This document shows positions 1 to 64,000 of a stretch of 64,000 nucleotides of DNA, one piece after another. The DNA is taken from positions 3,245,501 through 3,309,500 of the forward strand of contig NZ_CP121668.1 of assembly GCF_029714425.1 (NCBI RefSeq), read 5' to 3'. Below the pieces are notes generated by a model that was not told the origin of the DNA, ran no database searches, and saw only the letters and a list, made by a program, of their open reading frames with translations. How positions within the stretch are numbered: position 1 is the first letter of the stretch; each line of letters opens with the position of its first letter. This DNA comes from Bradyrhizobium sp. CB2312 (GTDB lineage Bacteria > Pseudomonadota > Alphaproteobacteria > Rhizobiales > Xanthobacteraceae). The position numbers and the translations under genes were made by a program.

Positions 1-294
1 GGACATGGCAAGATCGCGCGTGTCGACGTGTCAGTAGACGACGGCAAGAGCTGGCAGGAAGCGCGCTTGCAGGAGCCGGTGCTGACGCGTGCCCTGACGC
101 GCTTCCGTCTGCCGTGGCAGTGGGACGGCAAGCCCGCCGTGATCCAGAGCCGCGCGATCGACGAGACCGGCTATGTGCAGCCGACGCTGGCCGAACTGCT
201 CGCGGTGCGCGGCGAGAATTTTTTCTACCACAACAATGCGATCTGGCCCTGGCGCATCGCTCAAGACGGCGAGGTGGCCAATGCGCTGGCTTGA
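1..294 (+). CDS. soxC: Sulfite/sulfur dehydrogenase molybdopterin subunit SoxC, C-terminal part
   Basis: The gene is cut by the left window edge; the visible 97 residues run in frame from base 1 to a TGA. They match the C-terminal dimerisation domain of the sulfite oxidase family: an immunoglobulin-like stretch with VDVSVDDGKSWQEA near the start, then the end typical of SoxC with the NNAIWPWRI segment. SoxC carries the molybdenum cofactor of the periplasmic SoxCD sulfur dehydrogenase in thiosulfate oxidation. The next gene overlaps it by 14 bp and encodes the expected c-type cytochrome partner. The catalytic domain lies outside the window, so SoxC rather than a SorA-type sulfite dehydrogenase is inferred from the C-terminus and neighbour. 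Confidence 0.85.
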   Translation, partial: GHGKIARVDVSVDDGKSWQEARLQEPVLTRALTRFRLPWQWDGKPAVIQSRAIDETGYVQPTLAELLAVRGENFFYHNNAIWPWRIAQDGEVANALA

Positions 295-823
295 CACTTG
301 CGGCGTCGTCTCTGCGATCCCCGCCGGCATCTGGGTGAATGCGGCGCAAGCACAAAGCCCCTTCGGTATTGGTCGGCCGGCAACGGCCGCCGAGGTCGCA
401 GGCTGGAATATCGACGTCGGCCGCGATGGCAGCAATTTGCCGAAGGGAAGCGGCTCGGTCGCGCATGGGCGTGAGGTGTACGCTCAGCAATGTGCCTCGT
501 GTCACGGCGACAAAGGCGAAGGCGGTCTCGGTGACCGGCTCGCCGGCGGACAGGGCACGATCGGAACGGCAAAGCCGGTCCGAACCGTTGGCAGCTACTG
601 GCCCTATGCGCCGACACTGTTCGACTACATCCGCCGCGCGATGCCGCAGAATGCGCCGCAATCGCTGGGCGACGACGACGTCTATGCGGTGTCGGCCTAT
701 GTCCTGAACCTGAACGGGCTTGTTGGGGCGGATGCGATCCTCGACGCTAAATCGCTCGCGGCCATCAGAATGCCGAACCGCGACAAATTCGTCGGCGATG
801 CGCGCCCGGATGTGAAGAAGTGA
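281..823 (+). CDS. soxD: c-type cytochrome SoxD-like, sulfur dehydrogenase subunit
   Basis: A 180-residue protein that starts at an ATG inside the end of soxC (14-bp overlap), indicating translational coupling. A short N-terminal hydrophobic stretch ending around AQAQS looks like a signal peptide for periplasmic export. One heme-binding motif CASCH is visible, and downstream methionines such as the one in RRAMPQN could be the axial ligand. It is expected to pass electrons from SoxC to the respiratory cytochrome pool. It is monoheme and shorter than the diheme SoxD of Paracoccus, resembling the short form seen in other alphaproteobacteria. It could also be called a SorB-like sulfite dehydrogenase cytochrome. 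Confidence 0.85.
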   Translation: MRWLDTCGVVSAIPAGIWVNAAQAQSPFGIGRPATAAEVAGWNIDVGRDGSNLPKGSGSVAHGREVYAQQCASCHGDKGEGGLGDRLAGGQGTIGTAKPVRTVGSYWPYAPTLFDYIRRAMPQNAPQSLGDDDVYAVSAYVLNLNGLVGADAILDAKSLAAIRMPNRDKFVGDARPDVKK

Positions 824-924
824 AGCCGTGGGACCGATCAAGTTCCGCGCAGAAACGGGGAACTGCCCAAAGTATGCGGGAACTCGCGGGACCAATTTGA
901 ATTAACCTGCGAGAGGAAACAGCG

Positions 925-1221
925 TTGGATTTTTCGATGACGACGGATCGTTTCGCGAACTCCATGTCCTCGGCGCTTCGCCATCCCGGCGTGATTGCGC
1001 TGATCGTGGCCGGCTTGACGATCGCTGCAATGTTGATCGTCGACCACGGTCCTTGGAATCGCGCCAAGACCCAGCCGGCCCATGTCGCGATGTATGCAAC
1101 CACCGGCGAGGCTGCGCGTGCTGCAGGTGCCGCAGTGCTTCCGACCGAGCCGAAGTCGCCGCTCGAACCGGCGCGGCCGGGGCCGAAGACATCCCCGACC
1201 GTCAATCCCGTGACGCCGTAG
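925..1221 (+). CDS. Small single-pass membrane protein, unknown function
   Basis: This 98-residue reading frame starts at TTG, chosen because GAGAGGA lies 7 nt upstream; the next ATG (937) is too far from that site. One hydrophobic helix is visible at about residues 20-40 (GVIALIVAGLTIAAMLIVDH), followed by a proline- and alanine-rich tail that ends PTVNPVTP. The topology suggests an N-terminal membrane anchor with an extended periplasmic or cytoplasmic tail. I do not recognise a family. It stands alone between soxD and a 33-codon gene; co-transcription with soxCD is possible but not shown. Confidence 0.55.
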   Translation: MDFSMTTDRFANSMSSALRHPGVIALIVAGLTIAAMLIVDHGPWNRAKTQPAHVAMYATTGEAARAAGAAVLPTEPKSPLEPARPGPKTSPTVNPVTP

Positions 1222-1375
1222 CCCGGTCGCAAGCCTCGCTCCAGCCACAACTGCCAGCCTAACGGCGGATCGCCGTGACCTCGAAGGACGCGGCGGCCGC
1301 AACGATCAGCACGTCGCACAAGGGGTGGAGTAGCGCGGCGGGCGAGGGCGCTTTTGTCTTTGGGGGACGACAGCA

Positions 1376-1477
1376 ATGCTTTCGATTGATCAGTTCCTGC
1401 GGTTCATCGCCGTGCCGGCCGTGTTCGCGGCCTTCATCATCGCCTCGCAGATCTCGGCGGCGTTGTCGCCGCTCTAA
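1376..1477 (+). CDS. 33-residue hydrophobic microprotein
   Basis: A short frame starting at ATG with a strong SD (GGGGGA, 8 nt upstream) and ending at TAA one base before the 3' end of the convergent Nramp-like gene. The product is almost entirely one transmembrane helix (FIAVPAVFAAFIIASQI). Many bacterial membrane microproteins have this form and bind a larger membrane partner, but no partner is evident here. Support is the SD, the clean hydrophobic profile and the fit between neighbours. No family is recognised. Confidence 0.5.
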   Translation: MLSIDQFLRFIAVPAVFAAFIIASQISAALSPL

Positions 1478-2764
1478 TCAGCCGATCAGGGACGAGCCGA
1501 GCAGGGCGAGGACGGCCAGCGCCATCAGCGCTGTGCCGAGCCAGCCCAGCGCGATCAGCCACGACCGCGCCCTGAAACGGCCCATGATCGCGCGGCTCGA
1601 GACGATCAGCATCATCATCGCCATGATCGGCACCGCGACGACGCCGTTGAGCACGGCGCTCCACACCAGCATGTGGATCGAGTCGATCCCGGTGAAGCCG
1701 AGCCCGAAGCCGATCGCGGTCGCGGCGGCGATGATGGTGTAGAACCCGGCCGCCTCGTCCGGCTTTGCCTCCAGCGTGGCGCGCCAGCCGAATATCTCCG
1801 CAACGCCGTAAGCCGCCGAGCCCGCCAGCACCGGAATCGCGAGCAGGCCGGTGCCGATGATGCCGGTTGCGAACAGGGCGAAGGTGAAATCGCCGGCGAG
1901 CGGCCGCAGCGCTTCGGCTGCCTGCGTCGCCGAGCTGATGTTGGTGACGCCGTTGGCGTGCAGGACCGACGCCGTGGTCAGGATGATGAAGAAGGCGATG
2001 CCGTTCGAGAGCAGCATGCCGGAAATGGTGTCGGCCCTGATGCGCGCAAGCTCCGGACTGCCGCCGCGCTTCAGCTCGCGAAGCGGCTTGTCGCGCTGGC
2101 CGCAATTCATCTCCTCGACCTCCTGGGATGCCTGCCAGAAGAACAAATAAGGGCTGATGGTGGTGCCGAGCACCGCGACCACCATCATGAAATAGTCGGC
2201 GCTGACATTCGTCTGCGGCCACACCGCGGCGAGCACTGCCGTGCTCCACGGGATCTTCACGGTGAAGGCGGTCGCGACATAGGCGAACAGCGCCAACGTG
2301 AGGAATTTCAGCACCGGCGAATAGCGGCGATAGGGCAGGAACACCTGGAGCAGGGTCGAGCCGGCCGCGAAGATGAGCGCGTGCTCGTGGTTGAGGCCGC
2401 CGATGACGAGCGAGAGCGCCTCCGCCATCGCGGCGATGTCGGCGGCGATGTTGAACGTGTTGGCGGCAACGAGCATCGCCACCAGTCCAAGCACCGCCCA
2501 GCGCGGCGCGATCTGCATGACGTTGGCGGCAAGCCCCTTGCCGGTGACGCGCCCGATCTGCGCGCTGACGAGCTGGATCGCGATCATGAACGGCGTGGTC
2601 AGAAACACCGTCCAGAGCAGTCCATAGCCGAATTGCGCACCGGCCTGCGAATAGGTGGCAATGCCCGACGGATCGTCGTCCGCCGCCCCGGTGATGAGGC
2701 CCGGCCCCAGCCGTTGCAGGAAGGTCCGCTCGGATTTCGTCGGGGTCAGGGCGCTGTCGGTCAT
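1478..2764 (-). CDS. Nramp-family (SLC11-like) metal ion transporter, atypical
   Basis: A 428-residue polytopic inner-membrane protein of the Nramp family, which imports divalent metals with protons. The first helix carries DPSG (residues 31-34) where classical Nramps have DPGN. The region equivalent to helix 6, where classical members have the MPH metal ligand motif, reads TTISPY (201-206), so the metal-binding methionine is absent. This points to the divergent Nramp-related branch, for which magnesium or other hard-metal transport, or non-metal substrates, have been proposed, rather than a Mn/Fe transporter. Family assignment is firm from the overall helix pattern; substrate is unknown. No convincing SD lies close to the ATG, so the start could be slightly different. 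Confidence 0.88.
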   Translation of the reverse strand: MTDSALTPTKSERTFLQRLGPGLITGAADDDPSGIATYSQAGAQFGYGLLWTVFLTTPFMIAIQLVSAQIGRVTGKGLAANVMQIAPRWAVLGLVAMLVAANTFNIAADIAAMAEALSLVIGGLNHEHALIFAAGSTLLQVFLPYRRYSPVLKFLTLALFAYVATAFTVKIPWSTAVLAAVWPQTNVSADYFMMVVAVLGTTISPYLFFWQASQEVEEMNCGQRDKPLRELKRGGSPELARIRADTISGMLLSNGIAFFIILTTASVLHANGVTNISSATQAAEALRPLAGDFTFALFATGIIGTGLLAIPVLAGSAAYGVAEIFGWRATLEAKPDEAAGFYTIIAAATAIGFGLGFTGIDSIHMLVWSAVLNGVVAVPIMAMMMLIVSSRAIMGRFRARSWLIALGWLGTALMALAVLALLGSSLIG

Positions 2765-2870
2765 GGCGGGGGCTCGGCTCGGTGCGGCGTCTCCTTGGCC
2801 AATGCAAAGCCGGGAACAAAAGTTCCACGGGCCTTTTCGGATCTTCGCATTTTCTGATTATGCTAAATTC

Positions 2871-2915
2871 GGTTGGCCCGTCGGGCAAAACACCTGTAGA
2901 TTGGCATCGTCCCGA
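2871..2915 (+). repeat. Dispersed CGTCGGGCAAAACAC element, copy 1
   Basis: The core CGTCGGGCAAAACACCTG recurs, with small changes, at 10447 and 10759. In this copy TTGGCC and TAGATT are separated by 18 bp, the geometry of a sigma-70 promoter, so the element may carry a promoter. It lies between the Nramp-like gene and a small convergent gene. Confidence 0.5.
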
Positions 2916-3000
2916 AAGCTCTCGAAGCGTGCCGGCCGCCCGCGGGCCTGGCCGCATCCGCCGGCGGAATTCCAGCGCCGGAGACGAGCGCAGGCGCCCC

Positions 3001-3186
3001 TCATTTGACGCTGACGAACATGCCCCAGGCCGCGGCGAGCGCCGCCCCGGAAAAGACGATCAGCGGGTTCTCGCAGAATGCGCTGCCATAGCTGCACATG
3101 TTCGCGCCGAACTGGCCGAGCTCGTGATGGCTCGCGGAGTAGAACAGTCCCGACAGCACCAGCAATGCGGCGGCGACGTAGTACAT
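3001..3186 (-). CDS. Small two-helix membrane protein, unknown function
   Basis: 61 residues. The ATG was chosen because GGAGAG sits 7 nt upstream; longer in-frame extensions have no SD and poor composition. Two hydrophobic segments (MYYVAAALLVLSGLFY and IVFSGAALAAAWGMFV) flank a short loop with two cysteines (NMCSYGSAFC) that could form a disulfide if periplasmic. The shape resembles small conserved membrane proteins seen in rhizobial genomes. No function can be assigned. Confidence 0.62.
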   Translation of the reverse strand: MYYVAAALLVLSGLFYSASHHELGQFGANMCSYGSAFCENPLIVFSGAALAAAWGMFVSVK

Positions 3187-3406
3187 CGGCAATCTCTCCA
3201 GCCCGCTTAAAGCCCGGGCGCCATCATGTCGCCCGACATGTCCCAGCATGGCGCGAAGGGATTTCATTCCGCCGAATCCGCATCGTTGCATTTGAGTTAA
3301 AGTTTGACCCTTCGGAGTTAAGCCAGGAACCATTGTCCACTTTGGTACTTAGGAACCCCGAAGCGAGGTTTGAGTCGTGACCGAACAGAGGGAGGCAGAA
3401 CGAACG

Positions 3407-3550
3407 ATGCCCGGCCGTCCGCAGCCGGGGCCACCCTGTCCGAAATGCAAGATGCCGTCGCGCTACATCACATCGATGCTCGACGTGAAACGCGACAGAT
3501 CGGTCCTGATCTACCGCTGCGAAGCTTGCCGTGAAGAGATCTGGCGGTGA
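3407..3550 (+). CDS. Tiny zinc-ribbon protein
   Basis: 47 residues with two CxxC knuckles (CPKC near residue 10 and CEAC near residue 39), spaced as in a zinc ribbon. Start chosen at ATG behind GAGGGAGG; an in-frame GTG at 3377 with its own GAGG would add 10 residues and cannot be excluded. Zinc ribbons of this size usually bind nucleic acid or protein, but nothing more specific is visible. A second zinc-ribbon mini-gene with a similar layout is at 6669. Confidence 0.6.
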   Translation: MPGRPQPGPPCPKCKMPSRYITSMLDVKRDRSVLIYRCEACREEIWR

Positions 3551-3580
3551 ATCCGCCGCTAGCGCGCCAGGGAGGGCGCC

Positions 3581-3766
3581 ATGCAGGACTATCGAATGCA
3601 GCTCGAGAAGCTGCGCAAGGATGCCGCCGAATGCGCGTTGATCCGCGATCTTGCGACCGGCAAGGCCAAGCGCGAGTTGTTCGACACGCTCGCGGGCCAT
3701 CTCACGGTGCTGGCGGACCAGGTTGAAACGGCCATGCACGACCGCAGCGCCGGCACCGCGGCATGA
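3581..3766 (+). CDS. Small soluble alpha-helical protein, unknown function
   Basis: 61 residues beginning MQDYRMQLEKLRKDAAECAL, with a strong SD (AGGGAGG) just upstream of the ATG. The sequence is charged and helical, with no membrane segment and no signal peptide. It follows the zinc-ribbon gene by 30 bp on the same strand, so the two are probably co-transcribed and ended by the hairpin at 3860. Family not recognised. Confidence 0.62.
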   Translation: MQDYRMQLEKLRKDAAECALIRDLATGKAKRELFDTLAGHLTVLADQVETAMHDRSAGTAA

Positions 3767-3859
3767 GCGCCTTCGAAGCCGAAGCTGAAGCCGTGCCCGA
3801 AGGGAAGCGCCCCATTTGCCGCCTGGATGCATAGTTTTCCCGATCGGAGTCACCCCAAA

Positions 3860-3884
3860 AAAGGGCCCCGGGTAGGGGCCCTTT
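3860..3884. terminator. Bidirectional rho-independent terminator
   Basis: A perfect inverted repeat, AAAGGGCCCC with GGGGCCCTTT around a 5-nt loop, flanked by A-rich sequence on the left and T-rich on the right. It lies between the converging genes at 3581-3766 and 3920-4540 and can end both transcripts. Confidence 0.8.
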
Positions 3885-3919
3885 CTCTTGGGTTGGGGGT
3901 CTCCTGGGTCTGGCGCACT

Positions 3920-4540
3920 CTATCGCCGGGTGCCGTAGAGTTCACGCTCGCGGCGGATGTCGTCGGGCGCGAGCGGAGGACTTGCGGCGTCAAAGTCGGT
4001 CCAGCCGGTTTTCTGCCAGGCGGAGCTGCGGTCCTGAAGGTTGACGGACCTTTCGTCGAGCAGCGCATCCAGGCGGGCGCGGTCCTGGTCGGGCACCTTG
4101 GCGGACACGAGCGTGCCGCCGCGGCGAACGCCTTCCGCATAGCGCGAAGCGTCTTCCCGCGAAACGCCCGCCTCGGTCAACGCGCCGACGATTCCGCCCG
4201 TGGCCGCGCCGGCAGCCGCGCCGACGGCGGTGGAAGCGAGCCAGCCCGCCGCGACCACCGGGCCGAGGCCCGGAATGGCGAGCAGGCCAAGACCCGCAAG
4301 TAGGCCGGCCGCGCCGCCGAGGCCCGCGCCGATGCCGGCACCGGTCCCGGCACCCTCGGCGCGATCATCGACGCCGTCGCGGTCGCGGTCGACTTTGCCG
4401 CGCGAAGAGCCGAACCAATTGTCCGAGTTGTTGGCGACGATGCTGATGTCCGAATGCGGCACACCGGCGCCTTCGAGCCGGGTCACGGCGCGCTCGGCGT
4501 CGGAATAATTGTCGTAGAGACGAGAGATGGTGATCGTCAT
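3920..4540 (-). CDS. YflT/GsiB-like stress protein with glycine-zipper core
   Basis: 206 residues. The N-terminus (TITISRLYDNYSDAERAVTRLE) has the ferredoxin-like fold pattern of the heat-induced YflT/general-stress-17M family, which pairs residues with the VPHSDISIVANN strand. The centre (about residues 60-130) is a run of Gly/Ala zipper repeats able to form two hydrophobic hairpin helices, followed by a second copy-like region (ALTEAGVSREDASRYAEGVRRGGTLVSAKV). Members are induced by osmotic and general stress in many bacteria. Function inferred from family only. Convergent with the preceding small genes. Confidence 0.83.
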   Translation of the reverse strand: MTITISRLYDNYSDAERAVTRLEGAGVPHSDISIVANNSDNWFGSSRGKVDRDRDGVDDRAEGAGTGAGIGAGLGGAAGLLAGLGLLAIPGLGPVVAAGWLASTAVGAAAGAATGGIVGALTEAGVSREDASRYAEGVRRGGTLVSAKVPDQDRARLDALLDERSVNLQDRSSAWQKTGWTDFDAASPPLAPDDIRRERELYGTRR

Positions 4541-4592
4541 TGCTTAAGTCCTTCTGGTTCTATTCGCTCTGGTTCTATTCGCTGCTTGCTCG

Positions 4593-4913
4593 TCACTTGG
4601 TGGGGTTCACGTTGCCCTGGAAGTCCACGCTGACATCGGTCTTGGTACCGGCCTTGTCGGCCTTGCCGCGCCAGACGCCCTCGTTGTCCTTCTGCAGGCC
4701 GGAGACGTTGGAATATCCCGCCGCCTCGATCCGCGACTTCGCCTGGCCCTCGGTGAAGCTGTTGCGGCCGGCGACCGGTGCGTTTGAATTGTTTTGATCG
4801 GAACTGTTGACCGCGTTGTTTCCCGGCCCGCTTTGCGCTGGCTGTGACTGGGCGCCTGCGGGCACAGAGCCGAGCAGCAGCAAGGTTGTGACCAGCAGAG
4901 TTAGACGTGACAT
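4593..4913 (-). CDS. Secreted PepSY-like small protein
   Basis: 106 residues with a clear signal peptide (MSRLTLLVTTLLLLGSVPAGAQS), then a low-complexity Asn/Gln/Ser linker (about 22-45) and a C-terminal PepSY-like domain (SFTEGQAKSRIEAAGYSNV, then WRGKADK and VDFQGNV). The start is set by GGAGAA 7 nt upstream. It should be periplasmic. PepSY domains often modulate proteases or bind surfaces; no specific role is visible. It lies 52 bp upstream of the stress protein at 3920 on the same strand and may share its stress regulation. Confidence 0.75.
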   Translation of the reverse strand: MSRLTLLVTTLLLLGSVPAGAQSQPAQSGPGNNAVNSSDQNNSNAPVAGRNSFTEGQAKSRIEAAGYSNVSGLQKDNEGVWRGKADKAGTKTDVSVDFQGNVNPTK

Positions 4914-5114
4914 GTTTTCGTTCTCCGGCAGTTGATTGTGCCGGCGACAACAAGCGAGATTCGAATTGGTTGCTTCGGTTCGAAGTGCGGAGTGCCGCAG
5001 GGCAGGCGTGTTTCGGGAGAGACGAACGATCGCTTTCGGCTCAGGAACTTTTGCCGCTTCTTCCCGTTCTGCGGCTGGGCCTGAATCCCCCTCCGGCAAT
5101 TCAAGAGGCAACGC

Positions 5115-5306
5115 GTGCAAGACCGCTATCCGTGGCTGAAGAAATGGACCGCGGAAGAGCACGAGCAGCTGATGGCGATGCCAGAGGCGGGCCGGCGACC
5201 GGACGAGATTGCCGGGGCCCTCAAGCGCAGCGAAGCGGCGATCAGGGCACGTGCCTGGCAGCACGGGATCGCGCTACGCCTCGTCACGCAGAAGCGAAAG
5301 CCTTGA
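5115..5306 (+). CDS. SANT/Myb-like small DNA-binding protein (putative)
   Basis: 63 residues from a GTG with AGAGG 6 nt upstream. The pattern WTAEEHEQLMAM, then DEIAGALKRSEAAIRARAWQHGI, has the tryptophan spacing and last-helix shape of a Myb/SANT or GcrA-type three-helix DNA-binding domain. The whole protein is one domain with a basic tail (TQKRKP). DNA binding is inferred from this pattern; target unknown. Confidence 0.62.
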   Translation: MQDRYPWLKKWTAEEHEQLMAMPEAGRRPDEIAGALKRSEAAIRARAWQHGIALRLVTQKRKP

Positions 5307-5394
5307 TCGGGTTGGTTCGAAGGTTCGCAGCTCAAGCGGTCTGGACCGGGGCCGTGACCGACGGTGCACGCAAGCCGTGGCGCTTGCGCGGACC

Positions 5395-5571
5395 CTAGCC
5401 CTCAGATTTCGGCAGCCGCGTTATCCGCTCTTCCTGATCCGCCATGGCGTCGTAAGCCTCGGCCATCCTCAGATATTGCGCGCGCGTTGCTTCGTCGGCC
5501 ATCAGTTCGGACTTGGCGCGCAGCTCTTCGGCCTGGTGGCGGTGCCGGGCTGCTTCGCTCACAAAGTCCAT
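5395..5571 (-). CDS. 58-residue charged helical protein
   Basis: A short frame with an excellent SD (GGAGGGA, 7 nt before ATG). The product is charged and helical, with the internal segment LMADEATRAQYLRMAEAYD, resembling small proteins common in Bradyrhizobium genomes. No membrane segment and no known domain. It lies antisense in the gap between two plus-strand mini-genes. Confidence 0.68.
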   Translation of the reverse strand: MDFVSEAARHRHQAEELRAKSELMADEATRAQYLRMAEAYDAMADQEERITRLPKSEG

Positions 5572-5648
5572 GGGTGAATCCCTCCGGGACGGGTCGAGAG
5601 ACCTATCTTAACGCATGTGAAGGCGGAGGTTTCCATGGCTTGGCATAT

Positions 5649-5819
5649 ATGCTCGATGCCCGACCCGTTGCACGCACACGCCCTTCTCGCAAGCTGCGCG
5701 AGGACAGGATGCGTCTCGACCGTGAATATGCGGAGCAGATCGAGGCGCTTCGCTTCGCGATCCTCGAAAGTGGGATGTCGCGCGTCGAGAGCAAGGCGCG
5801 CCGCGACGACAGGAGCTGA
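5649..5819 (+). CDS. Possible 56-residue basic protein
   Basis: A short frame ending TGA at 5819. The likely core is REYAEQIEALRFAILESG, an amphipathic helix, preceded by an arginine-rich stretch. The ATG at 5649 has no good SD; an internal ATG at 5709 behind GAGGA would give 36 residues. Included because the protein-like core and the local density of similar mini-genes make it plausible, but it may be spurious. Confidence 0.35.
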   Translation: MLDARPVARTRPSRKLREDRMRLDREYAEQIEALRFAILESGMSRVESKARRDDRS

Positions 5820-5944
5820 GGCTGCCTGTCGCACCGACGCGGGCGGAAGACGGCGACGAAACACGCCTGAAACAGTCCTGAAACCAGATCATCCTGAACT
5901 CCTTCGCCCCCGGGCCCGACCAACGGAGCGACAAGGAGACAGTC

Positions 5945-6049
5945 ATGATCCAGATCGGTTCGAAGGAAGAAGTCGCGTTTCTGCTGGCCCTGTTCGGCAC
6001 CCATACCCAGCCGGTGAAGAAGCCGAAGCCGAAATCGCAGCAAAGGTGA
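5945..6049 (+). CDS. 34-residue microprotein
   Basis: Short frame with a very strong SD (AAGGAGA, 6 nt upstream of ATG). The product has a short hydrophobic centre (EVAFLLALFGTH) and a lysine/proline-rich tail (VKKPKPKSQQR). It ends 8 nt before the next gene's ATG, so the two are probably translated from one message. No family recognised. Confidence 0.5.
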   Translation: MIQIGSKEEVAFLLALFGTHTQPVKKPKPKSQQR

Positions 6050-6057
6050 AAGACACA

Positions 6058-6306
6058 ATGCCTGGCCTCGCCGAATGCCAGAGCCTCTTGCGCCTGTTGA
6101 TCGCGAGGGGGGACCCGAAGGCCATCCCACTCGCCAAAGGCGCCATCGACCAATATCTCAACACGGCGCCGGTCAGCGCCCGCGGGCGCGGCCTGCGCCT
6201 GCTCCAGCGCGACGCGCTCGATCAGTATGGCGTCGCGGTCGGCGTGCAGCGTTCGTTCGCCGAGACGGTGGATGCCTATATCGAGCGCAAGCTGGCCGAG
6301 GAATGA
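6058..6306 (+). CDS. 82-residue helical protein, unknown function
   Basis: Starts at ATG with AAGGTGA about 9 nt upstream, immediately after the 34-residue frame. The sequence (CQSLLRLLIARGDPKAIPLAKGAIDQYLN and a long C-terminal helix) has no signal peptide or membrane helix. It looks like a small all-alpha protein. Not recognised further. Confidence 0.65.
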   Translation: MPGLAECQSLLRLLIARGDPKAIPLAKGAIDQYLNTAPVSARGRGLRLLQRDALDQYGVAVGVQRSFAETVDAYIERKLAEE

Positions 6307-6350
6307 GGCGAGCGCGGTCGGCCGATCCAGGCGATCGGGAACCAGTCGGC

Positions 6351-6364
6351 TTAACATGAGTTAA
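6351..6364. promoter_or_regulatory. Inverted repeat TTAACATGAGTTAA
   Basis: A 5-bp arm inverted repeat with a 4-nt spacer, 33 bp upstream of the gene at 6397. It resembles a CtrA half-site pair, but the spacing between the TTAA blocks is 6 instead of the usual 7, so a specific regulator is not assigned. Confidence 0.3.
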
Positions 6365-6396
6365 CTTGCCGGGCGTCCTGTCCGGGAGCGATTGCG

Positions 6397-6603
6397 ATGT
6401 TGCCGAATGATCGGGAATGGCTCGCGATGCTCGTTCAGGCGAGCACGAGCCGCATTCGCGCCGGCAACGAGGTCACGCTCCAGATGCTGCACCGCTCCAT
6501 CGAGATGATCGCGGCCGCGGAGGCGCTGCTGGCCGCGCCCATGCCGCGGGTGTGGCCCAAATCGCAAGATCGGTCGGAAGATTGGTCCGAAAGCGGGTCC
6601 TGA
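6397..6603 (+). CDS. 68-residue helical protein, unknown function
   Basis: ATG behind GGGAGCG. The N-terminal two thirds form a predicted amphipathic helix pair (EWLAMLVQASTSRIRAGNEVTLQMLHRSIEMIAAAEALL), and the tail is polar. No domain recognised. It stands between an inverted repeat and a second zinc-ribbon mini-gene on the same strand. Confidence 0.62.
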   Translation: MLPNDREWLAMLVQASTSRIRAGNEVTLQMLHRSIEMIAAAEALLAAPMPRVWPKSQDRSEDWSESGS

Positions 6604-6668
6604 AACCAAAGTGGCCCCGATTAACCTGGGGCAGGGCGCGCCCCCGCAAAAGCTGCTTTCTTCACAGC

Positions 6669-6836
6669 ATGACAGATGACGACGAAAAACGTGTGGGGTC
6701 GGCGGTGCACCTCTGCCGCCCCTGTCCGGAATGCGGGGCATGGCCGAGGCTCACGCACAAATTCCTGGACCCGCGCAGCGGCGCGACGGTTCGCCTCTAT
6801 CTGTGCGCGTGCGGCAAACACGTCTGGGGCGACTGA
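6669..6836 (+). CDS. 55-residue zinc-ribbon-like protein
   Basis: Contains CRPCPEC near residue 17 and CAC near residue 47, enough cysteines for one zinc knuckle pair, and a basic segment between. The SD is weak. The composition (aromatic and positively charged, LTHKFLDPRSGATVRLYL) is typical of a zinc-ribbon finger. Parallels the zinc-ribbon mini-gene at 3407. Specific role unknown. Confidence 0.58.
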   Translation: MTDDDEKRVGSAVHLCRPCPECGAWPRLTHKFLDPRSGATVRLYLCACGKHVWGD

Positions 6837-6880
6837 AATACCTCTGCAGCTTTTGCTCGAAAGGTATATTGTCACGTCAT

Positions 6881-6963
6881 CACCGGCCGAGGCTCTGCCC
6901 GTAGGCGTCGGTGGCTGAGAGACCGATCGCGCTCCCGCCTGCATAAGCGAAGGGAGCGCCGCC
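6881..6963 (+). promoter_or_regulatory. Structured 5' leader A, SD-sequestering hairpin
   Basis: The leader of the gene at 6964 recurs before the paralogue at 7890. A block of 31 nt (6899-6929) is identical in both. Three helices can be drawn. P1 pairs CACCGGCC (6881) with GGC-GT-CGGTG (6904). P2 pairs TCGGT (6908) with ACCGA (6922) around GGCTGAGAG. P3 pairs GCGCTCCC (6929) with GGGAGCGC (6952) and buries the SD AGGGAG, 7 nt from the ATG. P1 and P2 share bases and exclude each other. In the other copy P3 carries T-A where this has C-G. Regulation of translation is inferred. Confidence 0.55.
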
Positions 6964-7158
6964 ATGGCCCGCAGATCACTCATCGACAGCGTGCACGAAC
7001 TGGCCGCCGAGATCAGGGCGCAGAATGCCCGCATCCGCGAGATGACGGCGCAAGCAGCCAGCGTGCTGAAGGCGCCGCAGCCCGACACCTTCCTCGGCCG
7101 CAAGACCTATGAGCCTTTTCCGAAAGAGGAGGATGTCAGGACGGGCGTGACGGATTGA
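6964..7158 (+). CDS. 64-residue PDTFLGRKT-motif protein (paralogue 1)
   Basis: The N-terminal half is a charged helix (SVHELAAEIRAQNARIREMTAQ) and the C-terminal half carries PQPDTFLGRKTYEPF. The motif PDTFLGR-K/R-T recurs in the gene at 7890, which is preceded by the same RNA leader, so the two are paralogues with a shared control element. The 3' end overlaps the opposite-strand gene at 7136 by 23 bp. No known function. Confidence 0.65.
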   Translation: MARRSLIDSVHELAAEIRAQNARIREMTAQAASVLKAPQPDTFLGRKTYEPFPKEEDVRTGVTD

Positions 7159-7360
7159 GGATGCAGGCCGGGGCGGCGGCGGACGTCGCCTGCTTCAAAA
7201 GCCCGATCTTGCGGCCGAGCTGCCAGACCTCGACATTGCCTTGCCGGGTGAACTGCCGCGCGAAGGCGAGCGCCTTCTCGTCCGACAGGGCCTCGAACGC
7301 TTCGGCGGAGCGGAAGACACCGTTGTCGCCGACCAGGTAAGCGCGATATTGCTGCATCAT
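7136..7360 (-). CDS. 74-residue protein with possible AQFTRQG-type fold, unknown function
   Basis: Starts with MMQQYRAYLVGDNGVF and continues AFEALSDEKALAFARQF and VEVWQLGRKIG, an alternating strand-helix-strand pattern of a small alpha/beta protein. Such small proteins (sequence beginning YRAYLVG) are common in rhizobia, though I assign no function. Its ATG overlaps the stop of the upstream gene (ATGA), so it is translationally coupled to it. Its 3' end overlaps the convergent gene at 6964. Confidence 0.65.
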   Translation of the reverse strand: MMQQYRAYLVGDNGVFRSAEAFEALSDEKALAFARQFTRQGNVEVWQLGRKIGLLKQATSAAAPACILNPSRPS

Positions 7361-7557
7361 GTCGGAGCCCTCAGGCCCGGCGAGCGAAGCCAGGCCTCGA
7401 TCTGGATCGCCGCCTCGTCCTGCCGCGCCTTGCGCAGCAGCATCTCGCGGCTGCGGCCCGGCGGCAGCGCGCGCGCCTCATCGCGCAGGCGCATCACCTC
7501 TTCGGCCAGCCGCTGGTCGAGTGTCTTGGTTTGCTTGAATCGACGCCGCTTCAGCAT
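7357..7557 (-). CDS. Small basic LKRRRFKQT-type conserved protein
   Basis: 66 residues from the ATG behind GGGAGC (6-nt spacing); the upstream in-frame ATG at 7611 lacks an SD. The sequence starts with a basic segment (LKRRRFKQTKTLDQRLAEE), continues with a helix ending in REMLLRKARQDEAA, and finishes with WLRSPGLRAPT. I recognise this as a small protein type widespread in Bradyrhizobium and relatives, but its function is unknown. First gene of a two-gene coupled unit with 7136. Confidence 0.75.
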   Translation of the reverse strand: MLKRRRFKQTKTLDQRLAEEVMRLRDEARALPPGRSREMLLRKARQDEAAIQIEAWLRSPGLRAPT

Positions 7558-7673
7558 GGCGCTGCTCCCTTGTTCGAGTAGGGCGGGAAGCGCAATTGGC
7601 GTTCTCATCACCGATCGATGCCTCGGGCCTTGCGGTGATGCGTTAACTTTACGTTCTGTCCAGGTGGAGAGTC

Positions 7674-7689
7674 CGTATCATATGATACG
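7674..7689. promoter_or_regulatory. Perfect 16-bp palindrome, candidate operator
   Basis: CGTATCATATGATACG is a perfect palindrome in an AT-rich gap in an otherwise GC-rich region. It lies between the divergently read genes at 7357 (minus) and 7890 (plus). The shape is that of an operator for a dimeric repressor such as GntR or TetR type; no regulator is adjacent. Confidence 0.4.
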
Positions 7690-7762
7690 TAACTGCAAAG
7701 AATCTTCGACCAAGTCTGAGACGTTTGAGCGAATTACTCATTTTACTGCGGTGCGATTTCCG

Positions 7763-7778
7763 TGTTCAATTTTGAACA
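7763..7778. promoter_or_regulatory. Inverted repeat TGTTCAATTTTGAACA, candidate operator
   Basis: Two 7-bp arms, TGTTCAA and TTGAACA, around TT. It lies 30 bp upstream of RNA leader B and 74 bp from the palindrome at 7674. Together these suggest a regulated promoter for the gene at 7890, which the copy at 6964 does not share. Confidence 0.35.
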
Positions 7779-7807
7779 ATAGGGACCTCTGGTCGTTGGC
7801 CAGACAT

Positions 7808-7889
7808 CACCGGCCAAGGCTTCGTCCGTAGGCGTCGGTGGCTGAGAGACCGATCGTGCTCCCGCCTGCAATGCGAGGGAGCACGCGTG
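7808..7889 (+). promoter_or_regulatory. Structured 5' leader B, SD-sequestering hairpin
   Basis: Second copy of the leader at 6881. CACCGGCC (7808) can pair with GGCGTCGGTG (7831), or TCGGT (7835) with ACCGA (7849). The SD hairpin pairs CGTGCTCCC (7855-7863) with GGGAGCACG (7877-7885), a perfect 9-bp stem. The single substitution within about 45 nt of otherwise identical 5' sequence, T7857 for C6930, is matched by A7883 for G6958, so base pairing is kept. This is a compensatory change and supports a functional RNA structure. Confidence 0.55.
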
Positions 7890-8060
7890 ATGCGGATCTA
7901 TCGCCCATTGCCAATCGACCATGAGCGGGCCGAATTCATGCGGAAGTTGGCGCATGAATGCCGAGAGCTGTTGAGACAGCCGCTGCCCGATACGTTTCTC
8001 GGACGCAGGACGATGGATGCACCGCGGAGGGAAGACGAGGAGGGTGGCGGCGAGCGGTGA
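7890..8060 (+). CDS. 56-residue PDTFLGRRT-motif protein (paralogue 2)
   Basis: ATG start 8 nt after AGGGAG; a GTG one codon upstream is also possible. The sequence has a charged helix (ERAEFMRKLAHECRELLRQ) and the motif PLPDTFLGRRT shared with the protein at 6964, then an acidic/basic tail. Same length class, same order of elements and same RNA leader, so a duplicated gene-plus-leader cassette. Function unknown. Confidence 0.6.
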   Translation: MRIYRPLPIDHERAEFMRKLAHECRELLRQPLPDTFLGRRTMDAPRREDEEGGGER

Positions 8061-8227
8061 CCACTTGCGCGGAATGAGCTTGCGGGGAGCACGACTTCGC
8101 ATTGCGCAGAACATCGAACGACCGTTTGACGTTGCTCTCTATTTGTTCCAAGTGACGGCAGCATCTCAACCTTAGGGCGAGCCGTGATTGAGCATCAGTC
8201 GCGCCTCGAACTTGCGTGGGGCGGCCG

Positions 8228-8509
8228 ATGAGTATTTCGTTTCTCGCCTTGGTCTTGTTGGAATCCCCGGCAACTCCCGACATGGTCGCGATTGCCAAAG
8301 CCATTCGCGCGCGACATCCCGAACTGCCGATGGCGGTGGAAGGAGGCGACGCGGGCGCTCGCCAGAATTCGCCGCTCATTCGCTGTGGCAACGAACTTGT
8401 TGCGGTGATGTCGATGCCCGCGCCCGTTCCAGAGGATTCTGGGCTATGGTCGCGCGCTTCGACGACATGGCCGCAAGCCGATGCAACCGATTGCGAGCGA
8501 GGACGGTAA
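8228..8509 (+). pseudogene. Truncated DUF4261-like protein gene
   Basis: The 93-residue frame begins SISFLALVLLESPATPDMVAIAKAIRARHPELP and reaches GNELVAVMSMPAPVPEDSG and ASTTWPQADA, the pattern of the N-terminal third of DUF4261-domain proteins as I recall it. The expected long C-terminal domain is missing: the frame turns to TDCERGR and stops. No continuation is visible in other frames nearby, so it is probably a remnant cut by a rearrangement. The family match is from memory of the pattern and should be treated as moderate. Confidence 0.45.
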
Positions 8510-8702
8510 GCCCCTCGAGTTTATTCACCGTATCGAGCGGGTCATTGTGCATCCCGGCGATAACGTGACGATGGAAGCGGAGATTGAGGAGAGCGTGCAT
8601 CGAGCACCAATCAGTGTTCTCGGAAGCCTCGGTGCAATAAATGACTTCGATGCCTCTCACGAAGAGCTCTGGCTGCTTTCACAGGAGAAGGACGAGGGCT
8701 AA
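8481..8702 (+). CDS. Doubtful 73-residue reading frame
   Basis: The frame overlaps the 3' end of the truncated gene and ends at TAA. It has no SD and no recognised domain; composition is acidic (HEELWLLSQEKDEG at the end). It may be an unrelated fragment or spurious. Listed so the stretch is not silent. Confidence 0.22.
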   Translation: MQPIASEDGKPLEFIHRIERVIVHPGDNVTMEAEIEESVHRAPISVLGSLGAINDFDASHEELWLLSQEKDEG

Positions 8703-8794
8703 CTTGCAACTGGTCAAGCTCGCCTTGTGACCTCGATCACGCCTCGGCGCACCCCGGGCGTTGTTGTATGGATCGCATTTGAGATCGTTGGACG

Positions 8795-10321
8795 CTACGC
8801 CGCAGCGGCAGGGCCGAACCAAGTTGTCATCGCCTCCGTGAGTCCGCTTTCGCTCTCGTTTCCAACCCATGCCACATGCCCGTCGGGGCGCACCAGAACC
8901 GCATCGGGCGCGCTGACTTCTCCGATCGCGGGAAGTTCCCACGCCCCGTCGTAGCTGGCGTTGATCGCACTGATGCGATTAGTCCAGGGCGCGATGTCGA
9001 AATTCTGTGCCTCGCCGAAATTGATCAGCACGCCTCGCGCGCCGTGCAAAAGCGTGAACAGCCTCGCCGGACCGTCGTCAACGATCAAATCGAGATCGGG
9101 CATGCGGCGCCCAAGCAGCGGATGGCCTTCGCCGCAATCGTAGCGGATGTCGAGCCCGCTCATCGTCGCGCCAAGATGCTTGCGTGGCTCGTCCATGGCG
9201 AGCAGCTCGGACACGATATCGCGCGCGGCATTGAGGCCGTCCTCGGCGCGGCGGAGCAGGGCGATCTGCGCCCTGGTGTTGCGCAGTACGCGCGCGGCGA
9301 CGGGATGACGCTCGGCGTGGTAGGTGTCGAGCAGATTTTGGGGCGAGATGCCCTTGACAACCTGCGCCAGCTTCCAGCCGAGATTGACCGCGTCCTGCAC
9401 GCCGGCGTTGAGGCCTTGCCCGCCGACGGAGTGATGGATGTGCGCGGCATCGCCGGCGAGCAGCACGCGCCCTTTGCGATAGGAGGCGGCCTGCCGCGCC
9501 GCATCGGTGAAGCGGGAGATCCAGGCAGGATTTTTGAGGTCAAAATCGGTGCGGTAGACGGCGACGAGGGCCTCGCTGAGATCGCGCAGCCCGGGATCGC
9601 CGGTGCGCGCGAGCGTTGCTTCCGTCACGACGACCAGAACGCGCCCGCTCTCCGCCTTGCTGAGGCCGTGAAAGCCGAGCGCGTCGTGACGGAGGCCCCA
9701 GGCGGGTTCCTGGCTCATCTCGACCTCGGCCATGAGATTGCTGAGCGTCGGATCGGACCCGGCGAAGTCGATGCCGGCCGCCTTGCGCACCAGGCTGCGG
9801 CCGCCGTCGCAGCCGACCAGATAGTCCGCCCGCAGCGCCTGTCCGCTGGACAGCGTGACGTCGACGCCGGCCTCGTCCTGCGCGAAGCCCCTGACCTCGG
9901 TGCTTCGATAGATCGGCACCGCGAGCTCAGCGACCCAGTCGGCCAGGATGCGTTCGATATGGTTCTGTCGCAGTGCGAGCCCGTAAGCGTGGCGGGTGGG
10001 GAGATCGCTGATGTCGAGCCGGATCCAGGCGAAGCCCGCGAGCTGGGCAATCTGTCCTTCGCGCAGGAAACGATCCGCGATGCCGCGCTGATCGAGGATC
10101 TCGATGCTGCGCGCGTGCAGGCCGCCGGCGCGCGTGCCGACGAGCTCATGGTCCGCGCGCCGCTCGACGATGGCGACGTCGATCTGTGCAAGCGAGAGCT
10201 CGGCGGCCAGCATGAGCCCGGTTGGGCCGCCGCCGGCGATGATGACCGCATGGCCGCCTGTCGCCGCGCGTGTTGCGCTGGCTCGGCCGCGCGAGCTGGA
10301 TGTCGGAAGCAATACAGGCAT
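8795..10321 (-). CDS. FAD-dependent aromatic monooxygenase (PHBH/PheA/TetX-like)
   Basis: 508 residues, ATG behind GAGGGGG. Class A flavoprotein monooxygenase: Rossmann FAD motif AVIIAGGGPTGLMLAAEL at about 25-42, the DG motif in YLVGCDGGRSLVRKAAGI at about 180, and the GD motif RVLLAGDAAHIHHSVGGQGLNAG at about 305. The C-terminal thioredoxin-like domain (about 390-508) fits the phenol hydroxylase/MhpA subgroup. It should hydroxylate an aromatic or polyketide-like substrate with NAD(P)H and oxygen. It stands alone between small genes, so the substrate cannot be named. The first about 20 residues are low-complexity. Confidence 0.85.
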   Translation of the reverse strand: MPVLLPTSSSRGRASATRAATGGHAVIIAGGGPTGLMLAAELSLAQIDVAIVERRADHELVGTRAGGLHARSIEILDQRGIADRFLREGQIAQLAGFAWIRLDISDLPTRHAYGLALRQNHIERILADWVAELAVPIYRSTEVRGFAQDEAGVDVTLSSGQALRADYLVGCDGGRSLVRKAAGIDFAGSDPTLSNLMAEVEMSQEPAWGLRHDALGFHGLSKAESGRVLVVVTEATLARTGDPGLRDLSEALVAVYRTDFDLKNPAWISRFTDAARQAASYRKGRVLLAGDAAHIHHSVGGQGLNAGVQDAVNLGWKLAQVVKGISPQNLLDTYHAERHPVAARVLRNTRAQIALLRRAEDGLNAARDIVSELLAMDEPRKHLGATMSGLDIRYDCGEGHPLLGRRMPDLDLIVDDGPARLFTLLHGARGVLINFGEAQNFDIAPWTNRISAINASYDGAWELPAIGEVSAPDAVLVRPDGHVAWVGNESESGLTEAMTTWFGPAAAA

Positions 10322-10446
10322 GTCGTGACCCCCTCGGCTTGTGGTTGAGCCCGCGGGTTCTACGGCAGGAGCGGGGACTTGAAGCAAGCCCCTTACGCAC
10401 CACATATTGAGTTGCGAGGAGCGGCTTATGCGTCCGCGCTCACACC

Positions 10447-10482
10447 GTTGACGCGTCGGGCAGAACACCTGCAGAAGGCATC
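10447..10482 (+). repeat. Dispersed CGTCGGGCAAAACAC element, copy 2
   Basis: GTTGACGCGTCGGGCAGAAC and the following ACCTGCAGAAGGCATC match the copies at 2871 and 10759, with one change in the core. A TTGACG -35 is present but no good -10 follows, so this copy may be inactive as a promoter. Confidence 0.48.
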
Positions 10483-10511
10483 ACCCCGATGCACACCGAT
10501 CGCCGGTCCGC

Positions 10512-10712
10512 CTAATCGTCCTTCGACACATCGCCGGGCTTGGTGGGAACATCGATGGTGCCGCCATCGCCGTGCACGAGATCGCGGCCGTTGTCCTCCG
10601 TTTCGCCGGCGTCTTCGACCATTGCCTCTTGCGTGTCGCGCTCTTCGTCGATGCGCGGCTTCGGTCCCGGCAGATCTCGCGATGTCCTGGGTGAAGACGT
10701 CTCGACTGTCAT
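10512..10712 (-). CDS. Small acidic protein, unknown function
   Basis: 66 residues from the ATG behind an excellent SD (AGGAGGA, 6 nt). Highly charged and acidic (RIDEERDTQEAMVEDAGETE), proline-rich at both ends, with no hydrophobic core, so it is probably intrinsically disordered. Similar short acidic proteins are frequent in Bradyrhizobium. It is flanked by two copies of the CGTCGGGCAAAACAC repeat. Confidence 0.72.
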   Translation of the reverse strand: MTVETSSPRTSRDLPGPKPRIDEERDTQEAMVEDAGETEDNGRDLVHGDGGTIDVPTKPGDVSKDD

Positions 10713-10758
10713 TGGCGTTCCTCCTGGTCGGCTAACGCTGCTTCCGCCAATTCGTTCG

Positions 10759-10800
10759 TTTGACGCGTCGGGCAAAACACTGGCATACTGGCATCATCGA
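10759..10800 (+). repeat. Dispersed CGTCGGGCAAAACAC element, copy 3, with promoter-like geometry
   Basis: TTGACG (10760) and CATACT are separated by 18 bp in this copy, and a terminator hairpin follows about 45 bp later. This would allow a small RNA of about 50-65 nt to be produced with no coding gene between. Promoter function is inferred from spacing. Confidence 0.5.
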
Positions 10801-10813
10801 ACGAGTTTGGTTC

Positions 10814-10845
10814 AGCCCACGCGGACAATCCGCGACGGGCTTTTT
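10814..10845 (+). terminator. Rho-independent terminator downstream of repeat copy 3
   Basis: AGCCC and CGCGGA pair with TCCGCG and GGGCT, with short bulges, and are followed by TTTTT. No open reading frame lies between the repeat at 10759 and this hairpin, so the natural reading is a short non-coding transcript. Confidence 0.62.
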
Positions 10846-11093
10846 CGTTTTCGATCCCAGAATCGGACGGTCGCCTACGCGTTCCGGCCACGCACTCGCG
10901 TATCCGCGTTGAGCGATCAGCGTGCCGACGTCGCAACCAGTGCTGGCTGCGCACTGCGAACGTGCCGGCCTCGCGACGCTGGTGCTGTTCGCTCGTGCCG
11001 CTGCCGTCTCCGAGGCCGGAAATAGGGTTCGCGCTCGAAACGATTGCCCTCCGTCACGCGATCTGCCGCGCATCTTTTTCTGAAGGAGAGACA
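10846..11093. other. Intergenic stretch without recognisable gene
   Basis: Short open frames in all directions but no frame with SD support, known domain or conserved start. The last bases hold the strong SD GAAGGAGA for the microgene at 11094. The stretch may be debris from the decayed prophage that follows. Confidence 0.5.
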
Positions 11094-11150
11094 ATGAGCG
11101 CTTATCCGATATCGCTCGCGCTCGCCGCCCTTGTTGCAATCGTGCTGTAG
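11094..11150 (+). CDS. 18-residue hydrophobic peptide
   Basis: MSAYPISLALAALVAIVL directly follows a consensus SD (GAAGGAGAGACA). The peptide is a single short hydrophobic helix. It could be a leader peptide for the following phage-like genes, or a membrane micropeptide. Too short for family recognition; the SD quality is the main support. Confidence 0.4.
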   Translation: MSAYPISLALAALVAIVL

Positions 11151-11161
11151 GAGGCGTTCTC

Positions 11162-11385
11162 ATGAACGAGGAAATCATCGAATGCGAGCTCGAGCGTGCA
11201 CCAGTTCACTTGCCCGCAACCAGGAAGATGTCGAGGTCGCGCACCCTGGCCGAGATCCGCTCGCTCGCGCGCAGACATACCAGAATGGCTATCCGTCTGC
11301 TCGTCGGCATAATGCGCAGCGATAACGCAACGCCGCCGGCGCGCGTCTCAGCCGCTAACGCGATTCTCGATCGCGCTTGGGGTCA
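11162..11385 (+). pseudogene. Phage small-terminase-neighbour-like protein, truncated
   Basis: The visible N-terminal ~75 residues (TLAEIRSLARRHTRMAIRLL, then IMRSDNATPPARVSAANAILDRAWGQAP) match short proteins next to terminase genes in rhizobial prophages. After AWGQAP the frame runs without a break into an unrelated sequence that makes sense only in another frame (see 11382), so a deletion has fused two genes. The continuous 220-codon frame that results should not be taken as one protein family. Confidence 0.42.
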
Positions 11386-11528
11386 AGCTCCTTGTCTGGG
11401 ACAATGTTCTCGACCTCATTACCACCAACGCATTAGTCGGCTTTGCCGCCATTGCGGCCAATCTCGTGGTGTCCTTCTACTTCGCCAATCGCGAGTTCGA
11501 GAATGTTGCGAAGATCATCACGCGGTGA
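11382..11528 (+). pseudogene. C-terminal fragment of phage-type membrane protein
   Basis: In the third frame the bases read VKLLVWDNVLDLITTN, then ALVGFAAIAANLVVSFYFANREFENVAKIITR and stop: one transmembrane helix and a polar tail typical of small phage membrane proteins. No start codon exists for it in this location; its 5' end was lost at the junction with the previous gene. Its TGA overlaps the GTG of the next gene by three bases (GTGA), preserving the original coupled order. Confidence 0.45.
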
Positions 11529-11824
11529 AGGTTCAAGTCGATCAGATTCGAGCGATCGTCGCCGAAACGCTCGCTGAGCAGCACAGGATTCAGCGGGAGA
11601 ACATCGATGCGATCGTGTTGAAGGCTGTCGCGTCGGTGCTGGCCTCTTTTGGAATCGAAGTGGACGACCGTAAGGAGCTGAGGGTTGATTTTCAGCACCT
11701 GCGGAGATGGCGAAAGGGCGTCGAGCAGGCGCAGAGCTACACGTTCAAGGCTGTGATCACAGGGATTGCCACCGGTCTGATGGGCGCCATCTGGCTCTGC
11801 ATCAAGGTCGTGCTGGGCAAGTGA
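11525..11824 (+). CDS. DUF6127-like phage-derived membrane protein
   Basis: 99 residues if started at the GTG that overlaps the preceding stop. Residues 1-60 form helices with RAIVAETLAEQHRIQRENID and a segment LASFGIEVDDRKELRVDFQHLRRWRKGVEQ, followed by a C-terminal transmembrane helix (AVITGIATGLMGAIWLCIKVVL). This is the arrangement of DUF6127 proteins in alphaproteobacterial prophages. The gene may still be intact, although reading frame 11162 also runs into it from upstream. Function unknown. Confidence 0.55.
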   Translation: MKVQVDQIRAIVAETLAEQHRIQRENIDAIVLKAVASVLASFGIEVDDRKELRVDFQHLRRWRKGVEQAQSYTFKAVITGIATGLMGAIWLCIKVVLGK

Positions 11825-12234
11825 TGCGTCCGATGGGGACATTTGCCGACACCTTGGCCGATCTACATCAGATGACGTCGTTCTTCGACGGCGCTACTAT
11901 GCGGCAATTCGAGCTGGGAGCGTGGTGGCTGGCCTATCATGGTCGCGAGGCGGTCGCGTTTGCCGGCGTCGTGCCGTCGACGCACGCTCGCAGCGAAGGT
12001 TATTTCTCCAGGCTCGGCGTGTTGCAGCGGCATTTGGGGCCGGGGCCTTCAGTGCAGGCTGATGCGCACAATCAAGGCGAGGGGACGGCGTGTGGAGTGG
12101 GCCAGTAAGTCTCCGACACGACGGACAATCCGGTCTCTGCGAATAATTTCATCCGGGCGGGCTATCGGCTCTTCGAGCCCGAAGTGCCCTGGGCGTGGCC
12201 ACACAGCCCCTATTGGCGGAAATGGCTTCGCTGA
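11824..12234 (+). pseudogene. Phage-associated GNAT acetyltransferase, frameshifted
   Basis: The first frame gives a GNAT start (FFDGATMRQFELGAWWLAYHGREAVAFAGVVPS). After GVLQRHLG the sense shifts to another frame (CRLMRTIKARGRRVEW), then again to a third (VSDTTDNPVSANNFIRAGYRLFEPEV, PWAWPHSPYWRKWL). The three pieces together make an ordinary GNAT fold including the acetyl-CoA loop region near the first shift. At least two frameshifts, near 12045 and 12110, inactivate it. ATG overlaps the previous stop, as in phage gene clusters. Confidence 0.6.
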
Positions 12235-12283
12235 ACAATGGAGCGGGTTTCCCGTGATGTGGAAGGCAACTTTTCAACATAGA

Positions 12284-12323
12284 AAAGAGGGCCCCGCAGC
12301 TTGGCCGCTGCCGGGCCCTTTTT
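12284..12323 (+). terminator. Rho-independent terminator ending the prophage remnant
   Basis: GAGGGCCC pairs with GGGCCCTTT, and an inner GCAGC pairs with GCTGC; a T-run follows. The A-rich left flank makes it symmetric. It separates the remnant from the catabolic cluster. Confidence 0.8.
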
Positions 12324-12433
12324 GCGTATTGAAGCGATGCGGGTGAAGCCCTTGCGAAGCCGGCGGCGCCGGGCTTTAAGTTGGTATTGCAGGAAATTCG
12401 GCGATCATAAGCCGATGTCAGGGAGCGCTGTCT

Positions 12434-13702
12434 ATGCCCACCAAGCCTCAATTGCCGGAACGTTCGTCGCGGGTGACCGGCAGACCGACTGCGCTCGATG
12501 GTCTTCTGGTCGTCGACTTCACGCGCGTCGTGGCGGGGCCGGCGTGCACGCAGACGCTCGCCGATTTCGGCGCGCGTGTCATCAAGATCGAGAATCCAGA
12601 CGGCGGCGACGATACGCGGGCCTATGAGCACGCCGAAATCGGCGGCGAGAGTGCGGCCTATCTCAGCCTGAATCGCAACAAGCGCGGCATCGCGCTCGAT
12701 CTCACCGTGCCGGAGGCTCGCGAGATCGCGCTGGATCTGATCCGCAAGGCGGATGTGGTCGTGGAGAACTTTTCCAGCGGCGTCATGAAGAAATTCGGCC
12801 TCGACTATGAGTCCGTCGCGGCGCTGAACCCTCGGCTGGTCTATTGCTCGATCTCCGCTTATGGGCGCACCGGACCGTTTGCCTCACGCCCCGGTTTCGA
12901 TCCCATCACTCAAGCAGAAAGCGGGTTCATGTCGCTCAACGGGTTTGCCGATGGCCCGGCGGTGCGAACCGGCCCGCCCATCGTGGACATGGCGACGGGG
13001 ATGTCTGCCTGCAACGCGATTCTGATGGCGCTCTTGGCGCGGGACCGGCTCGGCCGCGGGCAGCATGTCGAGGTCGCCCTGTTTGATATCGCGATGGGGA
13101 TGACCGGCTTCTACGGCATGGCCTATCTCATCAACGGCGAGAACCCCGGCCGGTTCGGCAATTCGCCGAGCGGGTCTCCCACCGTCGGCGTCTACGAGGC
13201 TTCCGACGGGCCGCTCTACATGGCCTGCGCCAACGACCGGCTCTATCGCCGCCTGGTGGTCGAGGTGCTGAACCGGCCCGATCTGATCACCGATCCGCAG
13301 TTCGCCTCGCGCAAAGCGCGCTCCGAGAACAAGGAGCTTCTGCGTGCCGCCATCGCGGAGGTGTTTGCGAGCGATACACTCGAGAACTGGATGGCGAAAT
13401 TGAAGCTGGCCAATATTCCGGTCGGCTATCTCCGCACGGTCGAGGAGGGATTCAACGCGCCGGAGGCTCGGCAGCGCCATCGCTTGAGCCGGATTCCACA
13501 CCCTACGGCGGCATGGGTCCCCAACATCGAACCACCGATCAATATGAGCCTGACCGGAGCGATTGATCCTGTGGCGGCACCCTTGCTGGGCGAGCATACC
13601 GAAGACGTCCTGCGTGATACGCTGGGATACGACGAACGTCGGATCTCGGAGCTCACACAAAAGGGCGCTTTTGGATCGGGCAAGCCGTCGGCACCGTTTT
13701 GA
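12434..13702 (+). CDS. CaiB/BaiF CoA-transferase (family III)
   Basis: 422 residues; ATG 8 nt behind AGGGAGCG. Family III CoA-transferases move CoA between carboxylic acids by a ping-pong mechanism with an aspartyl anhydride. Visible hallmarks: DFTRVVAGPACTQTLADFGA near residue 28, the NRNKRGIALDL segment near 80, and the catalytic aspartate at D185 in GPPIVDMATGM. It begins a plus-strand cluster with a two-component monooxygenase and, after an opposite-strand gene, an ABC importer. It most likely activates the acid substrate as its CoA thioester. Exact donor and acceptor unknown. Confidence 0.87.
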   Translation: MPTKPQLPERSSRVTGRPTALDGLLVVDFTRVVAGPACTQTLADFGARVIKIENPDGGDDTRAYEHAEIGGESAAYLSLNRNKRGIALDLTVPEAREIALDLIRKADVVVENFSSGVMKKFGLDYESVAALNPRLVYCSISAYGRTGPFASRPGFDPITQAESGFMSLNGFADGPAVRTGPPIVDMATGMSACNAILMALLARDRLGRGQHVEVALFDIAMGMTGFYGMAYLINGENPGRFGNSPSGSPTVGVYEASDGPLYMACANDRLYRRLVVEVLNRPDLITDPQFASRKARSENKELLRAAIAEVFASDTLENWMAKLKLANIPVGYLRTVEEGFNAPEARQRHRLSRIPHPTAAWVPNIEPPINMSLTGAIDPVAAPLLGEHTEDVLRDTLGYDERRISELTQKGAFGSGKPSAPF

Positions 13703-13807
13703 ACCTGCTCGGTCGGTCTCGCGCAGTCAGGCTCACGCGCCCGGCTCCGCATCCGCTTGCTTTGGCGATGCTCTCGCCGCATAACTAAGCGACAGCGAGG
13801 GACACGA

Positions 13808-15031
13808 ATGGCGCCCGATCAGGAGCCGAGCATGGGCCAGCCGACAGGACCGGAAGGCAGCGCCTATACGGCCATGATCGCGAAGGCCCGGACGCTTCTG
13901 CCGCAGCTTCGCGAACGGGCTGCGCAGACGGAGGAGCTGCGGCATCTTCCGCCGGAAACCGAGAAGGATCTCCACGACGCCGGCCTGTTCCGGATGCTTC
14001 AGCCGACACGCGTCGGCGGCGCCGAGCTTGACTATGTCGCCCTCGTTGACTGCGCGGAGCTGCTCGGACGGGCGGACGCATCAGTTGCGTGGAATCTCGC
14101 CAATCTGGCGAGCCATCATTGGATGCTCGGCATGTTCGAGCAGAAGGCGCAGGATCTGGTCTGGGGGCGCGATCCGGATGCGCTGATTGCGTCCTCGTTC
14201 ATTTTTCCGGCCGGTCGCGCCACGAGGGTCGAGGGTGGATACCGGCTGCACGGGAGCTGGCCATTCTCGTCGGGCGTTGCCTCCTGCGACTGGAATATGC
14301 TCGCGAGCGTTGTCTACTCCGACGACGAGGCTGATGGCATCGAATATCGAATCTTTCTGCTGCCGAAAGACGATTACAAGGTGCTGGACACCTGGAATGT
14401 CGCGGGATTGCGCGGCACCGGTTCCTCCGACGTCGAGGTCAAGGATGCCTTTGTGCCCGATTACATGACGGTCGCCGTCGGCGATCTTGCCGGCGGTCCG
14501 ACGCCTGGAAGCAGCGTCAATCCCAATCCGTCGTATACGCTGCCCGTGTTCTCGCTGTTTCCCTACGTCCTGTCCGGCGTTGCACTGGGGAATGCGCAAG
14601 CGTGTCTTGACGACTATGCGGAAGTCGCGCGTCATCGCATCTCTACCTACAACCGCGCCAAACTTAGCGACTTCCAAAGCACGCAGATCAAGATCGCGGA
14701 GGCTTCGGCCAAGATTGATGCTGCGCGTCTGATCATGCGCTCGGCCTGTATCGAAGCCGTTGGGAATGCGAGACGCCGTCATATTCCCGATATGGCGACG
14801 AAAACCAGGTATCGACGCGACGGAGCCTTTTCGGTGAATCTGTGCACCGAGGCGGTCTCGATGCTGTTTGCGGCGAGTGGAGCGCGCGGCCTGTTCACGA
14901 CAGGCGTGTTGCAGCGGCAATTCCGCGACGCTCACGCCATCAACTCGCATCTTGCATTCAATTTCGATGCGGCCGGAACCAACTATGGGCGCGTGGCTCT
15001 CGGGCTACCGTCCGAGAACCTCACTTTGTGA
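13808..15031 (+). CDS. Flavin-dependent monooxygenase oxygenase component (acyl-CoA-dehydrogenase fold)
   Basis: 407 residues; ATG behind GAGGGA. The fold is that of acyl-CoA dehydrogenases, but the sequence is of the group D monooxygenase type (HsaA, p-hydroxyphenylacetate hydroxylase C2, DszC): ELLGRADASVAWNLANLASHHWMLGMF and NVAGLRGTGSSDVEV are typical, and the base glutamate of dehydrogenases is not evident. A flavin reductase follows at 9 bp, as expected for a two-component system that receives reduced flavin by diffusion. It should hydroxylate an aromatic or heteroaromatic ring. A true dehydrogenase role cannot be fully excluded. Confidence 0.8.
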   Translation: MAPDQEPSMGQPTGPEGSAYTAMIAKARTLLPQLRERAAQTEELRHLPPETEKDLHDAGLFRMLQPTRVGGAELDYVALVDCAELLGRADASVAWNLANLASHHWMLGMFEQKAQDLVWGRDPDALIASSFIFPAGRATRVEGGYRLHGSWPFSSGVASCDWNMLASVVYSDDEADGIEYRIFLLPKDDYKVLDTWNVAGLRGTGSSDVEVKDAFVPDYMTVAVGDLAGGPTPGSSVNPNPSYTLPVFSLFPYVLSGVALGNAQACLDDYAEVARHRISTYNRAKLSDFQSTQIKIAEASAKIDAARLIMRSACIEAVGNARRRHIPDMATKTRYRRDGAFSVNLCTEAVSMLFAASGARGLFTTGVLQRQFRDAHAINSHLAFNFDAAGTNYGRVALGLPSENLTL

Positions 15032-15040
15032 GGCCGGCCG

Positions 15041-15598
15041 ATGACTGACCTGCCGAAGCAGCCGGCCGTTCCTGATCCAGCCAATGAACTTGCGAGCGAC
15101 AGCTCGCCGATCGATCCTCGCGATTTTCGCAACGCGCTCGGCACATACGGAACGGGCGTGACGATCATCACCGCCACGGCCGCCGACGGAAAGCCTTATG
15201 GCATTACCTGCAATTCGTTCGCGTCGGTCTCTTTAAATCCCCCTCTGGTGCTCTGGAGCCTCGGGGTCTATTCGTCGAGCCTGACCGTGTTTCAGAACGC
15301 CAGCCATTTCACCGTTCACGTGCTCGGCACCTCACAGCAGGCGCTTGCGAACAAGTTCGCGAAATCGACCGAGGACAAGTTCACGGGCGTCGACTGGACG
15401 CCGGGCCTCGGCAATGCGCCGGTGCTCGCCGAGAGCGTCGCCAATTTTCAATGCCGATCGGTCAATCGCTATTATGGCGGCGATCACGTAATCTTTCTCG
15501 GCGCGGTCGAGGCCTATGCCTACAACGCCAGCGAGCCGCTGCTGTTTGCACGTGGGACGTATGGCCGGTTCCTGACTGACGACGAACGCAAGAAGTAG
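15041..15598 (+). CDS. Flavin reductase component
   Basis: 185 residues. HpaC-type fold: residues 25-60 hold FRNALGTYGTGVTIITATAADG and the flavin-binding GITCNSFASVSLNPPLVLWSL, and the C-terminal GGDHVIFLGAVEA with the histidine is conserved in the family. It reduces FAD or FMN with NAD(P)H and supplies the oxygenase at 13808. The genes are 9 bp apart and form one operon. The tail LLFARGTYGRFL is standard for the family. Confidence 0.88.
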   Translation: MTDLPKQPAVPDPANELASDSSPIDPRDFRNALGTYGTGVTIITATAADGKPYGITCNSFASVSLNPPLVLWSLGVYSSSLTVFQNASHFTVHVLGTSQQALANKFAKSTEDKFTGVDWTPGLGNAPVLAESVANFQCRSVNRYYGGDHVIFLGAVEAYAYNASEPLLFARGTYGRFLTDDERKK

Positions 15599-15627
15599 CC
15601 GTGATGCGCTCCGAGCCGCGCGACGGC

Positions 15628-16536
15628 CTAGCGCTCTGCTGCTGAAAGCTTGTAGATTTCCAGCGCATCCGCTTCTGCGCCGCGCGCGGCCTTGGCCAGC
15701 CTGAAGAGCTGCCCCGCCAGCGACGCCATCGGCACCGGTGTCGACGTCGTTTGCGCGACGTCGGCGACCGTATCGAGGTCCTTGAGCATCGTGGCAATGT
15801 GCCCAAGAGGCGGGGAGTGAATGCCCTGGACCATCCGCGGCACGAACAGCTGAAGCGGAATGGAATCCGCAAAGCCGCCCGCGAGCGCTTCGGGCAACCG
15901 GTTGGCGTCAATGCCGGCATTCACTGCAAGGCGTGTTGCTTCCGCAAGCACGGCCATCGCGCAACCGACGATCACCTGGTTGCACAGCTTTGTGGTCTGG
16001 CCGGCGCCGGTAGGGCCCATGTGGGTGAACCTGCGGGCCATGGCCAGCACATAGGGCCGCGCCCGTTCAATGTCAGCCGCTTCGCCGCCGGCCATGATCG
16101 CAAGCGTGCCTTCCTCGGCGCCCTTGGTGCCGCCGGACACCGGCGCGTCGATCCATCCCGCACCGTTCGCCGCCTTCAACCGCGTCGCCAGGTCGCGCGC
16201 GGCGTCAGGATGGATCGATGAGAAGTCGACGACGAGCTTTCCCGCGCCGGGCGCCGTGGAGAGCCCCTCGGGCCCGAAAATCAGCTCTTCGACGGCGGCG
16301 GCATCCGTGACACACATGAAGACGATGTCCGAGATCGCCATGACGTCACGAGGCGTGGCTGCACGCCCTGCACCAGCCTCGACGAGTGGAGCGACCTTGC
16401 CCTCCGAGCGATTCCAGACGCTGACCTGATAGCCGGCCTTGAGCAGGCGCTGGGTCATCGGTGTCCCCATCAGCCCAAGGCCGAGATAGCCGAGCCTCTC
16501 GACGCCTTGCGGGTTTGTCTTGCTCGCATCAGCCAT
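15628..16536 (-). CDS. 3-hydroxyisobutyrate dehydrogenase-like NAD(P) oxidoreductase
   Basis: 302 residues; start at ATG behind AGAGG. Beta-hydroxyacid dehydrogenase family: N-terminal GYLGLGLMGTPMTQRLLKAGYQVSVWNR nucleotide-binding motif, substrate motif DAPVSGGTKGAEEGTLAIM near residue 120, and catalytic lysine motif GAGQTTKLCNQ near 170. The family oxidises 3-hydroxyisobutyrate, tartronate semialdehyde and similar hydroxy acids. It is transcribed opposite to the monooxygenase operon and to the ABC importer, with which it shares a divergent promoter region (16537-16703). Confidence 0.85.
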   Translation of the reverse strand: MADASKTNPQGVERLGYLGLGLMGTPMTQRLLKAGYQVSVWNRSEGKVAPLVEAGAGRAATPRDVMAISDIVFMCVTDAAAVEELIFGPEGLSTAPGAGKLVVDFSSIHPDAARDLATRLKAANGAGWIDAPVSGGTKGAEEGTLAIMAGGEAADIERARPYVLAMARRFTHMGPTGAGQTTKLCNQVIVGCAMAVLAEATRLAVNAGIDANRLPEALAGGFADSIPLQLFVPRMVQGIHSPPLGHIATMLKDLDTVADVAQTTSTPVPMASLAGQLFRLAKAARGAEADALEIYKLSAAER

Positions 16537-16703
16537 AGGTTGCCTCTTTCTGTCGCAGCGCAAACTCCGCCTTACCATACATTGCAGGCCGGGCAGCGAA
16601 ACCGTCCAACCCGCATGGCTTGCCTGATTGTTTGAACCATGAAACATTTGCGGCAGTCGGGTTGGGTGGCGCCGGTCGGCGCCGGAGCAGCGGAGTTGGC
16701 ACG

Positions 16704-17687
16704 ATGCGAACCGTCTCGAGGTGGATCCTGACTTTGGGAGCGGCAGCAGCCGTGAGCGCTGGAGCAAGCTCGTCATGGGCACAGCAGACGATCCGCGTCG
16801 GCTGGACGATCCCGGCCGAGGAATCCAAGTACTGGATGATGCGCCGCCCGGCTGAGTTTCCCAACCTCGGCAAGACCTACAACATCGAATGGACCCAATT
16901 TCAGGGCACTGCGCCGATGACGCAGGCATTGGCTGCCGGCGCGCTGGACTGCGCGACTCAGGCGCCACTGTCGCTGGCCAACGGCGTGGTCGGCGGCAAC
17001 CTCAAGGCCTATATCGTAGCGCAGCACGTCTTCGAAAAGCCTGGCGGCTTCTCGGTCTATTGGGCGGTGATGGATGACTCGCCGATCAAGACCATCGCGG
17101 ACCTCAAGGGTAAGACGGTCGGCATTTCCGTCATTGGCGGCGGAACGCAAGGGCCGTTCAATCTGCTGCTGAAGCAGAATGGCGTCGATCCGGCCAAGGA
17201 TATCAAGCTCGTCGAGGTCGGCTTTGCCGTCTCCGAGGATGCCCTGCGCCAGGGCCGCGTCGATGCGGTCAACATGAACCAGCCGTTTGCCGCGCGTGCA
17301 GAAGCCAAGGGCGGAACAAGAAAACTGTTCTCGCTGTCGCAGGCCATGCCGAACATCGTGCACATCCTGGAGGCCTGCCGTGCCGATTTCGTCGACAAGA
17401 ACCCGGAGGTGGTCAAGGCCTATGTCCGCGACATCACCGCGGGCATGAAGAAGGCGCTGGCGAACCGCGAAGAGACGCTGAAGGTCGTCAATGAGGTCCT
17501 GAAGGCGCCCATTCCGGTGCTGGAGACCTATCTGCTCAAGGACAATGATTTCGGTCGCGATCCCGGTGCCGCGCCGAACTTCCCGGCGATCCAGAAGATG
17601 CTGGACATCTACGCCGAGACGGGAATGCTACCGAAGCTGGACGCGGCGCAGTTCAAGCATCCGACGATCGTCGCGCCGCTGGAATAG
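16704..17687 (+). CDS. ABC importer substrate-binding protein (SsuA/NMT1-like)
   Basis: 327 residues. The start is placed at the ATG that gives a full signal peptide (MRTVSRWILTLGAAAAVSAG, cleavage near SWAQQ), so periplasmic. The body follows the type 2 periplasmic fold of sulfonate, taurine and thiamine-precursor binding proteins (GWTIPAEESKYWMM near the mature start, IADLKGKTVGISVIGGGTQGPFNLLLKQNGVDPAKD in the middle). A hairpin at 17722 follows, then a dehydratase gene, then the ATPase and two permeases of the same importer. Substrate is unknown; genomic context suggests an aromatic or heteroaromatic acid rather than a sulfonate. Confidence 0.85.
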   Translation: MRTVSRWILTLGAAAAVSAGASSSWAQQTIRVGWTIPAEESKYWMMRRPAEFPNLGKTYNIEWTQFQGTAPMTQALAAGALDCATQAPLSLANGVVGGNLKAYIVAQHVFEKPGGFSVYWAVMDDSPIKTIADLKGKTVGISVIGGGTQGPFNLLLKQNGVDPAKDIKLVEVGFAVSEDALRQGRVDAVNMNQPFAARAEAKGGTRKLFSLSQAMPNIVHILEACRADFVDKNPEVVKAYVRDITAGMKKALANREETLKVVNEVLKAPIPVLETYLLKDNDFGRDPGAAPNFPAIQKMLDIYAETGMLPKLDAAQFKHPTIVAPLE

Positions 17688-17721
17688 GCGAGCAGCTAAA
17701 CGTCGAGCAAGGAGATCGCAG

Positions 17722-17742
17722 CGTCCCGGCTGATCCGGGACG
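17722..17742 (+). other. mRNA hairpin between binding-protein gene and IlvD-like gene
   Basis: CGTCCCGG and CCGGGACG form a perfect 8-bp stem with a 5-nt loop. No T-run follows, so it is more likely an mRNA-stabilising or partial-termination hairpin, as is common after binding-protein genes that need higher expression than the downstream genes. Confidence 0.5.
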
Positions 17743-17763
17743 TTGCATGAAGAAGATGTTCGT

Positions 17764-19458
17764 ATGAAAAAGTTGCGATCACGAGTCACGACAGACGGCC
17801 TCGATCGGGCCCCGCACCGCGCCTTCATGCGCGCAATGGGGCTCGACGATGCTGCAATTGCCAAGCCTATGGTGGGCGTCGTCAGCATGAAGGGCGAGCA
17901 GACGCCCTGCAACATGACTCATGATTTCCAGGTGGCCGCGGCCAAGACAGGAATTGAGGAGGCCGGCGGCACGCCGCGCGAATTCTCGACCGTCTCGGTG
18001 TCTGACGGTATCAGCATGAATCACGAAGGGATGAAGTTCTCCCTGTTTTCGCGCGAGCTGATCGCCGACTCGATCGAGGCCGTCGTCCACGGCCTCGCCT
18101 ATGACGCACTGATCGGATACGGCGGATGCGACAAGACGCTTCCCGGCGTGATGATGGGCATGGTTCGTTGCAACGTGCCGTCCATTTTCATCTACGGCGG
18201 CAGTTCGCTGCCGGGCCGCGTGGATGGCCGGACGCTCACGGTGCTCGACTCCTATGAAGCCGTCGGCAGCTTCATGACCGGTGAGATCGACGGCACCACG
18301 CTCGAGCGGATCGAGCGTGCCTGCTTGCCGACCATCGGCGCGTGCGCCGGCCAATTCACTGCAAACACGATGGGTATGGTGTCCGAGGCGATGGGCCTGA
18401 CCATCCCCAACGTCTCGATGGTGCCAGGTGTCTATGCCGAGCGCGCGCAGATCTCGCGGCATGCCGGCCGGCTCATCATGGAGATGCTGGAACGCGGCGG
18501 GCCGCTGCCGCGCGACATCGTGACGCGGAAATCCCTTGCGAATGGCGCGGCGATCGTCGCCGCGACCGGCGGCTCGACCAATGCCGCGCTGCATTTGCCG
18601 GCGATTGCGAACGAGGCCGGCATTGCGTTCACGATCGAGGATGTCGGCGAGGTTTTTGCCCGAACGCCGCTGATCGGGAATCTGCGGCCGGGCGGCAAGT
18701 ACACGGCAAAGGACGTCTACGATATCGGTGGCGCTGCCGTGGTGATCCGCGAGCTGATCCAGAGCGGGTATATCGACGGTAGCTGTATCACCATCACAGG
18801 CCGCACACTCGCTGAAGAATATGGTGCCGCCAATGCGCCCGATGGCGAGATCGTTCACGCGGCCAGCACGCCGATCATGCCCGATGGTGGCGTGGCGGTG
18901 CTGAAGGGCAATCTCTGTCCCGACGGTGCGGTCATCAAGGTTGCCGGCTTGAAGAGCCAGTTCTTCGAGGGCGTCGCGCGCGTGTTCGAAGACGAGGAAG
19001 CCTGTGTCAAAGCGGTTCGCGACCGCAGCTACAAGGCGGGCGAGGTTCTCGTGATCCGAAATGAAGGGCCGGTCGGCGGCCCCGGTATGCGCGAGATGCT
19101 CGGTGTCACCGCGCTGATCTACGGGCAGGGCATGGGCGAAAAAGTGGCCCTGATCACCGATGGCCGGTTCTCTGGGGCGACCCGCGGCATGTGCATCGGT
19201 TATGTGTCGCCTGAGGCATTTGTCGGTGGTCCGCTGTCGCTTGTTCGCGACGGCGACAGGATTCGGATCGATGCCGCAAACCGGCGCATGGACATGCTGG
19301 TCGACGCGCAGGAACTCGCTTCACGTCGACGGGATTGGAAGCAACGTCCGCCGCGTCACCGTGCGGGGGCGCTTGCAAAATATGCGCGGCTGGTCGGGCA
19401 GGCGCCGGGCGGAGCCGTCACGCATGAAGGCCCGGCAGAATGGCCCTGGTTCGAATGA
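17764..19458 (+). CDS. IlvD/Edd-family dehydratase
   Basis: 564 residues. Fe-S dependent dihydroxy-acid/sugar-acid dehydratase family, with the three cluster cysteines at C49 ([11 protein letters not shown]), C122 ([10 protein letters not shown]) and C194 ([14 protein letters not shown]). The C-terminal half ends with [39 protein letters not shown], the family signature. It is a divergent member, not the biosynthetic IlvD: it sits between a substrate-binding gene and its ABC transporter, so a catabolic dehydration of an imported hydroxy acid is inferred. Start at ATG 17764; a TTG at 17743 would add 7 residues. Confidence 0.85.
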
Positions 19459-19583
19459 CGCGCCGCTGCCTTGCGAAAACGTCCGCCTGTCTGGCAGGTT
19501 TCTTGCTAAGCTCGTGCCGCTGATGGAGGATATTCGGCAGATCCGTCGCGTAACGTTCGCGCACGAGTGAAGCGGGAGACGGG

Positions 19584-20429
19584 ATGACGAGGGTGGCTTC
19601 GAGATCGAGCGAATGGGTGGGACCGGCGACGTCACAAAAGCCGGCTTCTGCGATCATCGAGATCGACCGCGTCTCGCAGGTCTTTCAGACCTCGGCGCGT
19701 AGAGATCATCTGGCGCTATCGGATATCTCGTTGACGATCGACGAAGGAGCCTTCGTCTCCATCCTCGGTCCGTCCGGTTGCGGCAAGTCGACCTTGCTTT
19801 ACATCGTCGGTGGCTTTGTTAGCCCAACCAGCGGCGCGGCGAAGATCAAGGGACAGGCGATTACGGGGCCCGGGCCGGATCGTGGGCCGGTGTTCCAGGA
19901 GTTCGCACTGTTTCCCTGGAAGACTGTCCTCGGCAACGTGATGTATGGCCCGCGCCAGCAAGGTGTGCACGCCAGGGAGGCGGAAGCCCAGAGCCGAGCC
20001 TTGATCGAAATGGTCGGCCTCAAGGGCTATGAGAATTTTTACCCCAAGGAGCTGTCAGGCGGCATGAAACAGCGCGTCGCGCTGGCTCGGACGCTCGCTT
20101 ATCATCCCGAGGTCCTGCTGATGGACGAGCCGTTCGGCGCGCTGGACGCGCACACCCGGACGCGGCTGCAGAACGATCTCCTGAACATCTGGGAGCGTGA
20201 TCGCAAGACGGTGCTGTTCGTCACGCACTCGGTCGACGAAGCCGTCTTCCTGTCGGACAAGGTCGTGATGATGTCGAAATCGCCCGGCCGCATCAGGCAG
20301 GTGATCGACATCGATCTGCCGCGGCCGCGCCGGCGTAACGAGCTCTTGCTCGATCCGCGCTATCAGAAATACGTCGTCGACATCGAACGCATGTTCGACG
20401 AGAGCGACGAGGCCGGGGCGCCCGCATGA
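19584..20429 (+). CDS. ABC importer ATPase (SsuB/TauB-like)
   Basis: 281 residues. Walker A GPSGCGKST near residue 66, signature LSGGMKQR near 155, Walker B VLLMDEPFGALDA near 180, and the H-loop FVTHSVDEAVFLSDKV. This is the nitrate/sulfonate/taurine-type subfamily that drives two SsuC-like permeases. Its stop overlaps the next ATG by 4 bp (ATGA), and the substrate-binding protein is upstream, so a complete importer is present. Confidence 0.93.
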   Translation: MTRVASRSSEWVGPATSQKPASAIIEIDRVSQVFQTSARRDHLALSDISLTIDEGAFVSILGPSGCGKSTLLYIVGGFVSPTSGAAKIKGQAITGPGPDRGPVFQEFALFPWKTVLGNVMYGPRQQGVHAREAEAQSRALIEMVGLKGYENFYPKELSGGMKQRVALARTLAYHPEVLLMDEPFGALDAHTRTRLQNDLLNIWERDRKTVLFVTHSVDEAVFLSDKVVMMSKSPGRIRQVIDIDLPRPRRRNELLLDPRYQKYVVDIERMFDESDEAGAPA

Positions 20430-21211
20430 TAACGCCCGCCGCCTTGGTCAGACGCGCTGCCCCGGTGCTCGCATGCATCGTATTGCTGGCGGCTTGGCAG
20501 GTCGCCTCTCTCGCGCTGAGGAACGACAGCTTTCCGACAGCGATCGAGGCGATCCGCGCGATCCCGGACATCCTTGGCGACAAGGAGTCACTGATCAACA
20601 TTCTGGCCTCGCTCCGCCGCATGGCGATCGGGTTCGGCATAGCCGTGCTGGTTTCGATTCCGCTCGGCCTGTTGATGGGCCGCAGCCGGGCTGTCGCGGC
20701 CTTCTTCAATCCGCTTCTGATGGTGATCTACCCGGTGCCGAAAGCGGCCTTGATGCCGATCATCATGCTGTGGCTCGGCGTCGGTGACATCACGAAGACG
20801 CTGGTGATCTTCCTTGGCGTCAGCCTGCCTGTGATCTACCACAGCTTCGAGGGTGCCAAGGCAGTCGAAGAGAAGATGCTGTGGTCAGGTGCCGCGATGG
20901 GGCTTTCGGCCGTGCAACGGCTAGTGCGGATCGTGCTGCCGGCGGCATTGCCGGAGATCCTGACCGGGTGCCGTACGGGGCTCGTGCTGGCGCTGATCAC
21001 CATGATCACCAGCGAGATGATTGCGCGCCAGTCCGGCGCCGGCAACATCCTGTTCAATGCGCTCGATATGGGACAGTACGACACCGTCTTTGCGATGATC
21101 ATCATCGTCGGAGCGATGGGCATCTGCCTCGACGCGATCTTCGAGCGGATCCGCGCGCGGCTGGTGCGCTGGTCCGAGCCTCAGTTCGACATGCCGCTGA
21201 GCTTCTCATGA
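20426..21211 (+). CDS. ABC importer permease 1 (SsuC-like)
   Basis: 261 residues with about six transmembrane helices. The cytoplasmic EAA loop that contacts the ATPase is visible as GAKAVEEKMLWSGAAMGLSAVQRLVRIVLPAALPEI. ATGA overlap with the ATPase upstream and with permease 2 downstream. It forms half of the membrane channel with 21208; the presence of two different permeases makes a heterodimeric channel likely. Confidence 0.92.
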   Translation: MITPAALVRRAAPVLACIVLLAAWQVASLALRNDSFPTAIEAIRAIPDILGDKESLINILASLRRMAIGFGIAVLVSIPLGLLMGRSRAVAAFFNPLLMVIYPVPKAALMPIIMLWLGVGDITKTLVIFLGVSLPVIYHSFEGAKAVEEKMLWSGAAMGLSAVQRLVRIVLPAALPEILTGCRTGLVLALITMITSEMIARQSGAGNILFNALDMGQYDTVFAMIIIVGAMGICLDAIFERIRARLVRWSEPQFDMPLSFS

Positions 21212-21975
21212 TGCCGCGCCTTCTCCCCACTAACGTCATTTTCGGGCTCGCGCCGATCGTGCTGGTGATAGCGCTGTGGCAAGGCCTTGTATCGTTCGGT
21301 TTTGCGCCTGCGGTCTTGCTGCCGCCGCCAGGCTTCGTCTTCAGCCGGTTGCTCCAGCAGCTCGTGACCTGGGCATTTCAGCAGGAGATTGCGGCGACCC
21401 TGATCCGGCTGTTCGCCGGCTTTGCGTTCGCGGTCGTGCTCGGCGTCAGCATCGGCATCGCCGCAGCCGCCAGTCCCGCGCTTAATTCCGTGGTTCGGCC
21501 GATCGTGCGCGTATTGGCGCCGTTGCCCAAGGTTGCGCTCTATCCGGCACTTCTGCTGCTGCTCGGCTTCGGCCACGGCTCGAAGATCACGCTGGTGGCT
21601 GCAGACGCACTTTTTCCTATCCTGCTCTCCACCTATTATGGCGCGTCGACCGTCGAGCAGAAGCTGATCTGGTCGGCCATGGCCGCGGGAACGCCGCGCT
21701 ACGAAATCTTGTTCAAGGTGGTGTTGCCGGCGGCGATGCCGTCGATCCTGACTGGCTGCCGGATCGGCCTTGTCATTTCCTGCATCGTGGTGTTTCTGGC
21801 TGAGATGATCACGTCGACCGACGGGTTGGGCCATGCGCTGGTGACAGCGGCCCGGACCTTCCAGGCCGTCGACATGTTCGTGCCGCTGATCACGATCTCG
21901 CTGCTGGGCCTGATCCTGAATGGCCTGCTCGGGGCGGTGCGCTCGTATCTGCTGCGCGGCTTCCCCGAAGCGTAA
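21208..21975 (+). CDS. ABC importer permease 2 (SsuC-like)
   Basis: 255 residues; the first of two adjacent ATG codons overlaps the previous stop (ATGATGA). Same topology as permease 1 and a matching EAA loop (YYGASTVEQKLIWSAMAAGTPRYEILFKVVLPAAMPSI). The two permeases are diverged copies, suggesting old duplication. Followed 35 bp later by the NicX-like gene on the same strand. Confidence 0.92.
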   Translation: MMPRLLPTNVIFGLAPIVLVIALWQGLVSFGFAPAVLLPPPGFVFSRLLQQLVTWAFQQEIAATLIRLFAGFAFAVVLGVSIGIAAAASPALNSVVRPIVRVLAPLPKVALYPALLLLLGFGHGSKITLVAADALFPILLSTYYGASTVEQKLIWSAMAAGTPRYEILFKVVLPAAMPSILTGCRIGLVISCIVVFLAEMITSTDGLGHALVTAARTFQAVDMFVPLITISLLGLILNGLLGAVRSYLLRGFPEA

Positions 21976-22010
21976 GCTGACGAGAAGAAACCAAAGACCG
22001 GGAGTGAATC

Positions 22011-23057
22011 ATGCTGGCTGACCGCATCGAAGCAAAATGGATCGACGCGTTTTGCGAGATTTTTGAACGATGCGCCGTCAAGCCCGGCGATACCGCGGCG
22101 ATCCTCTCGGAAACCCAGTCGCGTGCGCTGAACGTGCATCTGGCGGAGCTTGCGCTGCTGCGCATGGGTGCGCGGCCGTTTCATGTGGTGATGCCGACGC
22201 TGCGCAACCGCAACATCGTGCCGGTTCGCTCGACGGGAGCGAGCGAGGCGATCCAGAAGCTTGGGCCGGTCATCACGGCGCTTCAGCAGGCCGGCTTCGT
22301 GGTCGATTGTACCATTGAAGGCTTGATGCATGCCGTGGAGACGCCTGAGATCCTGAAGGCCGGCGCGCGGATCCTCGTGATCTCGAACGAACATCCCGAG
22401 GCGCTTGAGCGCATGGTGCCCGATCCTGCGCTCGAGAAGCGTGTGCGCGCGGCTGCCAAGATGCTGCGCGGAACCAGGCGGATGAGGGTGACTTCGAAGG
22501 CCGGCACAGCGCTCGACGTAGATATGGTCGGTGCCTCCACAGTCGGCGTGTGGGGCTGGACCGACAAGCCAGGCACGCTCGCGCATTGGCCCGGCGGCAT
22601 CGTCGTCAGCTTCCCCAAGAGCGGGACGATCAATGGCACGCTGGTGATGGCGCCCGGCGACATCAACCTCACCTTCAAGCGCTACCTGACCTCGCCTGTG
22701 AAGATGACCTTGAAAGACGACTATGTCGTCGATCTGGAAGGCGAGGGCACGGATGCTGCGATGATGCGCGCCTATCTCGCCGCCTGGGGCGATCGCGAAG
22801 CCTATGCGGTCTCGCATGTCGGCTTCGGCATGAACCCCGGCGCGCGCTACGAAGCGCTATCGATGTACGATCAGCGCGACACCAACGGCACCGAGATTCG
22901 CGCCGTCTCCGGCAATTTCCTGTTCTCGACCGGGGCGAACGAATTTGCCGGCCGCCATACGGCAGGCCACTTTGATTTACCGATGATGGGAACGACGATC
23001 GAGCTCGATGGTGTCGCAGTCGTTCGTGAAGGCCTTCTTCAGGACGTCTTCGGCTAG
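22011..23057 (+). CDS. NicX-like (2,5-dihydroxypyridine dioxygenase / M29-like) metalloenzyme
   Basis: 348 residues, whole-length similar in pattern to 2,5-dihydroxypyridine 5,6-dioxygenase NicX, which belongs to the M29 aminopeptidase-like fold. Shared features: RTRRMRVTSKAGT-type beta segment in the middle, GTINGTLVMAPGDI, SHVGFGMNPGARYE (residue ~267), and the metal-site strand GNFLFSTGANE with AGHFDLPMMG, where NicX has a CHLDIP motif. NicX cleaves dihydroxypyridine to N-formylmaleamate. As the last gene of an import and oxidation operon it could cleave a hydroxylated N-heterocycle. An aminopeptidase-like role remains possible. Its 3' end overlaps the convergent gene by 4 bp. Confidence 0.75.
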   Translation: MLADRIEAKWIDAFCEIFERCAVKPGDTAAILSETQSRALNVHLAELALLRMGARPFHVVMPTLRNRNIVPVRSTGASEAIQKLGPVITALQQAGFVVDCTIEGLMHAVETPEILKAGARILVISNEHPEALERMVPDPALEKRVRAAAKMLRGTRRMRVTSKAGTALDVDMVGASTVGVWGWTDKPGTLAHWPGGIVVSFPKSGTINGTLVMAPGDINLTFKRYLTSPVKMTLKDDYVVDLEGEGTDAAMMRAYLAAWGDREAYAVSHVGFGMNPGARYEALSMYDQRDTNGTEIRAVSGNFLFSTGANEFAGRHTAGHFDLPMMGTTIELDGVAVVREGLLQDVFG

Positions 23058-24046
23058 TTGCGATCGAGCACGGGCGGGCGAGCCAGGTCGAAGTGCCGGA
23101 GCAGGTCGACCATGGCCTGTAGCCGTTTGGCGCGGTAAGCGTCGACGTCCATGCCTGAATAATCGAGGAAACCCGCGCCCGTGCGCAGGCCGATCCGCCC
23201 CTCATGCATGTTGCGTGAGATCACCTCCGGCGCGCGATAGCGCTCGCTGCCGAGCGCGCCTTCGAGATAGCGGCTGGCATAATACAGAATATCGCCGCCG
23301 CCCCAGTCGATGAATTCGAGCAGTCCGAGCACGGCATAGCGGAAACCAAAACCGTAGCGGATCGCCTTGTCGATCTCCTCGGCGCTGGCGACACCTTCCT
23401 CGACCATGCGCGCAGCTTCATTCATCGCCAGCGCCTGGATACGCGGAACGATGAAGCCGGGCGTCGCCGCGCAAACCACCGGTACCTTCCCAATGTCTTC
23501 AAGCAGAGCCTTGACTTCGTCGATGATGGCAGGGTCTGTGGCCTTGCCGGGTGAAACCTCGACCAGCGGAATCAGATAGGCCGGATTGAGCCAGTGCACG
23601 TTGAGGAAGCGCCGGGGATGCACGATCGCACCGGAGAGATCGTCAACCAGGATGGTCGACGTCGTCGACGCGATGATCGTATCCGGGCCGATCTCTTTTG
23701 AAGCCGCCCCCAGCACCTCGCGTTTGAGCTCGACGACTTCAGGAACACCCTCGAAGACTATGCCGGCTTGGGCCAGTGCTGCGCCGCTCTGGCTCGCCGG
23801 CATCACCGACACCCGCGCGATGAGCGGATCGACATCCGTCTCGGTCAACAGCCCCAGCTTTGAGAGGCTGGCAAAGGTCTTCCTGACCTCGCCGAGTGCG
23901 TCGGCCTCCAGCTTGGCAAAATCCTCCGCGGAACGGGCCTTGACGTCGATCATCGTGACCGTGTGCCCCGCGTAGGCGAACGCGACGGCGATGCCGCGTC
24001 CCATGCGGCCGGCCCCGAGACAGGCAATCTTGACGCGGCTGGTCAT
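23054..24046 (-). CDS. 3-hydroxyacyl-CoA dehydrogenase
   Basis: 330 residues; NAD-binding motif ACLGAGRMGRGIAVAFAYAGHTVTMID at the N-terminus, then FEGVPEVVELKREVLG, and the catalytic His motif (RFLNVHWLNPAYLIPLVEV) near residue 150. The C-terminal domain has the KVPVVCAATPGFIVPRIQ and YGFGFRYAVLGLLEFIDWGG elements of the family. It oxidises the 3-hydroxyacyl-CoA in a beta-oxidation-like path. Last gene of a five-gene minus-strand operon starting at 28780, with a 3-bp gap to the previous gene. Confidence 0.87.
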   Translation of the reverse strand: MTSRVKIACLGAGRMGRGIAVAFAYAGHTVTMIDVKARSAEDFAKLEADALGEVRKTFASLSKLGLLTETDVDPLIARVSVMPASQSGAALAQAGIVFEGVPEVVELKREVLGAASKEIGPDTIIASTTSTILVDDLSGAIVHPRRFLNVHWLNPAYLIPLVEVSPGKATDPAIIDEVKALLEDIGKVPVVCAATPGFIVPRIQALAMNEAARMVEEGVASAEEIDKAIRYGFGFRYAVLGLLEFIDWGGGDILYYASRYLEGALGSERYRAPEVISRNMHEGRIGLRTGAGFLDYSGMDVDAYRAKRLQAMVDLLRHFDLARPPVLDRN

Positions 24047-24049
24047 CGG

Positions 24050-25138
24050 TCAGAATCCCGTGCTCAGAAGTGTCTGTAGGTCGGCCTTGCCGAGCTTTCC
24101 AAGCCCCAGCGTCTCGAGCGTGCGCCCGCTCTGTGCAAAGTCCTCCCCGCAGATGGCGCTGCCGATAGCGAGGAAAGCCTTGGCCAGCGGCGTGGGCACA
24201 CCCGCCAGGGCGGCGACAGAGACCAGCAGCGATAACCCTAGCCGCAAATCCTCGCGCATGTAGCGGTGCTCGGTCAGTATGATCCGCTCACGCCAGTCCC
24301 CGGAATCGGTCAGGCGGTCGTGCGAGCCGCGGCCATACATCCAGATTTCCCCCTCCTTCGCATAGTGATGCGCCAGCGGGAAATGCGGGGCGCCATATCC
24401 GAGCGCCTCGCGCACGGCAATCCGCTCGGCGTCGAGTGTGTCGGTCACCCGGCGGATCGCGGCCTGCGTGCCCTCCTTGTGGATGTCCCACCGCTCGAAA
24501 TGCTCGATCGGACCTGCGTTCATCACGATCAGCGGCGGGTGGATGATCGGGCCTGCATTCATCAGTGCGCCGGAGAGAGCATCTCCGCATGGCTCGATCG
24601 CATCGGGGAAGGCGCGTCCAATCACTTCGAGTGCGTGCGGTGCCTGGTCGAGCGGAAACACGCCAACCGGCAGCCGCTTCGCACGGATGGTGATTGCAAC
24701 CTCGAACGGTCCGTGTTTCCGCGTCAGCCAGGGCAGTGTGCCGGTCTCGGCAAAGCTCGCCTTGGCATGGTTTCCAGCATCCCGCGCGGCCTGCGCGAAG
24801 ATCATCGAGCCGAAGGTCGCCGGCGGCAGAAACACGACTTGGCCATCCCGCAAATGCGGGGCGAGCAGGCGGGCGACGTCCGGTTGCGCGAAGGCGGGGG
24901 CAGGGCAGAGGATCAGCCCGACCCCGCTGACGGCTTCGCCGATATCGGTCGTCACCAGCGCAAGCTTGACGTCGTGGTGGCCGTTATGATCCTTCACCAG
25001 AATGCGCGAGCCGGCGGCGCGATGTGCTGCGACCTGATCGGCATCGCGACGCCAGAGCCGGACCTCATGCCCGGACAGCGCAAAATCGCCTGCGGCCGCG
25101 AAAGAGCCGTTTCCCCCACCTAGGACTGCAATCTTCAA
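24050..25138 (-). CDS. Opine (octopine/nopaline) dehydrogenase-like protein
   Basis: 362 residues. Rossmann start KIAVLGGGNGSFAAAGDFALSGHEVRLWRRD and, in the C-terminal domain, NAGPIEHFERWDIHKEG with the conserved catalytic histidine of the NAD/NADP octopine-nopaline dehydrogenase family. The family reductively joins an amino acid to a keto acid, or runs the reverse. Here the gene overlaps an acyl-CoA ligase by 4 bp and sits in a CoA catabolic operon, so the substrate may be a keto or amino acid formed during ring breakdown. It is the one non-standard member of the operon. Confidence 0.8.
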   Translation of the reverse strand: MKIAVLGGGNGSFAAAGDFALSGHEVRLWRRDADQVAAHRAAGSRILVKDHNGHHDVKLALVTTDIGEAVSGVGLILCPAPAFAQPDVARLLAPHLRDGQVVFLPPATFGSMIFAQAARDAGNHAKASFAETGTLPWLTRKHGPFEVAITIRAKRLPVGVFPLDQAPHALEVIGRAFPDAIEPCGDALSGALMNAGPIIHPPLIVMNAGPIEHFERWDIHKEGTQAAIRRVTDTLDAERIAVREALGYGAPHFPLAHHYAKEGEIWMYGRGSHDRLTDSGDWRERIILTEHRYMREDLRLGLSLLVSVAALAGVPTPLAKAFLAIGSAICGEDFAQSGRTLETLGLGKLGKADLQTLLSTGF

Positions 25139-26661
25139 GATGCTTCTCCTTGTGCGCGCGACTGCGTATCAAGCTGCCTCAGGAGGAAATGCTGGACCTT
25201 GCCCAGCGCCGTGCGCGGCAAATCGGTAACGAAGACGATATCGCGCGGAACCTTGTAGCGCGCGAGCTGCGCCCGAAGGTGCGCTCGCAATTCCTCCGCG
25301 TCGAGCCGGCAGCCGGATCGCGGGATCACAAAGGCGACGGGCACTTCGTCCCAGCGCGGATCGGGCCGGCCGATCACGGCGCATTCGCTGACATCGGGGT
25401 GCTCGAGCAGGACGCGTTCGACCTCGGCCGGATAGACGTTCTCCCCGCCGGATATGATCATGTTCTTCTTGCGGTCGCGCACCCAGAAATAGCCGTCCGC
25501 GTCGCACAAGCCGATATCGCCGGTGCGATACCAGCCGTCGTTCAGAGCGTCGCGCGTAGCGTCCGCATTGCCCCAATATTCGAAGAACACGTTGGGCCCG
25601 CGCACCGCAATTTCGCCCGGGGTACCTGCGGGCACCTCGTGGCCCGCTTGGTCGATCACCTTCGCCTCGCAGCACAGGCCCGCAAGTCCGGTCGATCCCG
25701 CCCGCGAGAGATCGCCGCCGAGGCGTGTGTAGACGGCGATGGGGCAGGTCTCCGTCGAACCGTAGACCTGGAGCACCGGCACACCACGCGCGACGAAACG
25801 GTCGATCAGGTGCGGCGGTACGATGGTCGAACCGGTCGCGACCGCCTTGAGTGATGAGAGATCGGTCGCGGCCCATGAGGGATGCTCGCTCACGGCTTGG
25901 ATGATCGCCGGCACCATCACGGTCAGCGTCGGCCGCTCGCGTTCGATCGCGGTGAGCGCCGTATCCGGTGCGAAGCGGGCATGGATCGTGACGGTCGCGC
26001 CCAGCTGGAGCGCTGCGGTGGTCTGGATGTTGAGGCCGCCGACATGGAAGAACGGCAACACGGTCAGCACATGATCGTCGGACGTCATGTTGTGCATGTG
26101 CTGGCTCATGACGCCGTTCCAGAACAGCGCCTCCTGGCGCAGCACTGCGCCCTTTGGTCGCCCGGTCGTTCCTGATGTGTAGACGATCAGGAGCGGGCAG
26201 GAGAGATCGGTGTGCGGATTGCGGCCATTGCCCTCGCTACGAGTCAGCAAGCTCCCAAACGTCGTGCCGCGCGGTGGCGCGAAATCGAGGCCGACGACGG
26301 CAGTCCCCGGCGCGAGTTCGGGAAGAATACCCGCAAACGCCTGCTCCAGCACCAGCACCTTGGCGCCTGCATCGGTGAGGATGAAGAGCTGCTCGGCGGC
26401 CGCCAGCCGCCAGTTTAGCGGCACCAGCATCGCACCGAGCCGCGCGCAGGCGTAGAGCAGAACCAGATAGTCAGGCCGGTTCAGGCTCAGGATCGCGACG
26501 CGGTCGCCGCGCCCGACTCCGAGCTCCTGCTTCAGCGCCGTAGCCGTCTGTTCGATGCGCGCGGCAAACGCCGCGTAACTCAGCCGCTGCCCCTCGAAGG
26601 CGATGGCTGTCTTGTCCGGCGAAAACGCCGCGTTGCGATCGATCAGACTGCAGAGGTCCAC
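25135..26661 (-). CDS. Acyl/aryl-CoA synthetase (AMP-forming)
   Basis: 508 residues. ANL-superfamily motifs: LLIVYTSGTTGRPKGAVLRQEALFWN (AMP-binding) near residue 165, QVYGSTETCPIA near 305, GWYRTGDIGLCDADGYFWVRDRKKNMIISGGENVYPAEVE near 385, and the C-terminal PRTALGKVQHFLLR lysine region. It makes an acyl-CoA thioester from a carboxylic acid, ATP and CoA. The stop overlaps the start of the next gene; upstream gene ends 2 bp away. Substrate not predictable; sequence is nearer to long/medium-chain or cyclohexanecarboxylate-type ligases than to benzoate ligases. Confidence 0.88.
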   Translation of the reverse strand: MDLCSLIDRNAAFSPDKTAIAFEGQRLSYAAFAARIEQTATALKQELGVGRGDRVAILSLNRPDYLVLLYACARLGAMLVPLNWRLAAAEQLFILTDAGAKVLVLEQAFAGILPELAPGTAVVGLDFAPPRGTTFGSLLTRSEGNGRNPHTDLSCPLLIVYTSGTTGRPKGAVLRQEALFWNGVMSQHMHNMTSDDHVLTVLPFFHVGGLNIQTTAALQLGATVTIHARFAPDTALTAIERERPTLTVMVPAIIQAVSEHPSWAATDLSSLKAVATGSTIVPPHLIDRFVARGVPVLQVYGSTETCPIAVYTRLGGDLSRAGSTGLAGLCCEAKVIDQAGHEVPAGTPGEIAVRGPNVFFEYWGNADATRDALNDGWYRTGDIGLCDADGYFWVRDRKKNMIISGGENVYPAEVERVLLEHPDVSECAVIGRPDPRWDEVPVAFVIPRSGCRLDAEELRAHLRAQLARYKVPRDIVFVTDLPRTALGKVQHFLLRQLDTQSRAQGEAS

Positions 26662-26663
26662 CG

Positions 26664-27953
26664 TCAGTCGTCCGTCTCACCGCTCTCGTACAGCGCCTCG
26701 CGGCCGATGCGGTCGAGGCAAAGTTCGGCGGTCCAGGGCAGCATCAGCGAGCCGCAACGGCTGTCGCGATAGATGCGCTCGAGCGGCAGCGAGCGGAGCA
26801 TCGCCTGTCCGCCGCAAGTGCGGATCGCGAGCGCCGCGAGCTCATTGGCGCCCTCCATCACCGAATATTGCGCGGCATAGGCGCGGAGCACCTGCTCCTT
26901 GCTCGGATTGGCGCGCGCTTCAGTGACCGCCTGGAACCAGATCGCCTTGATCTGCTCGAGCTTGATCTGCATCTGCGCGACCGCGATCTGCTTGGTTGGG
27001 TACATCCGCCGCTTGACCGGCGGCATGCCCGGCACCTCGCCACGCAGATAGCGCACCGTGAAATCGTAAGCGGCTTGCGCAAGGCCCATATAGGTCGGCG
27101 ACAGCGTCAGGAACATGTGTGGCCAGCGCATCGCCGCCTGGAAATAGACGCCGCGCGGCATCAGCGCGGAATCTTCCGGAACGAAGACATCCTTGAACAG
27201 CAGCGTTCGCGAGACCGTGCCGCGCATGCCGAGCGGATCCCAGTCGCCGACGACCGAGACGCCTTCCGAGTTTGCCGAGATGGCGAGGTAGAGAGTATTG
27301 CGGCGCGAGGCCTTCTCACCTTCCTCGTTCTCGGTGCAAAGCACGCCGTAATAGTCGGCGTGGCCGGAGAGCGATGCAAAGATCTTCTTGCCGTTGAGGA
27401 TCCAGCCGCCTTCGACGGGCCTTGCTTCCGTGCCGAACGCGACGCCGCCCGCGGCTGCTGCGCCGCCTTCGGAGAACGGCTGCGAATAGATCGCGCCATC
27501 CTCGACGATGCGCTTGTAGTGAACTGCGCGACGGCGTTCATGTTCGGCGCGGGTCTCTGCGTCCATGTCGAGATCGTCAGCGAGCGGGCCCGACCACAAG
27601 GTCGAGCAGACATGCATGTTCCAGGTGAGCGCCGTCGCGCCGCAATAGCGGCCGATCTCGGCGGCTGCCAGGGCATAGGTCTGGTAGTTTGCACCGAGCC
27701 CGCCATGCTTCTTGGGCACGGCGATGCCGAGCAGCCCGACGCGGTGCAGGTCGCGATAGTTTTCGGTCGGAAAGATCGCCTCGCGATCATAGGTCGCGGC
27801 GCGGCCGGCGAACACGCTCTGTCCGATCTCCCGCGCGCGCGCGATGATGCCGGCCTGCTCGTCGCTCAGGCGAAAGGCGACGGGATCGAAGATCGGCGCA
27901 TCCAGCGCGACCCTGTCAGTCGTGCCGATCGTCTTTCTGACTTGCATGGTCAT
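26664..27953 (-). CDS. Acyl-CoA dehydrogenase
   Basis: 429 residues, full acyl-CoA dehydrogenase architecture: N-terminal helical domain, FAD strand region (YSQPFSEGGAAAAGGVAFGTEARPVEGGWILNG), middle beta domain, and C-terminal helices (ELAALAIRTCGGQAMLRSLPLERIYRDSRCGSLMLPWTAE) with the adenine-binding segment. It introduces a double bond into an acyl-CoA or oxidises a ring-derived CoA ester, passing electrons to ETF. Second gene of the operon that begins with the hydrolase at 28780. Confidence 0.88.
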   Translation of the reverse strand: MTMQVRKTIGTTDRVALDAPIFDPVAFRLSDEQAGIIARAREIGQSVFAGRAATYDREAIFPTENYRDLHRVGLLGIAVPKKHGGLGANYQTYALAAAEIGRYCGATALTWNMHVCSTLWSGPLADDLDMDAETRAEHERRRAVHYKRIVEDGAIYSQPFSEGGAAAAGGVAFGTEARPVEGGWILNGKKIFASLSGHADYYGVLCTENEEGEKASRRNTLYLAISANSEGVSVVGDWDPLGMRGTVSRTLLFKDVFVPEDSALMPRGVYFQAAMRWPHMFLTLSPTYMGLAQAAYDFTVRYLRGEVPGMPPVKRRMYPTKQIAVAQMQIKLEQIKAIWFQAVTEARANPSKEQVLRAYAAQYSVMEGANELAALAIRTCGGQAMLRSLPLERIYRDSRCGSLMLPWTAELCLDRIGREALYESGETDD

Positions 27954-27964
27954 TGCGCATCACC

Positions 27965-28780
27965 TTACGCTTTGGTCGCGACGGAGTTCAGGAACCGGCT
28001 AAGGGCCTCGTTAAAGGCGTCAGGCTGTTCAAGGTTGGCAAGATGGCCGACGCCGGCCAGCTCGACATATTCGGCAGAAGCAATGTAGGTCGCCGTCTTC
28101 GCCATCATCGGTGCGGGCGCATTGTTGTCCCTGGAGCCGGACAGCAGCAGTGTCGGCACGGAAATGTCCTTGAGCGTGCTGCGTTGATCGAACCCAATCA
28201 GGGCCAGCATCATGGCGCGATAGCTCCCCTCGGGCACGCTTGCCATGCACTCACGCGCAAGTTCCATGCCCTCGGGATCGGGGTCGTCGCCGATCAGCTC
28301 TTTCACCAGTGAAGGCGCCAGCGATTTCATCGTCTCGCCGCGATCGAGCGGTCCGAGCCGCGCCGCAATGAACGATTTCTGCCAATCGCCATCGGCCTTG
28401 CCAAAGGCCGGGCTGGTCTGCGCCAGAACGACAGCGCGCGCCAATTTCGGCGCTTGCATCAGCCATTTCTGAACGATCATGCCGCCGATCGAGTGGCCAA
28501 CCAGAATGGGCCTGTTTGCGCCGATCTGTTCGATGAATTGCTGGAGCGCATCGGCCAGGGCAGCGATGCTGACGCTGGCGAGCGGCGCCGACCCGCCATA
28601 GCCCGGCATGTCCCACGCGATCGCGCGGAAGCGGTTGCCGAATGTGGCAAGCTGCTGCCGCCAGGCCCGTGCCGCGCCACCGATGCCATGCAGGAAAATC
28701 AGAGGGATCGCGCCCGGATCGCCCGCGGCTTCATAGGCGAAGCGTCCATCCCTTGTTATGATTGGCGCCGGCTGCGACAC
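27965..28780 (-). CDS. Alpha/beta hydrolase, enol-lactonase-like
   Basis: 271 residues with the hydrolase fold: oxyanion HGIGG near 31, nucleophile S97 in GHSIGG, and the catalytic histidine in GVGHLANLEQPDAFNEAL near 250. It resembles 3-oxoadipate enol-lactonase and C-C hydrolases of ring-cleavage paths. First gene of a tight minus-strand operon (gaps of 11, 2, -4 and 3 bp to the next four genes). A MarR-type site (28842) lies 61 bp upstream of the start. Confidence 0.87.
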   Translation of the reverse strand: MSQPAPIITRDGRFAYEAAGDPGAIPLIFLHGIGGAARAWRQQLATFGNRFRAIAWDMPGYGGSAPLASVSIAALADALQQFIEQIGANRPILVGHSIGGMIVQKWLMQAPKLARAVVLAQTSPAFGKADGDWQKSFIAARLGPLDRGETMKSLAPSLVKELIGDDPDPEGMELARECMASVPEGSYRAMMLALIGFDQRSTLKDISVPTLLLSGSRDNNAPAPMMAKTATYIASAEYVELAGVGHLANLEQPDAFNEALSRFLNSVATKA

Positions 28781-28841
28781 GCGACATCCTTTTGCTTGGC
28801 CCGGCGATGCTAACAGGCTTGTGGGCGATGGGAAGCGATAA

Positions 28842-28855
28842 TTTTATACTTAAAG
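28842..28855. promoter_or_regulatory. MarR-type site 1 (TTTTATACTTAAAG)
   Basis: Imperfect copy of the six-site family with consensus near TTTTAAGCCTAAAA. Located in the divergent gap between the hydrolase operon (minus) and the SDR gene (plus), on the hydrolase side. Confidence 0.5.
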
Positions 28856-28923
28856 CAATTTTCGGGCCGCTCTTTCGCATGCAGGCGTTCAGGCGATGCT
28901 GATCGGCGATTTCATTGCAAAAA

Positions 28924-28937
28924 TTTGAAGGTTAAAA
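28924..28937. promoter_or_regulatory. MarR-type site 2 (TTTGAAGGTTAAAA)
   Basis: Second copy in the same divergent gap, 42 bp upstream of the SDR start. It shares TTTGAAG with the two sites beside the marR gene. Confidence 0.5.
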
Positions 28938-28979
28938 TATATCCGAGGAAACGATCAGCGGATTTCAGGGAGCCAGTGC

Positions 28980-29741
28980 ATGTCCGGATTGCCACACTCG
29001 CCGCACGCGCTGGTGACCGGCGGCGGCCGCGGCATCGGCCGTGCGATCGCAGCCTCACTCGTCGGGGCTGGCGCCACCGTGACGGTGCTGGGCCGGAATG
29101 CCGCTACGCTCGAAGAAGCGATCAACGTGGGTGCTGCGCATTTCGCGGCCGTTGCCGACGTCTCGAACGAAGCATCATTGAAAGCTGCCATAGGCGAAGC
29201 GCATGCGCGAAAGCCGATCGACATCCTGATCGCCAACGCGGGTAGCGCCGAATCCGCGCCGTTCGCGAAATCGGACAGCGCGCTGTTCGCGCGCATGATG
29301 GATGTCAATTTCATGGGCGTTGTCCATGCCGTCCAGGCAGTGCTGCCGGGGATGAAGGATCGCCCGTATGGCCGGATCGTCGCGATTGCATCGACGGCTG
29401 GGCTGAAAGGTTATGCCTATGTCAGTGCGTATACGGCCGCGAAGCACGCCGTGGTCGGTCTGGTGCGTTCGCTAGCCCTGGAAATGGCCGGCAGCAACGT
29501 GACGGTGAACGCGGTCTGTCCCGGTTTCACCGATACTGATCTCGTCGCCGGCAGCATCGAGAACATCATGAAGAAGACAGGGCGAAGCCGCGAGCAGGCG
29601 ATCGCCGAACTCGCCAAGCACAATCCGCAGGGGCGCTTGATCACGCCGCAGGAAGTGGCGAATGCCGTGCTTTGGTTGTGCAGCGAGGGGGCCGGAGCGA
29701 TTACCGGTCAGGCGATTGCCGTGGCCGGCGGTGAGATCTAG
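28980..29741 (+). CDS. Short-chain dehydrogenase, 3-hydroxyacyl-CoA-type
   Basis: 253 residues. SDR family: cofactor motif [34 protein letters not shown] motif ([13 protein letters not shown]), catalytic [16 protein letters not shown] with Tyr and Lys, and PGFTDTDL. Length and pattern fit ketoreductases that oxidise or reduce CoA-bound 3-hydroxy or 3-oxo groups. First gene of a plus-strand unit that continues with the enoyl-CoA hydratase 38 bp later. Regulated probably through the MarR sites upstream. Confidence 0.88.
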
Positions 29742-29779
29742 CGCACGAAAGCGCGGAACGAGGAAAGCAAGGAGACCAC

Positions 29780-30616
29780 ATGAGCAGACCAGCCAATCCC
29801 GTGACCGTGCCGCTTGCGGACTATTCGCCGCAGCATTTCCTGCTGGCCGTGGTCGACGGTGTTGCCACCGTGACGCTCAATCGGCCCGAGCGGAAGAATC
29901 CGCTGACCTTCGAGAGCTACCGGGAACTGACCGACTTCTTCCGCGCCTGCGCGTTCGACGACGCGGTCAAATCCATCGTCGTCACCGGTGCTGGCGGCAA
30001 TTTCTCGTCCGGCGGGGATGTCTTCGAGATCATCGGACCACTCGTGAAGATGGATACCAAGGGGCTCACTGCCTTCACGCGGATGACCGGCGATCTCGTC
30101 AAGGCAATGCGGGCCTGCCCGCAACCAATCGTGGCCGCGGTCGAGGGCATCTGTGCCGGGGCCGGCGCGATCATCGCGATGGCCTCGGACATGCGGCTGG
30201 CAGCCAGCGGGGCCAAGGTCGCGTTCCTGTTCAACAAGGTGGGCCTTGCCGGCTGCGACATGGGGGCCTGTGCCATCCTGCCACGGATCATCGGCCAGTC
30301 CCGCGCCTCCGAGCTGCTCTACACCGGCCGCTTCATGACCGCGGAGGAAGGCGAGCGCTGGGGCTTCTTCAGCCGCATCGTCACGCCTGAGCAGGTGCTG
30401 CCCCAGGCGCAAATCCTGGCCAAGCAGGTCGCGGAGGGGCCGACCTTCGCCAACACCATGACCAAGCGGATGCTGGCGATGGAATGGGCGATGTCGGTGG
30501 AGGAGGCGATCGAAGCGGAAGCCGTTGCCCAGGCCCTGTGCATGACGACGGCCGACTTCGAGCGCGCTTTCGAGGCCTTCGCCAACAAGGTCAAGCCGGT
30601 CTTCAGGGGAGACTGA
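29780..30616 (+). CDS. Enoyl-CoA hydratase/isomerase family enzyme
   Basis: 278 residues. Crotonase fold: [21 protein letters not shown] near residue 32, oxyanion segment [15 protein letters not shown] near 73, second oxyanion [20 protein letters not shown] near 125, and [33 protein letters not shown] with candidate catalytic acid positions around 150-165. It hydrates or opens a CoA-bound ring intermediate in the 2-aminobenzoyl-CoA path. SD AAGGAGA is 7 nt upstream of the ATG. Confidence 0.88.
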
Positions 30617-30667
30617 GCCGGCTGCTATTATCCGCAGCCAAGCCCGCTACAGGGACTTGCGTGAAAT

Positions 30668-30685
30668 TATTTTAGGCTTAAAATA
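30668..30685. promoter_or_regulatory. MarR-type site 3 (TTTTAGGCTTAAAA core)
   Basis: The core at 30670-30683 is the exact reverse complement of the site at 36903, in front of the CoA ligase. Flanking TA bases extend the symmetry to 18 bp. It lies 33 bp upstream of the monooxygenase/reductase start, in the promoter position for repression. Confidence 0.6.
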
Positions 30686-30718
30686 GTTTTCATGGCCGGG
30701 TGAATTGGCGAGGCTCCC

Positions 30719-33070
30719 ATGAAAGTCGCGATCATCGGTGGCGGACCTGCAGGTCTCTACGCAGCGATCCTGCTCAAGAAGCAGCGCCCGAGCGCCGACG
30801 TCACCGTGTATGAGCGCAACCGCGCCGACGACACGTTCGGCTTCGGCGTGGTGTTTTCCGATGCCACGCTGGACAATTTCGAGAAGCACGACCTTCCGAG
30901 CTATCGCCGTATCACCCAGGAATTCGCCTATTGGGACGACATTGCCGTGCACTTTCGCGGCACCGTCCATCGGGTCGGAGGCAACGGTTTTTGCGGCTGC
31001 TCGCGGCAGAAGCTGCTTCTGATCCTGCAGGAGCGGGCGCGCGAGCTTGGCGTCAGCCTGCATTTCGAGGTGGACATCGACGACGAGTCCCGATTCGCCG
31101 ACGCAGATCTCATCCTGCTTGCCGACGGCATCAACAGCCGATTCCGCGAGAAGCATGTCGATCACTTCCAGCCGGAACTCGATCTCCGCACCAACAAGTT
31201 CGCCTGGATGGGGTCGACCAGGCCGCTTGACGCCTTCACCTTCATCTTCCAGGAGACGGAGTGGGGCCCCTTCATCGCCCATGCCTATCAGTACGAGGCC
31301 GGGCACTCGACCTGGATATTCGAGACCGATCCGGAGACGTTCGAGCGGGCAGGGCTGACCGGACTGAACGAGCAAGAGTCCGCCGCCCGGATGGCCGACA
31401 TCTTCGGCTGGTTCCTCGATGGGCACAAGCTGCTGACGAACCGCTCGATGTGGCGCAATTTTCCGATGATCCGCAGCAAGCGCTGGGTCAAGGACAACAT
31501 GGTGCTGCTTGGCGATGCCAAGGCGAGCGCGCATTTCTCGATCGGCTCCGGCACCAAGCTCGCAATGGAAGACGCGATCGCGCTCGCCGAGGCGATGCAG
31601 AACGCGCCGAGCATCAAGGCGGCGCTGGAAGTCTATGAGCACGGCCGCCGCGAGGAGGTCGAGAAAACCCAGCATGCCGCCGACGTCTCGCTGGTCTGGT
31701 TCGAGCACGTCGATCGCTTCTGGGACTTCGATCCCGTGCAGTTCGCCTTCGGCGTGATGACGCGCTCGAAGGCGATCACCTACGACAATCTCAAGCTTCG
31801 TGCGCCCGATTTCGTCGCCGAAGTCGAGAAGTCCTTCGCCAGGCAAGTGCGCAGCAACGGCTTCGATGTCAGCACCGATAAGCCGTTGGTGCCGCTGTTC
31901 CAGCCGTTTCGTCTGCGCGAGATGGAGATCGCCAACCGCGCGGTGATGTCCCCAATGTGCATGTATTCGGCGAAGGAGGGCGTCCCGGGCGATTTCCACC
32001 TGGTGCATTACGGCTCGCGCGCGATCGGTGGCGCCGGCCTGATTTTCACGGAAATGGCCTGCGTCAGCCGCGATGCCCGGATCACACCCGGCTGCGCCGG
32101 TCTGTGGAACGACGAGCAGGAAGCTGCTTGGCGCCGCATCGTGGACTTCGTCCACGGCAACTCGGCCGCAAAGATCTGTCTGCAGCTCGGCCACGCGGGC
32201 CGCAAGGGCGCGACCAAATTGATGTGGGACGGCATGGACCGGCCGCTGGAGCAGGGCGGCTGGGACGTGGTCTCGGCATCGCCGCTGCCCTATTTCCCCG
32301 ACAGCCAGGTGCCGCGCGAGCTCGATCGCGCCGGCATGAACGCAGTGAGGGACGCTTTCGTCGCGGCAGCCGAGCGCGGCGAGCGCTGCGGCTTCGACAT
32401 GCTGGAGCTGCACTGCGCCCACGGCTATCTGCTGGCAAGCTTCATCTCCCCCTTGACGAATACCCGGACGGATGAATATGGCGGCTCACTTGAAAACCGC
32501 CTGCGCTTCCCGCTCGAGGTGTTCGAGGCGCTGCGCGCGGTGTGGCCGTCGCACAAGCCGATGTCGGTGCGCATCTCTGCGACCGATTGGGCGGATGGCG
32601 GCGTCACTGGCGACGATGCTGTGGCAATTGCGCGCGCCTTCGCCGAGGCCGGTGTCGATCTCGTCGACGTCTCGACCGGGCAGACCGTGCGCGATTCGCA
32701 GCCGGTCTACGGGCGCATGTTCCAGACGCCATTCTCCGATCAGGTCCGCAACGAGGCGCGCGTCGCCACCATGTGCGTCGGCAACATCACGACCGCGGAC
32801 CAGGCCAACACCATTCTGGCTGCCGGCCGGGCGGATCTCGTCGCGCTCGGCCGGCCGCATCTGGTCGACCCCTTCTTCACCATGAGGGCGGCCGCCTGGT
32901 ACGGGGCGAACGATGCGTTCTGCCCGCCGCAATACCTTCCCGGAAAGGATCAGATTTTCCGCAACAGCGTGCGCGACCGCCAGGATCTCGAGGAGCTGCG
33001 CATTAAGGCTAAGCCCAAGACCCGGGCCGAGCTCAAGGCGGAGGCGACAAAGCCGCTTGCGGCGGAGTGA
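30719..33070 (+). CDS. 2-aminobenzoyl-CoA (or salicylyl-CoA) monooxygenase/reductase, bifunctional
   Basis: 783 residues with two enzymes in one chain. Residues 1-~370: class A FAD monooxygenase ([56 protein letters not shown]). Residues ~395-770: old-yellow-enzyme reductase ([50 protein letters not shown]). This architecture is known from 2-aminobenzoyl-CoA monooxygenase/reductase of Azoarcus evansii and from salicylyl-CoA 5-hydroxylase fusions. The first part hydroxylates, the second reduces the ring without forming a free dihydroxy intermediate. The 2-aminobenzoate-CoA ligase at 36969 favours the anthranilate path. Confidence 0.9.
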
Positions 33071-33125
33071 CCGCCCGTGCGACGTTAACCGCATTGCCTG
33101 GCGTGTTTCGAGTGGAGTAGGGGCG

Positions 33126-34376
33126 ATGAAGGCGATTATCGTCGGTGGCGGTATCGGTGGTCTCACCACGGCATTGATGCTGCGCTCGCGTGGCCTGGAC
33201 TGCGAGATCTTCGAGCAGGCCGATACCATCCGCGAGCTCGGCGTTGGCATCAATACGCTGCCGCACGCGATGCGCGAGCTCGCCGGCCTCGGGCTGTTGC
33301 AGAAGCTCGACGACGTCGCGATCCGCACCGACCAGCTCTATTATCTCAATCGCCATGGCCAGGAAGTCTGGCGCGAAGCGCGCGGCATCGATGCCGGTCA
33401 TGACGTGCCGCAATTCTCGATCCACCGCGGCCGCCTTCAGGGCGTCATCCATCGCGCCGTCGAGGAGCGGCTCGGCGCGGACGCAATCCACACCGGCTGC
33501 CGCCTCGGCGCCTTCACGCAGGACGAGGGTGGTGTCACCGCCTATTTCTTCGATCGTGCCGGTGCGCACATCCACACCGCGCGCGGCGATATCCTGATCG
33601 GCGCCGACGGCATCCATTCTCGCGTCCGCGACACGCTGTTTCCGAACGAGGGACCACCGTGCTGGAACGGCCTGATGCTGTGGCGTGGCGCGCGCGACTG
33701 GCCGCTGTTCCTCACCGGCAAGTCGATGATCGTGGCCGGCGGGCTCAATGCCAAGGTGGTGATCTATCCGATCGCGGAAGGATCGAGCCCGGCGAGCCGC
33801 CTCACCAATTGGGCCGTGCTGGTCAAGGTCGGCGAGGGCAATGCCCCACCGCCGCGGAAAGAGGACTGGTCGCGCCCGGGCCGGCGCGAGGAACTGATGC
33901 CGCACGTGGCGCGCTTCTCGGTGCCCTATATCGACGTGAAGAGCCTGATCTCGGCGACGCCCGAATTCTACGAATATCCAACCTGCGACCGCGATCCCTT
34001 GCCTTACTGGTCGTCCGGCCGTGTCACGCTGCTCGGTGACGCCGCGCATCCGATGTACCCGGTCGGCTCCAATGGCGCCTCGCAGGCGATTCTCGACGCG
34101 CGCTGCCTCGCCGACGCGCTGGTGCGAGCTGAGCATCCGCGCCAGGCGCTGATCGAGTATGAAAGGAAGCGCCTGCCGATGACCGCAGATATCGTCCGCT
34201 CCAACCGGCGGGGCGGCCCCGAGGGAGTCATCGATGCCGTCGAGCAGCTCGCGCCCGACGGCTTCGACAATGTCGACAACGTCCTGAGCTATTCCCAGCG
34301 CGAGGCCATCGTGCGCGGCTACGCCACCAAGGCAGGCTTTGCCGCCGTGCCGGGCTTGGCGGCGGTCCGCGCCTAG
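33126..34376 (+). CDS. PhzS-like flavin-dependent monooxygenase
   Basis: 416 residues. Class A FAD monooxygenase: KAIIVGGGIGGLTTALMLRSRGLDCEIFEQ, then ELGVGINTLPHAMRELAGLGL, DILIGADGIHSRVRDTLFP and WSSGRVTLLGDAAHPMYPVGSNGASQAILDARCLADAL. The sequence pattern, including DRDPLPYW before the GD motif, is closest in style to PhzS (5-methylphenazine-1-carboxylate monooxygenase) and related decarboxylating hydroxylases of aromatic acids. It follows the bifunctional enzyme 55 bp downstream and is likely co-transcribed. A role on an amino- or hydroxybenzoate is inferred, not shown. Confidence 0.83.
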   Translation: MKAIIVGGGIGGLTTALMLRSRGLDCEIFEQADTIRELGVGINTLPHAMRELAGLGLLQKLDDVAIRTDQLYYLNRHGQEVWREARGIDAGHDVPQFSIHRGRLQGVIHRAVEERLGADAIHTGCRLGAFTQDEGGVTAYFFDRAGAHIHTARGDILIGADGIHSRVRDTLFPNEGPPCWNGLMLWRGARDWPLFLTGKSMIVAGGLNAKVVIYPIAEGSSPASRLTNWAVLVKVGEGNAPPPRKEDWSRPGRREELMPHVARFSVPYIDVKSLISATPEFYEYPTCDRDPLPYWSSGRVTLLGDAAHPMYPVGSNGASQAILDARCLADALVRAEHPRQALIEYERKRLPMTADIVRSNRRGGPEGVIDAVEQLAPDGFDNVDNVLSYSQREAIVRGYATKAGFAAVPGLAAVRA

Positions 34377-34385
34377 GGCAGGCCG

Positions 34386-34844
34386 CTAGCCGGCGCCGGG
34401 AGGCGGCGGCAGGAAGTGGATGTTGAACTCGGCAGCCATCGCCACGACGTCCTCCGGCTTCTGCTCCTTCATGTTGTGCAGGCCCCAGAACAGGTCGAAC
34501 AGTTTCTTGGTCGGCGAGACCCAGAACAGCACCTTCGCAGTCTGCTCCGACTTGTTGAAAATGCCGTGCGGCACGCCCATGCCGAGGCGGATCAGGTCGC
34601 CCGCGGTCGCCTGCGCCTCCGAATTGCCGAGCATGAAGTCGAGCTTGCCCTCCAGCATGTAGAGATACTCATCCTGATCGGGATGGATGTGCGGCGGCAC
34701 GAACGTGCCCGGCGGCAAGGTCGCGTGCCAGGAGAAGCTGTGCTCGGTCTTGCTCTTCGGCACGTAGGTTTGGCCGAGGATGTTCCAGGAGATGCCCTGG
34801 ATCCCCTCGTTGGCCCGCGTGATGCCGGTGATTTCGCTGCTCAT
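34386..34844 (-). CDS. Cupin-domain protein
   Basis: 152 residues; ATG 7 nt behind AGGGAGG. Single conserved beta-barrel with metal ligands in PPHIHPDQDEYLYMLEGKLDF and the second motif MGVPHGIFN. Such single-domain cupins (quercetinase-like or acireductone-like) can be dioxygenases, isomerases or simple sensors. Oriented with the substrate-binding gene at 34874 and probably co-transcribed with it. Convergent with the PhzS-like gene (9-bp gap), so no separate terminator is seen. Confidence 0.85.
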   Translation of the reverse strand: MSSEITGITRANEGIQGISWNILGQTYVPKSKTEHSFSWHATLPPGTFVPPHIHPDQDEYLYMLEGKLDFMLGNSEAQATAGDLIRLGMGVPHGIFNKSEQTAKVLFWVSPTKKLFDLFWGLHNMKEQKPEDVVAMAAEFNIHFLPPPPGAG

Positions 34845-34873
34845 TGAAGTCCTCCCTTGACGCGACGCTCGGC

Positions 34874-36049
34874 TTAGTTCGCCGCCTTGCAATCCTTGGC
34901 ATAGCGGTCGCCGTAGTTCTCGAAAACCTTCTGGACGATCTCGGTCTGGAATTTTCCATCCGGACGCTTGGCAACCTTGGTCAGGTAAAAATCCTGGATC
35001 GGATAGCCGTTGGTGTTGAACTTGAACGAGCCGCGCAGCGAGGTGAAATCGGCTTTCTTCAGCGCAGCTGCAACAGCGTCCTTGTTCGAGAGGTCGCCCT
35101 TTACGCCCTTGACCGCGCTGTCGATCAGCATCGCCGCGTCATAGGCCTGGAAGGCGTAGGTGCCGGGCACGCTGTTATAGGCGGCTTCATAGGCCGCGAC
35201 GAACTTCTTGTTCTGGGGATTGTCGAGATTGGGCGCCCAGTTCGCGCCGCCGAACATGCCGACCGCCGCATCCTGCTGCGCCGGCAGCGTCGATTCATCC
35301 ACCGTGAAGGCCGAGAGCACCGGAATGCTGTCGGCAAGGCCTGCCTGCCGGTATTGCTTGACGAGATTGACGCCGAGGCCGCCCGGCATGAACGTGAACA
35401 GCGCATCGGGCTTTTGCGACGAGATCTTGGACAGCTCCGGCTGGAAGTCCAGCGTGTTCAGCGGCATGTAGGATTCTTCGACGATCTCGCCCTTGTAGTC
35501 GAGCTTGAAGCCCGCGACCGAATCCTTGCCGGCCTGATAGTTCGGCACCATCAGGTACATCCGCTTGTAGCCGCGGTCCTGCGCCACCTTGCCGAGGATC
35601 TCGTGCACCTGGTCGTTCTGATACGAGGTCACATAGAAGAACGGGTTGCAGTCCTTGCCGGCGAACGTCGACGGACCTGCATTGGGACTGATCAGGAACA
35701 CCTTGGATTCCGTCACAGGCCGGTGGATTGCCTGAAGAATGTTGGAGAAGATCGGGCCGACCACGAAGTCGACCTTGTCGCGTTCGAGCAGGCCCTTGAC
35801 CTTGGTGACCGCCGCATCCGGCTTGAGTTCGTCGTCAACCACGACGACCTCGACGTCGCGGCCGCCCAGCTTGCTGCCGAGGTCCTTCACCGCGAGCGCA
35901 AAGCCGTCGCGCACCTGCTGGCCGAGCGCGGCGGCGGGTCCCGAAAGGGTCACGATCACGCCAAGCTTGAGCTTCTCCTGGGCGAGGGCAGGGCTCATCG
36001 CGGTGCCGAGCAGCAAGGCGGCCGCAGCCAAGGTCGTTTGCGTCTTCAT
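34874..36049 (-). CDS. Branched-chain-amino-acid-type ABC substrate-binding protein
   Basis: 391 residues with a signal peptide (MKTQTTLAAAALLLGTAMSPALAQ), so periplasmic. Type 1 binding-protein fold of the LivJ family: KLKLGVIVTLSGPAAALGQQVRDGFALAVKDLG and VDFVVGPIFSNILQAI. In aromatic catabolic loci such proteins import benzoate derivatives. Permease and ATPase genes are not in this window, so it relies on components elsewhere. It lies divergent to marR, with a candidate operator at 36193, 144 bp upstream of the start. Confidence 0.87.
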   Translation of the reverse strand: MKTQTTLAAAALLLGTAMSPALAQEKLKLGVIVTLSGPAAALGQQVRDGFALAVKDLGSKLGGRDVEVVVVDDELKPDAAVTKVKGLLERDKVDFVVGPIFSNILQAIHRPVTESKVFLISPNAGPSTFAGKDCNPFFYVTSYQNDQVHEILGKVAQDRGYKRMYLMVPNYQAGKDSVAGFKLDYKGEIVEESYMPLNTLDFQPELSKISSQKPDALFTFMPGGLGVNLVKQYRQAGLADSIPVLSAFTVDESTLPAQQDAAVGMFGGANWAPNLDNPQNKKFVAAYEAAYNSVPGTYAFQAYDAAMLIDSAVKGVKGDLSNKDAVAAALKKADFTSLRGSFKFNTNGYPIQDFYLTKVAKRPDGKFQTEIVQKVFENYGDRYAKDCKAAN

Positions 36050-36192
36050 GATCTGTCCCCCGTGACATCAGGGCTTGCGCTGCAAGCCGCGTACTCCAGT
36101 CCAAGCTTATGCCGATGATGGCTGCCGCGGCAAGCAAAGTGCACGGCGTCGCCATCCCGCGCGCCAGGTGCATGCAAGCGGCGCGCCAATTA

Positions 36193-36206
36193 TTTGAAGC
36201 CTAAAG
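36193..36206. promoter_or_regulatory. MarR-type site 4 (TTTGAAGCCTAAAG)
   Basis: Member of the six-site family in the gap between the substrate-binding gene and marR, on the binding-protein side. Shares TTTGAAGC with site 5. Confidence 0.52.
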
Positions 36207-36261
36207 AAACTCGCGTGCGGTCGATTGTTGCAGCTTTGGACTTGCGGCCGGCGCGGATTTA

Positions 36262-36275
36262 TTTGAAGCTCAAAA
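36262..36275. promoter_or_regulatory. MarR-type site 5 (TTTGAAGCTCAAAA), likely autoregulatory
   Basis: Lies 25 bp upstream of the marR start codon, where binding would block transcription or initiation. The nearly symmetric TTTGAAGC/TCAAA half-sites fit a dimeric winged-helix repressor. Confidence 0.55.
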
Positions 36276-36300
36276 CGTTGGGGAATCCGCGCCGACGCCA

Positions 36301-36819
36301 ATGCCGGCCGTGAGTGACTGCACCGAGATGCTCGATTCCGAGACCAAGGCCGTCGAAACGCCCGAAGATCACGCCGAAGAGCTTCGGCTGTGGCTGCGCC
36401 TGCTCACCTGCACGACCCTGATCGAGGGCGAGGTTCGAGGCCGCCTGCGGCAGCGCTTCGACGTCACGCTGCCCCGGTTCGATTTGATGGCACAGCTCGA
36501 CAAGGCCCCCGACGGCATGACGCTGTCCGACGTCTCCAAGCGCATGATGGTGTCCAACGGCAACGTCACCGGCCTCGTCGAACGTCTCGTGGAATCCGGC
36601 CATCTCGACCGGCGCACCTCGGATACCGACCGCCGCGTCCAGGTGATCCGCCTCACGAAGCTCGGCCGTGCCGAGTTCCGCAGGATGGCTGCCGAGCACG
36701 AGATCTGGATTGCCGATCTCTTCGCCGACCTGACGCCGAAAGACGTGCGCGAACTGATGCGCCTCCTGGCGAAGACCAAGGCGTCCGCACAAAAATCGGC
36801 CGCGCGCGGGCGGCCCTGA
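36301..36819 (+). CDS. MarR-family transcriptional regulator
   Basis: 172 residues. Winged-helix region at about 74-124: MTLSDVSKRMMVSNGNVTGLVERLVESGHLDRRTSDTDRRVQVIRLTKLG, with the wing arginines RRTSDTDRRV. N-terminal helix and C-terminal helix form the dimer interface. MarR regulators of aromatic pathways often release DNA on binding CoA thioesters or the free acid. Divergent from the substrate-binding protein and upstream of the ligase, with related operator sites at the four promoter regions of this locus. No SD is clear at the ATG; an in-frame ATG at 36331 is an alternative start. Confidence 0.87.
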   Translation: MPAVSDCTEMLDSETKAVETPEDHAEELRLWLRLLTCTTLIEGEVRGRLRQRFDVTLPRFDLMAQLDKAPDGMTLSDVSKRMMVSNGNVTGLVERLVESGHLDRRTSDTDRRVQVIRLTKLGRAEFRRMAAEHEIWIADLFADLTPKDVRELMRLLAKTKASAQKSAARGRP

Positions 36820-36902
36820 GCCCGCATTCGGGCCGGCCCTCCAATCCCTTTTGCCGCAGGAAAAAGCACGCCGTGCCCAAAATCCCCTATTGCGCTAAAT
36901 TG

Positions 36903-36916
36903 TTTTAAGCCTAAAA
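36903..36916. promoter_or_regulatory. MarR-type site 6 (TTTTAAGCCTAAAA)
   Basis: Best-formed copy, exact reverse complement of the site in front of the bifunctional monooxygenase gene. It lies 52 bp upstream of the ligase start. Confidence 0.6.
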
Positions 36917-36968
36917 TGTTTTTCCAGATAGTGCTGCCGGGTGCTTTCCATGCGCAAAGGAGCGTGCG

Positions 36969-38660
36969 ATGGCCAACGCCGCCAAGGTTAAAGTCTCGGG
37001 CTCGCATGACGGCAATGCCGCGACAGCTCATGTCGATACATTCGCGCGGCAGCATCTGCCGCCGCCGGAATTGTGGCCCGAATTCATCTTCACGCGGCCG
37101 GAGCTGAACTATCCGCCGCGACTGAACTGCGTCAGCTATTTTCTCGATCGCTGGGTCGAGCAAGGGCATGGCGACGCACCTTGCGTCATCAGTCCCACCG
37201 TCAGCTACAGCTATCGCGAGCTGCAAGCGCTGGTGAACCGCATCGCCAATGTGCTGGTCGGCAAGCTCGGTCTCGTTACCGGCGAGCGCGTGCTGCTCCG
37301 CTCGGCCAACAATCCCATGATGGTCGCGACCTATCTCGCAGTGATCAAGGCCGGCGGCATTTGCGTCGCGACGATGCCGCTGCTGCGCGCCAAGGAGCTG
37401 TCCTATCCGATCCAGAAAGCGGCGATTGCGCTCGCGCTCTGCGACGGAAAGCTCTCCGACGAGATGGAGAAGGCGAAGCTGGCTGCGCCCGGTCTCAGGC
37501 ACGTGGTCTATTGGGGCAATGGCGCGGCTCATTCGCTCGAGGCGCTGATCGCTGACGCGAGTCCGGAGTTCAGGGCCGTCGACACGGCTGCCGATGACAT
37601 CTGCCTGATTGCTTTCACGTCGGGAACGACAGGCGATCCCAAGGGCACCATGCATTTCCACCGGGACATGTTGGCGGTCTGCGACGGCTATGCGCGCAAT
37701 ATCCTGCGCGCTGAGCAGAAGGATCGCTTCGTCGGCTCGGCGCCGCTCGCCTTCACCTTCGGTTTCGGCGGCGTGCTGTTCCCGATGCATATCGGCGCCT
37801 CCTTCGTCGTGCTGGAGAAGACGACGCCCGACGACATGCTGTCGGCGATCGAGCGGTACAAGACCACGGTCTGCTTCACAGCGCCGACCGCATATCGCGC
37901 CATGATCGGCAAGCTCGCTGGCCGCGACATCTCCTCGCTGCGCAAATGCGTCTCCGCCGGCGAGACGTTGCCCAAGCCGACATTCGAGGCCTGGCTCAAG
38001 GCCACCGGCATCAAGCTGATGGACGGCATCGGCTCGACCGAGATGCTGCACATCTTCATCAGCGCGACCGAGGACGAGATCCGCCCCGGTGCGACCGGCA
38101 AGCCCGTTCCCGGCTATGAAGCCAAGATCGTCGACGATGATGGAAATGACGTGCCGCCGGGCACGATGGGGAATCTTGCGGTGCGCGGGCCGACCGGTTG
38201 CCGGTATCTGGCCGACGAGCGGCAGCGCAAATATGTTCGGAACGGCTGGAATATCACCGGCGACACCTATCTAATGGATAGCGACGGCTATTTCTGGTAC
38301 CAGTCGCGCTCCGACGATATGATCGTGTCGGCGGGGTACAACATCGCGGGGACGGATGTGGAGGCCGCGCTGCTGACGCATCCTGCGGTCGTCGAGTGCG
38401 GCGTCGTCGGTGCGCCGGACGAGGCGCGCGGCATGATCGTGAAGGCCTATGTCGTTGCCGCACCCAGCGTGACGCCGGACGCTCAGCTCGCAACCGAGTT
38501 GCAGGAGCACGTGAAGCGCGAGATTGCGCCGTACAAATATCCGCGCGCGATCGAGTTCGTGACGCAGCTGCCGAAGACCGAGACCGGCAAATTGAAGCGC
38601 TTTGCCCTCAGGCAATTGGCGCAGGCCTCAGCGACGTCCTCGGGCGTCGCCGCAGAATGA
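36969..38660 (+). CDS. 2-aminobenzoate/benzoate-CoA ligase (AMP-forming)
   Basis: 563 residues. ANL ligase of the benzoate-CoA/2-aminobenzoate-CoA ligase type: ICLIAFTSGTTGDPKGTMHFHRDML near residue 215, LMDGIGSTEMLHIFISA near 350, GWNITGDTYLMDSDGYFWYQSRSDDMIVSAGYNIAGTDVEAALL near 430, and PKTETGKLKRFALRQL at the C-terminus with the acylating lysine. It activates anthranilate or a near analogue with ATP and CoA, giving the substrate for the enzyme at 30719. SD AAAGGAGCG precedes the ATG. RidA follows 15 bp later. Confidence 0.9.
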   Translation: MANAAKVKVSGSHDGNAATAHVDTFARQHLPPPELWPEFIFTRPELNYPPRLNCVSYFLDRWVEQGHGDAPCVISPTVSYSYRELQALVNRIANVLVGKLGLVTGERVLLRSANNPMMVATYLAVIKAGGICVATMPLLRAKELSYPIQKAAIALALCDGKLSDEMEKAKLAAPGLRHVVYWGNGAAHSLEALIADASPEFRAVDTAADDICLIAFTSGTTGDPKGTMHFHRDMLAVCDGYARNILRAEQKDRFVGSAPLAFTFGFGGVLFPMHIGASFVVLEKTTPDDMLSAIERYKTTVCFTAPTAYRAMIGKLAGRDISSLRKCVSAGETLPKPTFEAWLKATGIKLMDGIGSTEMLHIFISATEDEIRPGATGKPVPGYEAKIVDDDGNDVPPGTMGNLAVRGPTGCRYLADERQRKYVRNGWNITGDTYLMDSDGYFWYQSRSDDMIVSAGYNIAGTDVEAALLTHPAVVECGVVGAPDEARGMIVKAYVVAAPSVTPDAQLATELQEHVKREIAPYKYPRAIEFVTQLPKTETGKLKRFALRQLAQASATSSGVAAE

Positions 38661-38675
38661 GATGAGGATCAAGAA

Positions 38676-39143
38676 TTGTCCGTGACGACGCCGAAAGGCC
38701 CACAGCTCGCGGTGCTGCCGACCGCGGCCGAAAACGACACCCCCCGCGGGGGCGCGCAGGTGCTCCAGCCCTCGGGCTGGCCGATGCCGAAGGGCTACGC
38801 CAACGGCATGGCCGCCGAGGGGCGCATCGTCGTGACCGGCGGCGTGATCGGCTGGGATGCCGAGGAGCGTCTCGCCGACGGCTTCGTCGCGCAGGTCGCC
38901 CAGACCCTGAGCAACATTGCCGCGATCCTGGCGGAAGGCGGCGCGCGGCCCGAGCATCTGGTGCGCCTGACCTGGTACGTCGTCGACATGGACGAGTACC
39001 TGACGAACCTGAAGGAGCTCGGCAGGATCTACCGTGCCGTCTTCGGTGCACACTATCCGGCGATGGCGCTGGTTCAGGTCGTCCGGCTGGTCGAGAAGGC
39101 GGCGCGCGTCGAGATCGAGGCCACCGCCGTCATTCCCCGCTGA
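38676..39143 (+). CDS. RidA/YjgF-family imine-enamine deaminase
   Basis: 155 residues; TTG start behind GAGG, with GTG 38682 as alternative. RidA family: GGAQVLQPSGWPMPKGYANGMAAEGRIVVTGGVIGWDAEERLADGFVAQVAQTLSNIAAIL, and the conserved arginine in ARPEHLVRLTWYVVDMDEY. Members hydrolyse reactive enamines and imines or deaminate aminomuconate-like compounds. In an anthranilate pathway an enamine or imine is formed when the amino group is released, so this gene fits that step. Last gene of the plus-strand unit. Confidence 0.85.
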   Translation: MSVTTPKGPQLAVLPTAAENDTPRGGAQVLQPSGWPMPKGYANGMAAEGRIVVTGGVIGWDAEERLADGFVAQVAQTLSNIAAILAEGGARPEHLVRLTWYVVDMDEYLTNLKELGRIYRAVFGAHYPAMALVQVVRLVEKAARVEIEATAVIPR

Positions 39144-39149
39144 ATCTGT

Positions 39150-39878
39150 TCAGCTCGCTTTGGCGAGGTCGTCGTCCTCCGGCGAGTTCAGGTAGACGCC
39201 CGACATCGTGTCGACCCAGCACAGATGGTCGTGCACCTTCTTCACGCCCTCGACATTCTCGGCGGCAACCACCGCGGCCTGCCGCGCCCGTTCCTCGGTG
39301 ATGACGCCGCTGAGATGGACGATGCCGTCGCGAACGATGACGTTCAGCCCGAACGGGCACCAGTCGTTCTTCTCCATGGTATCGATGATGCGGACGCGAA
39401 TGTGATCGTCGTCCGCGGTCGGATCCGGCACCTCGCGGGCGAGACCCGCTACCGCCTGAAGCAGATTGGCGCGCGTGACGATCCCGACGACTTTGTCGCC
39501 GCGCACTACCGGCAGGCGCTTCACATTGCTCCGTTCCATGAGATCGACGATCTCCGCGAGCGCGGTATCCTCGGTGATGGTGACGGGCGAAGCGGTCATC
39601 ACCTCCGCGACCCTGCGGCCATGCTCGTGGACAAAGTCGCTTGCGGACTGGCCCGGCCCGAGGATGAACCGCAGCCAGCGCCCGCGCTTACGTCCGGTGC
39701 CGATTTCGCTGCGGCGAATGAAATCCCCTTCCGAGACGACGCCGACCAGCTTGCCGGCATCGTCGACCACCGTGAGGCCGCTGACATGCCGCGTCAGCAT
39801 GATGTTCGCGGCCTCGACGATGCTGGTGTCGGGGGTGACCGAGATGACCGACCGGGTCATGATCTGGTGGGCGCGCAT
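39150..39878 (-). CDS. CBS-CBS-BON domain protein
   Basis: 242 residues. Two CBS repeats: residues 1-65 (IMTRSVISVTPDTSIVEAANIMLTRHVSGLTVVDDAGKLVGVVSEGDF) and ~90-150 (VAEVMTASPVTITEDTALAEIVDLMERSNVKRLPVVRGDKVVGIVTRANLLQAV). A BON domain follows (VRIIDTMEKNDWCPFGLNVIVRDGIVHLSGVITEERARQAAVVAAENVEGV). CBS pairs bind adenosyl nucleotides and BON domains bind membranes or envelope proteins. Such proteins are often induced at low oxygen. An Fnr/FixK-type box at 39942 lies 64 bp upstream. Convergent with ridA at 6 bp. Confidence 0.88.
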   Translation of the reverse strand: MRAHQIMTRSVISVTPDTSIVEAANIMLTRHVSGLTVVDDAGKLVGVVSEGDFIRRSEIGTGRKRGRWLRFILGPGQSASDFVHEHGRRVAEVMTASPVTITEDTALAEIVDLMERSNVKRLPVVRGDKVVGIVTRANLLQAVAGLAREVPDPTADDDHIRVRIIDTMEKNDWCPFGLNVIVRDGIVHLSGVITEERARQAAVVAAENVEGVKKVHDHLCWVDTMSGVYLNSPEDDDLAKAS

Positions 39879-39941
39879 GGGAGAACTCCGCAGGTTCGTT
39901 GGATGTCGAAGGAGAACCTAGCTCCGGCGTCGCGATGAGGC

Positions 39942-39955
39942 TTGACCCAGGTCAA
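39942..39955. promoter_or_regulatory. Fnr/FixK-type box TTGACCCAGGTCAA
   Basis: Matches TTGA-N6-TCAA. It sits between the divergent CBS-BON gene (64 bp) and the PHA synthase gene (131 bp). Confidence 0.6.
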
Positions 39956-40086
39956 TCGGACGGAACCGCTTCTCCCTGGTTGAGCAATTGCGATCCGTGC
40001 CCGGAATTGATGCAGCTCAACACCTTTCCGAAATGCCTGAACATATCCTGCCGCGAACATACATCAGCGTGCAGGAACCTTCCGTC

Positions 40087-41913
40087 ATGAGCGTCGTGCA
40101 GATACTTCCGCGGGCCGGGCAGTCGGCAGCGCCGGAATCATCCGTCGAACCTGTTGCGCGTGCCGCTTCCCCCGAGGGACCGGCCGGAAGGCCAGTCGCG
40201 GACTTGCAGCCTCGGTCAGAGCCACACCCGCTCGACCGCGCATTTCATGCGATGATGGCTCGATTCACCGGCGGAATTTCACCGGCCGCCCTGTCTCTGG
40301 CCTGGCTCGATTGGAGTTCGCATCTCGCCGTCGCGCCGCAGCGCCAGATGGAGATCGCCCATAACGTCCTTCGCGACAGCGCCCGGTTCCTCGAAGCGTC
40401 AGTGCACGCGATCTCGCCGGGCCAAAAGCCGTGGTCGGTGATCCAGCCGCGGTCGCGGGATCGGCGCTTCAGGGAGCCGCAATGGGAGGCCGCGCCGTTC
40501 AATCTGCTGGCGCAAGCCTTTTTGCTTGGAGAGCACTGGTGGCACGATGCCACGACCGGCGTGCGCGGCGTCTCGCGCGCAAATGAAGCCATCGTCGAAT
40601 TCTCGGTCCGCCAAATGCTCGATATGCTGGCGCCGTCGAATTTTGCGGCGACCAACCCGGAGGTGCTTGAGAAAACGTTGCGGAGCGGCGGAGAAAATTT
40701 CGTCTTCGGCTGGCAAAACTGGTGCAGCGATCTGACGCGCATGCTCTCGCTTGCAGCGCCGGCCGGCGACGAGCAGTTCGTCGTCGGGAACACGGTTGCC
40801 GCGTCTCCCGGAAAAGTCGTTTACCGCAACGAGCTGATCGAGCTGATCCAGTATCATCCGACCACCACGCAGGTACGGCCTGAACCGATCCTGATCGTTC
40901 CGGCCTGGATCATGAAATACTACATCCTCGACCTGTCGCCGGAGAATTCGCTGGTCAAATATCTGACCGGGCAGGGCTTCACCGTGTTCGCGATCTCCTG
41001 GCGCAATCCGGATGCAAAGGATCGGAACGTCGCCTTCGACGATTATCGCAAGCTCGGCGTAATGGCGGCGCTGGACATGATCGGGCGGATCGTGCCGGGC
41101 CGGACGATCCACGCGCTCGGCTATTGTCTGGGCGGCACGTTGCTGTCGATCGCAGCCGCCGCGATGGCGCGCGACGGCGACAAGCGGCTGGGCACCATCA
41201 CCCTGCTTGCCGCGCAGACGGATTTCACCGAGGCGGGCGAGCTGACCCTCTTCATCAATGAGAGCCAGGTTGCCTTCCTCGAAGACATGATGTGGCAGCG
41301 TGGCTATCTCGATACGGCGCAGATGGCCGGTGCATTCGCGCTGCTGCGCTCCAACGATCTGATCTGGTCGCGGCTGTCGCGCGATTATCTGATGGGAGAG
41401 GCGGCGCCGCCGAGCGACCTGATGGCCTGGAACGCCGACGCCACACGGCTACCTTATCGCATGCATTCGGAATATCTGCGCAAGCTGTTCCTCGATAATG
41501 ATCTCGCCGAGGGCCGCTATCGCGTCGACGGCAGGAGCATTTCACTCTCTGACATCCACGCGCCGTTGTTCGTGGTCGGCACGCTCGCCGATCACGTGGC
41601 GCCGTGGCGATCCGTGCACAAGGTTCACTATCAGGTCGATGCCGACGTGACGTTCCTGCTGACCAGCGGTGGACATAACGCCGGCGTCGTCGCGCCCCCG
41701 GACGAGCTCGGGCACAGCTATCAGGTCATGACCAAGCCTGCCGATGGGCCTTATGTCGATCCAGAAGAGTGGTTGAAGCTGGCACGGCATGTCGAGGCCT
41801 CGTGGTGGCCGGAATGGGCGCAATGGCTGGCGGCGCGCTCGGGCGAGCCCTGCGCCCCGCCCCAGATCGGGGGCGATCTACCCGACGCGCCGGGCCAATA
41901 CGTCCACACCTAG
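40087..41913 (+). CDS. phaC: Class I poly(3-hydroxyalkanoate) synthase
   Basis: 608 residues; ATG 40087 behind AGGAACC. PHA synthases polymerise hydroxyacyl-CoA into storage granules. Lipase-like box with catalytic cysteine C347 (ALGYCLGGTLL), aspartate D502 (GTLADHVAPW) and histidine H530 (TSGGHNAGVV). N-terminal PhaC domain about 60-230 (PLDRAFHAMMARFTGGISPAALSLAWLDW). The first 45 residues are low-complexity. An Fnr/FixK-type box 131 bp upstream suggests low-oxygen induction. The TAG stop is the first three bases of the mosaic repeat at 41911. A longer start at 39988 is possible but lacks SD. Confidence 0.88.
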   Translation: MSVVQILPRAGQSAAPESSVEPVARAASPEGPAGRPVADLQPRSEPHPLDRAFHAMMARFTGGISPAALSLAWLDWSSHLAVAPQRQMEIAHNVLRDSARFLEASVHAISPGQKPWSVIQPRSRDRRFREPQWEAAPFNLLAQAFLLGEHWWHDATTGVRGVSRANEAIVEFSVRQMLDMLAPSNFAATNPEVLEKTLRSGGENFVFGWQNWCSDLTRMLSLAAPAGDEQFVVGNTVAASPGKVVYRNELIELIQYHPTTTQVRPEPILIVPAWIMKYYILDLSPENSLVKYLTGQGFTVFAISWRNPDAKDRNVAFDDYRKLGVMAALDMIGRIVPGRTIHALGYCLGGTLLSIAAAAMARDGDKRLGTITLLAAQTDFTEAGELTLFINESQVAFLEDMMWQRGYLDTAQMAGAFALLRSNDLIWSRLSRDYLMGEAAPPSDLMAWNADATRLPYRMHSEYLRKLFLDNDLAEGRYRVDGRSISLSDIHAPLFVVGTLADHVAPWRSVHKVHYQVDADVTFLLTSGGHNAGVVAPPDELGHSYQVMTKPADGPYVDPEEWLKLARHVEASWWPEWAQWLAARSGEPCAPPQIGGDLPDAPGQYVHT

Positions 41914-42034
41914 AGCATGATCCGGACCCGAAGGGCCGCGTTAGCGCAAAGTGCGTAGCGGTTTTCCGAACAGATCATGCTCAAACAACAACCTAAAGCG
42001 CGATGACGATTCGTCCCAATCTCATCGCGCTTTA
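41911..42034. repeat. RIME-like mosaic repeat, copy 1, on two stop codons
   Basis: 124-bp unit with two palindromes: GAGCATGATC with GATCATGCTC (41913, 41973), and TAAAGCGCGATGA with TCATCGCGCTTTA (41994, 42022), perfect 13-bp arms. Near-identical copies occur at 45573 and 48461. Here its first bases are the stop codon of phaC and its last bases are the stop codon of the convergent CHAD gene. It can fold as a two-hairpin terminator. It resembles Rhizobium intergenic mosaic elements in form. Confidence 0.8.
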
Positions 42035-43021
42035 ATCCTCAGGCTCGGCATTCGGCGCGAGGTCGGAGGAGCGGAACGGCTTGGCCTTGTCCAGTTTGCG
42101 GTAGGCTTGCGCGGCGGTCCGCAGCAGCTTCTTTTCCCGCTTGCGGTTGAGGAAGCGGATGTGGGCCTCGGGGACGGCCTCGTTCAAGGATGCTGCGAGC
42201 GTCTGCCCTCGCGCATCGTCGTTCAGTTGTCCGAGGGACCGTTGCGCCTTGCGCAATTGCTTGAGGATCGACTTCTGCTTCGTCAGCGATTCCTCGGCAA
42301 AAAGATCCTGGAGCGATTCGATCGAATAGGTCAGTCGCTTGTTGAGAAGCCGCAGCTTGTGCCGCTTCTCGACGTCGAGCTTGCGGAGTTTGCGCGCTTT
42401 CTTGAGCAGCGTCTTTTCCCACTCCGTCAGTTTCGCCGTGGCATGGTCGGCGAGCAAGCAGCGGCGCAGCCTGATGGCCTCCTTGCTGCGCCGGGTCGAC
42501 CAGGGGCCGCTCTTGATCCAGGCCGAGGTCTGCTCGACGAGGCGGCGATACCGTGCCGATTGCAGTGCGCGTGCCAGCAGGCGGTGGCTCTCGGCGCGCT
42601 TCTCGTCCCAGAGCTGGAGCTCGGCGATCACGGCGAGCTCCTCGCCGCTCTCGGCGACGACGCGCTCGATCGCCACGTCGAGGTCCCGCACCATGCCGAG
42701 CTGGCTGTGCAGCCATTTCAGCTCGGTCCAGACATTCGGCCGCAAGGCGTCGTCGACCATGGGCGCGAAAAAGCGGATCGCGGTGCGCAGATGCGTCAGT
42801 GCGCTCCGGATCTGATGCAGCGCCTCCGGATCGCCGCGGCATGTGCCCTCATGCTGGGCGAGGACGGCATCGAGGTGACGGCGGGCAATGATCCGGAATG
42901 CGGTGTCGCAGGCCATGCCGGGGCTGAGGCGGCCGGGCAGGTCGCCACGTCGCGCCGCGGGCTTGGCGCGCGCGGCCGCCGTCGAACTCCTGGTGGGTCG
43001 CGCCATCTTAGCCCGCGCCAA
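42032..43021 (-). CDS. CHAD-domain protein
   Basis: 329 residues. The CHAD domain (about 35-300) is an all-helical histidine-rich domain that binds polyphosphate: HQIRSALTHLRTAIRFFAPMVDD near 65, then RDLDVAIERVV, and a basic helix pair (EWEKTLLKKARKLRKLDVEKRHKLRLLNKRLTYSIESL) near 210. N-terminal ~30 residues are Ala/Arg-rich and disordered. CHAD proteins locate to polyphosphate or storage granules in other bacteria. It follows the kinase-like gene by 10 bp and lies next to phaC, so a storage-granule role is plausible. The stop codon is made by the repeat at 41911. Confidence 0.87.
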   Translation of the reverse strand: MARAKMARPTRSSTAAARAKPAARRGDLPGRLSPGMACDTAFRIIARRHLDAVLAQHEGTCRGDPEALHQIRSALTHLRTAIRFFAPMVDDALRPNVWTELKWLHSQLGMVRDLDVAIERVVAESGEELAVIAELQLWDEKRAESHRLLARALQSARYRRLVEQTSAWIKSGPWSTRRSKEAIRLRRCLLADHATAKLTEWEKTLLKKARKLRKLDVEKRHKLRLLNKRLTYSIESLQDLFAEESLTKQKSILKQLRKAQRSLGQLNDDARGQTLAASLNEAVPEAHIRFLNRKREKKLLRTAAQAYRKLDKAKPFRSSDLAPNAEPED

Positions 43022-43031
43022 TCAGATTGCC

Positions 43032-44567
43032 CTATTTGCCCTCAGCGATCGCGTCGCGGCAGCGCTCCAGCGTCTGCGCTTGTGTCCCGGATGCATCGAT
43101 GGTCGCCCAACCGACATGGCCGATATTATAGTGCTCTTGCAGCGCGGCAACCTCTTGCGTGGCGTCGGAAGCGTCGGCTTGACGGCCGCCGATTCGCGCC
43201 TGGCGGGTGGCGAGGTCTGCGACCAGGAATAATCCATTGAGAGGCACGCCGCAGGCGCGGGCCAGGGCGGCCAAATCGTCCCGTTCGGATTCGCGCGCAA
43301 AGACAGCATCGACAATGGCAGAATGGCCTTGCGCCAGCACCTGCCGGGCGCGCTGCATCAGCACCTCGTAGACGCGCGCCGTCACCTCAGGGCCATACGC
43401 GGAGGGCGGCAGCCGGTCGGTATGCCCGACCTGAAACAATTGCTTGCGAATGACGTCGCTGCGCAGCACGACAGCGCCCGGCTCGGGCGCCAGGGTGGGG
43501 GCCAGTGCGCGGGCGAGGACGGACTTGCCGGTGCCCGACAGTCCGCCAACGGCGATCAGGCGAGGGGCGGGCGGGTGGATCAACGTCCGGGCAAGGTCGA
43601 AATAACGGCGCGCTTCGTCGAGAATTCCGGTCCGCTCGGCATCTGGCCGCTTCAGCCGCGCCAGCGCCACCTGCGCACGGATCGCCGCGCGGATGGACAT
43701 GAACAGCGGCAGCGCGGCCAGGGCGTCGAGCGTTTCGACGGGCGCCATCGTCAGATACTGGTTCAGCACGGCGTTGGCCGCGTTCGTCTGGCCGTAGCGC
43801 AGCAGGTCCATCAGCGTGAACGCGAGATCGTAGAGCACATCCACGGTTGCCATCTGCGCATCGAACTCGATCGCGTCGAACAGGACGGGCCGGCCGTCGA
43901 TCAGCACGATATTGGCCAAGTGCAGGTCGCCATGACAGCGGCGCACGAAGCCACGGCGGCCACGCTCCTCGAGCGTGGCGCGCCGGCGCAGGAAGGCTTC
44001 ATGGGAGGCCTTGCCAAGCTGCTCGATCGCCGCCGCCTCGAGATGGTCGCCGGCGCGCAGCCCGGTGCTGTTGCCGTCGATCAGGTGGGGAATCGAAGTG
44101 ATCCACGTAGCTCCATCCGCAATCGTGGCTTGGGCATGCGAGCCCGCGATCGCGTCCGCGATGGCCACGGCTAGCTCCACATCCAGCGGACCCGCCATCG
44201 CCAGATGATCCAGGGTGCGGCTTTCGTCGAAGCGGGCCATGTCGACCGCATACTCGATCGGCCGGCCGCTGCCGCCGACCTGCACCGATCCGTCCGGCTC
44301 CTGTGTGATCGCCACGACACGGTGATAGATTTGCGGGGCGAGCGGCCGGTTGATCCTGATCTCCTCCTCGCAGGCCGCCTTGCGCTTTTCGAGCGTCGAG
44401 TAGTCGAGAAACGGAAATTTGACCGCCCGCTTGATCTTCAGCGCGCGTGTCCGGTCGAGAAACACCGAAGCGGCATGGGTGTCGATCCGTTTCACGCCGG
44501 GACGCGCGCCGAGCGCCCGGAAGACCCGTTCCTGGGTAGCAGAATCATCCGTCATCTCTGCGGGCAT
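43032..44567 (-). CDS. Aminoglycoside-phosphotransferase-like/P-loop bifunctional protein
   Basis: 511 residues; ATG at 44567 chosen, although the SD is weak; ATG 44555 is a near alternative. Residues ~30-310 look like an APH-type kinase with the catalytic Brenner motif in VRRCHGDLHLANIVLIDGRPVLFDAIEFD. Residues ~335-511 form a P-loop kinase/ATPase (LIAVGGLSGTGKSVLARALA). The combination occurs widely in alphaproteobacteria, often as an annotated AAA or gluconate-kinase-like protein. Substrate unknown. Upstream it has two Fnr/FixK-type boxes shared with the stress protein at 44736. Confidence 0.83.
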   Translation of the reverse strand: MPAEMTDDSATQERVFRALGARPGVKRIDTHAASVFLDRTRALKIKRAVKFPFLDYSTLEKRKAACEEEIRINRPLAPQIYHRVVAITQEPDGSVQVGGSGRPIEYAVDMARFDESRTLDHLAMAGPLDVELAVAIADAIAGSHAQATIADGATWITSIPHLIDGNSTGLRAGDHLEAAAIEQLGKASHEAFLRRRATLEERGRRGFVRRCHGDLHLANIVLIDGRPVLFDAIEFDAQMATVDVLYDLAFTLMDLLRYGQTNAANAVLNQYLTMAPVETLDALAALPLFMSIRAAIRAQVALARLKRPDAERTGILDEARRYFDLARTLIHPPAPRLIAVGGLSGTGKSVLARALAPTLAPEPGAVVLRSDVIRKQLFQVGHTDRLPPSAYGPEVTARVYEVLMQRARQVLAQGHSAIVDAVFARESERDDLAALARACGVPLNGLFLVADLATRQARIGGRQADASDATQEVAALQEHYNIGHVGWATIDASGTQAQTLERCRDAIAEGK

Positions 44568-44632
44568 GTCCCGATAGGTCGGCGAGCGCTGAGGCGCCAA
44601 GCTACCCCTTAGAGCCGGATCGCGGCCAGTCC

Positions 44633-44646
44633 TTGACATCAATCAA
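44633..44646. promoter_or_regulatory. Fnr/FixK-type box TTGACATCAATCAA
   Basis: TTGA-N6-TCAA, 66 bp from the kinase-like gene's start codon. Confidence 0.6.
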
Positions 44647-44674
44647 GGCCCGCCGCCGGCGGCTGGTTCCTGCC

Positions 44675-44688
44675 TTGAGAAGGATCAA
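44675..44688. promoter_or_regulatory. Fnr/FixK-type box TTGAGAAGGATCAA
   Basis: TTGA-N6-TCAA, 47 bp from the universal stress protein start. Together with 44633 it serves the divergent gap, one box per direction. Confidence 0.6.
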
Positions 44689-44735
44689 GGATCCCGACGA
44701 AAGGCAGCGTATCCTAACCGGCAAGGAGAATCCCG

Positions 44736-45575
44736 ATGCCCATCAAGGATGTCTTTCTGCCACTTGTCGGCCAGCCGCGCGGGCCTCGCCTCGCAGCGAT
44801 CGAGAAATGCGTGGCGGTGACCGCGGACCTCGGCGCCAGGATCACCGCGCTCGCGCTTGAGGACGAAGTTTTCGTGCGGCCGAAGGTCATACCCCCCGGC
44901 GATCCGGAGCCCGCGGAGGCCGGCGGTGCGAGCGTATCAAGCGACACGCAGCAACTCCTGAATGTCTTCAGCGGTGCAGCCGCGCGAGCCAACATTCGCG
45001 CCCAGAGCCGATCGGCCAAGGTGCCGGCAGATCAACTCGCCTTGATCCTGGCCGAGCATGCGCGCTTCAGCGACCTCACCCTGGTCCCCGTAAAGCCGCA
45101 TGACAGCGGGACGGAGCACATGATTGAAGCGCTCCTGTTCGAATCGGGCCGGCCGCTGCTGCTCTGCCCGGAACAGCACGTGGACGAGCTGCGACCGGAA
45201 TTCGAGAATGTCATGATTGCCTGGGATCACTCCGCCCGTGCCGCACGCGCCGTCGGCGATGCGTTGCCCATCCTTCAGGCCGCGGCGTCCGTACAGGTGC
45301 TCACGGTGACGGACGACAAGACCGAGGCGATCACCCGATCCGGCATGAGTCTCGTCGATCATCTCAGGGAACATGGGATCCAGGCCTCGTTCGAAACGAC
45401 GGAGGGCGGCGGCAGCTCGATCGGCAAGGTGCTCGGAAGCTGGGCGAATTCCCATGCCATCGACGCTATCGTGATGGGCGCCTATCATCATTCGCGCCTG
45501 AACGAGATCGTCTGGGGCGGTGTGACAAAGACCGTCATCGGCGAGCCACCATGCTGGGTTATGATATCGCACTAG
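44736..45575 (+). CDS. Universal stress protein
   Basis: 279 residues; SD AAGGAGA, ATG after TCCCG. Contains the UspA fold: the strongest part is the C-terminal domain (~155-279) with ENVMIAWDHSARAARAVGDALPILQ and the glycine pattern AIDAIVMGAYHHSRLNEIVWGGVTKTVI, where the ATP-binding G-2X-G-9X-G pattern is modified to MGAYHHSRLNEIVWGG. The N-terminal half is a degenerate second Usp domain. USPs of this kind are often induced by oxygen limitation through Fnr-type regulators. Stop codon TAG belongs to the repeat at 45573. Confidence 0.85.
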   Translation: MPIKDVFLPLVGQPRGPRLAAIEKCVAVTADLGARITALALEDEVFVRPKVIPPGDPEPAEAGGASVSSDTQQLLNVFSGAAARANIRAQSRSAKVPADQLALILAEHARFSDLTLVPVKPHDSGTEHMIEALLFESGRPLLLCPEQHVDELRPEFENVMIAWDHSARAARAVGDALPILQAAASVQVLTVTDDKTEAITRSGMSLVDHLREHGIQASFETTEGGGSSIGKVLGSWANSHAIDAIVMGAYHHSRLNEIVWGGVTKTVIGEPPCWVMISH

Positions 45576-45696
45576 AGCATGATCCGGACCCGGAGGGCCG
45601 CGTTAGCGCAAAGTGCGCAGCGGTTTTCCGAAAAGATCATGCTCAAACAATAACCTAAAGCGCGATGACGATTCGTCGCAATCTCATCGCGCTTTA
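45573..45696. repeat. RIME-like mosaic repeat, copy 2
   Basis: Same unit as 41911. Its first bases (TAG AGCATGATC) supply the universal stress protein's stop codon. The right end is followed by the plus-strand synthetase gene, so only one stop is supplied here. Both palindromes are preserved. Confidence 0.8.
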
Positions 45697-45766
45697 GGCG
45701 TGCGACCAATCTTTCGACCTCACCTTCAACCATCGGAACCACCACCGGCCGGGCGCATTTGCTGTC

Positions 45767-48463
45767 ATGTCCACCTATCGCCTGAAGAATCTGCTGTCGC
45801 CACGTTCGGTCGCGCTGGTCGGTGCGAGCGCCCGCCCGGTCTCGGTGGGGCGCGCCGTTCTGGAGAACATCCGCAAGGCGGAATTCAAGGGGCAGTTCGG
45901 CCTCGTCAATCCGCGCCATGCCGAGATCGCTGGCATTGCAGCGGTGAAGAATCTGGACAAGCTGCCTTTCGTCCCCGAGCTCGTGGTGATCACCGCGCCG
46001 GCGCGCGAGGTTCCCGGCATTATCGACCAGGCGGGACGTCGCGGTTCGGCGGGCGCGCTGATCGTCTCGGCCGGGCTCGGTCATGGACCGGGATCGCTGC
46101 AACAGGAAGCCATCGCCGAGGCCCGTAAATACGGCATGCGGCTGATCGGGCCGAACTGTCTCGGCATCATGATGCCCGCCGTGAGCCTCAATGCCAGCTT
46201 CGCCGCGCACATGCCGGGGGCGGGAAATCTCGCGCTGATCTCGCAATCGGGCGCCATCGCGGCCGGCATGGTCGATTGGGCCGCGCAGCGCGGCGTCGGC
46301 TTCTCCGGCATCGTGACGATCGGCGATCAGATCGACGTCGATATTGCCGACCTGCTCGATCATTTCGCGATGGATCACAAGACCCGCGCGATCCTGCTCT
46401 ACATCGAGGCCATCAAGGATGCCCGTAAGTTCATGTCGGCGGCGCGCGCCGCGGCACGGGTGAAGCCTGTCGTCGTGGTGAAGTCCGGCCGCATGGCGCA
46501 GGGGGCGAAAGCCGCGGCCACCCATACCGGCGCGCTCGCCGGCGCCGACGCCGTTTATGACGCGGCGTTCCGCCGCGCTGGCGTGCTGCGGGTCTCCGAT
46601 CTGCGCGAGCTGTTCGATTGTGCCGAAACGCTCGGCCGCGTCGAATCGCCGGCCGGAAAGCGCCTTGCCATCCTAACCAATGGCGGCGGCATCGGCGTCC
46701 TCGCCATCGATCGGCTGGTCGAACTCGATGGAATTCCCGCTTCCATCTCGGCTGACGCTCGCGCGAAGCTTGATGCGGTGCTGCCGCCGACCTGGTCCGG
46801 CGCAAATCCCGTCGACATCGTCGGCGATGCGGATGCAGCGCGATATGCCGCGGCGCTGGAGGTGCTGCTCGCCGATCCCGACAACGATGCCGTTCTCGTC
46901 CTCAATGTGCAGACCGCGATCGCCTCGGCTGCCGATATCGCGGCGACGGTGACGGAGCTGGTCGGCAAGTACCGTAAGCAGCAGGGCCGATGGGCCAAGC
47001 CCGTGCTGGCCGCCTGGGTTGGCGCCGATCAGCGCATCATTCAGGCGCTCTCCGGTGCCGGTGTTCCGAACTACCCGACCGAGGATGATGCCGTGCGCGG
47101 CTTCATGCATCTTGTAAGGCATCGCGAAGTGGTGGAGGAGCTGAGCGAGGTTCCGCCGGCGATGCCCGACACGTTCGTGCCTGACGCCCGGGCTGCCAAG
47201 CAGATCGTCGCCGCTGCGATCGCCGACGGGCGCAGATGGCTCGAGCCGGTCGAGATCAAGCACCTGCTCGAAGCCTATGACATCGCGATGGTGCCGACCT
47301 ATGCCGCTGACGACGTCGAGCAGGCGGTGGCCCGTGCGAATGAAGTGTTCGCGCAAGGCGCGACCGTCGTGCTGAAGATCTTGTCGCGCGACATCACCCA
47401 CAAGTCGGATGTCGGCGGCGTCGTGCTCAATCTGACCACGCCGGAGGCGGTGCGCGCGGCTGCCACCGACATTCTCGCCCGAGCGCGCAAGCTGCGTCCC
47501 GAAGCCCGCATCGAGGGCGTCATCGTGCAGGCCATGGTGGTCAAGGCGAAGGCGCGCGAGCTGATCCTCGGCCTTGCCGACGATCCCACCTTCGGCTCAG
47601 TCGTCGTGTTCGGCCGCGGCGGGACGGCGGTGGAGATCATCAACGACAAGGCGCTGGCGCTGCCGCCGCTCGATCTGCAATTGGCCCGCGACCTGATCGA
47701 GCGTACGCGTGTGTCGCGGCTGCTGAAGGCCTATCGGGACGTGCCTGCGGTGAAGCAGGATGCCGTCGCCATGGTGCTGGTCAAGCTTGCCCAGATGGCG
47801 GCCGACATTCCCGAGATACGAGAGTTCGACATCAACCCGCTGCTCGCGGACGAGACCGGCGTAACCGCGGTCGATGCCCGTGTCGCGGTGGGGCCGCCGC
47901 AGCGCAAGTTCGCCGGCTCGGGACCTGCCAATTTCGCCGTTCGCGCCTACCCCTCGCAATGGGAGCGCCGCCTTGCGCTCAAGGACGACTGGCGCATCTT
48001 CGTGCGGCCGTTGCGTCCCGAGGACGAGCCGACCATCCACGAATTCCTGCGTCACGTCACGCAGCACGACCTCCGCCTGCGCTTCTTCGCGCCCATGAAG
48101 GAGTTCACCCACGAATTCATCGCGCGCCTGACCCAGCTCGACTATGCGCGCGCCATGGCCTTCATCGCGTTCGACGAGGCGACCAACGAGATGGTCGGCG
48201 TAGTCCGGCTCCATTCGGACTCGGTCTATGAGAGCGGCGAATATGCGATCCTGCTGCGCTCCGATCTCAAGGGAAGGGGGCTCGGTTGGACCCTGATGCA
48301 GCTGATCATCGACTATGCGAAGTCAGAAGGGCTGAAGACCATCTCGGGTGATGTGCTCCAGGAGAACACCGTGATGCTCGACATGTGTCGTCAGCTCGGC
48401 TTCGAGGTGAAGCCGGACCCGACCGAGCCGGAAATTTGCGACGTCAGGCTGAAGCTTCGCTAG
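45767..48463 (+). CDS. ADP-forming acyl-CoA synthetase/GNAT fusion (Pat-like)
   Basis: 898 residues. Residues ~1-125 form a CoA-binding domain (RSVALVGASARPVSVGRAVLENI), ~140-460 a succinyl-CoA-ligase-like region with the phospho-histidine candidate near 255 in ATHTGALAGADAV, ~480-700 an ATP-grasp region (EIKHLLEAYDIAMVPTYAADDVEQAVARANE), and ~735-898 a GNAT acetyltransferase. Related Pat/acetyl-CoA synthetase-like proteins can acetylate lysines in acetyl-CoA synthetases or make acetyl-CoA with ATP. Domain presence is clear; catalytic competence of both parts is not tested. Stop codon TAG lies in the repeat at 48461. Confidence 0.87.
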   Translation: MSTYRLKNLLSPRSVALVGASARPVSVGRAVLENIRKAEFKGQFGLVNPRHAEIAGIAAVKNLDKLPFVPELVVITAPAREVPGIIDQAGRRGSAGALIVSAGLGHGPGSLQQEAIAEARKYGMRLIGPNCLGIMMPAVSLNASFAAHMPGAGNLALISQSGAIAAGMVDWAAQRGVGFSGIVTIGDQIDVDIADLLDHFAMDHKTRAILLYIEAIKDARKFMSAARAAARVKPVVVVKSGRMAQGAKAAATHTGALAGADAVYDAAFRRAGVLRVSDLRELFDCAETLGRVESPAGKRLAILTNGGGIGVLAIDRLVELDGIPASISADARAKLDAVLPPTWSGANPVDIVGDADAARYAAALEVLLADPDNDAVLVLNVQTAIASAADIAATVTELVGKYRKQQGRWAKPVLAAWVGADQRIIQALSGAGVPNYPTEDDAVRGFMHLVRHREVVEELSEVPPAMPDTFVPDARAAKQIVAAAIADGRRWLEPVEIKHLLEAYDIAMVPTYAADDVEQAVARANEVFAQGATVVLKILSRDITHKSDVGGVVLNLTTPEAVRAAATDILARARKLRPEARIEGVIVQAMVVKAKARELILGLADDPTFGSVVVFGRGGTAVEIINDKALALPPLDLQLARDLIERTRVSRLLKAYRDVPAVKQDAVAMVLVKLAQMAADIPEIREFDINPLLADETGVTAVDARVAVGPPQRKFAGSGPANFAVRAYPSQWERRLALKDDWRIFVRPLRPEDEPTIHEFLRHVTQHDLRLRFFAPMKEFTHEFIARLTQLDYARAMAFIAFDEATNEMVGVVRLHSDSVYESGEYAILLRSDLKGRGLGWTLMQLIIDYAKSEGLKTISGDVLQENTVMLDMCRQLGFEVKPDPTEPEICDVRLKLR

Positions 48464-48584
48464 AGCATGATCCGGATCCGGAGGACCGCGTTAGCGCAAA
48501 GTACGTAGCGGTTTTACGCGAAGATCATGCTCAAACAATAACCTCAAGCGCGATGGTGATTCATTTTCATGCCATCGCGCTTTA
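48461..48584. repeat. RIME-like mosaic repeat, copy 3, on two stop codons
   Basis: Third copy, more diverged in the middle, with AGCGCGATGG and CCATCGCGCT in the second palindrome (a compensatory-type change from the other copies' GATGA/TCATC, keeping pairing). Left end: TAG of the synthetase fusion. Right end: TAA of the convergent holin-like gene at 48582. Confidence 0.78.
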
Positions 48585-49070
48585 GGAGCGCGCCTCGGCC
48601 GACGTGGCAGCAGTGGGCTCGTTGGCCGTTTTCCGCAGACTCTTGACGATGATCGCGATCAGCGGCACCAGCACCGGCACGATCGTGCTGAGCGGATGGT
48701 GAACCGCGCCTGACACCTGGGCCTGAAGGGCGCGCGCCTCGAGCTGAAGCGCTTCGATGGACGTGCCGTGGATTTCATTGGCGAGCTCGATGTCGCGGCC
48801 GGACGGAGGACGACCGGCGACGACGAAGAGAATGCCCGCGATGAGGAAATTGGTGGCCCCGAGAATGGCGGCCGCCGCGATGGCGCTCCAGATCTGGACC
48901 AGCGCGAAATAGGCCGACAGCTCCAGCATCAGCAGTCCGAATGCCGCGATCAGAGCCGCAAAGGCGCGAAGGCCAAGGCCCGTCAGCAGATGGCGCAGCC
49001 TGATGTCCGCAATGATCCTGTCGGTGCGCCACAGCACGCGCAGGTTTTTGACGACATTTTCCGTGTTCAC
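48582..49070 (-). CDS. Phage-holin-superfamily/DUF1469-like membrane protein
   Basis: 162 residues from a GTG that follows the upstream stop directly. Two hydrophobic segments (LTGLGLRAFAALIAAFGLLMLELSAYFALVQIWSAIAAAAILGATNFLIAGILFVVAG) and a long amphipathic region, then a C-terminal transmembrane segment. It pairs with a DUF883-like gene upstream, an arrangement common in proteobacteria. Function probably envelope-related; the holin label is a domain name only. Stop codon supplied by the repeat at 48461. Confidence 0.75.
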   Translation of the reverse strand: MNTENVVKNLRVLWRTDRIIADIRLRHLLTGLGLRAFAALIAAFGLLMLELSAYFALVQIWSAIAAAAILGATNFLIAGILFVVAGRPPSGRDIELANEIHGTSIEALQLEARALQAQVSGAVHHPLSTIVPVLVPLIAIIVKSLRKTANEPTAATSAEARS

Positions 49071-49346
49071 CTAGTGTCTCCTCAGCATGAAGCCGACGAC
49101 CACGCCGAGCGCGAAGGCCGAGGCAAGCGATGTGATCGGGCGATCGGCAATCAGGCCCTGAAGCTGCTCCTGCTCGTCGCCGACGGTCTCGCCGAGCTCG
49201 GCAAGCGCGGCCTTGATCTGATCGGCGAGAATCTCAGTCCGCTCCTTCGAGCTGTCGAGCATCTCCTCGCCGGCGGCGCCTAGGAGGCGCGTGACATCCA
49301 CCTTCAGCGCGCGAAGTTCGTCGCTCATCCTGTCACTGTCGAACAT
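49071..49346 (-). CDS. DUF883/ElaB/YqjD-like protein
   Basis: 91 residues with a long helical body (LRALKVDVTRLLGAAGEEMLDSSKERTEILADQIKAALAELGETVGDEQEQLQG) and a short C-terminal transmembrane helix (SLASAFALGVVVGFMLRRH). ElaB/YqjD proteins anchor to the inner membrane and bind ribosomes in Escherichia coli. The TAG of this gene directly precedes the next gene's GTG, so the two are coupled. Fnr/FixK-type box at 49402 lies 56 bp upstream. Confidence 0.82.
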   Translation of the reverse strand: MFDSDRMSDELRALKVDVTRLLGAAGEEMLDSSKERTEILADQIKAALAELGETVGDEQEQLQGLIADRPITSLASAFALGVVVGFMLRRH

Positions 49347-49401
49347 GGATATCGGTCTCCATTGAATAAAAAGACCCTAAGGGCCGCCAGCAGGGCCGTG
49401 C

Positions 49402-49415
49402 TTGATTTGCGTCAA
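49402..49415. promoter_or_regulatory. Fnr/FixK-type box TTGATTTGCGTCAA
   Basis: TTGA-N6-TCAA, on the minus-gene side of the divergent gap. Confidence 0.6.
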
Positions 49416-49437
49416 GCCGCTCGGCGAGGGGATGGTC

Positions 49438-49451
49438 TTGAGGCAGGTCAA
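49438..49451. promoter_or_regulatory. Fnr/FixK-type box TTGAGGCAGGTCAA
   Basis: TTGA-N6-TCAA, 69 bp from the Mla-type permease start. A pair of boxes again serves both directions. Confidence 0.6.
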
Positions 49452-49519
49452 ACCGGCCGTCATACCCTGGCCTAGAAATGCCGGTCGAATGGGGACCGGT
49501 TGTCCCGATGAGGTGAAGC

Positions 49520-50656
49520 GTGAACTCCGAACCGCTGTTGCTGGCAACGCCCTCCGGCGATGTGCTGAACCTGCGCCCGGAAGGGCCGTGGACCGCGGCC
49601 AATGTGTCGACGCTTGAAACACTGTCCCGGTCGGTCGGAGCGGATGTCGATCGATCGACAGCCGTGACGCTCGACATGTCGGGCGTCAGCGCGCTCGACA
49701 CGCTCGGCGCCTGGGTCCTGGAGAAGCTGTCACGCAGGGCCGCGTCATCTGGCAGATCGGCGGAATTCGTCGGCGTCGCCGATCATTTCAGCGGCCTGAT
49801 GGACGAGGTGCGCCAGGTCAACCGCCACACGCTGCCGCCTGCGCCTGCGCCAAATCCGGTTCTGCTCAGGCTGGGCGATCTCGGCAAGTCCACGGTCGGG
49901 GCGCGCGAGGACATCACCATCTTCCTGCAAATGCTCGGCGCCTTGTTCATGGCCGTGATCGGCGTGCTGCGCCGCCCACGGTCGCTGCGGCTGACCTCGC
50001 TGGTCTACCAGCTCTACCGCATCGGCTGGCAGGCCATCCCCATCGTCGTGCTGATCACTTTCCTGATCGGGGCCATCATCGCCCAGCAGGGCTTCTTTCA
50101 TTTCCGCAGGTTCGGCGCGGAGTCCTACACCGTCGACATGGTCGGCATCCTGGTGCTGCGCGAGCTCGGCGTCCTGATCGTCGCCATCATGGTCGCGGGG
50201 CGTTCGGGCAGCGCCTACACCGCCGAGCTCGGCTCGATGAAGATGCGCGAGGAGATCGACGCGCTCTCGACCATGGGCCTCGATCCCGTCCACGTCCTGA
50301 TCCTACCTCGCGTTGCCGCCCTCGTCATCGCGCTGCCGATCCTCGCTTTCATCGGATCGATTGCCGCGCTCTATGGCGGCGGGCTGGTCGCGCAGTTCTA
50401 TGGCGACATGCGGCCGGCGATCTACATCGCGCGGCTGCACGAGGCGATCTCCGTCACTCATTTCGAGGTGGGGATCCTCAAGGCGCCGTTCATGGCCCTG
50501 GTGATCGGGATCGTTGCGTGCAGCGAGGGCCTGCGCGTGAAGGGCAGCGCCGAGTCGCTCGGGCGGCAGACCACGACGTCGGTGGTGAAGTCGATCTTCC
50601 TCGTGATCGTGCTCGACGGCCTGTTCGCGATCTTCTTCGCCTCGATCGGAATGTGA
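49520..50656 (+). CDS. MlaE-family ABC permease with N-terminal STAS domain
   Basis: 378 residues from GTG behind GAGGTGA. The N-terminal ~120 residues form a STAS-like domain (VTLDMSGVSALDTLGAWVLEKLSRRA). The C-terminal part (about 150-378) is the MlaE permease with VVLITFLIGAIIAQQGFFHFRRFGAESYTVDMVGILVLRELGVLIVAIMVAGRSGSAYTAELGSMKMREEIDALSTMGLDP. Mla systems move phospholipids between membranes. A single fused STAS-MlaE is typical of alphaproteobacteria. First gene of a three-gene operon, with a Fnr/FixK-type box 69 bp upstream. Confidence 0.9.
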   Translation: MNSEPLLLATPSGDVLNLRPEGPWTAANVSTLETLSRSVGADVDRSTAVTLDMSGVSALDTLGAWVLEKLSRRAASSGRSAEFVGVADHFSGLMDEVRQVNRHTLPPAPAPNPVLLRLGDLGKSTVGAREDITIFLQMLGALFMAVIGVLRRPRSLRLTSLVYQLYRIGWQAIPIVVLITFLIGAIIAQQGFFHFRRFGAESYTVDMVGILVLRELGVLIVAIMVAGRSGSAYTAELGSMKMREEIDALSTMGLDPVHVLILPRVAALVIALPILAFIGSIAALYGGGLVAQFYGDMRPAIYIARLHEAISVTHFEVGILKAPFMALVIGIVACSEGLRVKGSAESLGRQTTTSVVKSIFLVIVLDGLFAIFFASIGM

Positions 50657-50658
50657 CG

Positions 50659-51426
50659 ATGGAGGCGACGCAAGAGGAGTTCGCGATCCGCGTCCGCGAC
50701 CTCGTGGTCGGCTTCGGCCGCCAGACCGTGCTCGATCACCTGTCGCTCGACGTCCGCCGCGGTGAGATCCTCGGGCTGGTCGGCGCGTCCGGCGGCGGCA
50801 AGTCGGTGCTGATGCGGACCATCATCGGCCTCATTCCGCGCCAGGCCGGCACCATCGAAGTGATGGGACAGCCGATCGGCGGCCGCACGGAAGGCGCGGC
50901 CACGACATGGGGCATCCTGTTCCAGCAGGGCGCGCTGTTCTCCTCGCTGACGGTCCGGCAGAACATCCAGTTTCCGCTGCGCGAAAACCTGGCGCTGTCG
51001 CAGGAGCTGATGGACGAGATCGCGATCGCCAAGCTCGAGATGGTCGGGCTGCGCCCGCAGGATGCCGACAAATATCCGTCGGAGCTTTCCGGCGGCATGA
51101 CCAAGCGCGTGGCGCTGGCGCGCGCGCTCGCGCTCGATCCGCCGATCCTGTTCCTGGACGAGCCGACCTCCGGCCTCGATCCGATCGCCGCGGGCGATTT
51201 CGACGCATTGATCGGGACCTTGCAAAAGACCCTGGGGCTCACCGTGTTCATGGTCACCCATGATCTCGCGAGCCTCACCACCGTCTGCGACCGCGTCGCC
51301 GCGCTTGCCGACGGCAGGATCGTCGCGATCGGCCCGATGCGCGAGCTGCTGCAATCCGAGCATCCCTGGGTGCGCGCCTATTTCCACGGCAAGCGCTCGC
51401 AAATGCTGCAACACGAGATGAGATGA
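50659..51426 (+). CDS. MlaF-like ABC ATPase
   Basis: 255 residues. Walker A GASGGGKS near residue 41, signature LSGGMTKRVALARALA near 140, Walker B ILFLDEPTSGLDPIAA near 165, and H-loop MVTHDLASLTTVCDRV. Drives the permease at 49520. Stop of the permease ends 2 bp before this ATG; a GTG at 50653 is a possible earlier start. Partner of the MCE protein downstream. Confidence 0.93.
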   Translation: MEATQEEFAIRVRDLVVGFGRQTVLDHLSLDVRRGEILGLVGASGGGKSVLMRTIIGLIPRQAGTIEVMGQPIGGRTEGAATTWGILFQQGALFSSLTVRQNIQFPLRENLALSQELMDEIAIAKLEMVGLRPQDADKYPSELSGGMTKRVALARALALDPPILFLDEPTSGLDPIAAGDFDALIGTLQKTLGLTVFMVTHDLASLTTVCDRVAALADGRIVAIGPMRELLQSEHPWVRAYFHGKRSQMLQHEMR

Positions 51427-51429
51427 GAC

Positions 51430-52533
51430 ATGGAAACCCGCGCCCCATATGTGCTGATCGGCAGTTTCGTGCTGGCCGCGATCGTTGCGGGGTTCGGCTT
51501 CGTCTATTGGCTGAACAACACCGGCGGCATCGGCCCGCGCACGAATTACCACGTGCAATTCCAGGGACCGGTGCCGGGCCTGCTGGTGGGCGCCGGCGTG
51601 CTGTTCAACGGCATCCGTGTCGGCGAGGTGACCCAGCTTGGCCTTGCTCCGGACAATCCGCGCTTCGTGAATGCGACAATCTCCGTGGCCTCGACGACGC
51701 CGGTGCGCACCGACACCAAGGTCGGGCTCGACTTCCAGGGACTGACCGGCGTGCCGGTGGTGACGCTGGAAGGCGGCACGATCGTTGCCAAATCCGGCGA
51801 GCCCGTGACCTTGATCGCGGAGGCCGGCGCAGGCCAGAGCATGACGCAGGCCGCGCGCGATGCACTGCGGCGGGTCGACACCGTGCTCGAGGACAATTCC
51901 GGTCCGCTGAAGGACACCATCGCCAACCTCAGGACGTTCTCCGACGGCCTCGCGCGCAACACCGGCAAGATCGACGGCATTTTGGCGGGCCTCGAGAAGA
52001 TGACCGGTGGCGGAGCGCCCACCCAGAAGATCACCTACGACTTGCGTACGCCGCAGGATCTCGGGCCGGCCGGCAAGACGCTGTCTGCGTCGCTGGCCAT
52101 TCCCGAGCCGACCGCGGTCGCGATGCTCCAGACCCAGCGCATGTTGTTCTCGCCCGCGGGCGACAATCCGGGTTTTGCCGAATTCCTCTGGGCCGACAGC
52201 ATTCCAAAACTGGTGCAGGCGCGCTTGATCGACAGTTTTGAGAACTACGACATTGCCCACGCGCCGTTGCGCACCACCGACCTTGGCCAGGCAGACTACC
52301 AGCTTCTGATCGACATCAGGCGCTTCCGGATCGCCACGGAGGGCGAGAGGCGGGTCGAGATCGCCTTGTCGGCGCGGATCGTGGACAAGAGCGGCAAGGT
52401 AGTCGCATCCCGCGTCATTGACGCCAGCGAGAAGCTTGAAAAGGTCGAGCCGGCGGCAGCAGTCGCGGCATTTGATGCGGCTTTTGCCCGTATCGCCAGG
52501 GAACTGATCGGCTGGACGGTCCAGGCGGTCTAG
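51430..52533 (+). CDS. MCE-domain (MlaD-like) protein fused to ABC auxiliary lipoprotein-type domain
   Basis: 367 residues. An N-terminal membrane anchor (LIGSFVLAAIVAGFGFVYWLNN) is followed by the MCE domain (~40-120: VQFQGPVPGLLVGAGVLFNGIRVGEVTQLGLAPDNPRFVNATISV). A linker with RAAL-like DALRRVDTVLEDNSGPLKDTIANLRTFSDGLARNTGKIDGILAGLEKM then leads to a C-terminal domain (~200-367) of the PqiC/ABC-type auxiliary family (LRTTDLGQADYQLLIDIRRFRI, AARIVDKSGKVVASRVID). The auxiliary part is normally a separate lipoprotein; here it is one chain. It should span the periplasm and guide lipids. Confidence 0.85.
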   Translation: METRAPYVLIGSFVLAAIVAGFGFVYWLNNTGGIGPRTNYHVQFQGPVPGLLVGAGVLFNGIRVGEVTQLGLAPDNPRFVNATISVASTTPVRTDTKVGLDFQGLTGVPVVTLEGGTIVAKSGEPVTLIAEAGAGQSMTQAARDALRRVDTVLEDNSGPLKDTIANLRTFSDGLARNTGKIDGILAGLEKMTGGGAPTQKITYDLRTPQDLGPAGKTLSASLAIPEPTAVAMLQTQRMLFSPAGDNPGFAEFLWADSIPKLVQARLIDSFENYDIAHAPLRTTDLGQADYQLLIDIRRFRIATEGERRVEIALSARIVDKSGKVVASRVIDASEKLEKVEPAAAVAAFDAAFARIARELIGWTVQAV

Positions 52534-52580
52534 CGGCATTTGAGTTCCACATCAGAGCAAGGCGGCCATGCCCGCCAAAA

Positions 52581-52594
52581 TTGATCTGGGTCAA
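52581..52594. promoter_or_regulatory. Fnr/FixK-type box TTGATCTGGGTCAA
   Basis: Close to consensus TTGAT-N4-GTCAA-type site, 87 bp upstream of the Fnr-type regulator's start codon, which suggests autoregulation or control by another family member. Confidence 0.65.
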
Positions 52595-52680
52595 TCGCGT
52601 TTGTGGCAGCGCAGTAAAATGCAGCTGCGCGCGGTGACGCAGCTCCGGGGGCGGACCTGGACCGGCGCATGGAGCGGTGG

Positions 52681-53394
52681 ATGAGAGCTTCCGTGGTGAG
52701 GATCGAGCCTAACGGGCATTTCTGTAGCGACTGCGCCGTACGCGGATCGGCGGTTTGCGCGTCGCTGGATGCAGCCGAGCTGAGGGAGTTCGAGCATCTC
52801 GGCCGCCGCGTCCACTTCGCCGCGGGCGAGACCGTGTTCTCCGAGGAGGACATCACGACCTCGTTCTACAACGTCCTCGAAGGCGTCATGCGGCTGTACA
52901 AGCTGCTGCCGGACGGCCGGCGGCAGATCGTGGGCTTTGCCTTGCCTGGCGATTTCCTGGGGATGAATATCTCCGGCCGCCACAATTTTTCGGCCGATGC
53001 GATCGGCGCGGTGACCGTGTGCCAATTCGCGAAAACGCCCTTTGGCCGTTTCATCGCGGACCGGCCGCATCTGCTCAGGCGGATCAACGAGCTGGCGATC
53101 CGCGAGCTGAGTCAGGCCCGCGACCACATGGTCCTGCTCGGCCGCCGCTCTGCGGACGAGAAGGTCGCGACCTTTCTGCTCGGCTGGCGCGAGCGGCTGT
53201 TCGCGCTCAAGGGGGCGCCGGACACGGTCCCGCTTCCGATGAGCCGCCAGGACATCGCCGACTATCTCGGGCTGACCATCGAAACGGTCAGTCGCACCTT
53301 CACCAAGCTGGAGCGCCACGGCGCGATCGAGATCATCCAGGGGGGTGTCGGCCTGCTCGACCCGGCTCGTATCCAGGCTCTGGCCGCGGCCTGA
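52681..53394 (+). CDS. Fnr/FixK-family oxygen-responsive regulator (FixK1/FnrN-like)
   Basis: 237 residues; ATG 52681 chosen because GGAG lies 6 nt upstream, with ATG 52669 as alternative. N-terminal cysteines C15, C18, C26 (C-X2-C-X7-C) plus C114 are the four ligands expected for an oxygen-labile 4Fe-4S cluster in Fnr/FnrN/FixK1 proteins. cNMP-like sensor domain at ~45-150, HTH at ~185-220 with ADYLGLTIETVSRTFTKLERHGAI, including E201, S204 and R205 that read TTGA half-sites. It is the likely activator of the boxes found in this block. The gene order does not match the fixLJ locus. Confidence 0.9.
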   Translation: MRASVVRIEPNGHFCSDCAVRGSAVCASLDAAELREFEHLGRRVHFAAGETVFSEEDITTSFYNVLEGVMRLYKLLPDGRRQIVGFALPGDFLGMNISGRHNFSADAIGAVTVCQFAKTPFGRFIADRPHLLRRINELAIRELSQARDHMVLLGRRSADEKVATFLLGWRERLFALKGAPDTVPLPMSRQDIADYLGLTIETVSRTFTKLERHGAIEIIQGGVGLLDPARIQALAAA

Positions 53395-53422
53395 CGGGGA
53401 TTTTCGCGATGCTCGCGGATTT

Positions 53423-53436
53423 TTGATCCCGATCAC
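53423..53436. promoter_or_regulatory. Near-match Fnr/FixK box TTGATCCCGATCAC
   Basis: Matches TTGA-N6-TCAA except for the last base. It is 55 bp upstream of the microprotein at 53491, an expected distance for activation. Confidence 0.45.
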
Positions 53437-53490
53437 TGACGCGGGCCGCCTGCGGCAAATAATGCCCTCGAACAATCCGGGAGGAGCATG

Positions 53491-53625
53491 ATGCCGATTG
53501 ATGCGGTGCTGATGAGCATTGTCGTCGTTGCGATCTTCGTCGCCTTCGCCGCAGCTCTGGCCTGGGCCGACCGGCAAACCAGCGCGGGCCGTCTCGGTCC
53601 GGATTCCAAGCGTCGAAGCTCCTGA
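53491..53625 (+). CDS. 44-residue membrane microprotein
   Basis: Starts at the second of two adjacent ATGs, with GGGAGGAG 5-10 nt upstream. One strong hydrophobic helix (AVLMSIVVVAIFVAFAAALAWADRQT) and a short basic tail. A size and topology like CcoQ/CydX-type subunits of oxidases, but no oxidase gene is in the window. The preceding near-consensus Fnr box makes low-oxygen expression likely. Confidence 0.6.
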   Translation: MPIDAVLMSIVVVAIFVAFAAALAWADRQTSAGRLGPDSKRRSS

Positions 53626-53885
53626 GATCATCGTCAGGTCTGACGGTCGACTGCCTGATCCGCGCCTGAGCGATTCTGGGCCATTCGCCAGCGCGTCAAC
53701 CCAACCAGCGGCTTGCGCAGCCCACAACTCTGCATCGATTCCGGCGCGTCGAGCATCCTTCGGATGCAGGCTTGCGGCATCTTGAGGGCATTTGCCTCAG
53801 ACCATGCCCGTGCTTTCCGGTTGAAAAGCCTGATAACGTTGACTACGCAGGAACCTCAGTGCCTCGAGTCTTAGGAGCCCGCGGC

Positions 53886-54614
53886 GTGCCTCAGGACAAG
53901 ACCGGCGACCCCCGACAGTCGGCGGGCAACAAATTATCGGTCCTGCGCAAGCACCCGATCTTCGCGGATCTGGAGCCGGACGCGCTCGATCAGCTCTGCC
54001 GCTACGCCAAGCACACCACGGTGAAGCGCGGTGCGACCATCGCTGCCAAGGGCGATCCCGGCAACAATCTGTTCGCGGTGATCTCGGGGACAGTGAAGAT
54101 TTCCTCTTCGTCGCCCGACGGACGGAACGCCATTCTCAATCTGATCGGCCCCGGAGAAATCTTTGGCGAGATCGCCGTTCTCGATGGCGCGCCGCGATCG
54201 GCGGACGCGACCGCCAACACCAATTGCGAGCTCTACATCATCGACCGGCGGGACTTCCTGCCGTTCGTGAAGAGCCAGCCGGCGCTGGCGATGAAATTCA
54301 TCGAGTTGCTCTGCGCGCGGCTGCGCTGGACCAGCCAGCAGGTCGAGCAGGTGATCCTGCAAAACCTGCCGGGCCGGCTTGCAAGCGCGCTGCTCGGTCT
54401 CACCGAGGAGCGCAAGCTCGATTCCGGCAGCGGCACGCTCGCCATCACGCAGCAGGAGATCAGCGAGATGGTGGGGATGACGCGCGAGAGCATCAACAAG
54501 CAATTGCGTGCCTGGGCCGGTCGCAGCTGGGTCCGCCTCGAGCATGGCGCCATCGTCGTGCTCGACACCGATGCGCTGCGCGAGCTCGCCGAGAGCGGCC
54601 TCGACGGCGAGTGA
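53886..54614 (+). CDS. Crp/Fnr-family regulator without Fe-S cysteines
   Basis: 242 residues; GTG 53886 behind AGGAG chosen; a longer GTG start at 53858 is possible. cNMP-binding-like domain ~20-140 (FADLEPDALDQLCRYAKHTTVKRGATIAAKGDPGNNLFAVISGTVKISSSSPDGRNAILNLIGPGEIFGEIAVLDGAPRSADATANTNCELYIIDR). HTH near 190-225 (ITQQEISEMVGMTRESINKQLRAW). Pattern is of the CRP-like group that responds to other signals such as cAMP, not oxygen via a cluster. It lies next to the Fnr-type gene but is separated by the microprotein and 260 bp with no other gene. Confidence 0.85.
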   Translation: MPQDKTGDPRQSAGNKLSVLRKHPIFADLEPDALDQLCRYAKHTTVKRGATIAAKGDPGNNLFAVISGTVKISSSSPDGRNAILNLIGPGEIFGEIAVLDGAPRSADATANTNCELYIIDRRDFLPFVKSQPALAMKFIELLCARLRWTSQQVEQVILQNLPGRLASALLGLTEERKLDSGSGTLAITQQEISEMVGMTRESINKQLRAWAGRSWVRLEHGAIVVLDTDALRELAESGLDGE

Positions 54615-54624
54615 CGGCCTCGAC

Positions 54625-55401
54625 CTAATTGTCGATGATGGCGACGGCGCGGGTCCAGCCCGCGGACGCCCGCTCGATCTTCACCGGAAAGCATGAGACG
54701 GTGAACCCGGTCGAAGGCAGCTTGTCCAGATTGTGAAGCTTCTCGAGATGGCAGTAACCGATGTGCCGTCCCGCCTTGTGGCCCTCCCAGATCAGGCCGG
54801 CATCTTTTGTTTCGGCATATTTCTTCGCGGTGTAGACGAACGGCGCGTCCCAGCTCCAGCCGTCGGTCCCGGTCAGCCGCACGCCGCGTTCGAGCAGGTA
54901 CATGGTCGCTTCATAGCCCATGCCGCAGCCGGAATTGACGTAGTCGGCCTGGCCAAACCTGGCGCCGGCGCTGGTGTTGACGACGACGATCTCCAGCGGC
55001 GAGAGCGTATGGCCGATCCGCTTCAGCTCCGTCTCGACATCGCCAGCGGTCGCCACATAACCGTCAGGCAGGTGCCGGAAGTCCAGCTTCACGCCGGGCT
55101 GAAGGCACCATTCCAGCGGCACCTCGTCGATGGTCCACGACCGCTCGCCGCGATTCATGGTCGGATGGAAGTGCCAGGGCGCGTCGAGATGCGTGCCGTT
55201 ATGGGTGGATAACGAGACCTGCTCGACAGCCCAGCCCTGTCCGTCAGGCAAATCCTGGGCCTTCAGGCCGTCGAAAAATTGCAGCATGCGGGGCAAGCCC
55301 TGCTGGTGATCGATATACTGGATCGCCGGATGATTGCCCGGCGGATCGGCCGTCACGTCGTTTCTGAGCGGCACCGAAATATCGATCAGCTTCCGCGGCA
55401 T
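54625..55401 (-). CDS. Cyclase-family protein (kynurenine formamidase-like)
   Basis: 258 residues; ATG behind GGGGA. KynB/cyclase-family metal hydrolase: the HXGTHXD motif in LSTHNGTHLDAPWHFHP near residue 80, and GYEATMYLLERGVRLTGTDGW near 170. Family members deformylate N-formylkynurenine or act on isatin and other lactams. Given nearby anthranilate genes, a function in tryptophan- or N-heterocycle-derived compound breakdown is plausible. It lies 10 bp from the convergent Crp-like gene. Confidence 0.85.
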   Translation of the reverse strand: MPRKLIDISVPLRNDVTADPPGNHPAIQYIDHQQGLPRMLQFFDGLKAQDLPDGQGWAVEQVSLSTHNGTHLDAPWHFHPTMNRGERSWTIDEVPLEWCLQPGVKLDFRHLPDGYVATAGDVETELKRIGHTLSPLEIVVVNTSAGARFGQADYVNSGCGMGYEATMYLLERGVRLTGTDGWSWDAPFVYTAKKYAETKDAGLIWEGHKAGRHIGYCHLEKLHNLDKLPSTGFTVSCFPVKIERASAGWTRAVAIIDN

Positions 55402-55706
55402 GGGCGTGTCCCCGAAATGGTCCGTTCTGCTTCGCAGCATCTAGAGGGGGCTCTGGGTGCGGCGTCAAGTAACGCGCCGGTGTGGGCGCCTTCGGAAAAA
55501 CGTGATCGCCCGCCGGCCGCCTCCCCGGGCACGCGCAATCGATCGATGCAACTCAAGCATTGATCGATGCCGCATTTGGCTTGGACAGGGAATGCCGCCC
55601 GCCCTAGGGACGACAATGGCGCTTGACTTCGCACCTGAAGTGGAGCGACCCAAGGCGGCCCGCAACCTGCCCGATAACGCCATAATCACCCAGGAGGAAA
55701 GCCCAG
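55402..55706. other. Divergent gap between cyclase and TRAP operon
   Basis: 305 bp without a gene. It probably holds promoters for both directions. I see no clear Fnr box or known riboswitch; imperfect repeats of ATCGAT occur near 55545-55570. The end holds the SD AGGAGGAA of the binding-protein gene. Confidence 0.6.
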
Positions 55707-56678
55707 ATGAAGACTCTGACCGGTATCATCGCTGCCGCTGTGCTGGCGATTTCTGCGCCGCTGGCGACCGCACGCGATTTCCGTTCCGCCGACATCCACC
55801 CCGCCGACTACCCGACCGTCGAGGCCGTCAAGTTCATGGGCAAGCAGCTCGCGACCGCGAGCGGCGGCAAGCTCGGCGTGAAGGTGTTTCCCAACGGCGC
55901 CCTGGGCTCTGAGAAGGACACCATCGAGCAGCTGAAGATCGGCGCGCTCGACATGATGCGGATCAACGCATCGCCCCTCAACAATTTCGTGCCCGAGACC
56001 ATCGCGCTGTGCCTGCCCTTCGTCTTCCGGGACACGCAGCACATGCGCACCGTGCTCGACGGGCCGATCGGCGACGAGATCCTCGCCGCCATGGAGCCCG
56101 CAGGCCTGGTCGGCCTTGCCTATTACGACAGCGGTGCCCGGTCCATCTACACCGTCAAGGCGCCGGTCAAGTCGCTCGCCGACCTCAAGGGCTTGAAGAT
56201 TCGCGTGCAGCAATCCGACCTCTGGGTCGGCATGATCCAGAGCCTCGGCGCCAACCCGACGCCGATGCCCTATGGCGAGGTCTACACCGCGCTGAAGACG
56301 GGCCTCGTGGACGCTGCCGAGAACAACTGGCCTTCCTACGAGTCCTCGCGCCATTTCGAGGCGGCCAAGTTCTACAACGTCACCGAGCACTCGCTGGCGC
56401 CCGAAGTTCTCGTGATGTCCAAGAAGGTCTGGGACACGCTGAGCAAGGAGGATCAGGCGATGATCCGCAAGGCGGCCAAGGAATCGGTTCCGGTCATGCG
56501 CAAGCTCTGGGACGACCGTGAACAGGCCTCCCGCAAGACCGTCGAAGCGGCCGGCGTCCAGGTCGTGACGGTCGCCAACAAGCAGGAGTTCGTTGATGCG
56601 ATGAAGCCGGTCTACGACAAGTTCGCCGGCGACGAGAAGCTGAAGGGCCTCGTCAAGCGCATCCAGGACACGAAGTAA
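55707..56678 (+). CDS. TRAP transporter substrate-binding protein (DctP)
   Basis: 323 residues with signal peptide (MKTLTGIIAAAVLAISAPLATA). DctP fold, SADIHPADYPTVEAVKFMGKQLATASGGKLGVKVFPNGALGSEKDTIEQLKIGALDMMRI and the conserved arginine in KGLKIRVQQSDLWVGM that binds a carboxylate. With 56755 and 57294 it forms a complete TRAP importer for an organic acid driven by an ion gradient. Confidence 0.92.
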   Translation: MKTLTGIIAAAVLAISAPLATARDFRSADIHPADYPTVEAVKFMGKQLATASGGKLGVKVFPNGALGSEKDTIEQLKIGALDMMRINASPLNNFVPETIALCLPFVFRDTQHMRTVLDGPIGDEILAAMEPAGLVGLAYYDSGARSIYTVKAPVKSLADLKGLKIRVQQSDLWVGMIQSLGANPTPMPYGEVYTALKTGLVDAAENNWPSYESSRHFEAAKFYNVTEHSLAPEVLVMSKKVWDTLSKEDQAMIRKAAKESVPVMRKLWDDREQASRKTVEAAGVQVVTVANKQEFVDAMKPVYDKFAGDEKLKGLVKRIQDTK

Positions 56679-56754
56679 GGCCACGGCATCGGGTCCGGTG
56701 TCGCCTGCGAGGCGACGCCGGACCTCGCGAGCAGACGCGCAAGGAGACGCGGGA

Positions 56755-57303
56755 ATGACAGACCCACACGTCGCAAGCCACGAGCAGGAGGTCGAAGGAC
56801 ATCCATCGTCTGGCCTGCTGTCGCGGATCAATGCTCCCGTCGCGCGTCTGGGCATGTATCTGTCGGTGACAGGCCTGCTCGTCATCGTCACCATCGTGTT
56901 CTACCAGGTGTTCGGGCGCTACGTGCTCAATTCCAGCCCGACCTGGACGGAGAACCTCGCGCTGGTTCTGATCCTCTATGTCACGCTAATCGGCGCCGCC
57001 GTCGGCGTGCGCGATGCCGGACACATCGGCATGGACAGCCTGCTGGTCATGCTTCCGGATCATCTGCGGGAGAAGATCGAGATCGTGATCCACGTTCTCG
57101 TGGCCGTGTTCGGCCTTGCCATGGCCTATAACGGCTGGATCCTCGGCGCGTCGGTCGGAACCGTCAAGATTCCCAATCTCGGCCTGCCTGAGGTGATCCG
57201 TTACGTGCCGCTGATCGCCTCCGGCATCCTGATCGTTTCCTTTTCCATCGAGCACATCATTGCTCTCCTGCGCGGCGAAGAGGTCGTCCCCTCATGGAAC
57301 TGA
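56755..57303 (+). CDS. TRAP transporter small permease (DctQ)
   Basis: 182 residues with four transmembrane helices; motif LALVLILYVTLIGAAVGVRDAGHIGMD is typical of DctQ. SD AAGGAG precedes the ATG, and its 3' end overlaps the large permease by 10 bp. Confidence 0.9.
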   Translation: MTDPHVASHEQEVEGHPSSGLLSRINAPVARLGMYLSVTGLLVIVTIVFYQVFGRYVLNSSPTWTENLALVLILYVTLIGAAVGVRDAGHIGMDSLLVMLPDHLREKIEIVIHVLVAVFGLAMAYNGWILGASVGTVKIPNLGLPEVIRYVPLIASGILIVSFSIEHIIALLRGEEVVPSWN

Positions 57304-58586
57304 TCATCCTCGGCGCCACCTTCTTCGGCTTCCTGATCCTCGGCGTTCCTGTCGCTTTTGCGATCGGTCTCTCGGCGATCTGCACCATCCTCTACGAAGG
57401 TCTGCCGGTCGCCGTCATCTTCCAGCAGATGATGTCGGGGATGAACATCTTCTCGTTCCTCGCCATTCCGTTCTTCGTCTTCAGCGGTGAGCTGATGCTG
57501 CATGGCGGCGTCGCCGACAAGATCGTCAAGCTCGCCAAGAATTTGGTCGGGCACATCCGCGGCGGGCTCGGCATGTCGAACGTGGTCGCCTGCACGTTGT
57601 TCGGCGGCGTCTCGGGCTCGCCCGTGGCCGACGTGTCGGCGATGGGCGCGGTGATGATCCCGATGATGAAAAAGGAAGGGTTCGACACCGACTACGCCGT
57701 CAACGTCACCACCCATGCCTCGCTGGTCGGCGCCTTGATGCCGACCAGCCACAACATGATCATCTATGCGCTCGCCGCCGGCGGCAAGGTCTCGATCGGC
57801 GCGCTGATCGCCGCCGGCCTTTTGCCGGCGCTGGTGCTGATGGTCTGCATGCTCGTCGCTGCCTACGCGGTCGCGGTGAAGCGCGGCTATCCCGCCGGCA
57901 AGTTCCCGGGCTGGGCCGAGGTGTTTCGTTCGCTCGCCGCTGCGCTGCCGGGCCTTCTGATCGTCGGCATCATCCTCGCGGGCATCCTATCCGGCGTCTT
58001 CACCGCGACGGAATCCGCAGCGGTCGCGGTCACCTACACGATCCTGCTGACATTCTTCATCTACCGCACCATGACCTTGCAGAACTTCCTGCGGGCCGCG
58101 GCGAAGGCAGTAAAGACGACAGGCGTGGTGCTGCTGCTGATCGGCGTCTCCACCATGTTCCAGTACCTGATGGGACTCTATGAGGTGGCCGACTTCGCCG
58201 GCGACCTGATGAGCAAGGTGTCCTCGCAGCCCTGGGTCATCTTCCTGCTCATCAACGTCATCCTGTTCGTGCTCGGCACCTTCATGGACATGGCGGCGAC
58301 GATCCTGATCTGCACGCCGATCTTCCTGCCGATCGCGATGAAGGCCGGCATGGACCCGGTGCAGTTCGGCATGCTGATGCTGATCAACTGCGCGCTGGGA
58401 CTGAACACTCCGCCGGTCGGAACGACCCAGTTCGTCGGCTGCGCCATCGGCGGCATTTCGGTCGGCGCGGTGATGCGCACCATCCTGCCGTTCTACGCCG
58501 CGCTGATCGCAGCGCTGATGTTCGTGACCTACGTTCCCGCCTTCTCGCTGTGGCTGCCGCGCCTCCTGATGGGATACAAGGGATAG
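57294..58586 (+). CDS. TRAP transporter large permease (DctM)
   Basis: 430 residues with about 12 transmembrane helices. DctM family motifs: GVPVAFAIGLSAICTILYEGLPVAV, GMSNVVACTLFGGVSGSPVADVSAMGAVMIPMMKKEG and NTPPVGTTQFVGCAIGG. Forms the channel with DctQ. Followed by an SDR gene 77 bp downstream that may act on the transported substrate. Confidence 0.92.
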   Translation: MELIILGATFFGFLILGVPVAFAIGLSAICTILYEGLPVAVIFQQMMSGMNIFSFLAIPFFVFSGELMLHGGVADKIVKLAKNLVGHIRGGLGMSNVVACTLFGGVSGSPVADVSAMGAVMIPMMKKEGFDTDYAVNVTTHASLVGALMPTSHNMIIYALAAGGKVSIGALIAAGLLPALVLMVCMLVAAYAVAVKRGYPAGKFPGWAEVFRSLAAALPGLLIVGIILAGILSGVFTATESAAVAVTYTILLTFFIYRTMTLQNFLRAAAKAVKTTGVVLLLIGVSTMFQYLMGLYEVADFAGDLMSKVSSQPWVIFLLINVILFVLGTFMDMAATILICTPIFLPIAMKAGMDPVQFGMLMLINCALGLNTPPVGTTQFVGCAIGGISVGAVMRTILPFYAALIAALMFVTYVPAFSLWLPRLLMGYKG

Positions 58587-58663
58587 CTGCCGTGCGTGCT
58601 CCGGCACTTGGCCGGCGCATCACCCTTGCGTAGTTTGCGTCACAGCAACAGGAGAATCTGTCC

Positions 58664-59470
58664 GTGACCGACTATCGCAAGCTCTTCGATCTCACCGGCA
58701 AGACGGCCGTGGTGCTCGGGGCCGCCTCAGGGATCGGCAAATCGTCGGCCGAGGCGCTGGCCGGGTTAGGGGCCCGCGTCGTCTGCGCGGATCGTGCGCT
58801 TGATGCGGCCGAGGCGACCGCCGCCGGCATCCGCGACAAGGGCGGCTGGGCCGAAGCAGCAAGCTGTGACGCCGCGAGCGCAGCGGACGTCAATGCGCTG
58901 GCGAAAATCGTGATGCAGAAGTTCCCGCGGCTCGATATCGCCGTGACGACGCCTGGGCTCAACATCCGCAAGACCATCCTCGACTACACCGAGGAGGATC
59001 TCGACCGCGTCCTCAATCTCAACGTCAAGGGCACGGTCTGGTTCTTCCAGGCCTTCGGGCGCATCATGGTCGCGCAGAAGGGCGGCAGCATCATCGCCTG
59101 CTCTTCGGTCCGCGCGGTGACCATCGAGCCGGGCCTTGGCGTCTACGGCTCGACCAAGGCGGCGATCGGCCTCTTGGTGAAGGGCTTTGCCTCCGAGGTC
59201 GGCCATGCCGGCGTGCGCGTCAATGCGATTGCGCCGAGCATCGCCGAGACCGCGCTGACCGGCCCGTTCAAGCAGCGGCCCGACATCTACAATCTCTATG
59301 CCGGCCATACCGTGTTCAACCGCTGGAGCAGCGCCGACGAGGTCGCCACTGCCGTCGCCTACCTCGCTTCGGATGCTGCAAGCTATGTCAGCGGCAGCAC
59401 GCTGTTCGTCGATGGCGGCTGGACCGCGGTCGATGGTCCGCCGACCGGGCTCACCCAGTTGCACAAATAG
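58664..59470 (+). CDS. Short-chain dehydrogenase/reductase
   Basis: 268 residues from GTG behind AGGAGA. Classical SDR: KTAVVLGAASGIGKSSAEALAGLGARVV, catalytic Ser in IIACSSVRAVTIEPGLGVYGSTKAAIGLLVKGFA with Tyr and Lys, and LFVDGGWTAVDG near the end. Probably oxidises a hydroxy acid or alcohol brought by the TRAP importer. The substrate cannot be predicted. Ends before a triple hairpin repeat. Confidence 0.87.
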   Translation: MTDYRKLFDLTGKTAVVLGAASGIGKSSAEALAGLGARVVCADRALDAAEATAAGIRDKGGWAEAASCDAASAADVNALAKIVMQKFPRLDIAVTTPGLNIRKTILDYTEEDLDRVLNLNVKGTVWFFQAFGRIMVAQKGGSIIACSSVRAVTIEPGLGVYGSTKAAIGLLVKGFASEVGHAGVRVNAIAPSIAETALTGPFKQRPDIYNLYAGHTVFNRWSSADEVATAVAYLASDAASYVSGSTLFVDGGWTAVDGPPTGLTQLHK

Positions 59471-59526
59471 GCCGGTCGTCTAGGGCGGAATCGCTTTGGC
59501 TTGAATCGATTGCCGCGGGCTCGTTC

Positions 59527-59655
59527 ACCTCTCCCGCTTGCGGGAGAGGTCGTATCGCATCGAAGATGCGATACGGGTGAGGGTTTTCTCCTCTTGGGGA
59601 GTTCTTGCCAGCCGAGAGACCCTCTCCCCAACCCTCTCCCGCAGGCGGGAGAGGG
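59527..59655. repeat. Triple-hairpin palindromic repeat
   Basis: Three perfect inverted repeats: ACCTCTCCCGC/GCGGGAGAGGT (59527), CGTATCGCATC/GATGCGATACG (59551) and CCCTCTCCCGC/GCGGGAGAGGG (59632). The first and third share sequence and can also pair with each other. The element lies between convergent genes and can end both transcripts. Similar CTCTCCCGC...GCGGGAGAG elements are common in rhizobial and methylobacterial genomes. Confidence 0.8.
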
Positions 59656-59700
59656 AGCCTACCGCCGTCACCACGCCTATAGAGCCTCATCTCATCCCAC

Positions 59701-60399
59701 TTAGCCGGCGAAGCCCACACGCTGGCGCAGCTCCCCGTGATCTGCGCCAGTCAGCATCGCGATCAGCGCCGCTGCCTCATTCGGATGTGCGGCCCGCGTG
59801 GTCACGCCAGCCGTGTACATCGTCACCAGCTCGCAGCCGGGCGGCAGCGAGCCAGACAGCGCGATGCCGTCGGTCGCGATGATCTCGGTCGCCTGCGTGC
59901 AGCCGATCGGCCGCGTTGCGGTGGAGTTTGCAAGCTCACGCATCGCGGTCGCGCCATTCGGAAACATCTTGAGGCGCGAGGCGACCTCATAGGCAATGCC
60001 AAGCCGATCCAGCACTTTTGCGACGTGCTGTCCCGCCGTGGACGCCTTGATATCAGGGACGTAGATCGCGTCCGCGGAACGCAACACCTCGCGCAAATCG
60101 GCTTCGGTCTTCGCCGTCACCTTGGGATCACGGTTGCGGACTGCGAGTGCGGTCTCGACCCGGCCCACATCCGCGATCGAGGAGGGGACGACAAGCTTCT
60201 CCTCGGTAAGCTTTGCGAGGAGCGCCTGCGTCAGGATCACGAGATCGGCTGGCGTGCCCGCACGCAGCTTGTCGGCCATGATGCCGACCGCGCCGAACTC
60301 GCCGTCGATACTGAGGCCGGTCTGCGCCTTGAAAGCGTCGGCCAGGCCGCGCACCAGACCTTGCGCGGCGCCGCCGCTCAGAATGTTCACTGCCGTCAC
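59701..60399 (-). CDS. ModA/substrate-binding-domain protein without signal peptide
   Basis: 232 residues starting at a GTG that overlaps the previous stop (GTGA). The sequence follows the type 2 periplasmic-binding fold of molybdate-binding ModA (NILSGGAAQGLVRGLADAFKAQTGLSIDGEFGAVGIMADKLRAGTPADLVILTQALLAKL, and DIKASTAGQHVAKVLDRLGI). It lacks the signal peptide expected for a periplasmic protein. Placed last in a molybdenum hydroxylase operon, it may act in the cytoplasm, possibly on the cofactor or substrate. It could also be an importer component with a missed start. Confidence 0.78.
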   Translation of the reverse strand: MTAVNILSGGAAQGLVRGLADAFKAQTGLSIDGEFGAVGIMADKLRAGTPADLVILTQALLAKLTEEKLVVPSSIADVGRVETALAVRNRDPKVTAKTEADLREVLRSADAIYVPDIKASTAGQHVAKVLDRLGIAYEVASRLKMFPNGATAMRELANSTATRPIGCTQATEIIATDGIALSGSLPPGCELVTMYTAGVTTRAAHPNEAAALIAMLTGADHGELRQRVGFAG

Positions 60400-62522
60400 G
60401 ATGCAAGCTCCATGGCTGCGATGATCCTGTCGCGCGTGATCGGCAGGTCGCGGACGCGCACGCCGAGGCAATCGAACATGGCATTCGCGATCGACGCCGT
60501 CACCGGTCCGTGTGCCGCTTCGCCGGCACCGACCGGCTCGATCTCCGGCCGCTGGATGATCTCGACGTCGACCGCCGGCACCTCGCTGAAGGTCAGGATC
60601 GGATAGTCCGTCCACGAAGTCGAGGCGATGCGCGTCCGGTCGAAGCGGACGCGCTCTTTCAGCAGCCAGCTCGTCGCCTGGATCGCGCCGCCCTCGATCT
60701 GGTTGATGACGCCGTCCGGATTGATGGCCTCGCCGACATCGACTGCGAGCGTCAGCCGCTTGACGCGGATATCGTCGTCGCCTTCGATCTCGGCAATCGC
60801 GGCGCAATAGGCGCCCGTGTTCTTGTAGCGGGCAAAGCCGACGCCGTGACCGACGCCCGATCGCTTCTGGGGCTTCCACTGCGCGCGTCGCGCCGCGCTA
60901 CGGATTACATCCTTGGCCCGCTCGTCTCGTAAATGCCGCAGGCGAAACGCGACCGGATCCTCGCCGCGCAAGGTCGCGATCTCGTCGAGCAGGGATTCGA
61001 TGGCGAACACATTGCCTTGTCCGCCCAGCGTCCGCAGCGCCGAGGTGCGCACCGGCATCGTCAATAGCCGGTGGCTCGTGATCGTCCAGGCCGGGAGGTC
61101 ATAGAGCGGAACGGAGTTGCGGTCGCCACCGCCGCCGTTGGCTGCCGGCGGATTGGTCGAGATCATGCGCTGGTAGGGATTTGCGATCTCGGTGGCGGCG
61201 AGCAACGCCGGCTGCGCCGCGCGTCCCGGCCGCGCCGCGTGGCCGTTGCTCCAGATCGCGTGACGCCAGCCGACGATCTCGTTGTCTGCGTCGAGATCGG
61301 CCTCGATCTCGACGGCCATCGCCGCGCCGAACGGTGCGTGGCTCATCTCGTCATGGCGCGACCACTGCACGCGCACTGGACGGCCGCCGGCCGCTTTCGC
61401 CAGCAGCACGGCATCGAGCGCGACGTCATCGGCGGCATTGTGCCCGTAGCAGCCCGCGCCCTCCATGTGCTCGACGATGATGTTTTCGGCGGGCAGCTTG
61501 AGCACGATGGCGAGGTCGGCGCGCAGCAAGTAGACACCCTGGCTGTGGGTCCAGACGTGGACACGGTCGCCATCCCACTGCGCCATGGCACAGGAAGGCG
61601 CGATCGAGCCATGGGCGATGTAGGGGCGGGTGTATTGCCGCCGAAGCGTATGCGCGGCTTTCGTTGTCGTTGCCGCCGCTCTGGTGTCGATGACGGCCGT
61701 CTCGACCGGCTGGCTCTTCAGGAAGCCCGCCAGATCGTCTTCGTCGGGCAGCGGCTCGCCGGCCGACCACGTCGCGCCCTTGCGCAAAGCCTTCAGCGCC
61801 GCTTCCGCCGCGGCTTCGCTGTCGGCAACCACGCCCGCAAATCCCCCGTCGCGGACGATGGCGACGAGGCCAGGGACAGCGCGTACAGCGTCCTCATTGA
61901 GCGCGATCAGCTTGGCGCCCGAGATGTCCGGCCGCAGCACGCGTCCGTGCAGCGAGCCGGGCAATGCCCGGTCATGGATGAAGCGCGGCTGGGCGAACAC
62001 CTTGTCGGGAATGTCCACGCGCTGGATGGAATGTCCGGCGACGGTGCGCCTGGCGATGCTCTTCGCCTCGGCGCCAGCGGTGGCGTCGAGGTCGAGCGAG
62101 ACGTCGCGAGCGAGCTCCCAATAGCTGGTTCTGACATTGCCGGGACCCGAGATCGTGCCGTCATCGACGCTGAGCAGCGCTGCGTCGACGCCGAGACGTT
62201 CCGATGCCGCCGCGACGAAGCGCTGGCGCACCTCGGCGCAGGCGTGGCGCAGCGCGCGGCCGGATTGCTGGATCGACAGGCTGCCCGAGGTGACGCCCTC
62301 GTTCGGGCTGGTCGCCGTCGAGGCGCGGATCATCTCGACCCGCGCCAGATCGACATCCAGCTCGTCCGCCGCGATCTGCGCCAGCGCCGTGACGATGCCC
62401 TGGCCGATCTCGACCTTGCCCGGCGAGATCGTCACGTGGCCTTCATCGGTGAACCGTACCCAGGACGACAGCTTCGGATTGGCTGCCAGGCTGACCGGCA
62501 GCTTTGGGGCGGGGGACGTCAT
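60396..62522 (-). CDS. Molybdenum hydroxylase large subunit (NicB/IorB-like)
   Basis: 708 residues. Xanthine-oxidase family, catalytic Mo subunit: VGAGEAAHGPVTASIANAMFDCLGVRVRDLP near the C-terminus contains the active-site glutamate. It lacks any FAD domain and, unlike the long NicB of Pseudomonas, has no C-terminal cytochrome part, so it resembles isoquinoline oxidoreductase-type large chains. Such enzymes hydroxylate an N-heteroaromatic ring or an aldehyde with water. It overlaps the 2Fe-2S subunit by 4 bp. Confidence 0.87.
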   Translation of the reverse strand: MTSPAPKLPVSLAANPKLSSWVRFTDEGHVTISPGKVEIGQGIVTALAQIAADELDVDLARVEMIRASTATSPNEGVTSGSLSIQQSGRALRHACAEVRQRFVAAASERLGVDAALLSVDDGTISGPGNVRTSYWELARDVSLDLDATAGAEAKSIARRTVAGHSIQRVDIPDKVFAQPRFIHDRALPGSLHGRVLRPDISGAKLIALNEDAVRAVPGLVAIVRDGGFAGVVADSEAAAEAALKALRKGATWSAGEPLPDEDDLAGFLKSQPVETAVIDTRAAATTTKAAHTLRRQYTRPYIAHGSIAPSCAMAQWDGDRVHVWTHSQGVYLLRADLAIVLKLPAENIIVEHMEGAGCYGHNAADDVALDAVLLAKAAGGRPVRVQWSRHDEMSHAPFGAAMAVEIEADLDADNEIVGWRHAIWSNGHAARPGRAAQPALLAATEIANPYQRMISTNPPAANGGGGDRNSVPLYDLPAWTITSHRLLTMPVRTSALRTLGGQGNVFAIESLLDEIATLRGEDPVAFRLRHLRDERAKDVIRSAARRAQWKPQKRSGVGHGVGFARYKNTGAYCAAIAEIEGDDDIRVKRLTLAVDVGEAINPDGVINQIEGGAIQATSWLLKERVRFDRTRIASTSWTDYPILTFSEVPAVDVEIIQRPEIEPVGAGEAAHGPVTASIANAMFDCLGVRVRDLPITRDRIIAAMELAS

Positions 62523-62989
62523 GGCGTAGCCAACTCCGAAGCCGCGCGAAGGACCGCGCGCACCATGCGGTTATGCGACCCGCAGCGGCAGAGGTTGCGA
62601 TCGAGTGCCGCCCTGACCTCCGCCTCCGTCGGTGACGGATTGCGCTTGAGCAGGGCCGCAGCACTGATCAAGATCCCAGAGACGCAATAGCCGCATTGCA
62701 TCGCCTGTTCCGAGATGAAGGCGCGCTGCAGCGGATGCGGTCGCTCGGCCGTGCCGAGCCCTTCCACCGTGACGACGTCCTTGTCCGCCACCGACCACAT
62801 CGGCATGTCGCACGAAGTCATCGCGCGGCCGTCGACCATGACGTGACAGGCGCCGCACTCACCGGCGCCGCAGCCGAAATGCGCCCCGGTGATGCCGAGC
62901 CGGCTGCGCAGCACATCGAGCAGCATCTGGTCCGGATCGGTGTCCACGGCGATCGCTGCGCCGTTGAGCCGGAATTGAACGGTGGGCAT
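62519..62989 (-). CDS. Molybdenum hydroxylase 2Fe-2S subunit (NicA/IorA-like)
   Basis: 156 residues. N-terminal plant-type cluster motif GAHFGCGAGECGACHVMVDG and C-terminal cluster motif QCGYCVSGILI and CRCGSHNRM; all eight cysteines are present. Length and pattern fit NicA or IorA. Electrons go from the Mo subunit through these clusters to an unknown acceptor, probably a cytochrome encoded elsewhere. First gene of the operon. Confidence 0.9.
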   Translation of the reverse strand: MPTVQFRLNGAAIAVDTDPDQMLLDVLRSRLGITGAHFGCGAGECGACHVMVDGRAMTSCDMPMWSVADKDVVTVEGLGTAERPHPLQRAFISEQAMQCGYCVSGILISAAALLKRNPSPTEAEVRAALDRNLCRCGSHNRMVRAVLRAASELATP

Positions 62990-62998
62990 GAGCAGGCC

Positions 62999-63973
62999 TC
63001 AGGACTTGTCGAATTTCTTGACGACATCGGCCCATTTCTCGATGTCGCCGCGCAGGAATTTGTCGAATTCCTCCGGTGTCATTGACATGGGTACTGCGCC
63101 CTGCTCGGTCCAGAGTTTTACGATGTCGGGCCGCTTCACCATTGCGTTGACAGCGGCGTTGAGCTTGTCGACGACAGGCTTTGGCGTGCCGGCCGGCGCC
63201 ATCAGGCCGAGCCAGATCGTCGCCTCGTAGCCCGCAACGCCGGCTTCGCCAGCGGTCGGCACGTTCGGCAGCACGGTGGAGCGCTGCTTGCCGCTGGTCG
63301 CCAGCGCGCGCACCTGGTTCTCGCCGACGTTCGGCGCCATCGCCGGCACCGCGTCGATCATCATCTGCACTTGCCCGCCGATCACGCCGCTGCGCGCCTC
63401 GCCGCTGTTGCGATAGGGCACGTGGACGACGTCGATGCCGGCCATCGCTTTGAACAGCTCGCCGGCCATGTGATAGGGCGTGCCCTGGCCGGAGGAGGCG
63501 TAGTTCAGCTTGCCCGGCTGCGCCTTGGCGAGGGCGATGAACTCGGCAAGCGTCTTCACCGGGACTTGCGGGTTCACCACGATGACGAGATCGGAATAGT
63601 TCACCGGCGCGATCGGCGCGAGATCGCGCATCAGCTCGTATTTGCGTTGCGCGGGTGTCAGCAGCGATTCGTTCGCGGTCTGCGTGTTGGACATCATCAA
63701 GAGCGTGTAGCCGTCGGCCGGCGACTTCGCAGCCTCCACGCTGCCGATGACGCCGCCGGCGCCGGTGCGGTTCTCGATCACGAAGGGCTGGCCAAAGCTC
63801 TCCTGGAGCACGTTGCCGATCAGCCGGGCCGCGACGTCGGCCGGGCCGCCTGCGCCGAAGGGCACGACGATGCGGACCGCGTGGGTGGGATAATCTTGCG
63901 CCAATGAGGGGGCTGCGGCGCATGCGCCGAGCAGGCCGGCGACCAGCGCCAGCATGAATTGTCGGGCCGTCAC
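62999..63973 (-). CDS. TctC/Bug-type tripartite substrate-binding protein
   Basis: 324 residues; GTG 63973 is favoured because GGGAGG lies 5 nt upstream (GTG 63979 is too close). Signal peptide (LALVAGLLGACAAAPSLAQD). Bug family binding fold: TLLMMSNTQTANESLLTP and the two ligand loops GAGGPADVAARLIGNVLQESFGQPFVIENRTGAGG and YASSGQGTPYHMAGELFKAMAG. Such proteins bind carboxylates or amides for TctAB transporters. It is 9 bp upstream of the molybdenum hydroxylase operon and likely co-transcribed. TctA/TctB are not in the window. Confidence 0.87.
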   Translation of the reverse strand: MTARQFMLALVAGLLGACAAAPSLAQDYPTHAVRIVVPFGAGGPADVAARLIGNVLQESFGQPFVIENRTGAGGVIGSVEAAKSPADGYTLLMMSNTQTANESLLTPAQRKYELMRDLAPIAPVNYSDLVIVVNPQVPVKTLAEFIALAKAQPGKLNYASSGQGTPYHMAGELFKAMAGIDVVHVPYRNSGEARSGVIGGQVQMMIDAVPAMAPNVGENQVRALATSGKQRSTVLPNVPTAGEAGVAGYEATIWLGLMAPAGTPKPVVDKLNAAVNAMVKRPDIVKLWTEQGAVPMSMTPEEFDKFLRGDIEKWADVVKKFDKS

Positions 63974-64000
63974 GCCCACCTCCCTGATATCGTTCTTGTT

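Follow-up and report, generated by a model that had tools for sequence, protein, structure and literature searches.

A structured 5' leader of about 80 nt, present in three copies within the 64,000-nt stretch of Bradyrhizobium sp. CB2312 DNA analysed here (the window), probably serves as a translational gate for stress genes, one that a partner would open or lock. Comparison between related copies supports, for this element, two hairpins (P1 and P2), pairing of the SD within P2, a conserved junction, a position at the start codon and placement before unrelated genes. The copies and their predicted parts are as follows.

6878..6963 (+): leader copy 1, beginning at the predicted transcription start and ending just ahead of the ATG; covariance-model match 6878-6959
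6881..6885 (+): P1 5' arm of copy 1, CACCG, partner of 6909-6913
6903..6907 (+): AGGCG in the P1 loop of copy 1, proposed to kiss CGCCT at 6936-6940
6909..6913 (+): P1 3' arm of copy 1, CGGTG, partner of 6881-6885
6915..6921 (+): CTGAGAG junction of copy 1, unpaired and nearly invariant across the family
6929..6936 (+): P2 5' arm of copy 1, GCGCTCCC (anti-SD)
6936..6940 (+): CGCCT of copy 1, comprising the final base of the P2 arm and the first bases of the P2 loop, proposed kissing partner
6952..6959 (+): P2 3' arm of copy 1, GGGAGCGC, including the SD GGGAG at 6952-6956
6964..7158 (+): small ORF 1, 64 aa, TFLGRK family
7136..7360 (-): small ORF downstream of ORF 3, with a 4-nt overlap between the two
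7357..7557 (-): small ORF 3, 66 aa from the ATG, RRRFK family
7558..7640 (-): third, divergent leader copy between the other two, found by eye; P1 7633-7640/7606-7613, junction TGAGA 7603-7607, P2 7585-7593/7559-7569
7773..7797 (+): EcfG-like (ECF-type) promoter of copy 2, TGAAC-N16-CGTT; motifs of this kind recur at constant spacing ahead of the element
7805..7889 (+): leader copy 2; covariance-model match 7805-7884, the best in the genome
7808..7812 (+): P1 5' arm of copy 2, partner of 7836-7840
7830..7834 (+): AGGCG in the P1 loop of copy 2, proposed to kiss 7863-7867
7836..7840 (+): P1 3' arm of copy 2, partner of 7808-7812
7842..7848 (+): CTGAGAG junction of copy 2
7855..7863 (+): P2 5' arm of copy 2, CGTGCTCCC
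7877..7885 (+): P2 3' arm of copy 2, GGGAGCACG, including the SD
7890..8060 (+): small ORF 2, TFLGRK family, 56 aa from ATG 7890 or 57 aa from GTG 7887

The first-pass annotation had described paired mini-genes, and both ORFs (6964-7158 and 7890-8060) indeed carry PDTFLGR(K/R)T. The identical 31-nt block that it reported lies at 6899-6929 and 7826-7856, and the matched base change is present as well: C6930 and T7857 face G6958 and A7883, respectively, so that the stems 6929-6936/6952-6959 and 7855-7863/7877-7885 both stay perfect. Its estimate of a leader of about 82 nt agrees with the covariance-model hits, which run for 82 and 80 nt to the hairpin end, although the element itself starts at 6878 and 7805. 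What had been read as a two-copy duplication is a pair of related leaders, but these are two members of a large family, accompanied by the third, minus-strand copy. Single-sequence folding of this third copy yields P1 and an SD hairpin, and a second genome retains the copy at the syntenic place; the covariance models (R1 at E up to 1, and later model searches) missed it. By eye, proteins of the ORF 3 type also occur downstream of model matches L028, L029, L083 and L106, and the product of the ORF at 7136..7360 (-) looks similar to the proteins encoded behind leaders L124 and L280.

Because alignment with MAFFT alone placed the SD arm wrongly, a model of four copies was built instead and then grown. 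Three alignments with related rows (A5, A6 and A8) were fitted to the P1/P2 model; A8 consists mostly of distant copies, with 12 of its 30 rows coming from loci in A6, and 4 of the 73 A6 rows duplicate an A5 sequence. Comparison within each of the three indicates that P1 and the SD-pairing P2 covary. We observed 37 double-change cells in A5 against 9.1 after shuffling, 37 against 12.7 in A6, and 52 against 15.2 in A8, the most distant set, where the covariation score reached 0.417 compared with 0.184 for shuffled columns and at most 0.123 for slid controls. The P1 cells (CACCG/CGGUG) were paired in 98.5% (A5), 99.4% (A6) and 95.6% (A8) of cases, with double changes present. Covariation in the family alignments thus bears out the earlier claim of a cis-acting leader with an SD-covering hairpin and compensatory changes, and the possibility raised with that claim, that no other homologues with covarying stems exist, is refuted by the homologues that were found.

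The segments predicted to be unpaired are likewise conserved. Among the 67 distinct A6 rows, the bases of GAGAG in the CUGAGAG junction were each retained in 66-67, the C in 65 and the T in 55. In 157 of 167 copies the final 11 nt of P2 contained an SD-like 4-mer, counted with a permissive list of eight 4-mers and without a control. The median P2 energy across copies was -12.4 kcal/mol, with -18.8 and -17.6 kcal/mol for the two plus-strand window copies, and predicted opening of the SD window was modestly lower than in control ORFs (median 0.251 for 154 copies vs 0.361 for 70 controls, p 0.00025). A conserved, compensating hairpin over the SD beside the start codon places the element among SD-sequestering structured leaders.

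The two loops vary widely in length across the family. They may contact each other through a kissing pair, AGGC:GCCU, for which the comparison gives moderate support. An alignment-free test found this pair in 75 of 144 copies against 6.8%, whereas pairing of the four inner positions exceeded that of shuffled columns only slightly (95.4 vs 92.9% in A6; 97.6 vs 96.7% in A5). Double changes were few (5 and 3 cells), and controls slid by 2 or 3 columns in A6 gave up to 8 such cells, yet only 38% and 29% of their positions paired; the outermost A-U pair was broken in 8 of 61 cells.

The element is widespread: the CB2312 genome holds 17 copies, and copies occur in 23 of 25 genomes of the same genus, in 28 of 47 genera of the family (Xanthobacteraceae) and, scattered, in other orders of Alphaproteobacteria, reaching about 20 per genome in some cases. 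The search with model R2 covered 23 of 119 named-genome stretches. An ATG lies 1-6 nt past P2 in 126 of 168 copies compared with 4.3% of random sites. The mere presence of an ORF of 28 codons says little, as 42% of random sites have one, which leaves the placing of the ATG as the informative feature. In 14 of the 168 copies no ORF occurs where it would be expected, in some cases because the fetched stretch ends. The downstream genes, as judged from family scans of 104 of 137 non-redundant proteins, are mutually unrelated and encode DUF6894 and TFLGRK small proteins, Crp/Fnr regulators, response regulators and PAS-HisKA_2 kinases. Across 100 homologous pairs, identity was 0.757 in the leader, 0.640 in the coding region and 0.381 in the flanks. 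Odd copies also occur: one (L012) is truncated, one (L010/L026) has no ORF, and there are arrays and divergent pairs.

Of 86 deduplicated A5 copies, 34 had an ECF-like motif at a fixed upstream distance, compared with 6 of 1720 shifted control places; a second set gave 12 of 66 copies, with controls at 0.3-0.5% over both sets. Among 121 non-ECF copies, 28 carried a GNNTAN box starting at -15/-14. The start of the element coincides with the transcription start expected for both promoter types, one of them EcfG-like, providing moderate support for predicted transcription from the element's first base. Promoters differ between copies while the leader stays.

Folding of single sequences was less informative. 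The two plus-strand leaders gave z-scores of -1.46 and -0.25; these energies are no better than chance, and the case accordingly rests on comparison. For longer stretches of the window, the predicted optimum of both copies contains a UCGGU:ACCGA helix and no P1, in keeping with the exclusive fold proposed in the first-pass annotation, but this helix is not conserved over the family. Among the predicted optima of 159 distinct copies, 81 contained P1, 7 had the UCGGU:ACCGA fold and 71 had neither one, and pairing of the helix equalled that of column shuffles (71.4 vs 71.3% and 78.9 vs 79.0%), with 0 and 1 double changes. We therefore rejected it as a conserved alternative state; it was the sole candidate tried for a second, SD-exposing fold.

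The reading that we favour is as follows. Transcription would start at the element's first base, from an EcfG-like stress promoter or a housekeeping-type promoter, and the RNA would fold into P1, the nearly invariant CUGAGAG junction and P2. Pairing of the SD with GCUCCC in P2 would prevent the ribosome from loading, and P1 and P2 would probably kiss via AGGC:GCCU to form one compact body. Switching itself, its direction and the partner behind it are all inferred: a small molecule or RNA-binding protein would recognise CUGAGAG and open or lock this body, so that stress and signalling genes would come under an additional, translational control. A broader proposal, which we regard as close to an even call but slightly on the doubtful side, is that the element represents a novel kind of RNA switch, operated by a signal and spread across Alphaproteobacteria, in which kissing hairpins and a CUGAGAG receptor would close the SD of stress and signalling genes and so form a second, translational gate of the general stress response under ligand or protein control.

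A special case of this gate is a ligand-binding riboswitch, in which a small signal molecule acting on the kissing body and CUGAGAG would lock or open the SD hairpin. The highly conserved unpaired bases, the probable kissing hairpins and the use of one element by many unrelated genes, several of them for signalling proteins, are what such a riboswitch would show; the great stability of P2 in the plus-strand window copies without ligand, the widely variable loop lengths and the lack of conservation of the UCGGU:ACCGA fold argue against it, leaving it somewhat unlikely. That last point, together with the stability of P2 in most copies, would equally suit a static, non-switching hairpin that holds translation down or shields the 5' end of short stress mRNAs. 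We consider this unlikely, as a static hairpin has no need for a near-invariant unpaired CUGAGAG, a loop-loop contact or an anti-SD loop conserved across orders. Conservation of CUGAGAG and of the GCUCCCGCC arm as sequence, beyond pairing, could also reflect a trans-acting sRNA that opens the leader in the manner of a toehold by annealing to the junction and anti-SD arm, akin in concept to GsrN, which offers a precedent for stress sRNAs activating leaders in the account given in PMC5869019. The pattern CTGAGAGNCN{3,10}GCTCCCGCC, however, occurs at 12 places in the genome itself, 11 of them inside model-detected copies and the other at 5750589, which makes this opening by an sRNA quite improbable, although an sRNA with a short pairing stretch could have escaped the pattern search. 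The 8-mer GGCGGGAG alone is too common in that genome to inform an antisense or toehold search (201 forward and 247 reverse occurrences; 404 and 379 for the reversed control).

The remaining explanations fare considerably worse. An SD hairpin within an apparent stress regulon recalls an RNA thermometer, and Bradyrhizobium is known for ROSE elements; temperature sensing, which had been suggested for these leaders, nonetheless appears highly improbable. The predicted unpaired fraction of the SD is 0.1-0.6% at 37-42 C in the plus-strand copies and only 1.4% and 2.1% at 70 C, while the third copy is nearly flat (18 to 24% from 20 to 70 C, and 19-20% at 37-42 C with no abrupt step); the conserved unpaired segments and the lack of an Rfam match to ROSE also speak against it. 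The high copy number and the truncated, ORF-less, arrayed and divergent copies would fit a promoter-bearing mobile DNA repeat with no RNA function, but paired bases covary, most copies share a single orientation and start-codon distance, promoters vary while the leader is retained, and leaders stay with their genes as flanks diverge, so we give this idea very little credence. Least credible is a leader-peptide attenuator read from a GTG within P1. Both plus-strand copies contain a GTG-GCT-GAG frame (28 aa from 7838; 11 codons in copy 1, by eye), but among the 125 of 168 rows with both landmarks the frame from GTG to GCTCCCGCC is split 92, 19 and 14, and GCG replaces GTG in 8 of the 125. Such a short leader frame is not conserved, and the uORF attenuator was rejected.

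If the partner-operated gate does switch, the element would be a regulatory RNA that has so far escaped notice, although some genomes carry up to about 20 copies and relatives occur throughout the class, and it would be hosted by a large and ecologically important genus of nitrogen-fixing symbionts. One post-transcriptional regulon would then join the DUF6894, TFLGRK and RRRFK small proteins, all of unknown function, to Crp/Fnr regulators, response regulators and PAS-HisKA_2 kinases. The model of P1, CUGAGAG, P2 and the kissing contact offers a testable handle on translational control in the alphaproteobacterial general stress response.

The earlier claim that the leader matches no described family is sustained by Rfam 15, which gave no match on the element when the window was scanned at gathering cut-offs and three unrelated matches only at E up to 10 across 6600-8200. 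ROSE thermometers (RF00435) resemble our element in the short 5' leaders, the last hairpin over the SD, the several copies per genome and the stress genes; unlike ROSE, the element has the anti-SD GCUCCC, a far greater predicted stability, a conserved unpaired junction and probable kissing loops. Rfam gave no ROSE match in 16 further loci, and, again unlike ROSE, no chaperone family appeared in the first 25 of 41 Pfam families of the scanned downstream proteins. The thi-box part of the TPP riboswitch holds the string CUGAGA, which is thus common to both RNAs; the element precedes unrelated genes and has no match to RF00059 in a scan that does find RF00059 at L209 4884-4989. Riboswitch aptamers with kissing loops likewise have loop-loop paired hairpins, a conserved junction and many target genes, but the element has two helices only, no Rfam match and a purely hypothetical ligand. 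We found no earlier description of the element, and no occurrence of six of its sequence strings, in the open-access literature searched; one of the BjrC RNAs, reportedly described by Madhugiri et al. 2012, might be identical with the leader, and the account of BjsR1-10 consulted gives no sequences.

Other multi-copy or regulatory elements share individual features with the leader. Br-REP1 and Br-REP2 are also multi-copy palindromic elements of Bradyrhizobium and Rhodopseudomonas, but they are described from 3' UTRs and intergenic regions and their printed consensus differs by eye (PMC5082802), whereas ours is a 5' leader at start codons. The S. meliloti duf1127_1 leader likewise regulates a small alphaproteobacterial gene, in that account through a translated uORF and transcription attenuation (PMC12218461), whereas the element has no conserved frame. 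GsrN, a SigT/EcfG-dependent trans-acting sRNA of Caulobacter, shares the alphaproteobacterial general stress response, C-rich sequence and a post-transcriptional layer of control; as reported in PMC5869019, BLASTn finds it only in Caulobacteraceae, with positional candidates in Rhizobiaceae, Rhodopseudomonas and Bradyrhizobium. With an ATG so close behind P2 in most copies, the element does not have the arrangement of a free-standing intergenic sRNA of this type: GsrN is a separate molecule that acts in trans (PMC5869019), whereas the element forms part of the mRNA it precedes.

We found in the sequence what the first-pass annotation had read there: the two plus-strand ORFs (6964-7158 and 7890-8060) share PDTFLGR(K/R)T, a 31-nt block is identical between their leaders (6899-6929 and 7826-7856), and the C6930/T7857 difference is matched by the partners G6958/A7883. 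Given that the folding energy of both leaders is ordinary (z -1.46 and -0.25) and that one compensated pair in a two-copy comparison is weak evidence, the question was decided by comparison. BLASTN of window positions 6860-7160 against the whole of its own genome returned 16 places, and R1, a covariance model built from four copies, found 17 at E<=0.01. The covariance search over Bradyrhizobium genomes suggested earlier gave R1 matches in 23 of 25 same-genus genomes, own genome included, with 17, 19 and 13 copies in the three richest and 1-8 in the other genomes with a match; in the order's other families, 16 genomes gave no R1 match. We then aligned 95 matches (alignment A5) and built from them a second model, R2; a third, R3, was built from the 73 matches of alignment A6. 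With the window's own genome included, and as lower bounds since a search of more than 40 genomes scores few candidates in each, R2 matched 68 of 149 genomes and 28 of 47 genera of the family at E<=1e-3 (E-values are rough owing to a shortened calibration), 12 of 249 genomes of the order at a stricter 1e-4, six of them outside the genus and each from another family, and 3 of 289 genomes of the class at 1e-4. At 1e-3, R3 reached 13 of 289 genomes and 11 of 224 genera of the class, and in a phylum draw of 150 genomes it matched 9, each of them a member of that class. Scanning named genomes with a pattern yielded at least 119 stretches; among the 80 listed, Bradyrhizobium predominates, accompanied by Afipia, Tardiphaga, Rhodopseudomonas, Rhodoplanes, Hyphomicrobium, Sphingomonas, Rhizorhabdus and Altericroceibacterium, and by Beijerinckiaceae, a Rhodospirillaceae bacterium, several unclassified MAGs and one MAG labelled Acidobacteriaceae. 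Judged by sequence comparison, the window leaders are members of a family, more than a pair.

Leader-plus-gene cassettes tend to occur in arrays, 3 kb holding two or three elements at loci L086, L061, L062, L075, L083, L084, L092, L098 and L101. The own genome also holds a truncated copy (G000:C1:7888314, locus L012) and an ORF-less one (2916471, L010/L026), both apparently decayed. Seven contigs of the IMG/VR viral collection (L267-L273) carry the element, which may reside on prophages, or the contigs may be mis-binned host sequence.

The element is a leader of about 80 nt comprising a P1 helix (CACCG/CGGUG), a CUGAGAG junction and a P2 helix, in which the Shine-Dalgarno sequence (SD) is paired with GCUCCC. 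The proposed SD-covering hairpin with compensatory changes recurs in homologues with covarying stems, whose absence had been named beforehand as counting against it: double-change cells exceed the shuffled level in A5, A6 and A8. In these alignments, which were fitted to the P1/P2 model and thus favour both helices, 92.3% of P1 and P2 cells are paired in A5 (94 distinct rows) vs 89.3% shuffled, with double changes in 9 of 13 pairs and 37 cells vs 9.1. A6 (67 distinct rows), of whose 73 rows four repeat an A5 sequence and the remainder were unused in building R2, gives 90.3 vs 87.3% paired and double changes in 8 of 13 pairs (37 vs 12.7 cells). For A8, with 30 mostly distant rows, 12 from loci also in A6, the values are 87.3 vs 75.4%, 10 of 14 pairs and 52 vs 15.2 cells, with a covariation score of 0.417 vs 0.184 shuffled and at most 0.123 in slid controls; in remote copies the P1 sequence is rewritten and pairing is kept in 95.6% of P1 cells (A8). 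Of the 67 A6 rows, 33 lack the last P2 pair (columns 94-125). Across the same 67 rows the junction is near-invariant, with GAGAG conserved in 66-67, C in 65 and U in 55.

Conservation of the UCGGU:ACCGA fold, which had been put forward as exclusive with P1, was not borne out: its cells are paired in 71.4% of A6 vs 71.3% shuffled with zero double changes, and in 78.9 vs 79.0% of A5 with one. When the two window copies are folded with short flanks, the optimum predicted for each includes this second fold and lacks P1. Over the 159 distinct copies, P1 is part of the predicted optimum in 81 and the second fold in 7, and 71 have neither (mean pair probabilities 0.51 for P1 and 0.04 for the second fold), suggesting that the second fold may form in some members and is not a trait of the family. 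Folded on its own, copy 2 is predicted to pair its first six bases, CATCAC (7805-7810), with GTGATG (7887-7892) at the start codon, possibly another way to hide the start site.

We also assessed a kissing contact between the P1 loop (AGGC) and the P2 loop (GCCU), whose pairs are part of none of the covariance models. It is paired in 95.4% of A6 cells vs 92.9% shuffled (5 double-change cells vs 1.9) and in 97.6 vs 96.7% of A5 cells (3 vs 0.4). In A6, sliding the contact by 2 or 3 columns gives 8 double-change cells each time, with only 37.7 and 29.4% of cells paired, so double changes alone do not decide the matter; widening the contact to six pairs lowers pairing to 91.1%. An alignment-free test of 144 unique loop pairs found a Watson-Crick run of at least 5 in 75, vs 6.8% with the P1 loop shuffled, which is support and not proof because the loops share ancestry. 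The contact is probably conserved.

Downstream genes were examined for 168 copies (A5 and A6; 159 distinct sequences). An ORF of at least 28 codons starts between 6 nt before and 19 nt after the P2 end in 154 of them, vs 42% of random sites, and an ATG lies 1-6 nt past P2 in 126, vs 4.3%; 138 of the 154 ORFs encode at most 100 aa (median 67). Predicted opening of the SD window is modestly lower than that of control ORFs (median 0.251 in 154 copies vs 0.361 in 70, p 0.00025). Over 100 homologous, non-independent pairs (45-93% protein identity), identity is 75.7% in the leader, 64.0% in the coding sequence, 46.6% in the promoter stretch and 38.1% in both flanks. Pfam at E<=0.01, run on 104 of 137 non-redundant downstream proteins, matched 41 families; the 25 listed include DUF6894 (10 proteins), Crp-type HTH (4), cNMP-binding (4), PAS_4 (3), HisKA_2 (3) and a response regulator (1), besides several zinc ribbons. 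The PAS_4/HisKA_2 kinases presumably come from three sphingomonad-type loci, L167, L191 and L221, of which only the L191 protein is named among the matches listed; the L191 kinase scores 102 bits against PhyK (NCBIfam), far under the 750 cut-off. Distant copies also precede proteins that by eye are Crp/Fnr-like, response-regulator and DUF6894-like. Divergent element pairs stand before response-regulator-like and Crp/Fnr-like genes at L209 (1972-2039, minus; 2169-2235, plus) and before DUF6894-like and Crp/Fnr-like genes at L289 (1330-1403, minus; 1501-1574, plus).

An ECF-type motif, [GT][GC]AAC-N14-18-(NGTT or [CGT]ATT), sought at a fixed place upstream of deduplicated copies, occurs in 34 of 86 (A5) and 12 of 66 (A6), vs 6 of 1720 and 6 of 1320 shifted control places. 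Pooling A5, A6 and A8 gave 186 copies, or 168 once similar upstream stretches were removed, 47 with the motif and 121 without. Among the latter, A stands at -10 in 69 and T at -6 in 62, and 28 GNNTAN boxes, which resemble a housekeeping -10 element, start at -14 or -15. Window copy 1 has no clear promoter. From either kind of promoter, transcription would be expected to begin with the element's first base or right next to it, and we thus read the element as RNA.

The window holds further features around the plus-strand copies:

5395-5571, minus strand: small ORF of 58 aa, by eye like the leader-driven proteins of loci L127 and L134
6669-6836, plus strand: small ORF of 55 aa, zinc-ribbon-like, by eye like the leader-driven protein of locus L098
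7558-7640, minus strand: third leader copy, between the two plus-strand copies, spotted by eye

The third copy reads CATCACCG...CGGTGATG, TGAGA, GCGCTTCCC...GGGAGCAGCGC and then ATG at 7557, and was unreported by the models, including R1 at E up to 1. A second genome retains it at the syntenic position, and there the whole arrangement of copies persists with the plus-strand 5' ends 930 nt apart vs 927 here. The junctions at L106 and L098 resemble its own, and both precede the same protein type (by eye). Fold, synteny and junction likeness support 7558-7640 as a copy of the element, and small genes of a stress type seem to be clustered over 5395-8060. At L106, L098:452-529 and window 7558-7640, TGAGAACGCC or GAGAACGCC replaces CTGAGAGACC in the junction, together with the RRRFK family of downstream small proteins; this may be a subtype that has another partner.

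We propose that the leader is a translational gate in which the SD would be closed within P2, P2 would probably be braced by P1 via the kissing contact, and a partner, which we infer along with the direction of control, would read CUGAGAG. The temperature switch raised by the first-pass annotation, an RNA thermometer, is unlikely: predicted SD opening at 70 C is just 1.4% and 2.1% in the plus-strand copies, and 18-24% throughout in the third. It is possible that the hairpin is static, and a short trans sRNA is likewise possible; of a long antisense partner there was no sign among 11 of the own genome's 12 core-pattern places. The remaining place, also with the CTGAGAG...GCTCCCGCC core, is G000:C1:5750589-5750610. 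A leader peptide finds no support in the reading frame (split 92/19/14 of 125), and a DNA-only repeat leaves the compensatory changes unexplained.

The window has no match in Rfam 15, and at E up to 10 the leader region has three, all weak and unrelated. Over 16 further loci the sole Rfam match was a TPP riboswitch away from the element (RF00059, L209 4884-4989, plus strand), about 2.6 kb distant and unrelated. No published description of the element was found in an open-access library, to which the search was confined. Going by their published descriptions, GsrN (PMC5869019), Br-REP1/2 and the BjsR sRNAs (PMC5082802) and the duf1127 leader of S. meliloti (PMC12218461) appear to differ from the element, and the B. 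japonicum start-site map (PMC4842269) appears to describe something else. The upstream motif of the element resembles the EcfG motif printed for Sphingomonas, GGAAC-N17-20-GTT (PMC6599016).
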